From assembly GCA_951799425.1 (NCBI GenBank), contig OX637396.1, positions 41,531,901 to 41,595,900 on the forward strand: DNA of 64,000 nucleotides, read 5' to 3'. A program made the position numbers and the translations under genes. Positions 1-64,000 of the stretch are shown here, one piece after another (the stretch's first letter is position 1; each line of letters opens with the position of its first letter). The notes under the pieces are model-generated. The model had not been told where the DNA came from. It was given only the letters and a program-made list of their open reading frames with translations, and searched no databases. This stretch comes from Ilex aquifolium (taxonomy: Eukaryota > Streptophyta > Magnoliopsida > Aquifoliales > Aquifoliaceae).

Positions 1-230
1 TCGACTTGTTTAAAAAAACAAATCAAGCCCGAGCCGAATCCAAAACGAGCTGAATTCGAATTACTTGACTCGATTATCAATCTTACTCACAATAATATAA
101 ATGTATTTACCAAATATAAGATCAGTTAGAAATATACCTTGTAAACTATTATATTAGAATGTGATAATTAAAAAGGATGAAAAACTTCAATATTATTTAT
201 TTCCCATTCAATCATCCAAACAATATCCTG
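1..230. other. AT-rich intergenic edge with dispersed-repeat fragment
   Basis: No gene is visible. The first 75 bases are rich in short tcgac/gagc/cgaat words. Similar degenerate stretches occur near 38450-38600 and 49500-49650, so this is probably the edge of a dispersed non-autonomous repeat cut by the window boundary. The rest is AT-rich without a recognisable motif. Confidence 0.4.
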
Positions 231-580
231 GAGTAAATATTGAGTGTAACGATTATACTATATCAGCACTGTCATGTGGTATAATTACTCAATGATAACT
301 CAATAATAAAATAAAATAGACATCACTCTTTCAAATAATCATTCATGGCTTAATGTAAGATAATAACTGTCTCATATCTTAGGATTGACAATGTTTGGTA
401 TGAGAGCTATCTCATCTTATTGGATATGAGGATCACAAGTAAATATTAAGTATAACAGATATACTATGTCAGTATTATGGTATGGCGTAACTGTTTAATA
501 ATAATTCATTTTTTAAAAAGTAATGTTACAAAAAAAGTAATCTTATCTAATTATTGAGCAATTACACCCAATATTTACTC
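231..580. mobile_element. MITE-like element with terminal inverted repeats
   Basis: The left end (231-250, gagtaaatattgagtgtaac) is an imperfect inverted match to the right end (561-580, ending ccaatatttactc). A second diverged direct copy of the left-end motif lies around 441-470. There is no coding capacity. I could not identify a clean target-site duplication, so the family and exact ends are uncertain. It lies about 500 bp upstream of the ABIL1 start codon. Confidence 0.45.
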
Positions 581-1090
581 GCCAGTCGTCACTATTGGAT
601 CAGTGCGCAAACAGTGGCATTGTAGTCCATTCAATTTTCTCATCGGTGGTCTGATAGCGACAGGTCGGGTTAGTTTAATTCTGGTCCATCGGCACTGTCT
701 CAGGAAGTCTGCTCGGTTCAACTACTCCGACAAACTCTTACCTATCACAATAAATACGAAAGTCCACTCCCACTTCACTTGCAGGTAACTCCAAATTTAA
801 CTCATTTCCCGAGATTGCTTCATAAACTCTCTCTCTCTCTCTCTTTCTTCCTTCGTCGTCAGCTTATCTCTCCCACCAAAAAAAAACCTTTCTTAACTTC
901 GAATCTAACCTAACCTAACCATTGATATAATATACACTATAAATAATCTCTCAGTCTTCCGTTCCATTTACAAAATTATAATAATGATGATCACCTTATC
1001 GTTTCAGCAAATCTCTGTGAATCTATGATCAGACTTTTTCAGAATTTTCATAATTTAAGGAACGTCTGAGAGAGAGAGAGAGAGTTTGTG
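581..1090 (+). promoter_or_regulatory. ABIL1 promoter and 5' leader region
   Basis: This is the gene-proximal upstream region of ABIL1. A (CT)n tract lies around 826-845, and a (GA)n tract at about 1069-1085 directly precedes the ATG. Pyrimidine-rich leaders recur at most genes in this window. The transcription start is not determinable; a start near the CT tract would be usual for plant genes. Confidence 0.4.
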
Positions 1091-4000
1091 ATGGAGTTGG
1101 AGTGGTCACGGCCGGAGAATCCGGCGATGACGGTCGATGAGGTTTCGATGGAGGGAAGCAAGAATTTCGTCAAAGCATTGCAGGTTCGATTTATATTGTT
1201 TCTTTCACAAAGTTTGATATCAGATCTAGTTTTTTCCTCTATTTACATAGATAGCTATAACGTATATGACGCCGTTGACTTTTGGTTTACCTTCCATTTG
1301 ATTGCTCTGAAATGACTGAAAGAAAATTAAGTGGAAGTTCATAAATTTCCTCAAACTTATTATTATTGAATGTCTTCTTCCTACATTTTCTCCGTTTCCT
1401 AACTGAGCTCGAGACTTTTTGAGTATAATCATTAAGATTTCGATTGTTGCATGTTTGTACAACTGACTTCTGTGTTGTTTTTGAGTTAATTCTTCTTTCC
1501 TATGCGAGTCATTTATGATAATTAATTTCTAGTATTCTTTTCTTGTTAACGAGCAACCTCTTAGGCGTACCACTTTGGACCTAGTAAACCCCGGATATCT
1601 GCGGCAATTACGTCTCAGTTAAGCACACCAGCTAGGGTCAAACTCTGATGTCCAAATTTACTGTTCATCCAGGGTCAATCCTACACCGCTGGGCTACTTG
1701 CGGGTTATTTCTAGCAATTAATAGGTCTCGGTTAATGAATCTTGGTTGTTATATACATGTATTGTCAATTTAACGTTAAGGTGCTGCTATTCATGTCTCA
1801 TTGAAATTATGACTTGGATTTATTGAAGACGCCTGTTCTCTTCTGAGTGTTAGGTTGACGACCTTAACATTGGCGGGTTTATTATTGAATTTCATGTTCA
1901 CAATATAAATGCTACTCGACCTTAATCTCCTCATGTCTTAATGCAAATCACAAGGATACAAGGAAATTTGTTTTGTTTGTTTGACCACTAGCTATAATTG
2001 CTAGATTTGTTCTACATGTTGTGGGTGATGGTTTTCGAAATCTGTTTACCCTATTACAGAACTGTGATGGGGTGAGGCCTAGAAGGGACTTTGTGTGTGT
2101 TTGTGGATGGGGCTTGGACAAGAAACTGCCCAGTTTCTTGTCCAAGCCCCAATCTTTCTTTGCACAAAATACATTTCTGATATGGAAGCTGTCATTCAGA
2201 AAGACCGCTTGGTTTATCTTTGATGAGCCCATTAGAGACTTTGGGCGCAAGAGAGGGCACAAACTTAAATCCATCATCATCGGTGGATATTGTAAATTTT
2301 GAGTCGACTACATCACCTTTTTCATAGATGACTAAATCAGATGGGTTTTGTTAGTTTTTACTTCTTTTTTTAAAAGATATAAATTTCTATGACCACTGAT
2401 GCCATAATTTTGAAGTTTGTAAAGCCCACAACTTCGTCTTTATCTTTGTCTTCTTTCATTTTTTGGTGGGTGTTGCCAAGGTGTCGCCTACAATACAAAT
2501 GCAATCACCCACCTGCGTTTTGTCTGGAACAAGCCAGAGAGAGTTGAACTTGAGATATTTTTCAACGAAGCATCACCTCAGCCGACCCTTGTGGACTGGA
2601 ATTGGATACACAGCCTTATTGATCTCATCAGGCCTTTTTGTTGTAAACATATGCCATGATTTCCCTTGGTCTAATCTTTTTTGAAATTAATCATGCTCTA
2701 CCTATTACTTAAGTAAGTGCATGCCCATGGATTTTGTTTCATTCTATTCAATTTTAGTTTGTGAAATCATGTACTTTGGCGTAAGATGGCTGAAATCCTT
2801 GACTTATTATCATGTATTACAGAAAGTGTTGCAATCTGCTATTGCTGTAGAAATTGTTTTGGGTGTGCTTGCTCTATTTTGGTAGCACACATTTCCCAAT
2901 AGTTTCTGATCACGGTTTTGGCCATTTGTCAGAAAATTTGTTGCATTGTTTCCAATTTGATCATGGTGTCATGAACATTTCAGGAACTCAAAAACTTAAG
3001 GCCTCAACTCTATTCTGCTGCTGAATATTGTGAAAAGTCTTATCTTCACAGTGAACAGAAACAAATGTAAGACTGCTGCCACTAAATTTGAAATTGCTTG
3101 ATTCACTTTTTGCATAGTGAAGTTTTTGTGTACTTCATGAGATCTAAGGTTTTCCACAGGAGTTGTATGATAGGAGACTAGGAGAGCCATAGGTTACTTG
3201 TCATTCTTTCTAATTTTTATATGGTACACCCCCCAAAAAATCAATGGTGCAGCAATTAGAATTGTAATTTTTGAGCTCATTGTTCAATTGATACTGATTT
3301 TGAGCATTTATTTACTAGGAAAATTTTGTAATTTAGATGCCCTTAAAGTGTAACTGATGATGTGGCACATTTCCATCCTCTGTTTGCAAGACTTAAAATT
3401 ATTTGTTGCAAATTATGAGATCTCTTTCTCAAAGAGTTTTCCATCAAGTTTTGGAGCTTCATGTATCTGGAATATAGTTTCTTGTGAACAAGTAGATATT
3501 TTGATGCACGATGGCACAAGCCTTGGTTTTTTGTTATCCGTGGTCCACCCAGCATCGAAGCAGGTTTGTTGCCTGGCTATCCTAGAAATATGTATGGGTA
3601 AGCTTTTAATTCATTAATCCTCCTATTTAGTAGGGTGACAAAAATGGTAAGATACTTTCACTTGATTAGTCTCCACCATTTGTTTGTGTTGAACTGTGAG
3701 ATAAACTTAATTTTTTATGTCTGGAATTTATACTGTTTCTGGGTCTTGTGCACTCTTACTCTGCTTCTACGGGAAGCTATTTCAAAACATGTATTGGGTA
3801 TTGGACAACCTGAAAGATTATGCTGTACAAGCCCTTGTCAATGCTGTTGACCACCTTGGCACTTTTAAGCTTTCAATTCATTAATCCTCATATTTAGGGT
3901 GGTGAAAAAATGGTAAGACAATATTGCTTGATATATCTCCACCATTTGTATGTGTTGGAATATGACACAAACTTCAGTCTACTGCTTCGTTTTTTTTTAT

Positions 4001-5576
4001 ATGTACATTTTGTAACGCTTATGGGTCTTGTGCACTCTTACCATTCTTGTACTGTAATTTGATTTCAAAATATGTATAGGGTGCTAGACAACCTGAAAGA
4101 TTATGCTGTAAGGGCGCTTGTCAATGCTGTTGACCACATTGGCACCGTTGCCTACAAATTAACTGACCTTCTTGAGCAACAAACCACAGATGTTTCATCC
4201 GTGGAGCTGAGGGTTACATGTTTAAATCAGGTAAGGTTTCTGCAGTTGTCTAATTGAAGTTTTCTTCTTAGAAGAATAACTAGAGAAGCTGAATTTATTT
4301 TTGTCCTTTTGTCCTATTTTTAAGCAACTTCTAACATGCCAAACCTATACGAATAAAGAAGGTCTCAGGCAGCAACAGTCATTACCAATCATCCCAAAGC
4401 ATCACAAGCATTACATCTTGCCAAGTAAGACTAATTACTGCTATGTTCTTCTATATGTGGTGATAAGAATTCTTTTCTTATTTTCCATTTGCTTACCTGG
4501 TTTGACTTGCGAGCAGATTCAGTAAACAAGAAGGTGCATTTTAGCCCACAAAGACAGACAGATGCCAGACAAAGTCATATTCAAGCAATATCTCGTCTTT
4601 ATCCTTCAGGTAGTGGATTTGTCGCTGACAGATGCTTATGTCGTGTCATTACTCACATTTGTGTAAAAAAAAATTGTCTAGTGAGGAATCACTGCATATT
4701 GTATCACTTATGTCATGCATTGAATTTAGGTACCCCAGCATCAAACACTCTGTCTTGGCATTTAGCATCTGAAACCAAGTCTACCTTGAAAGGGACTCCA
4801 CGTGTGTTGATGAGGTTAGTCCGTGAAATTCAGCAAATGGAGATGACAATGCTAAGTCTACATTTCTATTTTTGATGAATGGAACTGCCACTGATATTCC
4901 ATTAGAGTTATGTTATTTATGTCTCCTTATTTGTGCAGCACTGAAGACTCGAAAACTTCTGGGGTGTTCAATTCGTTAGGTATGCATAGTTGTTAGTTAC
5001 TATCGTGCTGCTGCTGGATTATCTTCTCCATTGAGCAAAAATATTAGTGTTTCTGTTTCTAATTTGTATACTTGCATATGATGAAGACGGGACAAGGGCG
5101 AAATCCTCACCAGCTCACCGTCAGTTGCCCAATCTGGGGCCTGCTTCAAGTGCAGCTATGCAAACATTAGGTGCCATACAGGAGGTAATGTCAAAATCAA
5201 CAAGAACTCAAACATGCCTATTCCAGCTGGTGTACTTACCTCTAGTAATTTTCTACCAGTGAAAACACTAGGTAGCTTTTTGTCGCAGATTTTACTGCTC
5301 TCCTCTCCCATTAGTTCGGAAGTATATTTATATGTTTCTTGTTTTGTAAATTTAATTGTTCTCTTATACTTTGTCTTGTTGGATGAGAAAAAGATGTTAA
5401 AAGTGTTTCTTTTGTAGGATTCTCAGGAGGGCTCCAAGTCTTTGACAGCATTCCGATCGTTTGATAACCCACGCCGACGTGAGATTGTCCACGCCCCAGT
5501 TCGCAGCAAGAGTGTGCTTTCGGCTTTCTTTGTTAAACAGAAGACACCGAAATTGAAGGCCACATCTGTCTTGTGA
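1091..5576 (+). CDS. ABIL1: ABI-like protein ABIL1, SCAR/WAVE complex subunit
   Basis: Nine exons splice in frame: 1091-1183, 2984-3066, 4080-4230, 4325-4424, 4517-4609, 4730-4814, 4939-4979, 5087-5184, 5418-5576, giving 300 residues (about the size of Arabidopsis ABIL1). The product matches my memory of that protein almost throughout: N-terminal PENPAMT, the helical region around VLDNLKDYAVRALVNAVDH, the central HHKHYILP and KKVHFSP blocks, and the C-terminal VRSKSVLSAFFVKQKTPKLK tail. ABI-like proteins are subunits of the SCAR/WAVE complex, which activates ARP2/3 actin nucleation at the cell cortex. The start was chosen because exon 1 begins with the conserved MELE..RPENPAMT stretch. Exon 8 uses an acceptor in gatgaag; two acidic residues I expected there are absent, so this junction is the least certain. 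Intron 2 holds a decayed copy of exon 3. Confidence 0.93.
1556..1712 (-). mobile_element. tRNA-derived SINE-like fragment in ABIL1 intron 1
   Basis: On the minus strand this stretch shows a pol III A-box-like TAGCCCAGCGG (within + 1681-1700), then a B-box-like GAGTTTGACCC about 45 bases further along (within + 1633-1647). It is more GC-rich than the surrounding intron. Order and spacing suit a tRNA-derived SINE head. No tail or target-site duplication was identified, so the bounds are approximate. Confidence 0.4.
2108..2151. repeat. Perfect 21-bp palindrome in ABIL1 intron 1
   Basis: Positions 2108-2128 and 2131-2151 are exact reverse complements with only cc between them. Pairing stops just outside. 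In RNA it would be a 21-bp hairpin with a tiny loop. It does not resemble a plant miRNA precursor, which would have a longer arm and loop. Confidence 0.85.
3600..4145 (+). repeat. Tandem duplication carrying ABIL1 exon 3
   Basis: Unit 1 (about 3600-3866) and unit 2 (about 3867-4145) share the opening aagcttt.aattcattaat, the middle word tctccaccattt, and the 5' two fifths of exon 3. Unit 2 contains the working exon. Scattered substitutions and small indels show the duplication is not recent. Unit boundaries are good to a few bases. Confidence 0.8.
3797..3862 (+). pseudogene. Decayed partial copy of ABIL1 exon 3
   Basis: This intronic copy still translates as VLDNLKDYAVQALVNAVDHL, nearly identical to residues encoded by true exon 3 (4080-4230). 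Its acceptor has changed from tag to ttg (3794-3796). It stops at the equivalent of GGCAC, after which the sequence is unrelated, so it lacks the exon's 3' half and donor site. Normal splicing should not use it. Confidence 0.8.
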
Positions 5577-6524
5577 ATCCTTAATCCGCAAATTGAAGAT
5601 TGCAACCAGCTAACCTCTTGATTCTGTTGGGATTTTTTGGGGTGGGGTGGGGATTTCGATAAACTCTATTACATTTTCTCTCATTTCACGGTAGAACACA
5701 TACTATAGAAGACACTCCATTGACACACTATGTACGGGTGAGGAGTTCATTTATAAATACTGGGTCTTATTTAAATTTATTTTAGGCGATTTACCACTGA
5801 CTTAAACCGAGGGAAAGTGTAATAGAGATTAGAGAGTGTGTGGGGGAAGAAATTCACTTGGTCATCTCTTGCACATGTTGATGATGTGGGCTTTTTCCTT
5901 GGTCACTCATTGTAAATCACCCTTTATTGTTTGAACGTTTTGCTTGGTGGCTAATAACAACCAGAAATTGTTTAATATTCTTTCGTTAAAATCATGAGGA
6001 TTATTTGCTTATCCAGCGAATTTCTCCACATGAATGATTGTATAAAATGCTTAGTGCAGGGGATCTATGTATTTGTAGATTTAATGATGAAGAATCTTAC
6101 ATAGTTTAGTAACATTGGGCTTGTTTGGAACTAACTGAAAACATCAATAATTTTTTTTTTTTTGGTTTCAAATTAAAAAAAGTCTGGTCTGTTTGACCTA
6201 GGCTTATTCGGTGGTTTTTCTATTAGTTTATTGAGCAAAAATAACTTTTATCAATACCAAGAAATAATTGAAAAAATGGACTTATTCAATGGCTTCCAAT
6301 TTTTTCGAAAATACTCTAAATGGTTCCAATAAGTTTTATAACTCTTATATTTTCATTTTACTTTTCCAATTTCTGTTTTACATCCAAAAAAGTTTACTTC
6401 AAACGGGCCATTATTCTAGTTGCAACTCTTAAGTTTCATCATCAACAAATTCGATTGTATTTTTTTGGGGTCAAAATCATTATTCCTTTTCAAATTCAAT
6501 AGAATTTCTATTTGGGTTTTATCT
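5577..6524. other. ABIL1 3' UTR and intergenic DNA
   Basis: T-rich sequence follows the ABIL1 stop; the first few hundred bases are probably 3' UTR. No second gene, structured RNA or bounded repeat was recognised. Short reading frames here lack similarity to anything I know. Confidence 0.4.
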
Positions 6525-7240
6525 TAGGGTGTTCAAATTTTCGATTGGTCGCAATTTCCTACCCTACCCGACCCTACCTTACCCTATTGAACGGCTAACC
6601 TCAAAAATCGGATAGGAATGCGGAAGAGTCTTTGGTCTTCCGATTAAATCGGGTAGGAATGCGGAATACTCAATGAGTATTCCGCATTCCTACCATACCC
6701 GCAAAAAATATATTTAACTTTTTTATATTTTTTTTAGTAATTATAAGAGTATTTGTGTCGTATAATTTATATTATAACATTGTTATTGTTGTGAACTTAT
6801 TTTTTGTGAATTACTAAAACATGGACTTATTTTTTGTGTATGTTACATGATTTGTGATGAACTGGTGATCTATTAGAACAGTTATGATTTTAACGTGTTT
6901 TCGTATGGTTTAAACTTAAAATAATTGTTATTATATTTTGTGTAACAATTATTAATTGTTGTTGTAGTTGTTTTAAATTTTAGTGTTATTGATTTATTGT
7001 GTTGTTAAATTGGTGCATGTTATTTAATTGAATTGTTAAAATGATCCAAAAATTAATAGCTACAAAAGTGTTTACTCGATTTCCTACCCGACGTCCTACC
7101 CGATTAATAGGGTAGGAAGTCGGGTAGGAATACCACACCTGATTGGATAGGGTAGGCCAAAAAAAAATTCTTCCGCAAAATATAGAGTAGGAAGACGAAA
7201 GATTATATTTTTTATCTGTAGGGTAGGGTGAACACCCCTA
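6525..7240. mobile_element. hAT-like non-autonomous element
   Basis: The ends TAGGGTGTTCA (from 6525) and TGAACACCCCTA (to 7240) are inverted repeats of the TAGGG(G)TGTTCA type, common in plant hAT-like MITEs. Both subterminal regions carry repeated gggtagga/tcctaccc words around an AT-rich core. There is no transposase frame. An exact 8-bp target duplication was not found, only the partly similar ttttatct and ttttactg. Confidence 0.6.
6652..6694. repeat. Perfect 21-bp palindrome inside the hAT-like element
   Basis: Arms 6652-6672 and 6674-6694 are exact reverse complements separated by one base. The arms are made of the element's own ggtaggaatgcgg word, so this is likely a subterminal transposon repeat. 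Confidence 0.85.
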
Positions 7241-7932
7241 ATTTTACTGTTGTCCGGGCCGCAAGAGGTGTTGGTGAGTGCCAACATGCTTCAAAATGGG
7301 TTCAACTCCCTCCAATTTCATAAGAATTGAAAGAACTTTCAATTCTTTTTGAATGACTATGAAATATACAAATAAAATAGATTCAATTAATTCAAAAAAA
7401 TCTTGAATTTTTGAAAAAAAATTAGCAGATTAATTAACTCAGTTGATGTGTACAAAACTTAATCATTTAAAAGAGAATTGGAGGGTCTGAGTCTGAACCT
7501 CATAACGACAATGTCCATTGGATCTTGAACTATCCATGGGCCATCAGGTGGCGTATCAAGCATTCAAGCTGCCATTAACCGTGGGCTATCCGGCTAATGG
7601 ATCAGCGTTTAGGCCACGGGGGCCACATCAGAGCTGTAAGTGTGGGCTAAAGTCCAATTTCAGCTCTAGACTCCCGGAAAAAGCCCATTCCAAATTTCCC
7701 ATCCAGATTGGGCTCGATCCAAATCCACCGCCTCGCCACCCGCCGTCACCGACATTACAGAAATTTCATTCGTACACAGCTCAACGGATCTGATCTTCGA
7801 TCTCTTCTTCGACTTTGTGGAAACCCTAAAATTCTCGCAGATCATATACCAAAGCTCAGTTATACATGGATATAGCTCTATTTGATTTGATTTTTCATCT
7901 GAATTAGAATTTAGTACTAATTTTCAAAAACA
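7241..7932 (+). promoter_or_regulatory. Upstream region and leader of the MGP4-like gene
   Basis: AT-rich to about 7500, then more GC-rich towards the gene. A TATA box could not be placed with confidence. The leader from about 7790 has mixed CT-rich words (cgatctcttcttcg) but no long pure microsatellite, unlike most genes in this window. Confidence 0.35.
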
Positions 7933-10900
7933 ATGTCAGCATTTCTACATCAAAGGCCACTTCACAATGTTCAAACGGATTCAGACCCATCATCCCCTCG
8001 ATCTCCGAATGATTACCAAAAACCGTCCACGATTCTCAATCGAACCACTCTCTTACTCCTCTTGGTCCTTCTAGTACTCCTCGGAGTTCTCTTCCCATGG
8101 ATTTCTATACCCCAAGGTCTCTTCAGTACCAATTCAAAACTCTCAGTATCGAAATGGAAGGACTACACGTTGGCCGAGGCGGTGGCGAGTGTGGCGAAGA
8201 ATGGGACTGTGATTGTTTGTGCTGTGAGTCAGCCTTACTTGCCTTTTTTGAATAATTGGTTGATTAGTATAGTTAGGCAAAAGCACCAGGAGAAGGTGCT
8301 TGTGATCGCGGAGGATTATGCAACTCTGTATATGGTTAATGAGAAATGGCCTGGCCATGCTGTGCTTGTGCCGCCTGCGCCAGATTCTCAGACTGCTCAT
8401 AAGTTTGGGTCTCAGGTAATATTGTATTTGAGTACTTTAACATGTGGGTTTTGCTTATTTTGTGCTGAATTTGAATGTAGCCTACTTGAATTATAGTATT
8501 CGAGTTGCTGTGATGTGTGCTTGCCTTGTTATTCCATTGGTTGTTGCTATATGTTGCAATCTTGAATATGAATACTTGTTTGCTAAAATGGGATAGTTTG
8601 AATCTCCACTACTTTTGCTCAAACCCCTCTTGATGGGCATTTCTATTGTTGAGTTCCTCTTGCGAAACTCATGAAGATCCAAACTTGACAATCACAATGT
8701 CATTTCATTAACCGTTTCGTCTATGAACTCGATGAGTTCTTACTGTAAATTGGTGATGCTGTCCAATATTTTGTTAGCATTGGCACCAATGAGGAAATTT
8801 GGATGCAATGTTTTATTAGATTTTATTGTTTTTCATCTTATTAAGGTTATGTATTTAGAAAACTGTGCTGATGTCATGCTGTCAGCACAACATTACCGAT
8901 GTCTACGCGGGCAAGTTTGCATTTCCTCATAATGATAAAATTTATATTTTAAGGTTGTTACTCTCCAAGAACTAACTGCACCTACTACCTTTGCTTGCAT
9001 CATTATATTTCTTCTTATATTATCGGGTGCGACAACACAAATGATTATGCATAACCACAGGCAATAGCACAAGAATCTTTTTCCTTTCTGCTACTGTCAC
9101 TTTCCAAACAAGCCAGCGCGTAAACTGAAGCTCCATCTAACATTGATCCTTCACTTTTTCTTGCCTACTTGTATATGATCTATTCGCTTCATATGATTAT
9201 CTCCATTGGTTTGTTGGAAATAACCTCGTAAAATTTTAGGGGTTCTTCAATTTTACATCTCGAAGGCCACGCCATCTACTACAAATTCTGGAGCTTGGCT
9301 ACAATGTCATGTACAATGATGTTGATATGGTCTGGTTAGCAGATCCATTTCCTTATTTGCAAGGGGAGCATGATGTGTACTTCACAGATGACATGACTGC
9401 GGTATGTATCTTGACATCACTTCTAATTTTAATTTTACTAGGGTTAAATTTATGCCATTTTGAGTTAAATAGAACTGCAGTAGTATGTATGCTGGACATA
9501 AGTTGTCAAAAAATGACTTATTTATGTTCATAATGAACTAGGCGGGCAATGCTTTACAACCACTTTAAATTTCTTGTTCTTTTATTGATTAGAGTACTTG
9601 CATTTTCACTAGCTTTGGTTAACCTTTCGGTTTTGCGATTTATTACTCAGTTGCGTTATAGTCTTATATGATAATAACTCAAGATTGGTCTTGGTGACAA
9701 AATTCTTCATATGCGGTGGATTATCCAAATGATGGACTTAGATCAAATTAGATTGGTTGGGGTTGATGCTGTCAGTATGTTCATTTGTTTGCTAGTGCAC
9801 TATCAGTCTGGAATATGGTAACAAACTTACATTATGAGATTAAGTTTTTTTGGCAATGAATCCTGCTCACATGTAATGATTTTGTTGATTTAAACACAAG
9901 GATGGCACTGCTCCCTTCCCTTGCAGGCTTATAATTCCTTCCTTTTAGCGTGCATTCTTGACTATTAAATGATGAAAGCATTGCTCTCTTCTTGTATCCT
10001 TTGGGACAACCAGGTGAAACCTCTGAATCACTCTCACAATTTGCCACCTCCAGGAAAAAAGGGGCGCACTTACATTTGCAGCTGTATGATTTATCTGCGG
10101 CCAACTACTGGAGCAAAACTAGTTATGAAGAAGTGGATTGAAGAACTTCAGGCTCAGCCATGGTCCAAAGCAAAGAAATCAAATGACCAGCCAGCCTTCA
10201 ACTGGGCATTAAACAAAACTGCAGGACAGGTATATTCTATCTTGTTCTTGTTTCTGCTGCTTGTTCTTGTTGGAGGATTTTTTCTGTTAAAAGCACCCTC
10301 TTAGAAAGCCAGTTAGGGTTATGACTGTTTAAGGGTAACCATGAGTCACCTACTAAACTCAAAATGTTGGCTTATAATCAATGTATTACTCTGACTTAGC
10401 ATGAGAGGTAGGCCTAATTCTCTTGAGTGAAAGCATGTTATACAGCTTTCACTACAAAAGTGAGTATTGTAAGATGGGTTAGGTCAATCCTAGTATCGTT
10501 TCCCAGTTTTGGTCCAACCTGTGGACCAATAGTATATATTCCTTGTTGCTTTTCTTATGAGGGAAGTTTCCAACCTTGTGTGACTGAAGAATTCCTCATT
10601 TGTAGGAAATGTAGAAACTCAAGTTTTTAGACCAACCTCATGGAAAAATGAGAAACGTTTTCTCTTTTGTTGAAGCTTCCAAGCCCTTAAATCCTGTTGA
10701 TATTTGAAAGGTGTATTTCTTTTGAATTGAGACACTGTACAGTCTTTAGTTCAGATGGTACAATTAGTACCAATATTTTTGTATGACTTATCTTGATCAC
10801 AAAACCATGTTAGTGCTCTTACTGTACTACAACTGTTAAAACAACTTCGTTATGTTGTTTGTTGTATCTGCCAAAGGCCTCTTCCTACTCAATTAATCAT

Positions 10901-11525
10901 GGCTTCCTAACATAGAGTTGAGTGGCAAACCTCACCACCCCCCACTTCTCTTCTTTACCGACTTCATAAGTTTTTGTCCCTGGACGTTGCACTGCATCCG
11001 GTATCCTACTAGTGAGGTACCGTAGCCTTATCTGTATCCTACTAATACATTTTGGGATAGTCACTCGCGCCATTTGCCAGACCTGTATTTTAGAGAAAGC
11101 TTCATATTTTTCTGCAAACCCATTTCCAAAATATCCTGGTAGAAGGGATTAACTGAAAATCTGAGAATTTGGAACAGAAGTCGTTCTTTATGATCGTGCA
11201 AAATGCTTGGGATTTTTTGAACAGTCGAAACACTCATGGTAAAGTAAAGCTTCTGTTGGTTGCACTTAACACGTAGAAGAAATTAACTCATGTATGTCAG
11301 AAACTGCTGCAGGTGGATCTGTATTTGCTCCCGCAGGCAGCATTCCCAACAGGTGGATTATACTTCAAGAACCAGACATGGGTGCAGGAAACTAAGGGAA
11401 TGCATGTCATCATTCACAATAATTACATTACTGGTTTTGAGAAGAAGATAAAGCGCTTCCATGATTTTGGCCTATGGTTGGTGGATGATCATGCCTTGGA
11501 GTCCCCACTTGGTAGATTAAAATGA
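7933..11525 (+). CDS. MGP4: GT77 rhamnogalacturonan-II xylosyltransferase (MGP4/RGXT type)
   Basis: Four exons splice in phase: 7933-8415, 9240-9401, 10014-10229, 11313-11525, giving 357 residues, close to Arabidopsis MGP4. It has type II Golgi enzyme layout: a short cytosolic N-terminus, one Leu-rich membrane anchor at residues 38-58, and a lumenal GT77 domain. The nucleotide-sugar/metal-binding DXD motif is DVD (188-190) in YNDVDMVWLADPFPY. Conserved ICSCMIYLRPT and DQPAFNWALN blocks follow in exon 3. Family members transfer xylose from UDP-xylose to fucose of pectin rhamnogalacturonan-II in the Golgi; substrate here is inferred from family. The start is the first ATG of the frame, directly before the anchor-bearing N-terminus. 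It is followed in the same orientation by the GT4-like gene, the same pairing I recall for At4g01220/At4g01210. Paralogues RGXT1-3 are the alternative assignment. Confidence 0.9.
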
Positions 11526-12297
11526 GTTTGGATCAATTTGGTTTGTGAATAATGGATAAGTTGAGGGACCTCATGATTCTTTGGTGGAACCAACAGAATA
11601 ATTGTTGAACCACTAGTGCAAGTCCCACTGCCAATCTTCTCCTTTTGGTGCTCGAAGGCTCTGCAATCATTTTTCGAGTATACAAGTCCATTGACAGCTA
11701 TTTCCTGAATTGACTGTTTGCAAACAATGGACAAAGAACAGCGAAAAATTGTTTGTATATTGCGGTCATTTTGGCGCTTTCTTATTAATTATCTTTTCCA
11801 TTTCTAATGTACGCGTTATTTTCTTTGAACCCGCGAACCCAGGCGAGTTTTGATCTGCAGACCCTGCTCGTTCTTTACTGAGATTAGGTGAATTCCAGAA
11901 AATAAACAGTGTTTGATGTTGTTGCTGCAGTAAAATGTTACTGCTTGGTTCTACTTACCTCCAGACGTTGCTCCAAAGTCTACTTTGGAATCAAGATCCA
12001 ACGCACTTTTTATTGTTGCATGTTTGTTTGTCAAAAAAGAAAAGCATCTGCCGAAAGCATTAAAGGTTTTCCAAAAATCGGACATGGAAATCAATGAATA
12101 TGTCTGGGTAGAAAGGTTTGATTTTTTATTAAATTAGCCGTTTCTATTTTGAATTGGGTACTTGTTAATAAACGAATCAAGCATAATTAAAATATTTTTT
12201 TAACATGAACTCGACTCTTAGATATAATTGAGAAGCCTATTTCTGGATGCCTCTTTCTTCTTTGTTTTTTTTTTGGGTACGTAAAATATTTGTGGCT
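11526..12297. other. MGP4-like 3' UTR and intergenic DNA
   Basis: No further gene was recognised. The first 300-400 bases probably form the 3' UTR. The segment ends at the tRNA terminator. Confidence 0.4.
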
Positions 12298-12303
12298 AAA
12301 AAA
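12298..12303 (-). terminator. RNA polymerase III T6 terminator
   Basis: Six A residues on the plus strand give T6 on the minus strand directly after the tRNA 3' end, as expected for pol III termination. Confidence 0.85.
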
Positions 12304-12375
12304 TGCGTCTGCCGGGAGTCGAACCCGGGTCTATTGCTTGGAAGGCAATTATCCTAACCGTTGGACTACAAACGC
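12304..12375 (-). tRNA. tRNA-Gly (anticodon UCC)
   Basis: The 72-nt minus-strand sequence folds as a full cloverleaf. Acceptor GCGTTTG pairs with CAGACGC (one U-G wobble), anticodon stem ATTGC with GCAAT, and the loop CTTCCAA gives anticodon TCC, reading GGA/GGG glycine codons. The T-loop is TTCGACT and the discriminator base is A. Internal promoters are intact: A box TAGTCCAACGG and B box GGTTCGACTCC. There is no intron and CCA is not encoded, as usual for nuclear tRNA genes. A CAA motif lies about 5-7 bases upstream, a plant tRNA initiation signal. It is predicted functional. Confidence 0.97.
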
Positions 12376-14090
12376 TGTCTTGTTCCATTTGACAGCAATT
12401 AAAGTATTACTCAAATGTTTTGCGGCAGCAAACAATTGTCGGTGGATAGTAAGTAGTAAAGCATTTAATATTGGACCAAAATTCATGGTAATAGTAAATA
12501 TCACATCACGTATCATATCTTATGATTTTACAAAGTAATTAAATTACCAATTATATTGGATATGGTATTATAGTTCGATATCTAAATATTCTCTTGTCCC
12601 CATGGGGATCCGATCGAGGTTTGAAAAAAGTCAGATATAATTTTGCAATTTTATCATGTATATGAGGATTTTTTTTTTTAAATTCAAACTCATTACATTT
12701 GGACTATACGATAATAATTATATCATTACTCTAAATCATATTAGAATAATCATATGAAATGCACAAGAGATAATTGTTTTTATACCCACGTAAAATTTAT
12801 TATTGGATGATAATTAACATTTAGATATTCTTTTTTGCTTTTCTTTTATTTTATCCTAAATAATGCTGGCATCTCAATTAATACTCACTCACACATTGTA
12901 TCACAAAAAAAAAAAAACTACTTTTTCAAGCAAGATTATAAACATCTATTTAATATTATAGTTAAGAAATTATTTTTTAACTTATAAAAGTAAAATTACA
13001 ATAAAAATTGATTAATTTTTTATCTGATGGTAGAAAATTAATCTAAACTTTAATTTTCTACTAAAAAATATAATTATTTTTAAACAACATCCAATATTAA
13101 ATAACCTAATTTTTTTGATCCAATTAGGTTATTAAATAACCTAATCAGTTCACACATATCCCTCTCTTTTCTCTCTCTCTCCTTTTTCTATATTCACTTT
13201 AATTTTAAATTACATAATTAAATAAAAAAATAATTTATTATTTAAAATAAAAAAATATTATATAATTAATAATTAATATTTAATATTATAGAGTATTAGG
13301 AGTAATTCGTGCCTCAAGGTACGGTGCAATATGAATGATTTTGAGAGGAATGTTGGTGGCCGTTAGATGAGTCTATTTAAGACTGTCGGATGAACTTATT
13401 TATATTATAATTTTTTAAACACAAAAACATTATTAATAATCAATAATCAATGTCACTCCAAAGGGCAATTTAGTCACCTTGACACAGTGTGTAAATATCA
13501 TCAACCTTACAGACATACCCTTCTAGTCGGTTCCCACTGATATATATTTTAGATTCTCATCATAATCACCATATATTTAGATTCTCATAATCACCATGTA
13601 TATAGCTAATACCTTACCTTCAGGAAAAGATATGTATTAGCTCACCCTCAATCACAAGCAAAACCAAAGAAATCCCTACGAAGACGCGTCTCAAAGGCCA
13701 AACTTTTCTGGGGTGTCAATATGACAATATCGATTTAATAACTTCACCCGTTGACGACCAAACCCACGTCATAGGCTCAATCTTGTTCATATTCACCGCC
13801 CCTTCACTTCTCTCTCTCTCTCTCCATGCGGTGTAGCTGATTCTTTCACTCTAAAGAAAAACCCACAAGCGTCTTGCTGAATTCTTTAATGGTAGAAGAC
13901 AAACAGTCTTCTGCCAACTCCACTTGGATTATGATTACACTCTTGTGTCACCCATACTAGAAACCCATTTCTTAAAACAGCAAGAAAAAGTACTCTATTT
14001 GTTTATCTTTTCTCAATCTAGATTTCTCTCTCCATGCTACTCATACTATATGGGTATATAAAAATTGTGTATATGTTTTTGAGTATATTG
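12376..14090. other. AT-rich intergenic DNA and leader of the GT4-like gene
   Basis: Very AT-rich to about 13300, with a small hairpin (aataacctaatt ... aattaggttatt) near 13100-13135 and no gene. From about 13700 the sequence becomes leader-like, with a (CT)n tract at about 13809-13824. Several upstream ATGs precede the main start, including one at 14091. Confidence 0.4.
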
Positions 14091-14102
14091 ATGGGACTGT
14101 AG
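14091..14102 (+). promoter_or_regulatory. Minimal uORF abutting the GT4-like start codon
   Basis: ATG GGA CTG TAG (Met-Gly-Leu-stop) ends one base before the main ATG at 14103. It would be the last uORF met by scanning ribosomes and could reduce initiation at the main start, depending on the transcription start. Confidence 0.5.
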
Positions 14103-17100
14103 ATGGGTTCTCTTGAAAGTGGTATTTCGTCTAAGAAAGATTCATATTTGCTTCGTTCTTCATCGGCAACAAGCAGGAATGAGAGATATTTGTTTGGTCA
14201 AAGACCCAGATCGAGATTTGCAAGATTCGTGTTGTTCAAGAAAATTGATTATCTACAATGGATTTGTACAGTGGCTGTGTTTTTATTCTTTGTAGTTCTT
14301 TTTCAAATGTTTTTGCCTGGTTCAGTGATGGAAAAATCTGGGAATTCCCTGAAGGAAAATCAGATAATTTCTGGGGATTTGACCCTTCTGAGAGAGATTG
14401 GTGGGTTGGATTTTGGGGACAATATAAAGTTTGAGCCCTCTAGGCTTTTGGCTAAATTTCAAAAAGAGGTCAGAGAGGTCAATGGGTCATCTGCTTCAAG
14501 GAGAGGAGTGAGATTTGGGTATAGAAAACCCAAGCTTGCTTTGGTGAGCATTTAGTATTCCCTACCAATTTTGTACTGTTTATGTATGTTAGTTCTTATT
14601 GCAATTTGTTTCGTGTTGACGTCTTGATTTTGCCAGTTTGTACTCTCTGGAGATTAATGTTTACACGGTTTATTTGTTGGGGGTTGCATTGGTTTAGTGT
14701 TTTATTAATTCTAAGTGGATAGCTTGTGGAGTTATACTCGTTTAGGGGTTTTTGTTACATGTTTTTTTGGGTAAGTTTTTTGTTTCATGTTACTATTTCT
14801 ATTGGTTTGATTTCATCTTAGAGGTTGATATTTATTACTTCTTACTGTTATTATTTGATATGTCTGTTTGATGGGTGTAATTGTTGATGGAATTGTGTAA
14901 TGTTTGGTATTCTCCTAATCCTTGGTAAGTAGCTTGTTGGGGGACGTATTGTTACTTGGTTTTTGTTGTATGTTAACATTTACATTATTTTGATGTCTTC
15001 CTGTAGGTTTTTCCAGATATGTTGGTTGATCCACAGCAGATACTAATGGTTACGGTTGCAGCTGCTTTGCGAGACATCGGATACGAAATTGAGGTAATGT
15101 AATTGGTCAGTGAATGCTGTCAATTTTCATCATCCTAGTGGCCTTACGGACATTGACCTTTCATCTTATGGATTAGGTTTCCTGTGAAATGTGTTTGATT
15201 TAAGTAACCTGCAGTGTAATTTAATTTATCAGCATTTTTGTTGTTTTTAAAAATAACAAAGTTAAAGGATGAAGATTAGGGTAGCTTACTTGGGATCTCA
15301 TGTCTTTACTCATGTTATACATGTTTTCAATAACAAAATGAGTTTACTAAACAACTTGTGCTAAAGGTGTTCTTCAATGGCAATGCATTTTGTTCTTTTA
15401 TGTTTGGGCATTTATTATTAAGAAACCTATACTCCAAACTCTTACAAGAAGCAGTGTAAAAAGGTCAGCGAAAGATTTTTGAACTCAGATTAGGAACACC
15501 GACCATGTGAGTTGAGGGACATTATTGGATGCATGCATCTTCTATTTGCAACCCAAATGTCCTCCATTTTATTTGAAATTTCTCAGGGCCGTGGCCTCAC
15601 TGGGCTTTTAGTTCTATTTGTTAGCTCTCATTGTCATTGGAGATACCAAAAGTTATAATGCTTAATTCCTCGACATTGGAAGTCAACAGTTGTGTGGACA
15701 TTTGGGTTGGAGCCATAGCATTGCACTTGATAGAGTTTAGTTGCTCACTGAAATCACCTTAAAATAACGTCAGGACTATTTCATGATACCACCTCTCCTT
15801 GAAGCTTCATTTTCAAATTAAGCTATACAATAGACCTCACTTTTGATCCGTGGCGGACCTGGGGAAGAGTACTAATCTTTTGGAGCACCCTCATCCAATC
15901 TTCTCTCTCTCTCTCTCCCCCATGCATGTCTGCAAATTTGTCTTTATTTGCAGTGAGCATACGTCAGGGAATGAGAGATTGGTGTGCTGTGTGCATATTC
16001 TTAAATTCTTTGATTCAAGTCATTTGATTTACTCACTCTGTCCGGTTGTGTGATTTTGTGCCTGTCCTTGGTTGGTTGTCATCAAAGACGAGTATCGTCT
16101 GAAGAGGTTTAGTTGTTTGGTGGCTATATAATGCACATAGCTTTTCTTTGTCAAGCATTTAAATTGGTGGATTTGACTTTCTTAAGTAACACTGCATCAG
16201 ATAAATGTATTAGTGTAACTATCACTTGTTTTTTCCTCCTGTCTGCAGGTCTACTCACTTGAAGATGGTCCTGTACGCACTGTTTGGAAAAATCTCAACC
16301 TTACAGTCAATATCATTGAAACGATTGAGAATAGGAAGATGACTGTAGACTGGCTAAAGTATGTTTGGATGTTCAATTGGTCATATATCATGTATCTCCA
16401 ATTATGATTAATAATTCAACTGGCGGAATGTTAACTGGTTGAAGACCATCCTGTTGCTGCTTGAGCAAACAACAATCGTTTCATTTTGTTTCTTTGCATT
16501 GGCTATCCTCATGGTCCTTAAATCAATCACTTGCAGTTTTTGTTTTGCTTCATTATGACTGGAGCCATCAGTAAATGCTGTATGGTGGTCCGAATAGAAG
16601 CCATACTCTATACCAAAATATTTTAGCACTTTTGGGACTTTTCTTATTTTGAATCCTTTCCAAAGCAATCATATTTAATTGAATATAATGTTCCACAGAT
16701 ATTAAACCTCTACACTTTCAGATATGTCCCTAGTGTGTGTCTGGGTGTGTGTGTGTAATGTGGTTTTTATTGCTCAAATATTAGCAATTCAGCATAACTA
16801 TGAATTGAGGTATTTTCCCTTATAACTCTATATCCCTTTTTGTAGCTATGATGGCGTAATTGTGAACTCTTTTGAAGCCATGGGAGTCTTATCTTGGTAA
16901 GTCTTGTGTGTTTATCTTTCAATCAGATGCATTTTCTTACAGAAATCAATATTTTTGTTGTCTTCTCCTCTCTTAATCTCCTTCTCTGCAGAGTATACAT
17001 TTCCAGCTGTCTGAACCCAGGAAACTATTTTCCTATATCTCAGTTAATAGTTGATAAATTCGTTGGTGAATCAGATTTATATTAAGTTTCATACATTAAG

Positions 17101-20100
17101 TCAAAGTTGTTTTGAAGATGTGAATCCTGCTGAAAGTTCATAGCTAATAACATTGTTTTAGGATGCTGTTATGAGCATGTGGTTGAAGGCATATTCTCTA
17201 ATTATATAAGGTGGCTTTATAAACTTGATTTAGGTTCAGTGATGTTGTCTTGCTCTGGATTTAAGAGAAAAACCACGTTCATGTCTGTACATTACAGGTT
17301 TGATTTTGTAGCAAGGCTGTAAATAACACAATTTTGATGATTGTAAACATGAGGAGAGAAGGTCCATGCACTGAAAAAAAAACTGAGGAGAACAGCAAAC
17401 ATTGCCTTTGGCTTTTTTGAGTTTTTGCAAGCAAAGATTGTAAAAATGTCTTGCTTGGATATTAGACCAATGGAATGAACAAATTATGAATCCATTTTGT
17501 GGTTTGATTTTTGAAAAACAGGAAGAAGTGGGTTTGATATAGTGAAAGTTGGTCAATTGAAATGGTTCAGGTTTTGTCTTGGTAAGTACCTTCTTTTCAG
17601 CTTTTAGTTGTGCATTTGAAGTATCAAAGTAGCAAGCTGGGGGAGATAATGAATTACACGTGTACAGGAGGGATAAGTGCATGTTCCTTGTATTGATGGA
17701 CTCTTGGTATTAGCCTTTCTCACAAAGAGAATACTGATTGTGGAGAAATTGCTCTAAGTTTGTTGATTTTGTTTTGAGAGAGGGCAAGTTCTCATGTTGT
17801 GCTGTTTCTTGGAGATAATTCATCTCTTTTGGGCAGGATATTCACGTAGTGACGATATGGCTGTTTATTAGAGTTACCTCTTGGAGTTTATCAGTATGCT
17901 GGTTCTATTATATGCATGCCACTAAACTATCACGCTCAAAAAGAGTTAGCTCAGTATCTCAGTATCTTTTGGTGGTTCTATTAGGGGTTTGGAAGGAGTT
18001 TCACATTCATATACTCCAAAGTTCTTAAATACTTTTGGTATGCATATGATGCAGACACTTTGATCCGCTTGCTTCTTTATATAGTCACAAGAATGGAAAT
18101 GTTACTGATTGTTGTTTTTGTTTTATTTGTGTCCCTTCTTGTCTTTACCTAATGGTTTGGATTAGAAAAATGCTGTTGTTGCAAAATACAGTTCTGCAGG
18201 AGACTAGTCTTTTTCTTATCTATGTAAATATACAGAATTATTTTACCTCTTGTAAGTTGTTTAGATTTTGAAGTTTCTGTTATTAGCATTTTCTTTATCC
18301 TATTAAAATAATTTTACTTGCTACAGTCTCATGCAGGAACCATTCAAATCTGTACCTGTTATATGGACTATCCATGAGAAAACACTAGCCATCCGTTTGC
18401 GTCAACACCTATCAAGTGGCCAAATTGAGATTGTAGAAGTTTGGAAAAAAGTTTTCAATCGTGCTACTGTTGTTGTCTTCCCCAACTATGTCCTGCCGGT
18501 AATATCTGATACCCAAACTGGTCCATTTAACTTTTGATGCATCCAGCAAAATCTCCTTGGTGAAAGTGTCATGATTGCAGGGGTTGTTGGATTATTTGCA
18601 TGTACCACTAAATGTTTTTCAATCAGGAGATGATTTATGACTCAAGATAATAAAAGACCACTCGATGATTCATCAAGTTATGTTTCTTTTCATTATATGT
18701 TGACAATATCCTACCACAGAACAGCTTGAACCCATTTCAATCTCTAACTGTATCAATGATGGTGCATTGGCTTAAAATTGATGCTTAAAGATGCATAACT
18801 TTCTGCTGAGGTATGTTTTCCTCTTCTCTGCCTTTGCCAGGTGTTCTATTTGGCAGCTGATGTTGGCAACTATTTTGTTATACCGGGTTCTCCTGCTGAA
18901 GCATGGGAAGCAGACAATTTTTTGGCTTTACATAAAGATAATCTGCGTGTCAGGGTGGACTATGGGCCAGATGACTTAGTTATTGCAATCGTGGGAAGTC
19001 AAATCTCTTATAGAGGTTTATGGCTGGAGCAGGCCCTTATTTTACAGGAACTACACCCATATTTTGTAGGTTCGGCATTTGATAGCAATCCCACTTCTAA
19101 TCTCAAAATCATTATTTTAAGTGGTTATTCAGCTAGCAACTACAGTGTGGCTGTGGAGGTAAAAAGTTGGTTTCATGTCTGCTAATCTTTTATCTTCATT
19201 TCTACTTTTCTGGGGTACTTGATTGCTCTAATTTTGTTTGGATCACTCTAAATAAGTATTAATCCTCTGTTTTAGGCCATTGCTCTAAACTTGGGATACC
19301 CAAAGGGAATTGTGAAGCATGTTGCTCTTGATGAAGGTGTAGACAGTGTTCTAAGCATGGCTGATCTTGTGATATATGGATCTTTTCGTGAAGAGCAATC
19401 TTTTCCGGACATTTTGATAAGAGCTATGTGCTTTGGAAAACCAATAATAGCCCCGGATCTCTCGATGATTAAAAAATATGTATGTTTCTGGTGCTATATT
19501 GCCTTTTCACATGCATGTGTCATAGATTATATGCATGGTAAAAGCTAACAAAATCTGTTTGGAACCCAAAAAAATACTGCTGACAGGAGTTTGCAGGAGG
19601 AAAAGAAACACTGATCCTGTTAAACATGTGTCCCACTTTGTGTGACACCGAGAGGAAAGTATCCTTATAGATTCTACGCTACTCAAACTTCTGATTCCTT
19701 TTTTAGTCGACCCTTTTCTACATCACATAGCTGAAATTTTCTGGCAGATTAAATTTGTGGTCCGAGGCATCCCGGGTGCAAGGACTAGTTAACACAGGGG
19801 TCATTAGTCTCTGATATTTGTCAGTTGCATTAGTAATACATGACATCCTAGACCATTGATGACATCCAATCCTAAATCTCTCCATTTTGTTACCTAATAC
19901 AAACTTTTTAATTTCTTGGATGGATTTTTTTTTAAAGCAAGCTACTAACTTTGTTGGCCATTGGCAATACTATCAGGTTGATGATAGGGTGAATGGCTAT
20001 CTATTTCCAAAGGAGAATATTAAGTTTCTGAAACAGATAATGTTGCAAGTAGTCTTGAAAGGAAAACTATCACCTCTAGCTCGCAATATTGCTTCAATTG

Positions 20101-23100
20101 GAAAACAAACTGCTAAAAATCTCATGGTTTTAGAAACCGTTGAAGGGTATGCTTTACTATTGGAACAAATTCTCAAGCTCCCATCCGAAGTTGCACCTTC
20201 CCAGTCTGTCAAAGAAATCCCTCCCAAGTTGAAAGCAGAATGGCAGTGGCATCTTTTCAAAGAAGTGGCAGATTTGACTTATCTAAATAGAACTTCGAGA
20301 AGCTACGGATTTTTAGACAACGTTGAAAGTCAATGGAACCATACTCAAAGGGAGAGTACTGGAGCTGTGACTGCACCTAATGAAACATTTTTATACAGTA
20401 TCTGGAACGAAGAAAAATCTGTTCAGATGAATAACACAAAGAAGAGAAGGGAAGAAGAAGAGGTAAGTGACGGAGGCAGTCATCTACATGTTGTGAATTT
20501 GACTTGAACAATCTTTGGTATTTCTATCTATTATTTTTGTTCTTGCCTCCCTGGCGGAAACCCATTTTCTTTGTAATTTGATGCAGTTGAAGGACAGAAC
20601 TGAACAGCCTCGGGGAACATGGGAGGACGTGTATAAAAGTGCCAAAAGGGCTGATCGTTCTAAGAATGATTTGCATGAAAGGGATGATGGGGAGCTTGAA
20701 AGGACGGGTCAACCATTATGCATCTATGAACCTTACTTTGGTGAAGGAACCTGGCCCTTTTTACAACGTAGATCACTCTATCGTGGACTCGGACTGGTGA
20801 GTCACCAAGCTCATGTTAGCTACTCTGTTAAAATGGTACAACTTTTATGTGAGTTATTATATGCTTATTTGAGGGTGTACGTGCATTTTTATCAAGTTGC
20901 TGGGTCATGTGCAGTTGATGACATGGGAATTGCCAAAAACAATGAAGTGTCGCCAAACTTCGGAAACTTGTCTCAACATTTTGGGTTACAATCAGAATCC
21001 AATTTTAAAACTATGGAATAAAAAAATGAATTAAAAAGTGGTTTACAATAATGCCTCGTATGGTTGACAGCCCACACTATTCTCCCCCTATCTTGTCAAA
21101 CAACCATTGTTTGATTTTGCCTCCGATGTTCATCTTTTCTTTTTTCATCTCCATAGGGAGAAATCTGAAGCAATAATAGTTCGATTGATGCAATAAGGGT
21201 GTAATTATGCACCTAAAGTGTCATTTATTTGTGAATTAGAGAGGGGTGACCTCGTGATATATTAGTCTGGCTTAGGTCATCACGTACTATTCCTTTCTTA
21301 TGTTGATACATGGACAATTTGGTTGCAGTCCACCAAAGGTCGAAGACCTGGGACAGATGATGTTGATGCTCCTTCTCGTCTTCCACTCCTGAGCAATACT
21401 TATTATCGAGATGTCCTTGGTGACTATGGTGCCTTTTTAGCAATTGCTAATCGGATTGACCGCATTCACAAAAATGCTTGGATAGGGTTCCAATCTTGGA
21501 GAGCAATGGCTAGGAAGGTACGTGATTGCTTATAGTGCTATGACTTGACTTTGTTGGAGACTAATCTGGTATGAGACTTTCATTTTGTTTCACTCGGTTT
21601 ATCGGAGTAATGTTGTGCAACCAGATTTGTTCATGGGATGGATTTTTTTTTGGCTTAATATAATGCACCGCAAGGCACTGTATGACCCTTGGTTGGCATC
21701 AGGTGCCCCTATGTCTATAGACTGAAACTACTGGTGGTAGAGGGCCTACCAATGTTGATCAAATGCAAACAGAAGTATAAAACTTGCCAAATGTCCTCAA
21801 ATTGGATCTGCTAATCATAACACTATAAAATATTAAGATAGTATTTGATGTGAGTTTGGAATATTGCGATTCATGAACAAATGGAAATGGTAGTGTCTCA
21901 TTAGTTTGGAAAACTTAAATTGACCGAAAAGTTCAGAATTGTAGATTGTAGAAGTACAAAATGACAACAAATTTATGACTTACAAATTTTGTTTGTTTTC
22001 ATATTGAAAGGCCAAAATGATGATACATTCTTTTGTTAGTCAACTATCCAAACCTTAACCTATCCAACAAAAAAAAAAAGGTAAAACAAACTATTGACTG
22101 CATATCATTGGAAAGATCATTTTATTTAGATAGGGTGTATTTTGTTGAAACCAAGAAGCAAGAAAATTTTTATTCCTTTAAGTTGTAGAGCGGTACCCGG
22201 GACAGTAGATTCAACTGACTAAGATTTGGAAGTTGAACTTTCGCTTCTACTTTCATAGGTTTACCAGGGCATTAATAATACAACTTGCTCTTCTCAAATC
22301 CAATTTGAAGTAGATCAATTTACCATGGACATAATCTCAAGCATTGCTTCATGTCTAAAGTGAGGACTTGGAACAGGAATCTTTGTCTAAGACTGCTGAA
22401 ATTGCACTATTGGATGATATCCAAGCACGAAGACATGGTGACGCTCTCTACTTTTGGGTTCGTATGGACATGGATTCAAGAAACCCATTGAAACAGGATT
22501 TCTGGTCATTCTGTGATGCTATAAATGCAGGAAGTTGCAAGTAAGATTTGTCATGTCTAATACACCTATTTTTTCTGTTCCCTTTTCTTGTTTTTAATTT
22601 TAAAACTGTCCACTTTGTTTCTTGTTCTTGTCATGTCATATTTCAGCCAGTATAAGAATTTCACATGGTTTAATTTTTTTGCACGGGTTTTCAACCTGAT
22701 ATATTTGCCTCATTGATTGAAGGTTTGCTTTCTCCGAGGCTTTTAAGAAGATGTATGGCATAAAACATAACTTGAGCTCCCTCCCTCCCATGCCTGTAGA
22801 CGGGGACACATGGTCCGTCATGCATAGCTGGGTTTTGCCAACCAGGTCCTTCCTAGAGTTTGTAATGTTTTCAAGGTTAGGAAATTTATGTTTTTTATGC
22901 CTCTATTTGAATATCTGGGGCGTAATCCATGTTTCAATAGTTTTGTTTTTTGTTTTTACTTGTTTTTCTTGAATAGTTCATTCACATACAAAATTGATAT
23001 GGTCCATGTCATTTGTAGAATGTTTGTGGATGCACTTGATGCACAATTCTATGATGAGCACCATCAAAGTGGGCAGTGTTACCTAAGTCTATCCAAGGTA

Positions 23101-23963
23101 ACTTGCTTCGATTTTCAATAACTGCTTTTTATGTGCTCGCAAGATCAGACTTTGTTTCACCGTCTTAATTCTTAGGCATTGCTTGGAAAGTTTATTGTTG
23201 ACAGCATGACAAGGTCAAAATGACAGTGAGACTTATTAGCTGGTCATACTCATTATCTAGTAAAATCCTTGATTTTTTTTTCCATTCTACTGAGGAGTTT
23301 GAGAAATGAGTCTCCTATAAACATCTACAGTTGTGCTATCTATGCTTTGAACACAAACAAGATGGATTTATTTCATTTTGTGCTTTATTTATGGACTAAG
23401 TGTGCAATTCTTTCTTTTTACTGCCTTTCCTTCATATTTTAAGTCTTGCTTTTCGTTTTGTTTTTTGGGGTTGTCATTAAATTAACTGTCTTGGAACTGC
23501 AAAAATGGCGCTCATTAAGCAGGACAAGCATTGCTACTCTCGGGTGCTTGAGCTACTCGTAAATGTCTGGGCGTACCATAGTGCAAGACGAATGGTTTAT
23601 GTGAATCCAAAGACAGGTGTGATGCAAGAACACCACAAATTGAAGAGCCGGAGAGGTCAAATGTGGGTCAAATGGTTCCAGGCCAACACCCTTAAGAGCA
23701 TGGATGAGGACCTAGCTGAGGAGTCAGATTCAGACCACCCTAAGAAAAGGTGGCTGTGGCCATCAACAGGTGAGGTTTTCTGGCAAGGTCTTTACGAGAA
23801 AGAGAGGAATCTAAGAAATCGAGAGAAAGAGAAGAGGAGGCAACAGAGTAAGGATAAGATCTCTAGGATTAGGAAACGGACTCGTCAAAAAGTAATAGGA
23901 AAGTATGTAAAGCCCCCGCCAGACGAGATCGAAAACTCAAACACAACTGTGGCAGTCAGATAG
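14103..23963 (+). CDS. GT4-like membrane-anchored glycosyltransferase (At4g01210/At5g04480 family)
   Basis: Fourteen exons splice in frame: 14103-14543, 15007-15093, 16249-16358, 16846-16896, 18327-18498, 18841-19158, 19276-19479, 19977-20462, 20587-20796, 21329-21517, 22377-22540, 22723-22875, 23019-23097, 23523-23963. The product has 1034 residues, about the length I recall for At4g01210. There is one hydrophobic anchor (residues 52-72) after a basic N-terminus, so a type II Golgi/endomembrane protein is likely. Residues 145-520 form a GT-B fold of the glycosyltransferase-1 type, with EEQSFPDILIRAM (432-444), GKPIIAPD and VNGYLFP. The second Glu usual before 'AM' in the EX7E motif is Arg442. 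The long plant-specific C-terminal half has conserved Trp/Tyr-rich blocks (YEPYFGEGTWPFL, VNVWAYHSARRMVYV) and a Lys/Arg-rich tail. I know no established acceptor or donor. Confidence 0.9.
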
Positions 23964-24360
23964 CATTTATTCAATTCGAGTGGTGGTCATTCTTGCTAGT
24001 AGTAAGTCTAACCTAATTGTTTTTCCCCCTCCCCTCTTTATTCTTCCATTTTTTCATTTGTCCAAAAGGATGCCTAGGTTCATATTTTGTAGGTAAGAGT
24101 CTTGTATGTAATTGCATCCTTCTGCCGGAAATGCTTAATTGTATACTAGCATCTTTTATTTTTTTCGAGTGGGAGCGGGGGAGGTGTATGACCCGGGTGG
24201 GTGTTTGCAACTTCTTTCAGCTGCTATAACTAGGAGGAAAATGGTACAGAACTTTGCAGTTTGATGAGTAACATTGTTTGAGATCTGTGTGAATGAATGA
24301 TTTGTGACTTCAGAAGCTAGTTGTTGTCTACTTGTTTCTTATTGCAACCTTTTGAAGTTG
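23964..24360 (+). other. 3' UTR of the GT4-like gene
   Basis: T-rich downstream sequence without reading frames of interest. Its end touches the target-site duplication (24351-24360) of the adjacent Mutator-like element. Confidence 0.4.
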
Positions 24361-24661
24361 GGAAAAATCTCATCTTGCCCCTTGAAGGATATAAAAAAAT
24401 TTAGTTTGCTCCCCTAATGATTGATTTTTTTCACATTGTCTCCTCAAAGAAATATAAATGTTGAAACGTGGTTCATTGTCTTATATTTTGGTCTGTTTTG
24501 TGATTTTTGATTTGTTGATTTGGCATAAATCAAACGAAAATAAGACAGTGAATTATATTGTAACGTTTTTATTTCTTTGAGGGAGTAATGGGAAAAAATT
24601 AATTATTCGGGATAAAATTGATTATTTTTGTATCTTTCAAGGGACAAAATGAGATTTACCC
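24361..24661. mobile_element. Mutator-like MITE with 10-bp target-site duplication
   Basis: About 37 terminal bases on each side are imperfect inverted repeats, both containing AAATCTCAT, CCCTTGAA and GATA words. The element is flanked by the exact 10-bp repeat tttgaagttg at 24351-24360 and 24662-24671. It is 301 bp and non-coding. A 9-11-bp duplication is characteristic of Mutator-like elements. It lies between the 3' ends of two convergent genes. Confidence 0.85.
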
Positions 24662-24671
24662 TTTGAAGTTG

Positions 24672-25432
24672 GACATGCTTACATAAGGCCTATGCATTTC
24701 TGTTCCAACTTAAGAGCTTCTTGTATTTAAGAGATCAATGCAATCCGAAGTTCTTCAACAATCTAATTAGTTAATTAATCTCAACGGCTTCAAATCATGA
24801 CTCGCTCTCCTCCCTGGACTAACGCCTTGAAAGGCGAAGATTTTCATTCTAAACCGAATAGACATGCTTAGTGAATGAATCGACATGAATCTGATTATAC
24901 ACAACCCTATCATAGGAAAACCCCCAATCCAACGTTCAAATAGAATGATTTAAAGAAGTGTATCATGAGAAAGCAGTTTACACGACTAATTAATGATTTT
25001 ATTTCGATTAGCAGGAAACAAATAGATACAGCTGCACAAACGATTAAGTAGTCCTGGTCTGTTAACTCAGCTGAAAGTTGCTCTCTGTTAAAGGAAAACT
25101 TGAACAGGATAAGTTGAGGTCCCCAACAAGAATCAGAAAAATATGAATGCAGAGAGGAAAATAAATTTTTTGACTTTCTAATGCTGAAAAGAAGATACAA
25201 TCACCACAGCTGACAATATGAACTTCAGAGGGAAAAGAAACAATATTTCAACAAAAATTCACCCTTTTCCCCGAGACATGAAGGGACTTCGATCGGCATC
25301 TCAATCTCAATTGTATCTTTATAGAAAAAATGCTTAATCTCAGAGATCTCAAAAGGACATACTAGCATGGGCTTCTGAACCTAATCATATAACTATACGC
25401 TGTCATTGCAGTAAATAGTCATACCCATGTTG
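24672..25432. other. Convergent 3' flank of FCF1
   Basis: No gene is recognised between the Mutator-like MITE and the FCF1 stop codon. The part nearest 25432 is presumably the FCF1 3' UTR on the minus strand. A 96-codon minus-strand frame (24910-25200) has no recognisable domain. Confidence 0.4.
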
Positions 25433-28400
25433 TCAATACCTTGGAGCTGCACCAAAATATAGCAAGTTTCAGATAACACATCAAACGGGAAAGTAAAAGA
25501 TTGAAACAAAGAAATTCAAGACCTTCACAGCAAATATATTTCGAGTTATTAGCCTACCTCCGCCAATTGTAGCTTCTGGCAAGCGTTCGATTGAGAACTT
25601 GTGTTTAGTAATGTACATGATCGGCACACCAGGGATCTGATTATGAATCATTAATTTTCAAGCATCACAATCCAGTTTGGATAAATGAAAAACTAGATTA
25701 CAATGGCACCTGACATTTGGGTTTATTTTCCCCTGACATTTCAAAATTGACCTTCAGATAGGGAAATCTATGAGAATTTTCCGCTCTTTAACATTTTCAA
25801 AGATGTAACAACATAATCTCATTCCAACACTGAAAAAGATAAGAAAGCAAAACTAATACTCCAAACACCAACATTACGCTAAAACCTTGTTGACATTTGG
25901 ATAAGTTACAATGACACCCTACAACATTGAAATCTCATTTTTGAACAATTACGAACAAAATTTTCCATTTAGAGTCTCGTTGTCATTTATGATCAAGGTT
26001 TGCCATTGTAATTTACCCCAATAAGATAATAACAAACCACTGATATTGAATTAGTTTATCATACCTTGCGAATCCTCCGCTTTAGATCTCGATCACATGT
26101 TGCTACAATGTAACACTTGTGCTGTTTTCAACAAATAATTGATACAGATTGGTTAAGGGGAATATTTACCAGACCAATCTACACAATTATGAATTTTTAA
26201 TATTGAAAATTGGTCACATTATTTAACAAGTCTCATGAAAAGAAGATAGATCAAAGTAAATTGCAAATCCATGAAACATATAAAGGTTATACACTTCAAA
26301 AGAGGAGGGAAAGAAAATAAACCCTCCATTCAAGGACATGCTAAATCCTGCCAAAATATGCAATCCAAACAAGAATGACTGTCACAGATGGTATTATTTA
26401 ACAGAACAATTACAGTGGCTAAAGAGAAACGCATGTACTTCTTGGCTTTGAAATACTTCCACCCACCAGTACCCATGCCTTGCATTATGGATATGTGTAT
26501 GTCATTTAAGCTATATAGCTCCTAGCAGTGTGCATGTATGTGGGTGTGTCAAATGGGTCTGGGTTGAAAAATTGGTTGACAAAATGACACCATGCACAGC
26601 CCATGCATAAAAGCATACTTCAAGCACAATATCCTGTGAGAACACTTATTACCACATTAATTCTCCGTTTGGTAGGAATGATGGAAAGTAGAAGGAATAC
26701 ACTTTCTATCCTCCAAGGAAGGAAAGTAGGAATTATACAATTTCTTTCCTTCATGTTTGGTTAGATGGATGAAAAATAAAAATGATTATTATTTTTTTTT
26801 TTGTGCTTAGTAAGATGGAAAAAATATTTTTTTTTATTTTCAAAAATTTTTATTTTTAATTTTTTTTTAAAAGTATAAATACATATTTTATCATTGTATT
26901 TATATATGAAATAAATGTATACATAATATATGTATATATCAAAGGATATATAGACAAATAAGATACATTTTAACACAAATAATTAACTTCTCATCTACTT
27001 TCCTTCCAATTTTAGAGGGATTGATTTTGATGAGTTGGAAGGAAAGTTTATCTATTCACTTTTTCATCCTTCCTATTTTCTTTCCTTACCAAATATGATG
27101 TTTTATCTATCCCTCTAACTTTCCATCTTTCCAACTTTCCATCCTTTTATTTTTCTATTGTACCAAACGGAGCATAATGGCAAGGGTGTCAATACACTGA
27201 AGTGGAGATGAATCTGTTAGTTAAAAGTGCAAATGTGCAAGCATCTAGTTAAAAGTGCAAATGTGCAAGCATCTTATTCTTCTGACATTGGACAGAACCA
27301 AAACAAGCAGTAGAAAATGGCTCAAAGTACAGAAGTAACAAGTAAACTGAATTTGGAAGTCAAAACTGACTTAATTTGTTGTGTAGTGCCAGGAAATGAC
27401 ATAGCAGGTTGTTCGGATCAAATCATACCTGAGTGACTCTATCAACAATACAGTCATCAGCATAGGTTCCTTTATGAATACACGGGAGTCTTTCAAATCG
27501 AGGATCCTTTGCAATTCTGAGTAGGGAAAAAAAGGTAATGGACAATGAAAGAAGGCTTGTTATATCAACAAAATACTAGAAAGCCCGAGGGCCATCAGTA
27601 CATAAACAATGTAGGATAGGAAAAAACAAAGAGAATGGCTCATAGATGAAAGTAGGCCACTACATACAGCATTCTCTGTTTAATTCCTGGCATATACAGT
27701 TCAAAGTCCTATGCTTTTGAATCGTCGGCTAAGGGGCATATCGAATAATTCATAACAAGTGAACATATGTTCACCATCCTTCACATATTAAGAGTGACAT
27801 ATATTCTTGTTCTTCATTAAGTCAGCGTCAGGAGTTAAGATTGTTCAATTTTTGTAAAGCAAATCAGAGCAAGAAAATAATATATCTATAGGAATAGAGA
27901 AGCAAAACATTTTAGAAGTAGGACTTTCTTGAGAAAAGCATACGAGGACATACCTTAAAGCAACACGGTATTTTTGACCTAACTTCTCAAGCTCCGCCAT
28001 AACACAATCCGTTATACAAGGAGTACCTTTTTTCAGAAAAGAAAGGTACAGAAATATATATTAAACAAGGAGACCTTTAATTAAGTAATATATAAAGAAA
28101 TATAGATATTAAACAGGGAGATTGTAAATTCTTCATCTGCAGTTGATAAGAAATAAGGAAAAGCAGCACATATGCTGCAGTAGCAGCAGATGGGTAGGGT
28201 AAAACTTAAAGCAATTTCGTAGAATTTATAGCATAAACTAAAACACCAATCCTATCTTGAAATTGACACACACTCCTACTCCAATGCCATTCTATGTGAT
28301 TTCAATAGCACACACGAACAACTAGCAATTGTTGAATGCACATTGATGCAAATGAACCATGATTAAACCCGATGTAGATGTCCAAATCATTTACACTATC

Positions 28401-30024
28401 CTCTGATTCTCATCAAATACAAGCATCAACATGAGAAGAACAGACAGCATGCACCGGAGGCAGTAGTAAAAACAATCTATAATATATATGTATTTAAACA
28501 GTCATTATGGAACTTACACTTGGCGTATAAACAGTCCATCATTCCTTTCTCCAAATCCAACTGCACCAGAATTTAAGGATTCATATAAGTCATCAAAAAG
28601 GAAGATAATGTAGTATTTAATAAACCAATAGGCTCAGGCTCTGTTTGTTCCACAAGAAACAAAATGAAAAAAAAAAATCAGTACAAATAATTGTCATGTG
28701 GTATGATTAAAGAAAATAATGAAAACAACATCCAGCAATTTTCACAGAAATAGATTTCCATAGATAGGGAAACTAATACATTAGTAAGAATTAAGATCAT
28801 GCTATCTATCATCCTCACCCCTCCGGTTATAATCTGCTTCACAAAAGTCTCTCTCAAGCCCTTGCCATTAGAAGTTCATCTTATTTCAAATCTAAAAGCA
28901 CTACCACAAGCACTTTATCTATCATGTTTTTCAGCATTTTTTCACTAGATTCATAAGTCACATATGGCTCTCCCTCCCACGTGCACACACAGATGGAGAT
29001 ACATACATACATAGTGTATCTTACAATTAATCTCCTTCTGGTATCCGTGATACTCAACTCTATATCTGGAATGGAATAGCTGTTAGTCTCACTTGGAATA
29101 GAATAGCTGTTAGTCTCATCTAAGCCTCTACTCTCCTTTCACTGCGTTTTTCCCCAATTAAAAAAAGAAAAAGGAAGGCTTGAATGGGCCCAGAAAGGCA
29201 TAGGACCTTTCAACATAACCCTTTTGGGCTTCATTTTTGAAATACCTAAAAGTCAAGAAATCATGTTGTATTTCTTCTCCTGCATATCATCAGCAAGCAC
29301 ATTTATAAATCTAAAAAGAGAAAAGAAAAACAAGATCCCTTTTACAATGGGACATTAAACTATTCTTTATCTTACTCAAACCCGGCTAACAATTTGTAAG
29401 ATTCATGCACAATCAATATCTTTCTATATCAAACCCCAAAAATGTCCTAGAAACCAAACAGAGCAATGCCGAAATGGGCTGAACTAAAAAATGCAACATT
29501 ACAATCTTTTTCCAAAACATATAGATCCACAATTTCTTATCACCCCCAACAATTACAAACTCAAATTAATTCAAGGCAAAAACAATTGTTGATCACTCAC
29601 TTTATTCTGAATGGAGAAATTGATGAAGTTGGTATCAACCAAAACCCGATAAGGCGGCCCCAAGGCAGTGTTGTACTTGAAGAACAGTGCAGACGACACA
29701 TTTGGTCTGCACCACGTAAGCATTCCTTCATGTCAGAATTTAATACATATACACTCTCTCAATAAACGTCAGACAGAAGGGGTGCTTGCTTACATATTTC
29801 TGGGGAGCTTTTCTTTAGTCAAATCTTTCTTGTTAGGGTTCAAAACCTCCTCTTTGTGTCTGAAAAACAAAGTTCAGAACAACCTTAAAATCGAATATAT
29901 ACACAAAGCCAAAGGCATATAAACAGATCGAGTGAGAGAGCTAATGAACTTACTGTTTAATTGCTTTTTTGGTGACAATCTTCTTCATGACTGCGAATTT
30001 TGGGGCTTTCTTTGCTTTTCCCAT
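25433..30024 (-). CDS. FCF1: rRNA-processing PIN-domain nuclease FCF1/UTP24
   Basis: Nine minus-strand exons, 5' to 3': 29954-30024, 29794-29859, 29601-29706, 28518-28560, 27954-28026, 27429-27516, 26065-26121, 25558-25636, 25433-25446. They give 198 residues, within two of the Arabidopsis length I recall. The N-terminus is basic ([10 protein letters not shown]). The PIN domain spans about residues 65-185 with its acidic residues in place: D70 in VLVDTNF, E107 in MAELE, D140/D141 in TYADD, D159 in TCDRDLKRR. The C-terminus ends in the conserved GGAPRY. FCF1 is the SSU-processome nuclease for early cleavages of pre-rRNA that yield 18S rRNA, in the nucleolus. Exon 4 was ended at a GTAAGT donor because only this gives the conserved AKCTPC junction. 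It is divergent from BAG6; a telo-box and TGGGCY sites lie upstream. Confidence 0.95.
26661..27174. mobile_element. PIF/Tourist-like MITE in an FCF1 intron
   Basis: The ends TTCTCCGTTTGGTA and its near-complement TACCAAACGGAGCA (13 of 14 match) bound 514 bp. TAA flanks it on both sides (26658-26660, 27175-27177), fitting the 3-bp TTA/TAA duplication of PIF/Harbinger elements. Subterminal ggaaagtagga/tttcc words are inverted too. There is no transposase. It lies in the intron between FCF1 exons 6 and 7. Confidence 0.75.
27219..27274. repeat. Perfect 28-bp tandem duplication
   Basis: Two identical adjacent copies (27219-27246, 27247-27274) of a unit starting agttaaaagtgcaaatg, inside an FCF1 intron. 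The identity suggests a recent slippage or duplication. Confidence 0.9.
29070..29127. repeat. Two-copy tandem repeat in an FCF1 intron
   Basis: Two nearly identical adjacent units sharing gaatagctgttagtctca, differing at a few bases. No function is evident. Confidence 0.75.
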
Positions 30025-30320
30025 CTTCCTTACTCAGCGATTGAAAAAACAACACAAGCGTTCTTCCAGAGATTGAATGTTGGGTTATTTGCTCTAAACC
30101 CTAAACCTTGATAGAGAGAGAGAGAGAGACAGAGACAGAGAAATTGGGACGGGGGGAGGGGGTGAGAGATGCTGCTATTCATGGGCCTGGGCCCGGAAGG
30201 AGCCCAGACTCAGGCGGAGGTAGAGGGAGATAGATGCTGCTATTCATGGGCCTAGGCCCGATAAAGCCCATACTGGCCTCCGGATCAGGGCAGGCCTGAA
30301 AAACTAGCCCAGACCCTAAA
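30025..30320 (-). promoter_or_regulatory. FCF1 promoter: telo-box and TGGGCY (site II) cluster
   Basis: A telo-box AAACCCTAA lies at 30096-30104, about 70 bases upstream of the FCF1 ATG, next to a (GA)n/(CT)n leader tract. Further upstream are TGGGCC at 30182-30187 and 30247-30252 and the reverse form AGCCCA at 30201-30206, 30265-30270 and 30306-30311. A 28-bp direct repeat (30168- and 30233-) duplicates one site. This combination is known from plant ribosomal-protein and ribosome-biogenesis promoters, which suits FCF1. Confidence 0.65.
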
Positions 30321-30900
30321 TTGGGATAACGCTGGCATGGCAATGCATAGAATTAGCTAGTCGACTAGGGGGTGCACACTTCAAACTAGACGTAATAGAT
30401 CGGATTCAAATTCGAATTCTACTTGAATTCATTTAATTGGATACGGGTCTTATCATGATCAATTAGATAACTTAAATTAAATATGAATAAATATATATAC
30501 AAATTCGATTTGAAAATTTTTCGATATATATATATTAATTATTCGTTGAAATTTTGATAAAATGAGCTAGGATATATATTATTAATGAATCCGATTCGAA
30601 TGAATCAGACAGGTCTAGTTCAAACCCCTCAAAAAATTGTGGGGCGATAACTTTACACTGATATCAATTTTGAATTGAATGACTTATAATATTAATTAAA
30701 AATATAATAAGTATGTAAATTATACCTATAATGCATTTCTAGTGGTTGAAAAATACACAGGTATGATACTGCAAATATATTTTTTGATATTGTAATGAAA
30801 TTTTAATTTGGAATTAGAAGTAGGCTTTATTTACTTGGGACCATTAATTTGATGCCAAATGTCGGTTGCACTGGACGAATATAGACAAGGGTGCAGAGTA
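30321..30900. other. AT-rich DNA between the divergent FCF1 and BAG6 promoters
   Basis: No gene is present. The stretch 30370-30620 is rich in ttcgaatt and atatat words, possibly a degraded repeat. Nothing clearly bounded was seen. Confidence 0.4.
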
Positions 30901-30961
30901 GTTCACCCACAGTGGACACGTGGCAAGATGCATCTGGACAGTTCACTGGGAAATAAACGCG

Positions 30962-30986
30962 CGAAAGATCTCGAAACCGGTAGAAA
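30962..30986 (+). promoter_or_regulatory. Heat-shock-element-like site upstream of BAG6
   Basis: Consecutive 5-bp units read cGAAa, gATCt, cGAAa, ccggt, aGAAa: GAA, an imperfect inverted unit (ATC for TTC), GAA, a gap and GAA, all in register with the nGAAnnTTCn pattern. It sits about 90 bases upstream of a TATA-like tttaaaa (near 31051) and of the CT-rich leader. BAG6 is known as heat-inducible in Arabidopsis. Confidence 0.45.
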
Positions 30987-31005
30987 GAACTGATTTTCTT
31001 CGTCT

Positions 31006-31008
<3 letters not shown>

Positions 31009-31047
<39 letters not shown>
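31009..31047 (+). repeat. (CT)n microsatellite in the BAG6 promoter/leader
   Basis: About 19 CT dinucleotides lie between the heat-shock-element-like site and the probable transcription start. Confidence 0.95.
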
Positions 31048-31052
<5 letters not shown>

Positions 31053-31254
31053 TTTAAAAGGGTTGGAACGTTGTAAACTGATCATCAGAAAGAAAAAAAG
31101 AGAGAACACTGATCGCATAAAAGAAGAGTTAGCTCTTTGAATATCTAGTTTTCGGTTGGGTTGTGGACGGATTTGTGTCGATAACTGAGTCATTTGGATT
31201 CGTGGAACCGCTTGGAAGGAGTAATTCTATTTTTGGTTTCCTCTTCTGTAAACT

Positions 31255-31723
31255 GTAAGTCGCTTCAAACTTTCTGATTCTTTTGAGTTTATGTTGCATT
31301 TGCATTGTGTTTCAATTCTAGGATACAGATTTTAGATTTGTATGGTGCTCTTAGAATTTGAATTTAAGGTTTTTTTTTGTTTTTGTTCATTGGACAATTT
31401 GATGTGCTTTTACTATTGGATTATTGTCGGAATTAGAAGTGTTTGGGGGCATTTGAAGTGTATGCGTTGGTATTGTGAAGGGTTTTTTGTTCAATTTTTG
31501 GTGGATGAATAAGTGTTCTGTGTGTACCATGTGTGTCTTGTTGGTGATCAATTCTAAGATTGTTTCCTTGGGTCTGATCTTCAATACTTTTAGTGGTTAA
31601 AACGTTCTTTTGCTCATGATTTTTTCTATTGCTTCGCTGGGGAACGATGAGGTCTCTCACGAGTTAGTTCTTGTAAAATTGTCTCTTGAATATGCACATT
31701 ATAGAAATTAGTTACGATAAAAA

Positions 31724-31758
<35 letters not shown>

Positions 31759-32787
31759 TCAGCTAGCGAAGCTAGAAAAGTCTCTTTGGTATCGTATCAA
31801 AGTGCTAGAATCGAATCACGCCTTCATTTTGGTTAGGGATTGCCGAGGATATATGTAAGATCGGTAAGTTATTAGATGCCAGAGTCAGGCTGCATAATAG
31901 AGCAGGAAATATTTTTTCTAATCTTGATAGTTTGTCGTGATTAGCAATTATGCTGTTAAATTTACAGTGTTAACATAATATTAGAGAAAGATAGAGGGTG
32001 GTCAAAAACTTAACCTATTTTTTACAAACTACTTATATTTATAGTTAACTCATACCATACAAAAGGCGTGTATACCTTCTAGTGGTAACTTATTACAACT
32101 AGCATTACTCATTTACATAATACTCTTAACATATGCGATATACTGTAATTGCGTTGTCTTAGCCGTTTGGTTGTCTTTATTCATGGCATGGAATCTTTCG
32201 TTGTAACTTCAACCACTCATAAATTCTTTGTTTTTTGTTCTTATTATGTCTAGTTACCAGTGCTAGAATTAAAGGGTTGGAGGCAAACGACTTGTGTCCC
32301 ACAATTTTGAATATACCTGTCTCTTCATGTCATCTAATATGCCATTACATAATTGCTGTTGAAATCTGGTGATACACTAGATTTTAGATTTAACTTGTGG
32401 ATATTCTTAGAGAAGTTGATGAAAGGTAGATCCTTGAACTATCCCCTTGAATCTTATAGATGCCTAATTTTTTTGCATAGTCTTAATTCATCTGTGGTAG
32501 AAATAATTTTTTTCTGTTACTTAATGTTTTGCTAATCTTGCAAACTCGAATACCTCAACCGTGTGTAGTAATGTTATTTCATTTTTTATCGCTTTACCTA
32601 TGTGTAACCTAGTAGATAACCATTCCGGCGTTTCTCTGGCAAGATTTGGGCTTTGATTGTGATAACATCAGGTTATGCATCCGTTGGTATAATTACTTTA
32701 CTGGATTTGAACCTTTGTTCCTCATCATGTTTGGTGGTTTCCCTAGATTAGTATGTATATTGCTAACAGATCTTGTTTTCTTTGCAG
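31255..32787 (+). other. Probable intron in the BAG6 5' UTR
   Basis: A consensus donor GTAAGT at 31255 and an acceptor tttgcag ending at 32787 would remove 1.5 kb and place a roughly 108-base ATG-free leader before the BAG6 start. Leader introns are common in plant stress genes. Inferred from splice signals only. Confidence 0.5.
31724..31757 (+). repeat. Run of 34 consecutive G
   Basis: An uninterrupted G homopolymer inside the putative BAG6 leader intron. The true length may differ, since such runs are error-prone in sequencing. If real and transcribed it could form G-quadruplexes. Confidence 0.8.
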
Positions 32788-32895
32788 TTGATATTTTCTC
32801 TTAATCGTGGTACTGCATTCACATCTGGTTGTTTAGTTGGGAGAGATCACTCTCACACAACCATATTACGAGGTGATTTTTCTTGAACAGAGAAG

Positions 32896-35800
32896 ATGTA
32901 TCCTGTCGACAGGTGCATGGACTCGTATCCCTATCAGACGAATAAAATGCATTACGCCCCACATTATCGTCCAAGCTTGGACGCTGTCTCACAACACGTG
33001 AATGTTCCAGCCAACTCTCCTGCAACATGTGAATCTTGGCCTTATGGTGGCTTTCCATATCCTGTGGAATGTCATGGCTGCTTTAACCATAACTACTTCC
33101 CCGGTTACTATGGTTTCAGACCTCCTTATCCTCATTTTCCACCACAATCATCGTTTCAATGTTATGGAAGTTACCCTGCATTCCCAGGAACCTATCCGAC
33201 CCACTATTTTCCTCCTCAGTGTGCAAGGGAGCAGCCAAGGTATGAATACGCAAAGGATATGCCTAGAGACCATCATTGTTGTGGATGTCCTAATCATCAA
33301 TGCAATCAAAAAGGAGATAAAAATCTGAGGATTGAAGAACAAGAACCCGATGCTGAAAAGAAAAGCAATGATTCCTTGGTTCCTTTCGAGTTGAAAAACT
33401 ATCCGTATCCAGTTATGTGGTTTCCACCTGGTTACATAAAAAATAAGGAGTACAGAGATTGTATTGAATCTGAATCTACACAAGGGGATGACTATCCCTG
33501 TGATGTGAAATCCTCTGAACAGCACCCAAAAGTCTGCGATGGATTGGTTCCACTGGACATGAATAACATTGGATCTTTGAAGCAAGGGGGGGATAAGAGG
33601 AGAAGCAAATGTCAGCTGAATGAGGAAAATAGTCCCTTCCCTTTTCCAATATATTGGATGCCTTACAAGCCTGAGGAAGTGAAAAGAAAAGACCTTAAGG
33701 AAACAAAGGGTGGTCAACAATCTGTCGAGGAATTACCATCCAATGTCAAGATTACTCCAGTGAGATTTCCTGACGCTGATGACAGGACAACAAGCGAAGA
33801 AAATTCTAGCAGTGAGGTTGGCTCTAAGCTGATTGATAAAAATGCTGTTAAAAAAATAATTCCCGTGAAACAAGTGCAACAACATGAGGAAAAGAAGGCT
33901 TCTGAAGAAGGTGACAGAGAAGCCAGAGGTGTTCCTGTTATGCCCTCATGTGATGAAGAGAAAATATCTTCTGAAGATAGTGCCAAAAGACTGTCTTCTT
34001 CCCCGCCAAAGACAGCCAAGTTACCTCCGGTCTGTTTGAGGGTTGATCCCTTGCCAAGGAGAAAAAGCAATAAAGGCAGTTCAAGGTCTCCAAGTCCTCC
34101 TGGTGACAAGGGTAAGCAAGCGGAGTTGTCATTAGACGGTTCCAAGTCTCCTACCTCATCTGTAATAAAAGAAAGCTCTGAACGAAATATGCAATCACCG
34201 GATTGTACACTAGACAACAGCAAGGAGGTAGAGCCCTGCAAAACCAAGACCAAAACTATTAAAGTTGTTGAAGGGGCAGCCAGGCAAGAGAGAAATGATT
34301 TGAATGTGGCTCGAACTGAGGGACCTTTTATCCTGCCCCTTAAATCTCAGGAAACCAGACTGGGAGACAATGTTATGGAGGGGAAGAATTCTGGTCAAGC
34401 AATTGAGCCGGAAAAGGCAACATTAGATGGGCAAATTTGTGATGATGCATGGCAGAGTGGAGAGGATAAAGAAGCTACAAAGTCAAAAGAGGATAACACT
34501 GACGAAGCACATAAAGGAAAGAGGAAGAAATTATCAGATGCTGAAGCCGCTACCATTATCCAGTCGGCATACCGTGGCTTTGAACTGAGGAAAGGGGAAC
34601 CATTGAAGAAACTGAAGCAGATAGCTGAAGTCAGTGAACAAGTGGCCGAGGTTAAGAGATGTATTCATGCTCTTGAATCTTCATACGACCTGGAGGTTGA
34701 TGAAAAACAAAAAGTAGCAATTGGAGAAACTATAATGGGCGTTTTACTGAAGCTCGACACCATTCAGGTATGTGTACAAGCAATATTAGGGCAAAACTAG
34801 ACTTTGGCAACCCAATGGTGTCCAGGTTGGGTCTGTCATTATTAATACTCTTGTATTTGCATATCTTTAGTCAGTGTACATCACTATTCCTCTTTGACAC
34901 ACGCATGGCATTTATTATCTCCATCACACATGATCTTTGAGCTTTTCGCAATTAAAATTGGTTGAGACTGATTTGCAAAGCATTTTGATGGCTCTCTTGG
35001 AGTTGAATTTTTCTTTTTGGCTTCTTTGTTTCTTGAATTATCAGAAATTGATATTCGAACCTTACTTTATATCTCTTCAATTTGTCAGGGATTGCACCCG
35101 AGCATTAGGGAAGTTAGGAAATCTGTGGCAAGGGAGCTTGTGAGCCTGCAGGAGAAGCTTGATTCTCTAACTATGAAGAAAATTCAACAACCCATTGAGC
35201 AGGCGGCCAAACCTGTGGAAGATTTTCCCAGTGAACCCTTGAATGAAGCTTGCATTCAAGGAGGACAAGGGCCAAAAGTAGAACCTGAATTTTCTGAGAG
35301 TGGAATCAGTAACAAGACTGAATATGTAGAGCAATGTCAAGGTGAGCCTCTCCTCATAGCAGATGTTGTGTCTGGCTCCAAAGCTGCGGAAACTTCAGGG
35401 GCAACCTTTGTTGATAAAGAAGTGTGTGGGGATCTGAAGGATAAGGCCATGGAGTTACAAGTGACGAGGTGTGTAGACTCCAACGAGGAAGCATCAGAGA
35501 CATTGACGGAACCAAAAGATGAGCAGAGAAATGAAGTGCTTGATGTTTGTCAAGTTCCATTCACAGAGAATCATGAATATTTGGAGCTTGAGCCATCTGT
35601 TGACCAGCCACTTCCGTCAGCTCTGGAAAAGAAGATCAATTGTCCAGTGGAGGTGGCACTATCCTCTTACCTGGTTGATGACTCAATTCATATGGACAAA
35701 GGTATACAAAATGTAATAGGTCAAGATTCTGAGGTTCGGGAGTCTCACAAGTATGAGTTGGATGTGAACGAGTTGGCAAAATTGCCCCCAGAAGTATTTG

Positions 35801-36459
35801 ATGAAAATCCTGAAGTTCAAGAGTTGGAGAATTACAGGCCGATTGAGACGGGGAAAGATGCAGCCCTCCAATGTGGATTAGTTTATTCACAAACGGCAGT
35901 TGACACAAGTTTGCCCGATATAACTCAAGTAAAACAGCAGCCACAGGAAGCACTGGAGGAAGGGCTAGTCCCTGCAGCAATCGTGGATAAGTTTGAATCA
36001 GAGAAATGTGATGAAAAAGATGAGAAAGTCCTCGTGGAATCTGGGGTTGAATCACTGCAACACTCACAAGAAGACCAAGGGAAAGCAGCTTATGTAGAGG
36101 AGCTTGTGAAAGTTTGTGAAGCGGAGGAGGAAAAGCTTAGATTAGACAAGGAAGAGAATTTCACTGGGGATGCCAGCCTTTTAGCTCAGGAAGTTGAACT
36201 ACGAGGAGAGGTCATTCACGATAATGAATTTGCAGAAGCTCAACGAGAGATCTCATTCAAGCAAAATGAAAATTATGATGTAACACACAAAGACGATCGT
36301 GGAATGACGGGTGTTGACAGCACTGATTCGGGTTTGCAATGTACTGCTTCTCTCTCTCAAGAGTTGGAAGTGCTTGTTGGAACCAAGGAATGTATAATGG
36401 AGAAAAAGACAGCAGTTGAAGAGGAGCAAGAGCTGCAGGATGGCAAGCTTGAATCTTGA
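32896..36459 (+). CDS. BAG6: BAG6 co-chaperone, C-terminally truncated by a solo LTR
   Basis: Two coding exons, 32896-34767 and 35089-36459, give 1080 residues. The N-terminus is Pro/Tyr/His-rich (residues 1-110), followed by two aromatic blocks (YPYPVMWFPPGY and FPFPIYWMPY) and a charged, low-complexity middle. A calmodulin-binding IQ motif lies at about 551-570 (AATIIQSAYRGFELRK). A BAG domain follows at about 571-650 across the intron, with the LHPSIREVRKSVARELVSLQ helix at the start of exon 2. BAG domains bind the Hsp70 nucleotide-binding domain and promote nucleotide exchange. Plant BAG6 acts in heat, basal-defence and cell-death responses. The last 430 residues are acidic. The TGA stop at 36457-36459 is the first three bases of an inserted LTR, so the family's C-terminal coiled-coil/basic tail is cut off. 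If the intron is kept, translation ends at 34800. Confidence 0.93.
36452..36456. repeat. Target-site duplication AATCT, left copy
   Basis: Identical to 37618-37622 and flanks the solo LTR. It is also the last coding sequence of truncated BAG6. Confidence 0.9.
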
Positions 36460-37617
36460 TGGGACATTTCTGAGATCAAAGCAGATCAGGACACGTGTTC
36501 TCGACCCCTATGACGGTGTGACGTACCTCGGCGAATAAGGGTTATCCAGCTTCTCCGACTGCATACCCTCGGCATCGAGGGTACCTTTAGGATGAGGACA
36601 TCATTCTCCATCGGCGCCGAGGGATGCTGACTACGATTATGACCTTGACGCGGCTCCTACTCCTGAAAAAGTCACTGACAACTGTCCTACCTCGACTAGA
36701 CTAGGGATCATGAGGGCACTCTGCACAAGGGAGTTGGTATATCAGGATCGACAGGACGCCCCTCCAAGGAAAGTGAGACACGTGGCAAAAAGCGCATGAT
36801 TAATTACAGGCGGACGAGACCGCCCCTGTTAACGTGCGACAGTAACGAGCGAGTATTTAATGAACCCCCACCTGATGGGATGTCTACAAAGACACAGGAA
36901 GCCGAGAAGTGATGGGCATTAAGTGCCCCAGCGCCGAGGCAATCAATGGCTTGTCCTCAAAAGAAGAACATTAAATACTCCGGGAACCGAACATTCAATG
37001 TCCTTCCATGAAAAGACGAGCTTTGATTGCTCGGGGATCCGAGCAGTCAATGATGAGGTCTTCCCCATGCGCAATAGGGGGCACACTGCCCACCCTCTGA
37101 ACACTACCTACTTTCTAGACTATCAACAATGATGAGTCCGAGTGGGTATAAATAGCTCCCAAAAATACATTGCAAAGGTACGCAAGAACAACTCTCAAGA
37201 GCAACCAGTGTTTTCTTCTTCCCCATTCTCACAAAACTGACTTGATCGTTGGAGGGGATACGCCGGAAAACACTCCGACGCCCTTTCTGACCCTTTTTCT
37301 GTGTACCAGGAAGCCCCGTAGAACCGCCTGAAGGCATCGATCGACCATAACTACAATTCATCACCACTTCTTAGTCCCCCTTTGGCCCTCTCAACCTATT
37401 CCTTGTTGCGGAAGATACCACCTCCCAGGCCGGAATCTTGGTTAAACGGCCCGAAGGATCGAGGAACCTAAAGAAACAATTCATCATCACTCCATCAGGC
37501 CCTTTGGCCCTCTCAGCCCTTGCTTCGCTGGGGGATCGTCGACATTCGACGCCGGCACGAGTTCACCTGGGGAGAGACCTGCCTTCCATAACCATTGTGC
37601 GAAATTCTGTGCGCACA
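36457..37617 (+). mobile_element. Solo LTR (Ty3/gypsy-like) inside BAG6
   Basis: The element starts TGATGGGACA and ends TGCGCACA (TG...CA). It is flanked by exact 5-bp duplications and is 1161 bp. It is far richer in GC and CpG than the surrounding gene. A TATA box (TATAAATA, 37147-37154) lies about two thirds in, as in the U3/R boundary of an LTR. The following segment, with ctgacttgatcg and ccggaaaacactccgacg words, resembles Ty3/gypsy R-U5 regions, but that family call is from memory. No internal domain, primer-binding site or second LTR is present. It is in the same orientation as BAG6, so its promoter could drive the severed 3' end. Confidence 0.9.
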
Positions 37618-37622
37618 AATCT
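37618..37622. repeat. Target-site duplication AATCT, right copy
   Basis: Exact match to 36452-36456, directly after the terminal CA of the LTR. Confidence 0.9.
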
Positions 37623-38048
37623 CACGAGTTAGAATTACCGATTGGAAAAAATGAGAAGATTAACCAGTCTTTTGACTCGGGCCAGGGCGAAGAGGACTTG
37701 TTTGCTCCTCCAGCTAGTGCTAAGCAAGCTAAAGAGGCAGAGGTTTCCCTTATGTCTCCAACTGCTAGCCAGGTTTCTCTTGGAAGTGAATTAATGGTGG
37801 AAAATGATAGAAAGCTAATTGAAGAGAACGACAAGTTGAGGGAGATGGTGGAGAAGCAGATTGAAGCTGGGAAACAACAGCTAACTGCCATTTCCAAACT
37901 CTCAGGAAGAGTCGAAAACTTGGAGAAGAGATTGTCTAAGCAAAAGAAATTGAAGATGAGACGACACAAAGTTCCTTTATCTGGGTCTTCATGTGTTAAA
38001 CCGTCCAATGATCCGCTGAAAGAGGCAGCTGTGGGATTGGCATCGTGA
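37623..38048 (+). pseudogene. BAG6: Severed 3' coding end of BAG6
   Basis: The frame is open for 141 codons plus TGA (38046-38048), in phase with the truncated exon 2 if LTR and one duplication copy are ignored. It encodes an acidic/Ser-rich stretch, then a coiled coil (ENDKLREMVEKQIEAGKQQL, SGRVENLEKRLSKQ) and a basic cluster KKLKMRRHK, resembling the C-terminus I recall for Arabidopsis BAG6. It has no stop or frameshift and no start of its own near the junction. Whether it is still expressed, by splicing around or transcription from the LTR, cannot be told from sequence. Confidence 0.85.
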
Positions 38049-39118
38049 TAAATATCATCCAATTTTTTTTTTTTCTTTTTCTTGGATGTAAACAAGTGGG
38101 TGTAATGTTGGGGTTGGATTTCATTGTCTGTTTAAGTCGTGTGTAATATTTGTCTATTCTGTAATATATAATAAATCATGGGTCTTGGTGCATTAGTAAG
38201 ATAGTTTTATTATTTTGATTTTCCGAGGACGATGCTTGCAAATCTTAAGACTAATAGAAAATAAAAAAGATCATAACACTTTGTTTGCCTAGCAATGGTT
38301 CAAAGAATTATACTAGGTACAATTAAAGCCAATGTCTTGGTCCGTCACAATTAGTTAAGCCCCACTAATTATCAAGAAGTTTAGATGAACATAAAAAAAT
38401 GATGTATTGTAATTTAGTGTACGAGACTTCTAATATTGTAAGTAAGGTTGGTAATTAAGTCTAGCTATTTAAATTTGGCTCTAATTCGACTTGTATATAT
38501 AAAATAATCGAGTTATTCAGATTCAACTTATTTTTTAAGCGAATTTGAAATTTTTTTTAGACTCGTTTGATAAACTAGGTTCAAATTAACAAAATTTAAC
38601 TTGATTATTAACTTTTTAGTATTATGTGACCTTAGTTTCCAAGTTACCAAAAAATATAAACAAAGAATGGAAGTATTGAGAAATTTTAAAAAGTTAAAAA
38701 AAGAAAAAGAAAAAAGAAAATAAGTGAAGGAAACCACTTTGGGCTTTTGGATGCAGGGCCAGGATCGGCAAACATGCGAGGAGTCCAGCCTATTTACTGC
38801 TGGCCAAGGGAGCCCAAAGACCACACCCATAATTGTCCCCTAAAACCCTAGGGCCTAGGCCGGTACTGCCTACTGGCAACACAGACGGGGAGAGAACTCA
38901 CTTCAAATCTCTCTCTCTCTCTCTTCAGTGCTTAGTGTCCTTCGTTGGTTTTTGAATTCATCCATTCTTGAATTAAATCGGAGTCGCTTATTCCAATCAC
39001 CGGAAAACAAAGAATTCAAGAAGGTTTGGTGATAAATGTATCGCAGTATGCAAATATGTATTTAGAGAGAGAAAATAAGCTTTAAAGGAAAGAGGGCAAG
39101 AGAGAGAGGGAGACGCAC
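38049..39118. other. BAG6 3' flank, dispersed repeat and C2-gene promoter
   Basis: Former BAG6 3' UTR lies near 38050-38200. The segment 38450-38600 contains gactcg/cgagtt words like those at 1-75 and 49500-49650, so it is probably a repeat copy. From about 38840 the sequence is promoter-like, with aaaccctag, tagggcctagg and a (CT)n tract at 38909-38924. Confidence 0.4.
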
Positions 39119-39937
39119 ATGGAAGGCGAGACTCAGATTCTAGAGATTAGCTTGATGTCCGCTCAAGATCTAAAGACCCCCTCCGCTAACTTGCGCAGTA
39201 TGCAAACCTACGCACTCATCTGGGTCGAACCCTCCGTAAAGCTCCGTACCCAAATTGATCGACTTGGAGGCGAAAACCCTACTTGGAATGACAAATTCCT
39301 CTTTCGAGTCGACAAAGACTTCGTCACCGGCGAGACCTCCGCCGTGTCTGTCGAGATCTACGCCGTCGGTTACATCAAAGATAAACTCATCGGCACCGTC
39401 CGTTTCCTTCTCAGCAGCTGTCTCCAAGGCGGTGATTCTGTCACCGGAATCGGAATTCCAGCGTTTACTGCCGTTCAAATCCGCCGTCCCTCTGGCCGAT
39501 TTCACGGCGTTCTCAATATCGCTGTTACAGTGTATAAAAGCTCCGATTTTACAATCTTGGACGGTTTATCGGCGATATGTTTCCGTGATTTGATGAAGGG
39601 AGAGAATGATCGCCGCTGGCGAAGGCTGAGTCGTATTGGATCGAAGAAGAGTGAGAAATCCTCTGGTGGCGAGTCTTGTGACTTTTCTTGTGGAGACTCG
39701 ATTGATTTGGATTTCTCAGACGGTGGTGATTCGACGTCGTCGTCGTCGTCGACCACATCAACGGTGTTGAAGGAGTGGAACGGCGGTGCTGGGAGGGCAG
39801 AAATGGCGGGAAAGAAGGACTTGAAATCGGACGGCGGAGGATCGCTGTGCGGGTTAATATTACAGAGGAAGATCCATTTGAGTCCGTCGGATCAGAATTT
39901 TCAGTTTTGTGCAGAATCGCTGGAAAAGAAGCATTGA
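39119..39937 (+). CDS. C2-domain (CaLB/SRC2-like) protein
   Basis: A single uninterrupted frame of 272 residues. Residues 5-130 form a plant SRC2/BAP-type C2 domain: LEISLMSAQDLK first strand, then YALIWVEP, NPTWNDKFLF and VSVEIYAVGYIKDKLIGTVRF. Such domains bind membranes, often with calcium, but several acidic calcium-loop positions appear absent, so calcium dependence is doubtful. Residues 145-170 contain a conserved SAICFRDLM segment. A Ser/Asp-rich linker follows (poly-Ser around 214-222), then a short Gly-rich block GGGSLCGLILQRK. Codon use is GC-richer than its neighbours, typical of intronless plant genes. The ATG at 39119 starts directly before the C2 fold. It resembles At4g01200, which neighbours At4g01210/01220 in Arabidopsis as I recall. 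Confidence 0.88.
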   Translation: MEGETQILEISLMSAQDLKTPSANLRSMQTYALIWVEPSVKLRTQIDRLGGENPTWNDKFLFRVDKDFVTGETSAVSVEIYAVGYIKDKLIGTVRFLLSSCLQGGDSVTGIGIPAFTAVQIRRPSGRFHGVLNIAVTVYKSSDFTILDGLSAICFRDLMKGENDRRWRRLSRIGSKKSEKSSGGESCDFSCGDSIDLDFSDGGDSTSSSSSTTSTVLKEWNGGAGRAEMAGKKDLKSDGGGSLCGLILQRKIHLSPSDQNFQFCAESLEKKH

Positions 39938-41346
39938 TGGACGGTCCGTATAGGTTGTGAGAAGAAATGAACGGTCGAGATCATCCAAAAAAGGAGGCGA
40001 TCTAGTGCTATTGAACATAATGGTAGTGAAGTGAATTTTTTGCAGTGATAATGAATATTTCCCACATTCATTTTGTACTACTTGTAATTTTTGTTGGAGC
40101 TACGTAGAAAAATGTCATAAACATAGATGACAATTTTTTAAAGAAGAAAAAGCATTGTTGTCTCACCTTTTTAGATTTTTAGTTACAATGTAAATTTTTG
40201 TCGGATTAACGAAAATAAATTTTGTGGTATTTGAACTTAAAAACTCGATGTAATAACTTCTGGGTAAATTTGTAAGTTGAGCTCTCACGAGAATGAGTGC
40301 GCTTAGACACGACTTACAAGTCTTGCCAGTAAATAACTTTGCTCATATTTAACAAGTTTAACTTTTCAACCTAAATATTTCAAAGATTACACCATGGAAT
40401 ACTCATCATTTCATTAAATCCTCAAGAATATACAATGTGAATCATGAAATTAAATATATAACTTCATAAATCTCAAGTTTTGTAAAAAAATTAGTTTCAT
40501 GGCGATGTTGTTAAAAGTATTGGAACGATAGTGGTTGTGGTGGTGATGGTGATTTTCTTCAACTTTAAGAGCAAGATTTATTATACCTCGTTTAGTTTGA
40601 ATTTCGCCAATGACGTGATCGGGGTGATCATCCAAGTATATAATACACCCCATTCCCACCTAACCAACAATTCATAGCCAATCTGCCTCTAAAGGCATTA
40701 GTAATAGGCCACACCAACACCAAGTCTACCGTCCATCAATACAAATTGAAAGAGAAATTGGTATCACATGCACTTGATGGATCAGATCTAGGCAAGAACC
40801 ACGGATGTTGGGGTTCGTGATAGGCTCGTAGGGGTGAGGAACGAACAAGGCTCGGAGGTCGAGTCTTTTGTGATAACAACCGAATCACCTCCGATGCATA
40901 AATCAACAATCAAATAAATGTATAAGTGGAAAATTTGAAGGAAGAAACTGAGGGGTTGAGCAAGCTTGGGTTCCTCTTTTTTTTTCTTTTTTAACTTGTC
41001 ATTTTTCCTCATTTATGAGAGGTACTTATAGGGGACTTTGAGTGTGGACTTAAGTCTTCGAGACAAGTGATGGTTATTGAGGGTTTGAGACGAAAACTTA
41101 TTGTCACTTGGTCACTTTCATAAGTGTGTAAGTGGTTCATCAGACGAGTTGGGTGGGTTTACCCATCGTACCGTATGTCAGGGGTATGTCATGCAGTGCT
41201 TTGTAATCAGTGTGTATCATCGGACGTGCACTCTTCTTCTACTGTCCACCGAGGAGATGGTTATCCCTGATCAATGTCTTAATCCATGACAATAATGTCC
41301 AACATGTTTTCATTTGGCCCTTATATTCGAATTGTATCAGTAAACG

Positions 41347-41349
<3 letters not shown>
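39938..41349. other. Intergenic DNA downstream of the C2 gene
   Basis: The 3' UTR of the C2 gene probably occupies the first 200-300 bases. The rest is AT-rich, with no gene or bounded repeat. Short frames here lack similarity to known proteins. Confidence 0.4.

Positions 41350-41409
<60 letters not shown>
41350..41409. repeat. (TA)n microsatellite
   Basis: About 30 uninterrupted TA dinucleotides, self-complementary and likely hypervariable in length. Confidence 0.95.
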
Positions 41410-41412
<3 letters not shown>

Positions 41413-42660
41413 CCATAAGAGATCTCTCTCTCAAAACAATTTTTTTGCCATCTTTTTGGATCTATTTGCCAAGTGTTCCACTAATCTTTAGTAGGAAACA
41501 AACTCTGGGTAAGGGACGTTGTGCAATTTCAGAAATTTCGAAGACAGTATATCAGTACCAAAGAAGGTACGATACGATGCGCATGGCCCAAGTACCCTTG
41601 GCAGAAAATAAAGGTTTGTGCTGGTTTTCAGCTGGCCGAAGGCTAGCTTTGCCAAGTCTTTGGGCCGGTGGGCCAGGCCTTCAATATGAAAGTAGTTTTG
41701 TTATGACCATATGATAAAAGAATTTTTGTTTGGTGGACATGAATTTGCAGTTCAGAACTTGGAAAAAAAAAAAAAGATGGACTCATGGTTTGGGCCTGAA
41801 CAATCGGCCCAAGGACTTTCCCTAGAGTAGATAAAATTAAATAAAAAATATATTAATTTCAATCGCTGTTTTATTTTTATAAAAATTATAATATTAGATA
41901 GATAGTACACAAAGTCGCGTACAATGACTATTGTTGAGCCTGTGAGAGTAGGCATGGGAAACAAGAGACAAAGAAGGAAATCCCCCAAGGCACGGAGGAG
42001 ACAGCCTGCAGGCGGGTGTAACACAGCACCAGTACAGGCCACGACTCAATTGATTGATTGATTGATTCAACCTTCCGATTTCGACGTGCTCATTTATAAT
42101 TGATGGTCCTTGCAAAACATTGATACGCTCATGAGGATCTAAATTATTATTAAATTTAATTTTAACAATTAATAATTATTAATTATAGAAAAACTATACA
42201 TGTGATGCCTTTTTTTATTAATTAAATAATAGAGGTACGGTACAATTGCGATATAATAATGAACCACGGGTTAAGAGTTGGTTGGGGTGCAATAATATTC
42301 TCATGTCATCATTAATATGTCTTTTCTGTCACACTCTTGGAGCCTGTTTATTTACTGGGTTTGGGGATTGGTGTCTTTGGAAAAAAATAGTTTAAAGAAT
42401 TTTTAAATTTTATGTTTAGCCTACAATTTTAATTCGAAGTTACCAAACTCAGCCCACAGTTGATCTGAATATTAAATCTATGATCATGAGTTTCATTAAA
42501 CTTAAGGGGTGTGTGTTTGAAAGATGAGTTAACGGGCTAAGGATATAAAAGACAATTGTACATTTTAACATGTGTATATATTTGATTGATCAAGGGACAA
42601 AATAGTCATTTATAAGACAAATGGTTATTAATAATTTTGATATATTAGTGAGTCTTACAC
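41410..42660. other. Gene-free AT-rich intergenic DNA
   Basis: No coding or RNA gene was recognised. Small structures such as a 4-fold gatt repeat near 42050 occur, but nothing is bounded. Confidence 0.35.
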
Positions 42661-42671
42661 ATATATGTGTT

Positions 42672-42722
42672 GCAAACCAAACATGGGTATGAACTGAATT
42701 CAATGTTGAATCCTATCTTTGT
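42672..42722. repeat. Inverted partial copy of the adjacent MITE interior
   Basis: The stretch containing ccaaacatgggtatg and atgttgaatcctatctttg is the near-exact reverse complement of about 42877-42925 within the neighbouring element, so two related elements lie side by side in opposite orientation. Confidence 0.75.
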
Positions 42723-42799
42723 AAAGAATGATTTGTGTTTGGAAGAGTTTAGTGAAGCCAATACAAACCCTCTCCAAAAATTTATTCAAACAATCTCTT

Positions 42800-43245
42800 A
42801 GGGCTTGTTTGGTATGTTTTTGGGGAGGGGTTTTGATTGGATTGTCCAAACCGGGGTTTGATCCAAATATGGGATTCAAAGATAGGATTCAACATTCAAT
42901 GCTATCCATACCCATGTTTGGTATGCGCAGGAATATATGATTATTATAATAATATATTTGTATATAAATGACAATTTTGCCCCTTAACCAATTTGTATAT
43001 ATGAGGTATATATGATATATAGGGGTATAAATGTCATTTACATGTTAAACCTCCAAACCAACATATGAAACCCACCCCCCTTGGGTTTCATAAAACCCAA
43101 GTATGAGGGTTTTATGATCGGGCCATGAGCGGGCCGGGTTTGAAATCCTATCCATACTTCACACATACCAAACATGGGTTTAAGAAGGTTTACTCCCCAA
43201 CCCATGTTCTCAAACCCCCCCAAACCCCCATACCAAACAAGCCCT
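42800..43245. mobile_element. MITE with 17-bp terminal inverted repeats
   Basis: AGGGCTTGTTTGGTATG (42800-42816) and its exact reverse complement (43229-43245) bound a 446-bp non-coding element. Subterminal G-rich and C-rich runs are also complementary. The GGGCTTGTTTGG type of end occurs in plant hAT and PIF MITEs. No clear duplication was found, so the superfamily is open. Confidence 0.8.
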
Positions 43246-44369
43246 AGAGTTGTTGCGAATTCTATATTTGAAGCTTCAACACGGTCATTGACATTATCAA
43301 TTAATAATAAAACATTAAATAAAATTGATGAACTTCAATATTATAACATACTAGTTATTAAATTGAATGGTTATTACGCGTTATTAAATAATAAAATCCA
43401 TTAAATCCACATATTATGCTATTTTTATTGATAAATCTCACGTAAGAGTGTCAAAATATAATATGATTCGTTAATATAATACGAAATTAGAGAGATTGAT
43501 TACGGTACATTAAATTTTGTTGTAATTTTTACCACATTTGTAAAATATTTTTTTTATTGTTGTGGTACTAAAAAAAATAATAAAAATAATTATTATAATA
43601 GTGATAAAAATATTTATAAATATAATAAAAAAAAATGTTTCATACTGGGGCAAAGCAAAGCCATTAATATTTTCTCACGTAGTGTTCTTGACGTGCTATT
43701 AATATTTTCTGCTGCTTGTCCCTGAATTTTTTTCTCCGGCTTCTGCGCACCAGCGTACGTTAGGTCCTGCGCCAAATTTACACAGCAGCGTACGTTAGGC
43801 AATTACTCCCATTGTAGGTGAGGTAATTACTCTCCATGTACACAACACCCTCCTTCACAGTACAACATTTGACTTTTTGCTGTCTTTCGACTTGACAATT
43901 GATGGATCCCATTTTTTATTTTAAAAAAAAAAAAACTTAGTAACTATGGGTGGGACTTGAACACTTGTCAAAATTGCATTGGTTTATTGTAGTCGTCACA
44001 ATTATCAATGTCTGCTATTTAGTAATTCGAAACATAAAAGTAAATAGTCTATTTATAAATTAGATGAAATTAAGTTGGATAAAAGAGAGAAGACAAATAA
44101 AATCTATATAATAAGATAGTTAGATTTTTGAATTTATGTGGGATATATTTTCTCCCCTAATTTCACACACACAACACATTCCCCCCCCCCCCCCCTCCCC
44201 CCAAATTTTACAAACCCAACACATCACGGCTGTACACACATACATACACACTTCAGCTGTATACGTATAGTATCATAGTTCAATGTCAAGTGACTTTAGT
44301 CACGGGGTATCGCTAGTACAAATATAAATTAGAGTAATGTTTAAATTCAAACGTTTTAAATTTAAATTT
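43246..44369. other. Gene-free AT-rich DNA with poly-C run
   Basis: No gene. A nearly pure C tract occupies about 44181-44202, interrupted by one T. A short duplicated word cagcgtacgttagg occurs twice near 43751 and 43786. Confidence 0.4.
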
Positions 44370-44505
44370 TGATAATTTTTTTTTATGTTAGGTCAAAAGA
44401 GATTTATCTCTCTTATGAATATTCTAGTTTCGACATAGATAATTTATTTTTGATCGGACTAAAGAGTAAATTAATCAAAATATACGTAAATTATTTTGAA
44501 CATGA
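44370..44505 (+). repeat. Dispersed repeat family, copy A
   Basis: Contains gagatttatctctc, tatgaatattcta, a central atcggactaa and a final aattaatc..aatatacgtaaatt. The same ordered words occur at 51003-51190 (same strand) and 46850-46955 (opposite strand). Confidence 0.6.
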
Positions 44506-44558
44506 CGGACCATTTAATTAAAAAAAAAAAAAAGAGGAAGCAAAGACACATTTTTCAT

Positions 44559-44700
44559 TGTTTGGTTAGGTGGGCGGGATGGATGGTGTTTCCATCCATT
44601 TTTCCTTTGACACTACAAACGGTGCAAAATCATTCTTTTCTTTTTATTTTTCATTCTCTATTTTTTATTTTTTTTTATTTTTTCCATCCAACCAAACAAA
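44559..44700. mobile_element. Short MITE-like element
   Basis: tgtttggttagg near 44559 and ccaaccaaacaaa near 44688-44700 are inverted repeats about 140 bp apart. Inner ggatgg/ccatcc words are also inverted. No duplication was defined. Confidence 0.5.
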
Positions 44701-45510
44701 GGGTAAGAGTTTGTTCCTATTGAACATGCTTCTAACCACGAATTTCCTTTAACATTTGAGGGTCAACTTAATACTAAGAAAATGAGATCGATAATACTAT
44801 ATTAGAATCAATTTTAACATTTAGAGTTGATCTCAATGATTCCATTTTATTATGACTCTCTCAAGTTAAATCGTAACCTCATCGGATTTATCAAAAAGTA
44901 ACTCTTTTGATATCATACTTTTTTAAAATTTTTTTTTTCTAATATCATACTAGAGAAAGGCAATACAGATTTGGGCTTAGATTTGAACTTGAGCTCTGGC
45001 TTAGTTGATATTAGATTCTAAAAACTTAGATTGAATTGATCGATATAATTTGTCGATCCTATAAAGTAATGTCACTAAATTAGTAATGAATTGCTAATAT
45101 TGGAAGTATTTTATCGTGACTTCAATTGCAATAATAAATTAGATCAACAAATTATATAGCATTATTGTTAAATGGAGGGGTCCATAGAGGTTTAAGTTGA
45201 TTTGTTGACTTCATTTTCAATGTAATCTTAAAGTTTAATTTCCCAAGTATCATCAAACCCAACTAAGTGGTGCTCTTCCTGTAGGACCCATTATACAAAA
45301 AAGAGCAACTTTATTTGGATCTATTTTACTATCCTGATCACTTGTAATCATTAGATTGATACTAGCTCCCAATATTTGTTAGGACCCACAACTAATCTAA
45401 TGGTTATGATAAATTAAGTCAAAAATTATGTTAATAAATTAGGTCTAAATAGTATTATTGTATACAAAATACTCATCATGTGTGTGGTTAGCTAAATTTT
45501 AGAAACTTTT

Positions 45511-45878
45511 TGTTGGGTTCTTTATGTGGAGTCTAGTTTGTGTGTTGATCCGCATGATGACCCGTCCCGCCCCGAAATAATTTTGCATTTCTTTAATGAG
45601 ATTTTTTCTGAGGCTTAGTCCATGGGGCGGAGGCTGGGGCCGATAGGCCCAAGCCGCCTGGTTTGGTGATTAGGGTTTATTGATACTGAATGACCGTCAT
45701 ACTTAGATTGTATTCTTCGTTCTTGAGAATAGTGAAATCCCTGCAGCGTCGTGGATGTAGACAAATTGCCGAATCACGTAAATATTGTCTTGTGCGTGTG
45801 CTTATTTTTTCCTTTGGCATTTGTTTCTTCTATATTTTGTTTCTCACAGATTTGGGAAATTCGTAAATTTCCCTAACA
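45511..45878 (+). mobile_element. Solo LTR with 5-bp target-site duplication
   Basis: Begins TGTTGGG and ends CCCTAACA, and is flanked by CTTTT on both sides (45506-45510, 45879-45883). It is 368 bp. The right half (gtggatgtagacaaattg, then cacgtaaatattgtc) has the layout of the R-U5 of plant Ty1/copia-like LTRs. No internal sequence remains, so it is the product of LTR-LTR recombination. Confidence 0.85.
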
Positions 45879-45883
45879 CTTTT

Positions 45884-46564
45884 GAGACAAAGGACTTGGT
45901 TAGTTCACCAACCAATTAATTTAGTAGAAATAGCACTATACCCACATTAAATTAGGAAAATTCACATTTTCTATATTTCTTTTTTACAAACCAAAATTTC
46001 TTGAATCTCCACCTATATTTCAGCCCCCTTTAAATTGGGAAAAAAATTGAAAATGTTTAATTTCCAGTAATTTCTAAAATAGGTTGAGCAACATGGTATG
46101 AGGGGATCAAATGGCCCTTCTCATAAGATTTTTTTAAAAATTATAGGGTTGATTTATGAACTATTAAAATTTCTAGAATTTGACACACTAAATAATGTGA
46201 ATATAGCAAAAGCTAGGGGTCATTTTTCAATATTGCAAACACAAGATTGAAATTCTTTTCATAAAATTAAAATGTCTAAGTCTTAAAAATTGACGAAGGC
46301 ATTCTTTTCTCGCAAAGTTTATAAATATTGTGCATTGTATGCTTATATTGACTCGTGTCATAAAAGAGAAAGTGAAAAATGGAGAACGAGGAAGAAAAAA
46401 TAGAAGAGAAGAAACAAAAGAATATTCTTATATAATCGCTTTTGACAATTTATTCATATTTTTAACTATTTCATCTGAACAAAATCATACTACTATGGAA
46501 TTAGATTCTAATTTGCAGTTTGTCGATGTTATTCGATTAAATTTCACTTCTGAAAACTTTTTCT

Positions 46565-46609
<45 letters not shown>

Positions 46610-46849
46610 TCTAATTATATATGTTTGTTCATTATGGCAAATTTCAAGTGAATTAATTTTTTTAAAAAATAAAAATTCATGAAATAAAAAGTAAGATTAA
46701 TAGTCAAACCCACTATAAAAATTTTATGGTGCCTCTGCCACTGAGGTTCTGAAAGGACCAACTTGTGAAGATTTTGAAACCTGTATGTATCTCCATTTTG
46801 TGTCTCCAGTAGTAAGATAAACATAAAAATCTTTTTTTTGTTCAACGAT
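45884..46849. other. AT-rich intergenic DNA with (AT)n tract
   Basis: No gene is seen. A (AT)n microsatellite occupies about 46570-46606. Confidence 0.45.
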
Positions 46850-46955
46850 TTAAGATGATTCGAGACAGTTTACGTGCACCTTAACTAATTTTATCATCAG
46901 TCCGATTAAAGACAAGTCATTCACAACGGGATTAGAATATTCATAAGGAATAAAA
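46850..46955 (-). repeat. Dispersed repeat family, copy B (inverted)
   Basis: On the minus strand it reads atgaatattctaatcccg, then taatcggactgatg and taaggtgcacgtaaactgtc, matching copies A and C in order. Confidence 0.6.
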
Positions 46956-49900
46956 ATCTTTAGCTTCTCTCTCTCTCCTGCTGTCCTAATCCTCCAATGA
47001 GATCTAACCAAACACATTCACATCAGAAATCAATGACTTCCATATGTGGAGCCTGTGAAAGATCCCAATACTGTTTTAAATAAAGAAAAAGTAAATTATC
47101 AATATCATGGATGTTGTGAATCTACAAGCCCCCACACAAAGTCCAAACCCACCAATGCCCTGCAACATTTTTGGTATTTAATGCCATGACATGCACCTAA
47201 AACACTCACACACATTATGCACAGGACTCACTTTCAAACCACCTCAAAAACACACACAAACAGTTCTCCACAGCAGTACAAGTAAACTGACTTTTTTCTT
47301 GTCATTTATATCCATGAACCTAATTTGGTGATCTAAGTTATTATTCTCATTAGATTAGTAATGAAATCTAACATTGACTAAGCAATACTGGTAATCCAAT
47401 TACATCTTTTTCTTTATGATGGGTACCTTCTCTAAGGTGAACCCACATTGGGCCTACCCTTATAGAATATACATGTAATTTTTCGCTAATCATAGACTTT
47501 AATTAAACCCAGAAATAATAACGATAGTTAAACCCAGAAACAATAACGAAAGTCAAACTCAGGACTTGTAGATTTCCTGTTTGCCCTAAGATTAATCCCA
47601 TGCCATTACCTAACTGTGTTGGTTAATCCAATTACAACGTCAACGGAGTAATAAATTAGACAAAGATTGGATTATTATTCTTCCCCATAACCACCATTGT
47701 AGTTTATCCCCCTATTATAGCATGACTAGGGATTTTTCTTCCAATGTTGGCTAGACACCTCTCTCTCTCTCTCTCCCTCTCTCTCCCTCTCTCCATGACT
47801 TCATGTTTGAAATATATGTGGTGGGTTTTCTATATGAGGCATAAGAAGCATAACAAAGACAAAGCAATATAATTTTTTTAGAAAGTTGCAATAAACTATT
47901 AGAAGTGAGACATGAGTCATGACTTAATGAGCAAGATGGTTTGGCTGGAAAGTAGTGTCATAGTGGGGTTACCACTACCTGCTCTTTTTCCAGTTCTCTT
48001 ACTAAAGTTAAAGTGATTCCATTGTGTTAAAACTTAAAAGTCAATGCCCCATTTGCATGGAGAAACCCTGTTTGAATCACCATCTTAGCTGCCACCATAC
48101 TCGAATTCATTAATTCACGAACACGATATACATAAAACTATCGAAACATTTCTCAAGTTTCTACGTCAGAGGTTAGGTTACTATACATGTCAAGGTCTTA
48201 AGTTTAATCATTCAAAAAATATTGATTCTTCTTTTGATTCTCGTGATTTATAAATAATAACACGCACCCAAAATTTGTATTGCGCATCTATGCTCATGTG
48301 AATGTTTGTCAAACAATCATGTACAATATTATTCTTGTCTTTCTATTTAAGTGCGCCCAATTCGGATGTTCTTAAACTGGGTAAGAATTATTCAACCTCA
48401 AAATTCTCTCACCGTTTGAACAAATTAAGGTTTCCTTTTTGCACCCACTAGGTAGGTTTTTGTTGGATCCCTTGCTCACATTTAACCATGGCTTAGTAGT
48501 AAGTTGGCGTAGTCTCTCGCCCAATCTTTGCCTTCTTGAGTAGCCAAGTTGAAGCATTGAATGGTTCTTCGGCCTACCACCTTTCTCTTTTATTGGATGT
48601 TTCGGTTGTCTTATCGAGCTCTCAAACATGTCTTTGTGTATTCATTTTTAGCCCAAGAGAAAAATATTTGTCCAGCTTTCTCTCTTTGGCATTGTTGACC
48701 TTGTAGGGAGCCCAATTAACTAGTTTGACTATTGATTGTCATCCATTGGCTCACTCAAGGTCTAGGGGTGTCGAAATATGGTTGTCGTGATCGCTCTGAC
48801 AATCTGGCTGAACTAGTTCCTTCTTGCCAAAAATGTCATGCTGACATCATAACTATAGGTTTCCCGTGTCCACATATATATGTTTGTATCATTCATTAAA
48901 GAAATGTATCAACATTTATAAAAATGCATTAACATATATATAGTAAACTATTTTTTACATTCCAATATGTTTTTTAATGTTTTATTCATTGAGATTAGCA
49001 TATTAGACCCGCATATTCTACGCGTATATATATGTTTTATACCTTCACTCGGTTTTTATTTCCACATAGTATAGACAACATAATATCGCCTGCAAAACTG
49101 TTGTAATGTAATATAATAAGCTCTCATTACATCATGTTGTGGGAACAATCTTTCTCAATCGGCCATGCCAGCATTTGGCCTGCTTCTCTGTCCTTTTTAA
49201 GTCATTTGTTGCATAGCCACGAGTTGATTATAAAATTAATCCCTCTTCTTTTAGTGACATCACCCCCCATAACCAGCTGTAGTATCAAAGTTGTAGTCGT
49301 GTGCGGTGTATGGGACATTAATAGTATAAAATTGGGTTTGGTAGAGGTAAGTGGTATACAATTTTACTTCTCTTTTCAAAGAGATTAATTTTCAAACATG
49401 TGCATCTTAAAATGTGCCTTTTATTTTATACTTAATTGGTTCCTTCACCTTGTGAATGTTAGTTGTGTGTTATATTGACTAAAAGGAGGAGATATTAATC
49501 ATGACAAGTTACTTGAGTTCGACTCGGGTTCAACTAAGATAAAACTCGACTTGTGTTTTAAACGAACTGAACTTGAACAGTTTGTTAGACTCATTTAAAA
49601 AAACAAGCTCGTCAAACTCGGATTTCAGCTCGCAAAACTCGGTTAGATTAACACCTCTAACTGAAAGAACAACTTTGGTTCTTAGCAACACTAGGGGCTG
49701 TCTACTAATCTACATACACATAAACCTCGGATTTGGATTCTCTCCGATACTTTTCTTTTTCGGTTTCCTTTCTTGACAAATTATTTATCATCAATGAGTG
49801 AGAGACCCACTAATATATAATAAGTATCACTTGATTTCACAGTAGGCGGTTCACTAATAAAGAAAAAAAAAATGTATTGGAGGATCGATGTCAGGCTATA

Positions 49901-51002
49901 ATATTCAAATTTTCAACAATAATGGCTAGTAATCAACTTATGCTTCAAATATTTATTCGATGTACATATCTGATCTTTGAATTACAATCCAATAGCATGT
50001 TGCCATGAGAAATATAACCCCGTATTTCTTCTATATAATCTTTTGCAATCTAGGCAACCTAGACCATGGTGGCACATGTATTTGAACAGATTGTCATTGT
50101 ACTAATGCATGCATCTCTTGACTCTATAAACTCCAATAGCTGCATTGCTATACATGTGCTTGTAAAAAAAATGATAGAAAATCTTTTCAAGTATTCAAGT
50201 CCATTAACTTGTATCCAGGGACCAGTTTGCCTGCTTTCCAAAGGACTATTATACACTATCAGAAGTTTCATTTCAGAAGATAAAGAAGCTAGAAAACCAG
50301 CACTTGTTTCTCTGCTCTGCTATTTTCTAGTACTGAGTTGCATAGACCAGGTACACAATTTCACATTACAACCATTCCTATACATAGAATAATTAAGGGT
50401 ATTCAATGCACTGCTACCTTTGCAAGAGGTGTTTCTGTTTGCATAGACTAGGCTACACTTGCATTGTCCAACTCCAAGCTACAAGTACATTGTCTGGGCT
50501 ATACCATGATTAACAATAAAGTATTACTTTGCCAAGACAAGCTCACTAAATCTGAGAGAAATTTCAAACTACAAGTATGATTTATCTTGTTTGAATCAAT
50601 GAAATTAAAGAAGGTTGGATAACATCGTTTTCAATCCTAAAATAAGTTCCATTCAATGGGGTGAGATAGTTGACTATTTATGTTTTGCCATTTAGACAAC
50701 TTGTGTGAACTAAATACACGATGGGCGTGCATCTGGTTTGAACCCACCCCCATTGTTTTCATTTTGGCCACTAGAATAATAACACATAGGACATTAGTTA
50801 GGTAAAGAAGGGCTATTGGACATGGTGCCTTTTACCAATAACAAAGGGACCCTAGACTAAGTTGGCCAACAAGAAATGGACCCCAGAATTGCCTTCTAGT
50901 GTCTAAGAGCAAATGAGAGAAGAAAAGAAGATTGCCCACATCTGATGTGAATGTGGCATGATTTGAGTTGGTGAAGTATATCTCAAAAGAACTTTAAAGG
51001 AT
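46956..51002. other. 4-kb gene-free intergenic region
   Basis: No convincing gene is present. Longer frames (for example 48372-48629 minus and 50066-50392 plus) have no recognisable domain or splice structure. A (CT)n tract occurs near 47760-47793. The stretch 49500-49650 has the cgagttcgactcgg/aactcggtt words of the degenerate repeat also seen at 1-75 and 38450-38600. Confidence 0.4.
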
Positions 51003-51192
51003 ACATCAAGTAGTAACAGAGATGAGTTGTAAACTCAAACGTCTTGAGTTCGAAACTTGACAATCATTTGAGATCAGATCACGGGAGATTTATCTCTCAT
51101 GAATATCTTAATCCCGATGTAAATTATTTGTTTTTAACCAAATTAGGAAAAAAATTAATCGAAATACGCGTAAATTAGTGTGAACACCCTTA
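51003..51192 (+). repeat. Dispersed repeat family, copy C, with a B-box-like motif
   Basis: The most complete copy. It contains a pol III B-box-like TTGAGTTCGAAACTT near 51045, then gagatttatctctcatgaat, aatcccgatgtaaatt and aattaatcgaaatacgcg. The layout suggests a tRNA-derived SINE head, but no A box or duplication was fixed. Confidence 0.55.
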
Positions 51193-51504
51193 ACCCCTAA
51201 AGCAAGAAAGAAGTATGTAACAAAAAAAAGTTGTGAAAGATAGAATGACTATGAAGGAGGTAGTGAAAGAAAGAGATTCAATTGAAAATAAAGCAAGAAA
51301 AAGAGCACTGGACCAGTGGTAAGCCTTTTTTTTACTTTGCCAATGCAAAATTCGAATCTCGCAAATGCTCTCTCTCTCTAGTCGGTAAGGTGATTTAAAC
51401 AAAAAGAATATAAAGTAAATAAAATAAAAATTAGAGGAAAGGGAAAAGAGTAGGAGAAATATGAAAGGTGTGGTGAGTAGACAGCGTTACAGTGTTTCTC
51501 TTTT

Positions 51505-52445
51505 GGGAAAATTTCAGCCACGCCCCTCTTAGTTTATTATATCTTTAAGGATACTCCATCTATTATTAAAAACATCACTTCTAATTTATATTTAAACATC
51601 ACTAACACCCCTACCATTAAACTATCATTTCTAACAAAAAAAATTAATCTAAAATACCAAAAATGCCCCTATATAACCTCACATAATTTTTCTACATAAA
51701 ATTTTATTAAAATTCGAGACGATTAAAATTTATTTTTCTACATATTAAAATTTAAACCAATTAAAATTCGATTGAAGTTGAATAAATTTTATTTTTTTTA
51801 ACATATTAAAATTCGAGCCTATTAAAATTTATTTTTTACATATTAAAATTTGAGTCGATTTGAACTCTACCCTAGTTGTTAGCGCCGATTAAAATTCGCT
51901 TTCGAACCTATCAAAATTTATATTTTTTTACTTATTAAAATTCGTGTCAATTAAAATTCGATTTATTAAAATTTGAGTCAATTAAACTTTATATTTTTTA
52001 TGTATTAAAATTTGGGTTGATTAAAATTTGATTTAAGTCGATTAAAAATAAATTTTAATTGGTTCAAATAGAATTTTAATTAGCCCAAATTTTAATACGT
52101 AAAAAATATAATTTTTAATTGGCTCAAATTTTAATATGTAAAAAAATAAATTTTAATTAGCTTGAATCGAATTTTAATTCACTTGAATTTTAATACGTAA
52201 AAAAAATTAAAAACCATAAGAGGTTTCATTGAAGATATGCTTATTTAGAGGGAGTTTCATTGAAGATATATTTACCTAGAGGGGGTGTGGATGAAGTTTG
52301 TTCTTAAATATATCATGGACAATTTAGTAAAATTACATTCTAATTAATATTTTTAATCTGACATGGGTGTCACTAAAGATTCAAAAAATAGAGGAATGTT
52401 CTTGAAAATATGATAAACTAGAGGAGGTGTGATTGAAATTTTCCC
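51505..52445. mobile_element. 941-bp Mutator-like non-autonomous element upstream of HWS
   Basis: Ends GGGAAAATTTCA and TGAAATTTTCCC are followed inward by about 60 bp of imperfect inverted repeat. The exact 10-bp duplication tttctctttt flanks it (51495-51504, 52446-52455). The interior is an array of short attaaaatt.ga units. The left half is in one orientation and the right half in the other, with the axis near 52040. There is no transposase. Duplication length points to the Mutator-like superfamily. Confidence 0.88.
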
Positions 52446-52455
52446 TTTCTCTTTT

Positions 52456-52518
52456 GGTTGTGGCCGAAATCCCAAAGTTTTTCTCTTCATTAAAACCCAT
52501 CAATTCCTCGATAAAACT

Positions 52519-52556
<38 letters not shown>

Positions 52557-54179
52557 ACACATCCACACAGGCTTGTTGAAAAACCGGCTTCATACTACAT
52601 TCCACTTCATGTTATCTCAAAATGGGCGAGAGTAAAGAAACAGCTTTCTCTCTCTGGTTCAACTTACACATATTTATCTGCTACATAGACACCGACCCAT
52701 CTCATGTCCTTCACTTTTTCCGTAGCTAAGATGTTTAGAGACCCATTTTGTATCTATTTATTGGTGAACGAATGTTAACTCTCCGAAGAGAAAGCTATTA
52801 ACTTTAGTTGTGTCTCTTCTCACCATTTTTTTTCTGGTAAATCTAGAGGGTGGTGAGTGGTGACCAATTCAGGCAGACCCATTTTGGCCAGTTTAACAAG
52901 AGGAGGCTTTTGCCTTGGCAAACACAAAACTTTCTACCCAGTTAGGTACACTCATGATATTTTTTTTTTCATTTCATGAAGCGTTTTTGTTGTTTTTGAA
53001 AATAAATTTGTGGGTGTTTTATTGATCTAGTTGTGTTATGTTCTTTAAGTTGTTATTGTTGATGTTTTTGGTCTGTTGGTGCGTTTTTAATGTTTGATTG
53101 ATAGCATTATGTGCTCTAATTTTTCTCCTCCCAATATTTTATTGTTTCTCCCCCACAGAAAACATTTTAGGGTTTGATGTCCAAAACTATGAAAACGGCT
53201 CTGTTCTTTGAGAAAGAAAATGGGTTGTTTTCTGGTTAACACAATATCATTGTGGTACAAATCTGGTGAGAAGTGTTTTCCTATTATCAACATCTCTGTG
53301 TTATCCTCTTTGAATGCTTTTTATCCTATTGTTGGGAAAAAAAAAAAACGGGTGGTGCATTTTTCTTTTTTGTTTCTAATGTAAGTAAATGTGATCTATA
53401 CCTACTGATAAGCTTTTGAATACTCATAAACTACTCCTCGGGTATCTGGTTGCTTAGTGTTCTTAGTCTGTATGTTATTTCCTATGTGTATACAGATAAT
53501 CTTATCTTATGTTTAATTAGAATCTCTTTTTCTCTTAAATCTTTTGTTTGCATCTGTGGAGGGCCAATTTGCTTCTTTAATTTCAGGTTCACAATGAAGT
53601 TCTGTTGTTTTAATCTAGCGGAATGATTGCTGTTTTTGTTCAAGCTGTATATTTCATTGATTTTTGGAGGAAAAAAACTTTTGATGTTTCAGTTGGGTAG
53701 AAGGCAGACTCATATAGCCGACCCCAAATCATTGGGACATAAGGCTAGGCTTGGCTTTGTTTGGTTTTGTTTGGTTTGGTTAGTTTGGGAGAAGGCACCA
53801 AGAGAGTGGTTTAGGTATTTTGATAATTTTATCAATATGTGGTTCTAATAATATGATAGCCATATAACAAATAAAAGGAGTCAGTGATATATGACCCTTT
53901 ATGACTTTTATGCTCTTCCCCCTCCCCCTTCTTGTTATTGATATTCATCACACAGCTCATCCATTTTTTTTGTTTTTTAAGTTTTCAGACTTTCCAGGTG
54001 AATCAAGTGAGATCATTTGGGCTCTGGGTGTGATATTTATGTTCGTGATTCAGAATAATTGCAGGTGGTCCTTTCTCACAATGGACTTCTAATTTAGCGG
54101 AGGTAACTTTGAATTGTCTTGCATATGTAATCTGGTTTGATTTTCATGTAGATTCAGGCTGTCTTAGCTCTTCTCTGTG
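52456..54179 (+). promoter_or_regulatory. HWS promoter and long 5' leader region
   Basis: A (CT)n tract at 52523-52552 marks the probable promoter/leader, 70 bp from the Mutator-like element. The 1.6 kb up to the ATG has no coding gene and contains plausible splice signals (GTAAAT near 52837, gcag acceptor near 54064), so a leader intron is likely but not defined. Confidence 0.45.
53699..53782 (+). repeat. SINE-like 3' domain with hairpin, copy 1
   Basis: Contains agccgaccccaaatcattgg, then gacataaggct and a ggttttgttt-rich tail; cccaaat and attggg can pair. It resembles the conserved 3' domain of many angiosperm SINEs. A second copy is at 60436-60500. The SINE body is not recognisable. Confidence 0.5.
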
Positions 54180-55397
54180 ATGGAAGGGGAAACATCATGG
54201 GTCAGTCATTGCCTTGATGACAGTACAAAGAATGTTGGTGAGTATGATTCATTTTCAGAACTTAGTGATGAAGGTAATAAAGACGTTGCAGCAGTATCCA
54301 TGGATTTGATCTTGCCTGATGACTTGTTAGAACGAATTCTAGCTTATCTCCCCATTGCAAGCATTTTTAGGGCAGGTTGTGTGTGTAAAAGGTGGCATGA
54401 TATAGTAAGTTCAGAAACATTTTTGTGGAACTTGTCACTTCTCCTGACACAAAAGCCTTGGTATTTTATGTTTACAAGCTCCGATGAACCAACTGGTTAT
54501 GCCTATGATCCTATCCTTCGAAAATGGTATGGCATTGAATTTCCCTGCTTTCAGACACCCAATTGGCTTACTGCTTCATCATATGGCCTAGTTTGCTTCA
54601 TGGACAATGATAGTCAAAGAGAGCTATATGTCTGTAACCCAATTACCAAAGGTAGCAAGCGGCTTGTGGAGCCTCCGGGCCTGAAATCTTCTGATTTCAG
54701 TGCACTGGCAATCTCGGTGAGCCAGATATCTCGCAATTACAATGTATCAATTGTGAAATCTAAGCAAGTGCCTGGAAACTTCTTTCAGTGGGATCTCTCA
54801 ATTCATGTTTATGACTCTGAAACAATGATGTGGGCAACCCCTTTAACAGAGGTTTTGACAGGGTGGAGAGGTGGTGAGGAGAGTGTGATCTGTGATGGTG
54901 TTTTGTACTTCTTAATTTACTCTACTGGGGGTGGCATGCCTGATAATCGTCATGGCCTAGTCACCTATAACCTCTCAAGCCGATCGTCCCATGGTTTGTT
55001 GAAGAGGAGTTTTATCCGAGTGCCTTGTTCCCTTACATGTGGCCGTTTGATGAGCCTCAAGGAGAAGTTGGTGATGGTTGGGGGGATTGGTAAACCAGAT
55101 CGGCCTGACATAATTAAGGGGATTGGCATTTGGGTTCTCAATGGAAAGGAGTGGCAAGAGATTGCTCGTATGCCTCACAAGTATTTCCAAGGATTTGGAG
55201 AATTTGATGAAGTTTTTGCTAGCAGTGGTGCTGATGACCTTATATACATCCAGAGCTATGGAGCTCCGGCTCTTCTTGTTTTTGACGTTAAACAGAAGCA
55301 ATGGAGGTGGTCACAGAAATACCCAGTTACAAAGAGGTTTCCACTTCAGCTCTTTAATGGTTTTTGCTTTGAACCCAGGCTTGAATTTACTCCTTAA
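54180..55397 (+). CDS. HWS: F-box/kelch protein HAWAIIAN SKIRT
   Basis: One uninterrupted frame of 405 residues, close to Arabidopsis HWS in length. The N-terminus (MEGETSW) matches, which fixes the ATG at 54180. The F-box is at about residues 44-85 (LPDDLLERILAYLPIASIFRAG, then CKRWHDIV), the part that binds SKP1/ASK in an SCF E3 ligase. Kelch-type repeats follow: PWYFMFT, YDPILRKWY, LVCFMDND, SVICDGVLYFLIYSTGG, LVMVGGIG, DLIYIQSYG. The conserved FPLQLFNGFCFEPRLE ends the protein. In Arabidopsis HWS limits organ growth and fusion and affects miRNA levels. The leader probably starts near the CT tract at 52523, and a Mutator-like element lies just upstream of that. Confidence 0.95.
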   Translation: MEGETSWVSHCLDDSTKNVGEYDSFSELSDEGNKDVAAVSMDLILPDDLLERILAYLPIASIFRAGCVCKRWHDIVSSETFLWNLSLLLTQKPWYFMFTSSDEPTGYAYDPILRKWYGIEFPCFQTPNWLTASSYGLVCFMDNDSQRELYVCNPITKGSKRLVEPPGLKSSDFSALAISVSQISRNYNVSIVKSKQVPGNFFQWDLSIHVYDSETMMWATPLTEVLTGWRGGEESVICDGVLYFLIYSTGGGMPDNRHGLVTYNLSSRSSHGLLKRSFIRVPCSLTCGRLMSLKEKLVMVGGIGKPDRPDIIKGIGIWVLNGKEWQEIARMPHKYFQGFGEFDEVFASSGADDLIYIQSYGAPALLVFDVKQKQWRWSQKYPVTKRFPLQLFNGFCFEPRLEFTP

Positions 55398-56540
55398 TTC
55401 AGTTTCTCATTGGTTTCATATCTGTTGTAATGAAAAAAATCGTCCCAACTTCCCACAATTTTGTGTGTTTGTACCTACATATTAATTGCTGTGATTTCTG
55501 TGTTATGCTTAAAGGTTTATACGAAATGTACCAGCCAACAAGGCTGCTAATTCATGAAATGGGAAATATATTGTTAGGAAGCAAATACAGTTAAGACTGT
55601 TTAGAATGAGAATCGATCTCTTGATTTCACACAAGCCTTAACCATCACTAATTTCTGTGCTTTTGAAAGGTTATTGTAGTTTCTAGTTTCCTGCTTAGTG
55701 TTGACTGTGTTTCTACTATATCCCACTGTTTTACTTTCTTCAGTTACACATATACAATGTTTTTTTTATTGTTTCTTCTTTCTACTGGGCAGCCTTGTGA
55801 AAATTGCTAGGTTTGAAGCACAAAAATAGTCTTTTTGTGTCACAGATTAGACTATGTACATCTATTTCTATCTAGTTCCCGTAATGACGGAAGTTTTGTG
55901 CATTGACTGTCTCTTTTTTTGTAAGTAGCCAATTGAGGTCCCAGTTTATTTTGCTTGTGTGAGGTGTGGCCAAGATGGATGCATCTGATGGCCCATGTGC
56001 TCCATGTCTCTTTCAATTTTTAGGGAAATTTTTGGGTATTGTGTTTCTCCTGTTCATTTTCTTGATTTTGCAATCCTTCCCATCTTAAATAAAAAATGTG
56101 GAGATCAGTGCTGTTCTCTTTCCCTAGAGGATATACTTGCTTCTACAGCTCTACAACCAAAAGGTCAAAACTTGGAGATGGGTTTCCATGCTGCTGACCT
56201 CTTAATCTGTTCCAATTTTTTTTATATTTTTATCCCCAACACCTCCTCTCCCCCCCTCCCTCCTCCCTCTTCTTCTGCTGAGTCTAGTGTAGCAAAATGA
56301 TGCTCTTTTTTCATTGAAGTTTGCACTATTGATCTTCCTTGTTTTGATCCTTCATAAATAGATATGACAAATGGGTTATGCCTTACGACGTCATTTCAAG
56401 TGCAACCGTTTAAGGGAACGGTACCCCTGCAGTATTGCAGAGGATCCATGCCTTATGCCTTAGATGCTTAAAAACGCCATAATATTGTTTCGACCTGTCC
56501 TAGCGCTCCGAAAATTCATGCTATTGTCTTTGAGAATTGC
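55398..56540. other. HWS 3' UTR and intergenic DNA
   Basis: T-rich 3' flank with no second gene. A 101-codon frame at 55995-56300 is low-complexity and unsupported. Confidence 0.4.
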
Positions 56541-56552
56541 TCTCTCTCTCTC

Positions 56553-56588
<36 letters not shown>
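56541..56588. repeat. Compound (CT)n(CA)n microsatellite
   Basis: About 30 bases of CT repeats with two interruptions pass directly into about 9 AC units. Confidence 0.9.
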
Positions 56589-56589
<1 letters not shown>

Positions 56590-56992
56590 CCTATTTGTAC
56601 GTTGTGAAATCATGGGCTGGATGGTAGAGAGGCAACTACCCATAAATTGTGTTAGAGGGATTTATTGGATTGTTCTGGCATACAACTGAGGCAAACAATT
56701 AACAAATTTTGGGCCTATCTGGGCCCAATATGCTGCCTCACCTTTCGAGGCCCAACAGAGAAACACCCAAACAATTAACCTTTCGGCCTTTCAGGACCCA
56801 CATTTAGGTGTTATTTGATTTGTTGTCCTTCTCATGCTGCATGTGTCTATGGGCCAGCATGATTGGCCTCAATCATGGACCATGGTACGTCACGTGAATG
56901 AAGCTGCCGTTAAAAGAAAGATGGATTTATTTAAATTGGGCCAGAGTGGCCCACAAACCCAAATTATCGTGTTAGGTCATACCACTGGGTTC

Positions 56993-57110
56993 AGCCCATG
57001 GCCTTTCCACTAGTTGGTCCAGGCTATGGAGCCAAGTGTCGATCCTTAGCCCATGGCCTTTCCACTAGTTGGTCCAGGCTATGGAGCCAAGTGTCGATCC
57101 TTAGCCCATG
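56993..57110. repeat. Perfect 55-bp tandem duplication
   Basis: Two identical copies with period 55 (agcccatggcctttccacta onwards) plus the first bases of a third. Lack of divergence implies a recent duplication. Confidence 0.9.
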
Positions 57111-57149
57111 CTGTCCTTATTTTCTCTAGATTTTTTTTTCAAACATTTA

Positions 57150-57740
57150 GGCCGTTTGGTAACAATGTGTTTGTGTTTTTTTCTGTTTTTGTTTTCATTT
57201 TTTGCTAAAAAAAAAAACAATAACGCGTTTGAAGTGTGTTTTTATTTTTTTTTTGGTTGATCAGTTTTGTAAACAACCCCAAATTTTAAAAACATCAAAA
57301 GAGGTGCTTTTGAAAACATGGCAAAACGGAAACACGCGCGCCCCTTTAAACCATTTAATGAGGTCTAGCCTTTGAACTCCATTAGCAGCAAAAAAAGGAT
57401 TTTTTTTCATTCCCACTATAAAGGCATTTTTTTACCCCTTTTGCTCTTCTGTCGTTCATCTCTCTCACTCTCACACTCTCTCGTTCATCTCTCTCACGAG
57501 GCAGCACACACTCTCTCTCTCTCTCTCTCTCTCGCCCTTCTCTGATGAGTTCTGCTGGAGTCATGGTTGGGTTTTGTGGGTGGTGGTGGAGGTGGATTTC
57601 GGTTGCTTTTATTTTTGATTTCACAATTTTTAAAATATAAATAACTACCAAATATGTTTTATATTTTTAATTTTTATCACACAAAAAACAAAATTTTGTT
57701 CCGTTTTTAAAAAAAAAAAAAAACGTTACCAAACGCACCC
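57150..57740. mobile_element. PIF/Tourist-like MITE
   Basis: GGCCGTTTGGTAAC at the left and GTTACCAAACGCACCC at the right are inverted repeats typical of plant Tourist elements. TTA flanks both sides (57147-57149, 57741-57743). It is 591 bp and non-coding. It carries two internal (CT)n tracts and a tataaagg word near 57418. Confidence 0.75.
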
Positions 57741-57743
57741 TTA

Positions 57744-58495
57744 AAAAATCAAAATTTCTGATCCCGTACTAGAGAAAGATACAAGACGAGGAAAATAATT
57801 GTTGGATACCATGTACCAGCATCGGGCTATGTCATCCTCTAGCATGTAAATGCAAGTAGGTGACAATCTTAAATTACCAAAGAAAAGAGTAAAATGCCAT
57901 TGGTTGGGGGTGGTTGCATTATTATCCTCATAGCTTTAGCCACATCAGGGACAATGTATTATGCCAGATGGAAGATTGTGACATTTCAATGGGAAGATAA
58001 AGTCTTGGGGATACCTCTCCTCCCACCTCTTTCAACATGGGCATACACACTTATATCATATGTGCACAGACCTATAAAAGTACAAGAACAAGAGCAGACT
58101 CATGGTAGAAAGTTTCACATTAGAAGTAAAAATAAATAACATAGCGTTTCAATATATGTCGATTGATATTAATAATTGTAACTTTAATATTTTTTATGAA
58201 TATAAGTTTTGAACATGTAGAGCGAGTCTTGTGTTGTTAGACTCTCTCTCCCAATGCAGACTCACAAGATCGATTCTATGGCTTGGTTTTCACTTTATAA
58301 GGGAGAGCATAATCAAACTTTTTTTTTTCATAATGAAAATTTATTTTAAAGCAAGGTTTAATCTAAATTAACCACAAGTATCACCTAAACCCCAAAAACA
58401 TCAATAAAAATTAAACCAAGAACATTCCAACTTATAGTTGGGGGATTGATTACAGATCACTGATCTACTTGTGCAGATGAACACAATCAAATCTT
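57744..58495. other. Gene-free intergenic DNA
   Basis: No gene or bounded repeat is recognised. An 81-codon frame (57894-58139) has no known similarity. Confidence 0.4.
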
Positions 58496-58630
58496 ATCAA
58501 ATGCAAAGAAGGGTTTTTTACAGGGTTGGGTGGGGGTGGGGGTTTGGGGTGGTTTTTGATATCAACTGCAAAGATGGGTTTTTTACAAGGTTGGGGTTGG
58601 GGGGGGGGGGTGTTTGGGGTGGTTTTTGAG
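58496..58630. repeat. Two-unit G-rich minisatellite
   Basis: Units 58496-58560 and 58561-58630 share atcaa.tgcaaaga, gggttttttaca and a ggtttggggtggtttttga end. They differ in the length of an internal G-rich tract, which reaches 12 G in unit 2. Confidence 0.85.
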
Positions 58631-59317
58631 GGCAGGCACAAATGATTTGGGTCATACCCTAGCAACCATGTTAGGCCTAGGCGTAGGCCATGGACCACAG
58701 CACTTCACTTTGGTCATCTACTGACACACACAGCTTACTGGATGCAGATTTTGGATTCAACGGGAGAATTTATGTCCAAACCATAAAGACACACAACACA
58801 ACACAGACCATAATAAAGTGATCTTTCCCTCGACTTCATCCCACGGCCCCATTCGTGACCAAGCCTAAGCCTAGTCTCACTCAGCTTATTGGTCGGTCTA
58901 CCTGTTATGTCACTCTCTCCTATAAACCACATCATTAAAAAAGCTAAATGCCCTTTTAATCTTCCCAAAATATATAGTAGCCATAATTAGGATCCCCCTA
59001 GATCCTCCAGCAAACTTTGATTTGACGAGGAAGCATGACTGCATCAGAGAGAGAGAGAGAGAGTTTCAGGTCACTATAAAATGAACAGTTCGACATTTGT
59101 TGAGGAGAGAGGGAGTAACTCAGAGAGATGGAAGTTTGAGTCGGTGTAAAAGAAAGAGAGGAAGATGGATATAAAACAGAAGCTCTAGCAGTTTGAACTT
59201 GTGTGTGTGAGTTTGTGTGAGATAAAGGGTAACTAAGAGATATGGGTGCTAGACAGAACACCAAAGAGTTTGAAATTTAGAGAGAGAGAGAGAGACAAGA
59301 ATTGAGAATTTGAAAAT

Positions 59318-59366
<49 letters not shown>

Positions 59367-59409
59367 AGAACAAAAAGTTAGAGAGAGAGAGTTGAAAAAG
59401 GAGGAATTC
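58631..59409 (+). promoter_or_regulatory. Promoter and GA-rich leader of the coiled-coil gene
   Basis: Long (GA)n tracts lie at about 59047-59064, 59279-59294 and 59319-59358. The last run is open in frame with the gene and contains an alternative ATG at 59359. No TATA box was assigned. Confidence 0.45.
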
Positions 59410-62400
59410 ATGGGGATAAAGTTGAAACGCGGGTTTTTGGTGGGGAAAAGAGGGGGGAATTGTACTCCTTCACCCACATGGAGATTTAGCTCTGCTCAAC
59501 CTGATGGTTCTCTGACCTTCCCAACCAACACCACTCTCTCTGCTAGAAAGCTTGGTGCAAATCTCTGGGAGGTTCAGCCCCACTTCAAAGTGATCAACAT
59601 GAGCAAGGGTGACCCCAGGCTTCGCCACCATCACAAAGACAAGGGTTTTGTTATTCCCAATAAGTTGGAGGAAGATTCTGATGGCCCCCCTGAGCAGGTA
59701 CTGCTAAACAACCTTCAGTTTCTGGTGTTGAATGCTGATGTTGAATGCTGATGTGTATGATTTGTCTTAGATTTTTCATTGTTGGGTTTCTGCATGTGTT
59801 TATCAAGATTTTTCATTGTTGATGTTTTGTGTTGGAAATTCTGGTAGTGTGGTTGTAGTTATTTGTGTTATATAGAGGGTTTCAGATAAGGCTGAAAAGT
59901 TGCTTCTTTTATTCCTTTTGTTGTTTTCAGTTCAGCCATTTCTTTTTGGGTTGTAAGGTTCATGGGGAACTTAATAAGAGAAGATGTTATTTTGTTTCCC
60001 TCCTTTTGGATTCTTTTCCTCAAATCTCTAGTTCAAGTGGTATCTCTTGTCCCCCTAATTAGGAGAGGTGCTTGGTCAAGTCTCAAACTAACAAAAAAGT
60101 AACAGAAAAGAAAATTTGTCCATACTCCATAGTAGTTCAGCTTATTAGTTGCCATTTTGTCTGTAAATGCATGTATTCATGTTAGATCTATGTGTGGTCT
60201 TTGGCTGATTTTAGTCATTGATATTCTGACAACCCATCTTTGGTTCATCCGATTATTTCTGAGTTTTTTTATGAAATTACTGTCCCTTTTTATGATGATT
60301 TCTAACTTGTTTTCCAATTTGTTAGTTTAAACCCACATTTTTCAATGTAAACATCGTGTTTAATTTGGAAATTGATTATAACTATCTCCAACGTACATTT
60401 CGATTCTTACATTTACATAAGGCTTGGTTTGGCGAAGACAGACCTCATAGCCGATCCCAAATGATTGGGACATAAGGCTTGGTTTGTTTGGTTGGTTGGT
60501 AAAACCATGCACTATTTTTATAAGTGAAAACCATCTTTAGTAAGTGATTATCAGGAATGACATATTTGCAAGCTGGTCCATTATAATAAACAATTGGGAG
60601 AAAGTTTCAGGTCTTGTCTTTGAGCGGAATTGGTGATTTTTTTGGCACCTTTGGACGGTGAACTTTTCAGCTTGCTGATCTTTACCCTTTATCTTGTTCC
60701 AGCCAGCAACTGTGAGTAGTTTGAGAAGACATGTTGCAGCATCGCTTACTCAACACCATCAATCAGTCAAAAGAATTGGCCATCCTCTTCAGCCTGCATC
60801 TCCTGCAAGTTATAGTAGCTCAATGGAGGTATTCCACCTCATCTCTCCCTCTATGCACATTCCTACTTAATTTGTATGTTTTTCTTTGTTTCAACTGATA
60901 GCTAAATCAAATGGGAAGAACATATCCTTCGGCTGATGTGAATTTATTAACAAGTGGAGAATAAGAAGCAAAGTCAGGTTTTTGTCACCGCATATCTAGG
61001 GCTTTATCCATTTTACATTAGAGTACGAATGCAATTTGCCTTCTAATTAGGAGATATTGAAGGCAAACATTAGAAGCGAGTTGAATCCTGTGTAAAGTGC
61101 AATCCTTGATCCCTTTTTGGTTTTTTCCTCCTTTTATTTTATTTTATTTTAGGGGGGGGGGGGGATATTGGCGCTCCCCATATCTATGTTCCTCTATTAG
61201 GACTTGACCAAGTTCCTTCCAGTAGAGACTCTGCACACTGTCCTTCACCTCAATCCTAAAGTTTGAGAAGATGCCACCTCGTAGATGCCACCTTGTAAAA
61301 ATTTATCAGTTTCACTGTATCATGGAATACTTTGAAACGGATTCGTTTTAACATCTGATTGTATTTAATTCAGAATGTCCATTGAACTACTGTTACAGCT
61401 GTGAGAATGTCATCACTTAGAGTTGTTACTTGGTCCATGCCATCCTTGTAGTCAATGAAGTACTGCATCCACAATCTGGGGTGGCGCTCAGCTCAATGTA
61501 CTGCATCACCGAGCGCGTCGCCACCCCTGTCTCCCTCCGCTACTCCATCCCTTGCTTGGCTCTAGCCTTGTCCGGACCTTATTTATATCTAAATTTCTAC
61601 TATTGAACGTAGAGGGTGTAAATTTGTTGAATTCATTTCAGTTTGAGCAAAAATGTCCTTTGTTGTGATCAAAATACCTCAGTATAGATTTCCATGCCTC
61701 GGTCTATAAAAAATGGTTTTGTATTTTACTGCTCTAATTATCCTACATGAAGTACATCAATAAAAGGCTCCATAACTCTGTTTACTAAAATTTAGAAGCA
61801 ATTGTTTGTTCCTGACAGATGGCGCCCTATAACCCTGCAGTCACCCCTAGCAGTTCTTTGGAGTTCAAGGGTAGGATTGGAGAATCAAGTTACAGTCTCA
61901 AAACATCTACAGAGTTACTGAAAGTGCTCAATCGGATATGGAGTCTTGAAGAACAGTATGCATCGAGTATGTCATTGGTGAAAGTGCTGAAAAAGGAATT
62001 AGATCATTGTCGAACAAGAATCAAGGAGTTACTACAAGAGAAGAAAAGGGATCGACAGGAAATGGATGACTTGATGAAGCAAATTGCTATGGATAGAGTT
62101 GTAGGAAAAAACGTAGAGCAAGATCGAATCAAGGATGCAATTCAGTCAGTGAGGGATGAGCTAGAAGATGAGAAGAAATTAAGAAAACATTCGGAAAGCC
62201 TTCACATTAAGCAAGCTCGAGAACTCTTAGAAGTGAAATCTGCTTTCTCCAAAGCTTTGAAAGAACTTGAAAGGGAGAGGAAAGCAAGGATTTTGCTGGA
62301 AGACCTGTGTGATGAGTTTGCCAAGGGAGTAAGCGATTATGAACAAGAAGTTCGGTTCCTGAAACACAAACCCCAGAAGGACCGGCTTGTATGGGAGCAC

Positions 62401-63294
62401 CCTGATCGGTTAATTCTCCATATTTCCGAAACATGGCTAGATGAACGGATGCAGATGAAGCTAGCAGATGCACAGTGCAATGTTGCAGAGAAGAACACAA
62501 TTGTGGACAACTTAAGCTTTGAAATCGAAACTTTTCTTCGAGCTAAACAGTCCATTGGTTTCAAGACTAATGATGAATTATCCTCAAAGAAGCCTAAGGA
62601 ACGAAGGCACTCTTTAGAATCCTTTCACTTGACTGAGGCTGCAAGTGCTCCACGGAAGGGGGATGATGGAGAAGATTCTGTGTGCACTGCTTCACATTCT
62701 TTTGAATTAAACAGAGGTTCAAGCGCGAAGCTAAGCAATGGCCACTGGAAGCAGCATGGGGTCAATGCTCTGGAAAGTCATCCTGATGAAATAGTAAAAT
62801 CAAAACCTCTGAAGAAGAAAGTTCGCTCGCGCCAAGTTGTCAAGCGCCGTGATTTGTCTAGCTTGGAAATGCACTTGGAAGAACCTGTATCTGGCAGCAA
62901 GACCGAGCCTCCGGAAGCGGAAGTGCGAGTAGAAAAGTTGAAAATAAGTGAGGTTGCACAAGAAGGTTTGCAGGAAAGGAGTGAAAGTGCTGGAGTCTGT
63001 GATCGTTTGCTAAATAACATGGTTAGAAAGGATTACTCGACGTTGGAAGGGATGGAAATGCAACATGAGCACAAGTTAAAGGAAGATTCTCTTGACCGGG
63101 CAGCGGTTTTGGGTCATGATGCTAGTCCAGTGCAACAGTGGATGTCAAAACTCAAAGCTCAAGATCCTGAAGTATCTGAATCTTCTTCTAAATTACCTCT
63201 GGGTGTAAAAGAGAACACTTTGAAGGCAAAGCTACTCGAAGCAAGGTTAGCTTGCCGACAGTCTCGCTCAAAAGCATCCAAAGGTTCCTCTTAA
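59410..63294 (+). CDS. Coiled-coil 'myosin heavy chain-related' protein (At2g46250/At5g41620 family)
   Basis: Three exons splice in phase: 59410-59697, 60703-60828, 61819-63294, giving 629 residues. The N-terminus has the family signature VGKRGG..TPSPTWRF, then SARKLGANLWEV and the basic DPRLRHHHKDKGF. A long coiled coil spans about residues 165-365 (LLKVLNRIWSLEEQYASSMS onward to ERERKARILLEDLCDEFAKG), followed by VWEHPDRLILHISETWLDER and a basic, low-complexity tail. The protein is probably cytoskeletal or scaffold-like. Related proteins include BRANCHLESS TRICHOMES, but I know no proven role for this one and there is no myosin motor. The start at 59410 precedes the conserved MGIKLKRG; the in-frame ATG at 59359 would add 17 residues of ERE-type low complexity. 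Confidence 0.88.
60436..60500 (+). repeat. SINE-like 3' domain, copy 2
   Basis: Contains agccgatcccaaatgattgg, then gacataaggctt and a ggtttgttt tail, nearly matching 53699-53782. It is preceded by a second cataaggcttggttt (about 60416-60430). It lies in intron 1 of the coiled-coil gene. Confidence 0.5.
61430..61570 (+). other. GC-rich island inside intron 2 of the coiled-coil gene
   Basis: About 140 bases, including gagcgcgtcgccacccctgt, are much more GC/CpG-rich than the intron around them. A G13 run lies nearby at 61152-61164. It could be a captured fragment of a GC-rich coding exon or of a transposon. I do not recognise it. Confidence 0.3.
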
Positions 63295-64000
63295 GCTCGC
63301 TGGACTGTTGGAAATTATCCTGCAGTACAGAGTTTCATGAAGAACTTACTGGTTTGTGGCTATCATGCAAGATCCTAGTCCTAAATTGGGTGCTACCATG
63401 CAGTAATTACGAAATAGGTATTCGTCTTGTCATCGTAATCTGGAACTACAATCTGTAAATGAGAAAAGTATCGTTGTTTACATGGTTATATAGATTGGCC
63501 AGCGTTGAAGTCTCACCATCTTTCCAAAAAGTAGTGTTTTTTGTTGAGTTTAACATCGATGCAATTTTGTCCAAACGCCTTTATTTATCTTTCCAGTAAA
63601 AGCTGATTTTTCCCTCTTTTTTGTTCCCTTTTTATTTTTATGATGGATAGTATCCTGCTGCAGGAACTCGTAGACGTTCGCTAACCTTGAAATGTATTGC
63701 CTTAACCACACAATTGTTTTGAGAGCATGAAATGTAGTAAGGTATTACTCTCAACATTTGATATGAAATATGGCTCTCTGCATCATTCAGACAGTGTGAG
63801 CATTGTTTGTGGATATGCTTGCTTCCTGAGACAGCTAATAGCAGTATTTAGTGGGTCGTAACTAGAATTGGCAGGCCTAACCTCGAGTTTAAGGTAGGAT
63901 GGGCCACAATCATGGGCCATCCGCCTGTTCTTTCACAATCAACATTTGAACCATAATACAGGATTCATTTCCTCTCTTCTGAGAGCTGCTCACGACATGA
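63295..64000. other. 3' UTR of the coiled-coil gene and flank
   Basis: The 3' UTR probably extends to about 63600. No further gene is seen before the window ends. Confidence 0.4.

Follow-up and report, generated by a model that had tools for sequence, protein, structure and literature searches.

The BAG6-like gene and the element within it

The window, meaning the whole stretch of 64,000 nucleotides analyzed here, belongs to contig OX637396.1 of Ilex aquifolium (contig C6 in the genome searches below). On its forward strand it carries a gene that we take to be the stress co-chaperone BAG6 rather than BAG5 or BAG7, a name given from domain order and length, and a solo long terminal repeat (LTR) adjoined on both sides by the coding sequence of this gene. 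The features of the locus are the following:

32896..34767, + strand: coding exon 1 of the BAG6-like gene, 624 codons (open frame; partial BAG and IQ matches in Pfam; its own sole strong match in the genome)
34768..35088, + strand: phase-0 intron splitting the BAG domain, with GT...AG borders
35089..36456, + strand: coding exon 2 before the insertion, 456 codons (open frame, codon usage)
36443..36444, + strand: predicted cryptic GC splice donor, G/GCAAG, 14 bp upstream of the LTR (approximate weights)
36452..36456, + strand: target-site duplication AATCT, 5' copy
36457..37617, + strand: solo LTR of 1161 bp with TG...CA ends, in sense orientation, Ty3/gypsy, possibly of the Tat clade
36457..36459, + strand: in-frame TGA with which the LTR begins
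37147..37152, + strand: TATAAA, candidate promoter box of the LTR (the only TATAAA of the LTR on this strand; putative role)
37618..37622, + strand: target-site duplication AATCT, 3' copy
37623..38048, + strand: orphaned 3' part of BAG6, 141 codons plus a stop (same frame, codon usage, single copy)
38170..38175, + strand: AATAAA, candidate native polyadenylation signal (putative role)

An IQ motif lies in exon 1 at about residues 550-562, followed by the beginning of the BAG domain (residues 576-624), while the part of exon 2 before the LTR holds the end of this domain and an acidic region. The intron between them scored 7.2 at its donor and 5.6 at its acceptor with approximate weights. The initial annotation had proposed that both the BAG domain and the IQ motif are retained upstream of the LTR. 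For the BAG domain (PF02179) this was borne out, the spliced segment reaching 50.9 bits against a Pfam cut-off of 23.4, compared with 20 and 14.7 for the two halves. The IQ motif was located directly before the BAG domain, where plant BAG6, a group II BAG protein, would have it, but at 17.5 bits it stayed under its cut-off of 20.3. In the PDB, the BAG domain matched only Arabidopsis BAG3 and BAG1, with E values no better than 0.69.

The LTR is of full length, without an internal region, and its duplication is an exact 5-bp match at both borders, within the 4-6 bp used to define a solo LTR; the coordinates given in the initial annotation were correct to the base. The placement of the insertion in the second coding exon was also correct, since the open frame of exon 2 continues beyond the LTR. 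When the flanks were joined without the LTR and one copy of the duplication, a single open frame of 456 + 141 codons followed by a stop was obtained, and the joined frame including exon 1 amounted to 1221 codons. Since the element went in between two codons, the TGA at the start of the LTR is read directly as a stop, with a predicted product of 1080 residues; the first stops in the other two frames are at 36471 and 36536. The evidence for an LTR insertion in an exon of the BAG6-like gene is far beyond chance.

To all appearance this is the only BAG6 in the assembly, in which a second haplotype may go unrepresented. In the genome search exon 1 matched itself and, at 30%, a region on C18 over its IQ-BAG part, and the tail matched itself and two places at E 7.95 and 8.35. 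A second intact BAG6 was rejected on these searches, in which exon 1 and the tail each gave only themselves as strong matches. The Pfam BAG search pointed to nine other places in the genome, indicating that the plant has other BAG proteins.

Other features were observed in the window. A run of 34 G (31724-31757, + strand) is found some 1.1 kb before the BAG6 start codon, where it may belong to a 5' intron or to the promoter; it is unusual and possibly reflects a sequencing or assembly problem. Just downstream of the gene, an open frame of 272 codons (39119-39937, + strand) presumably encodes a C2-domain protein, judging by eye. A 55-bp unit is repeated 2.1 times with 100% identity at 56993-57110. 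Two families of direct repeats at 3711-4145, of 84 nt (88%) and 65 nt (75%) with a spacing of 282-283, suggest tandem duplication on a local scale, which may have involved exons. A tRNA-Gly (TCC) was found on the - strand at 12304-12375 by both ARAGORN and Rfam.

The LTR family and the age of the insertion

The genome (800 Mb, 103 contigs) was searched with the LTR, giving 63 match rows from the 40 candidates scored out of 938 seen at first look. The closest copies among these 40 were on C2 (97%, K2P 0.030) and C8 (95%, K2P 0.046). The initial annotation had recommended such a search to find the full-length parent of the element; full-length relatives were recovered on C12 and C4, but the immediate parent did not turn up in the 40 scored candidates of the 938. 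In these two relatives the same LTR is present at both ends (K2P 0.031 for the C12 pair, 0.027 for the C4 pair); the 5' LTR is followed by a primer site, TGGCGCC, and the 3' LTR is preceded by a purine-rich tract.

Borders were read for ten LTRs besides the BAG6 copy, two of the loci overlapping the same copy, so that nine were distinct. Four of them are flanked on both sides by their own differing 5-bp duplications (GAAAC, CCTAA, CTTGC and ACGTC, the latter read by eye beside an altered 5' end in the C8 relative) and are therefore also solo. In three relatives (C4:46.99 Mb, C12 and C4:41.35 Mb) the 3' end of the LTR is followed by ATTTGGCGCCGTCTGTGGGAA, a start that resembles a primer-binding site, and in two relatives a purine-rich tract precedes the 3' LTR; it follows that the BAG6 LTR has the same (sense) orientation as the gene.

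The C18 relative has RVT_1 and RT_RNaseH ahead of Integrase_H2C2 and rve, which is the arrangement of pol that defines Ty3/gypsy, integrase coming after reverse transcriptase and RNase H. The scan of pol in the relatives covered 10 of the 35 frames of at least 110 codons. An RVT_3 domain, which we take to stand for the additional RNase H domain (aRH) of the Tat clade, was detected before the integrase in the C4 relative (8.3e-22); it was absent between RNase H and integrase in the C18 fragment and from the fragments of the other relatives scanned. One study describes the aRH of Tat elements in angiosperms as lying between RNase H and integrase (PMC6317226). The relatives resemble that description in having reverse transcriptase, RNase H, integrase and, in one case, the RNase H-like RVT_3, which possibly points to the Tat clade. 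They differ from it in that only one of the scanned relatives has RVT_3, and the window itself contains the LTR alone.

Compared with the copies on C2, C8 and C4:46.99, the BAG6 LTR has 12 private substitutions, 10 of which are C>T or G>A, whereas these changes account for four of the nine private substitutions of the C2 copy. With substitution rates of 1.3e-8 to 4e-9, the 12 substitutions over approximately 1150 sites put the age at no more than 0.8 to 2.6 million years; this is a ceiling, since some of the substitutions may be older than the insertion. So many cytosine transitions would fit a methylated BAG6 copy, the numbers of substitutions being small. Overall, the exonic solo LTR looks real and fairly recent.

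The severed tail and the fate of the product

The initial annotation had claimed that the insertion removes 141 C-terminal residues containing a coiled coil and a basic cluster. The extent of the loss agreed with the in-frame TGA at 36457 and with a tail that continues the frame of exon 2 with the codon usage of the gene. This usage was gene-like only in the BAG6 frame (+0.30 bits per codon), the other five frames of the tail ranging from -0.02 to -0.44 and the six frames of the LTR from -0.25 to -0.30; exon 2, which belonged to the training set, scored +0.40. The tail frame was open in none of 20,000 shuffles. The basic cluster KKLKMRRHK was found in the lost tail, starting at residue 1188 of the joined frame. 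The coiled coil is weakly supported, with 391 of 5000 shuffles of the tail matching its crude heptad score. The Pfam matches of the tail were all below threshold (e.g., Mis12, YabA and NEMO), and a PDB search with it found no match better than E 0.52. On the - strand opposite the tail there is an open frame of 157 codons (37622-38095), probably by chance, with codon usage that is not gene-like.

The history that explains these features best, to which we give a probability of about three in four, would have begun when a Ty3/gypsy LTR retrotransposon entered the last coding exon of BAG6 in the sense direction. Its two LTRs would then have recombined, with loss of one of them and of the internal part, so that a solo LTR stayed behind between the 5-bp duplications. 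The conserved TGA start of the LTR would act as the stop codon of BAG6, and at the sequence level the allele would make a protein of 1080 residues with the BAG domain and the IQ motif and without the last 141 residues, whose codons would be left orphaned downstream of the LTR. The amount of product would probably be lowered, either because the native polyadenylation signal lies about 1.7 kb further on or because the 3' end would derive from the LTR. The likeliest outcome would be the truncated protein or a reduced level of mRNA, the latter being possible because the 3' untranslated region (UTR) would be approximately 1.7 kb long.

A stronger loss is less probable, while still deserving serious thought: the allele may be effectively null, with most of the BAG6 mRNA removed by nonsense-mediated decay (NMD) or by silencing that spreads out of a methylated LTR. 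With use of the native signal the 3' UTR would measure about 1731 nt, counted from the stop to a point 20 bases beyond the first base of AATAAA, which exceeds the 1000 nt given as an NMD signature in a paper that cites a mammalian study for it (PMC9786829); the mammalian origin of this figure weakens its use here. Moreover, with the stop in the last coding exon, the coding part has no exon junction complex downstream of it, and BAG6 transcripts may end inside the LTR. The transitions in the BAG6 copy (10 of 12, against four of nine in the closest copy) are those expected from methylated cytosines and favor silencing, but counts of 12 and nine are few for such an argument. An assembly artefact, or an insertion on one haplotype whose normal allele was omitted from the assembly, seems improbable. 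Exon 1, the LTR junction and the tail are each present once in the assembly, in which a differing haplotype would be unrepresented; an artefact would not yield an exact duplication in frame, which still leaves room for a heterozygous state.

It is also rather unlikely that the LTR now lies within a new intron, running from the GC donor at 36443 to an AG acceptor in the tail, and that a near full-length BAG6 keeps its basic tail. In the splice survey, 109 in-frame, stop-free GT/GC-AG pairs were compared (donors in 36300-36520, acceptors in 37560-37759), with approximate weights that carry no penalty for GC donors. For the donor at 36443, in-frame acceptors would start the exon at 37714 (35 codons lost) or at 37633 (8 codons lost). 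The former pair was the best of the 109 (4.84 + 1.75), and the donor ranked 0.995 among the 2045 GC sites of the window; the scores of this pair remain lower than those of the intron of the gene (7.2 + 5.6), despite the unpenalized GC, and GC splice donors are rare. The pair ending at 37633 was the least lossy one with a fair score, the other pairs within 15 codons having -8 or less, but its acceptor was mediocre (-3.65, rank 0.523 among 3628 AG sites). With GT donors alone, the top in-frame pair scored 3.7 at a cost of 72 codons, and no strong GT donor was found beside the LTR (best 2.3, compared with 7.2 for the native donor). The exact splicing-out of the insertion was rejected, as none of the six registers that would restore the sequence combines a GT or GC donor with an AG acceptor. 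In the Arabidopsis gene CMT1, a splice variant with a GC donor restores the frame, but the CMT1 variants gave very little full-length mRNA (PMC6238269). Against the favored reading of a truncated product, part of the BAG6 mRNA may be spliced around the LTR through the fair donor at 36443.

The division of BAG6 into two working units, a co-chaperone free of its tail and a short tail protein expressed from the sense promoter of the LTR, is very improbable. Downstream of the TATAAA at 37147 the first ATG is at 37651, and the in-frame starts at 37752 and 37794 would give a coiled-coil/basic-tail protein of 98 or 84 residues; the start at 37794 overlaps the stop of an upstream frame of 47 codons. 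If true, the tail would have ceased to restrain or route the co-chaperone, and the locus would represent gene fission by a solo LTR.

Relation to known systems

Exonic insertions of retroelements are already known as a type of event, and the solo LTR in BAG6 is a fresh case. No report of a solo LTR in a plant BAG6 was found in the open-licence PubMed Central papers, and none by title of a truncated plant BAG6 with a retrotransposon; searches of this literature for a solo LTR in a coding exon gave unrelated matter only. If the allele with the TGA-truncated BAG6 is expressed, it would be a natural test of the C-terminal tail of plant BAG6 in the absence of another copy in the assembly. It would also be a case in which the conserved first bases of an LTR serve as a stop codon.

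The closest parallel is Evelknievel, an LTR element in exon 13 of Arabidopsis CMT1, which is spliced out as a whole element at a low level (PMC6238269). Both cases share an LTR element in a coding exon, a 5-bp duplication and, in the simplest reading, a truncated protein. By contrast, Evelknievel is a whole element and CMT1 has a further intron that is used for splicing, whereas the BAG6 copy is solo. One CMT1 variant takes its GC donor from the duplication and its acceptor AG from the last A of the LTR together with the G of the duplication (PMC6238269); such a junction AG cannot form at the BAG6 LTR, where the duplication is AATCT. The BAG6 LTR offers a second place for testing splicing around exonic retroelements.

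Arabidopsis BAG6, also a long protein with an IQ motif and a BAG domain, has been linked to autophagy, heat responses and resistance against fungi, and proteolytic shortening forms part of its activity (PMC5349150). According to that study, cleavage follows LATD (D760), beyond the BAG domain in the downstream direction, and a cleaved fragment induces autophagy. LATD is absent from the Ilex BAG6-like protein; LIAD at 713, one of 11 [LIVYWF]xxD tetrapeptides after residue 600, is only a lead as its counterpart. In Arabidopsis, a shortened form, with its C-terminal side kept or lost, is important for autophagy and for resistance to fungi. The cut is proteolytic and at D760 in Arabidopsis (PMC5349150), whereas in Ilex it is genetic and lies far downstream, at residue 1080.
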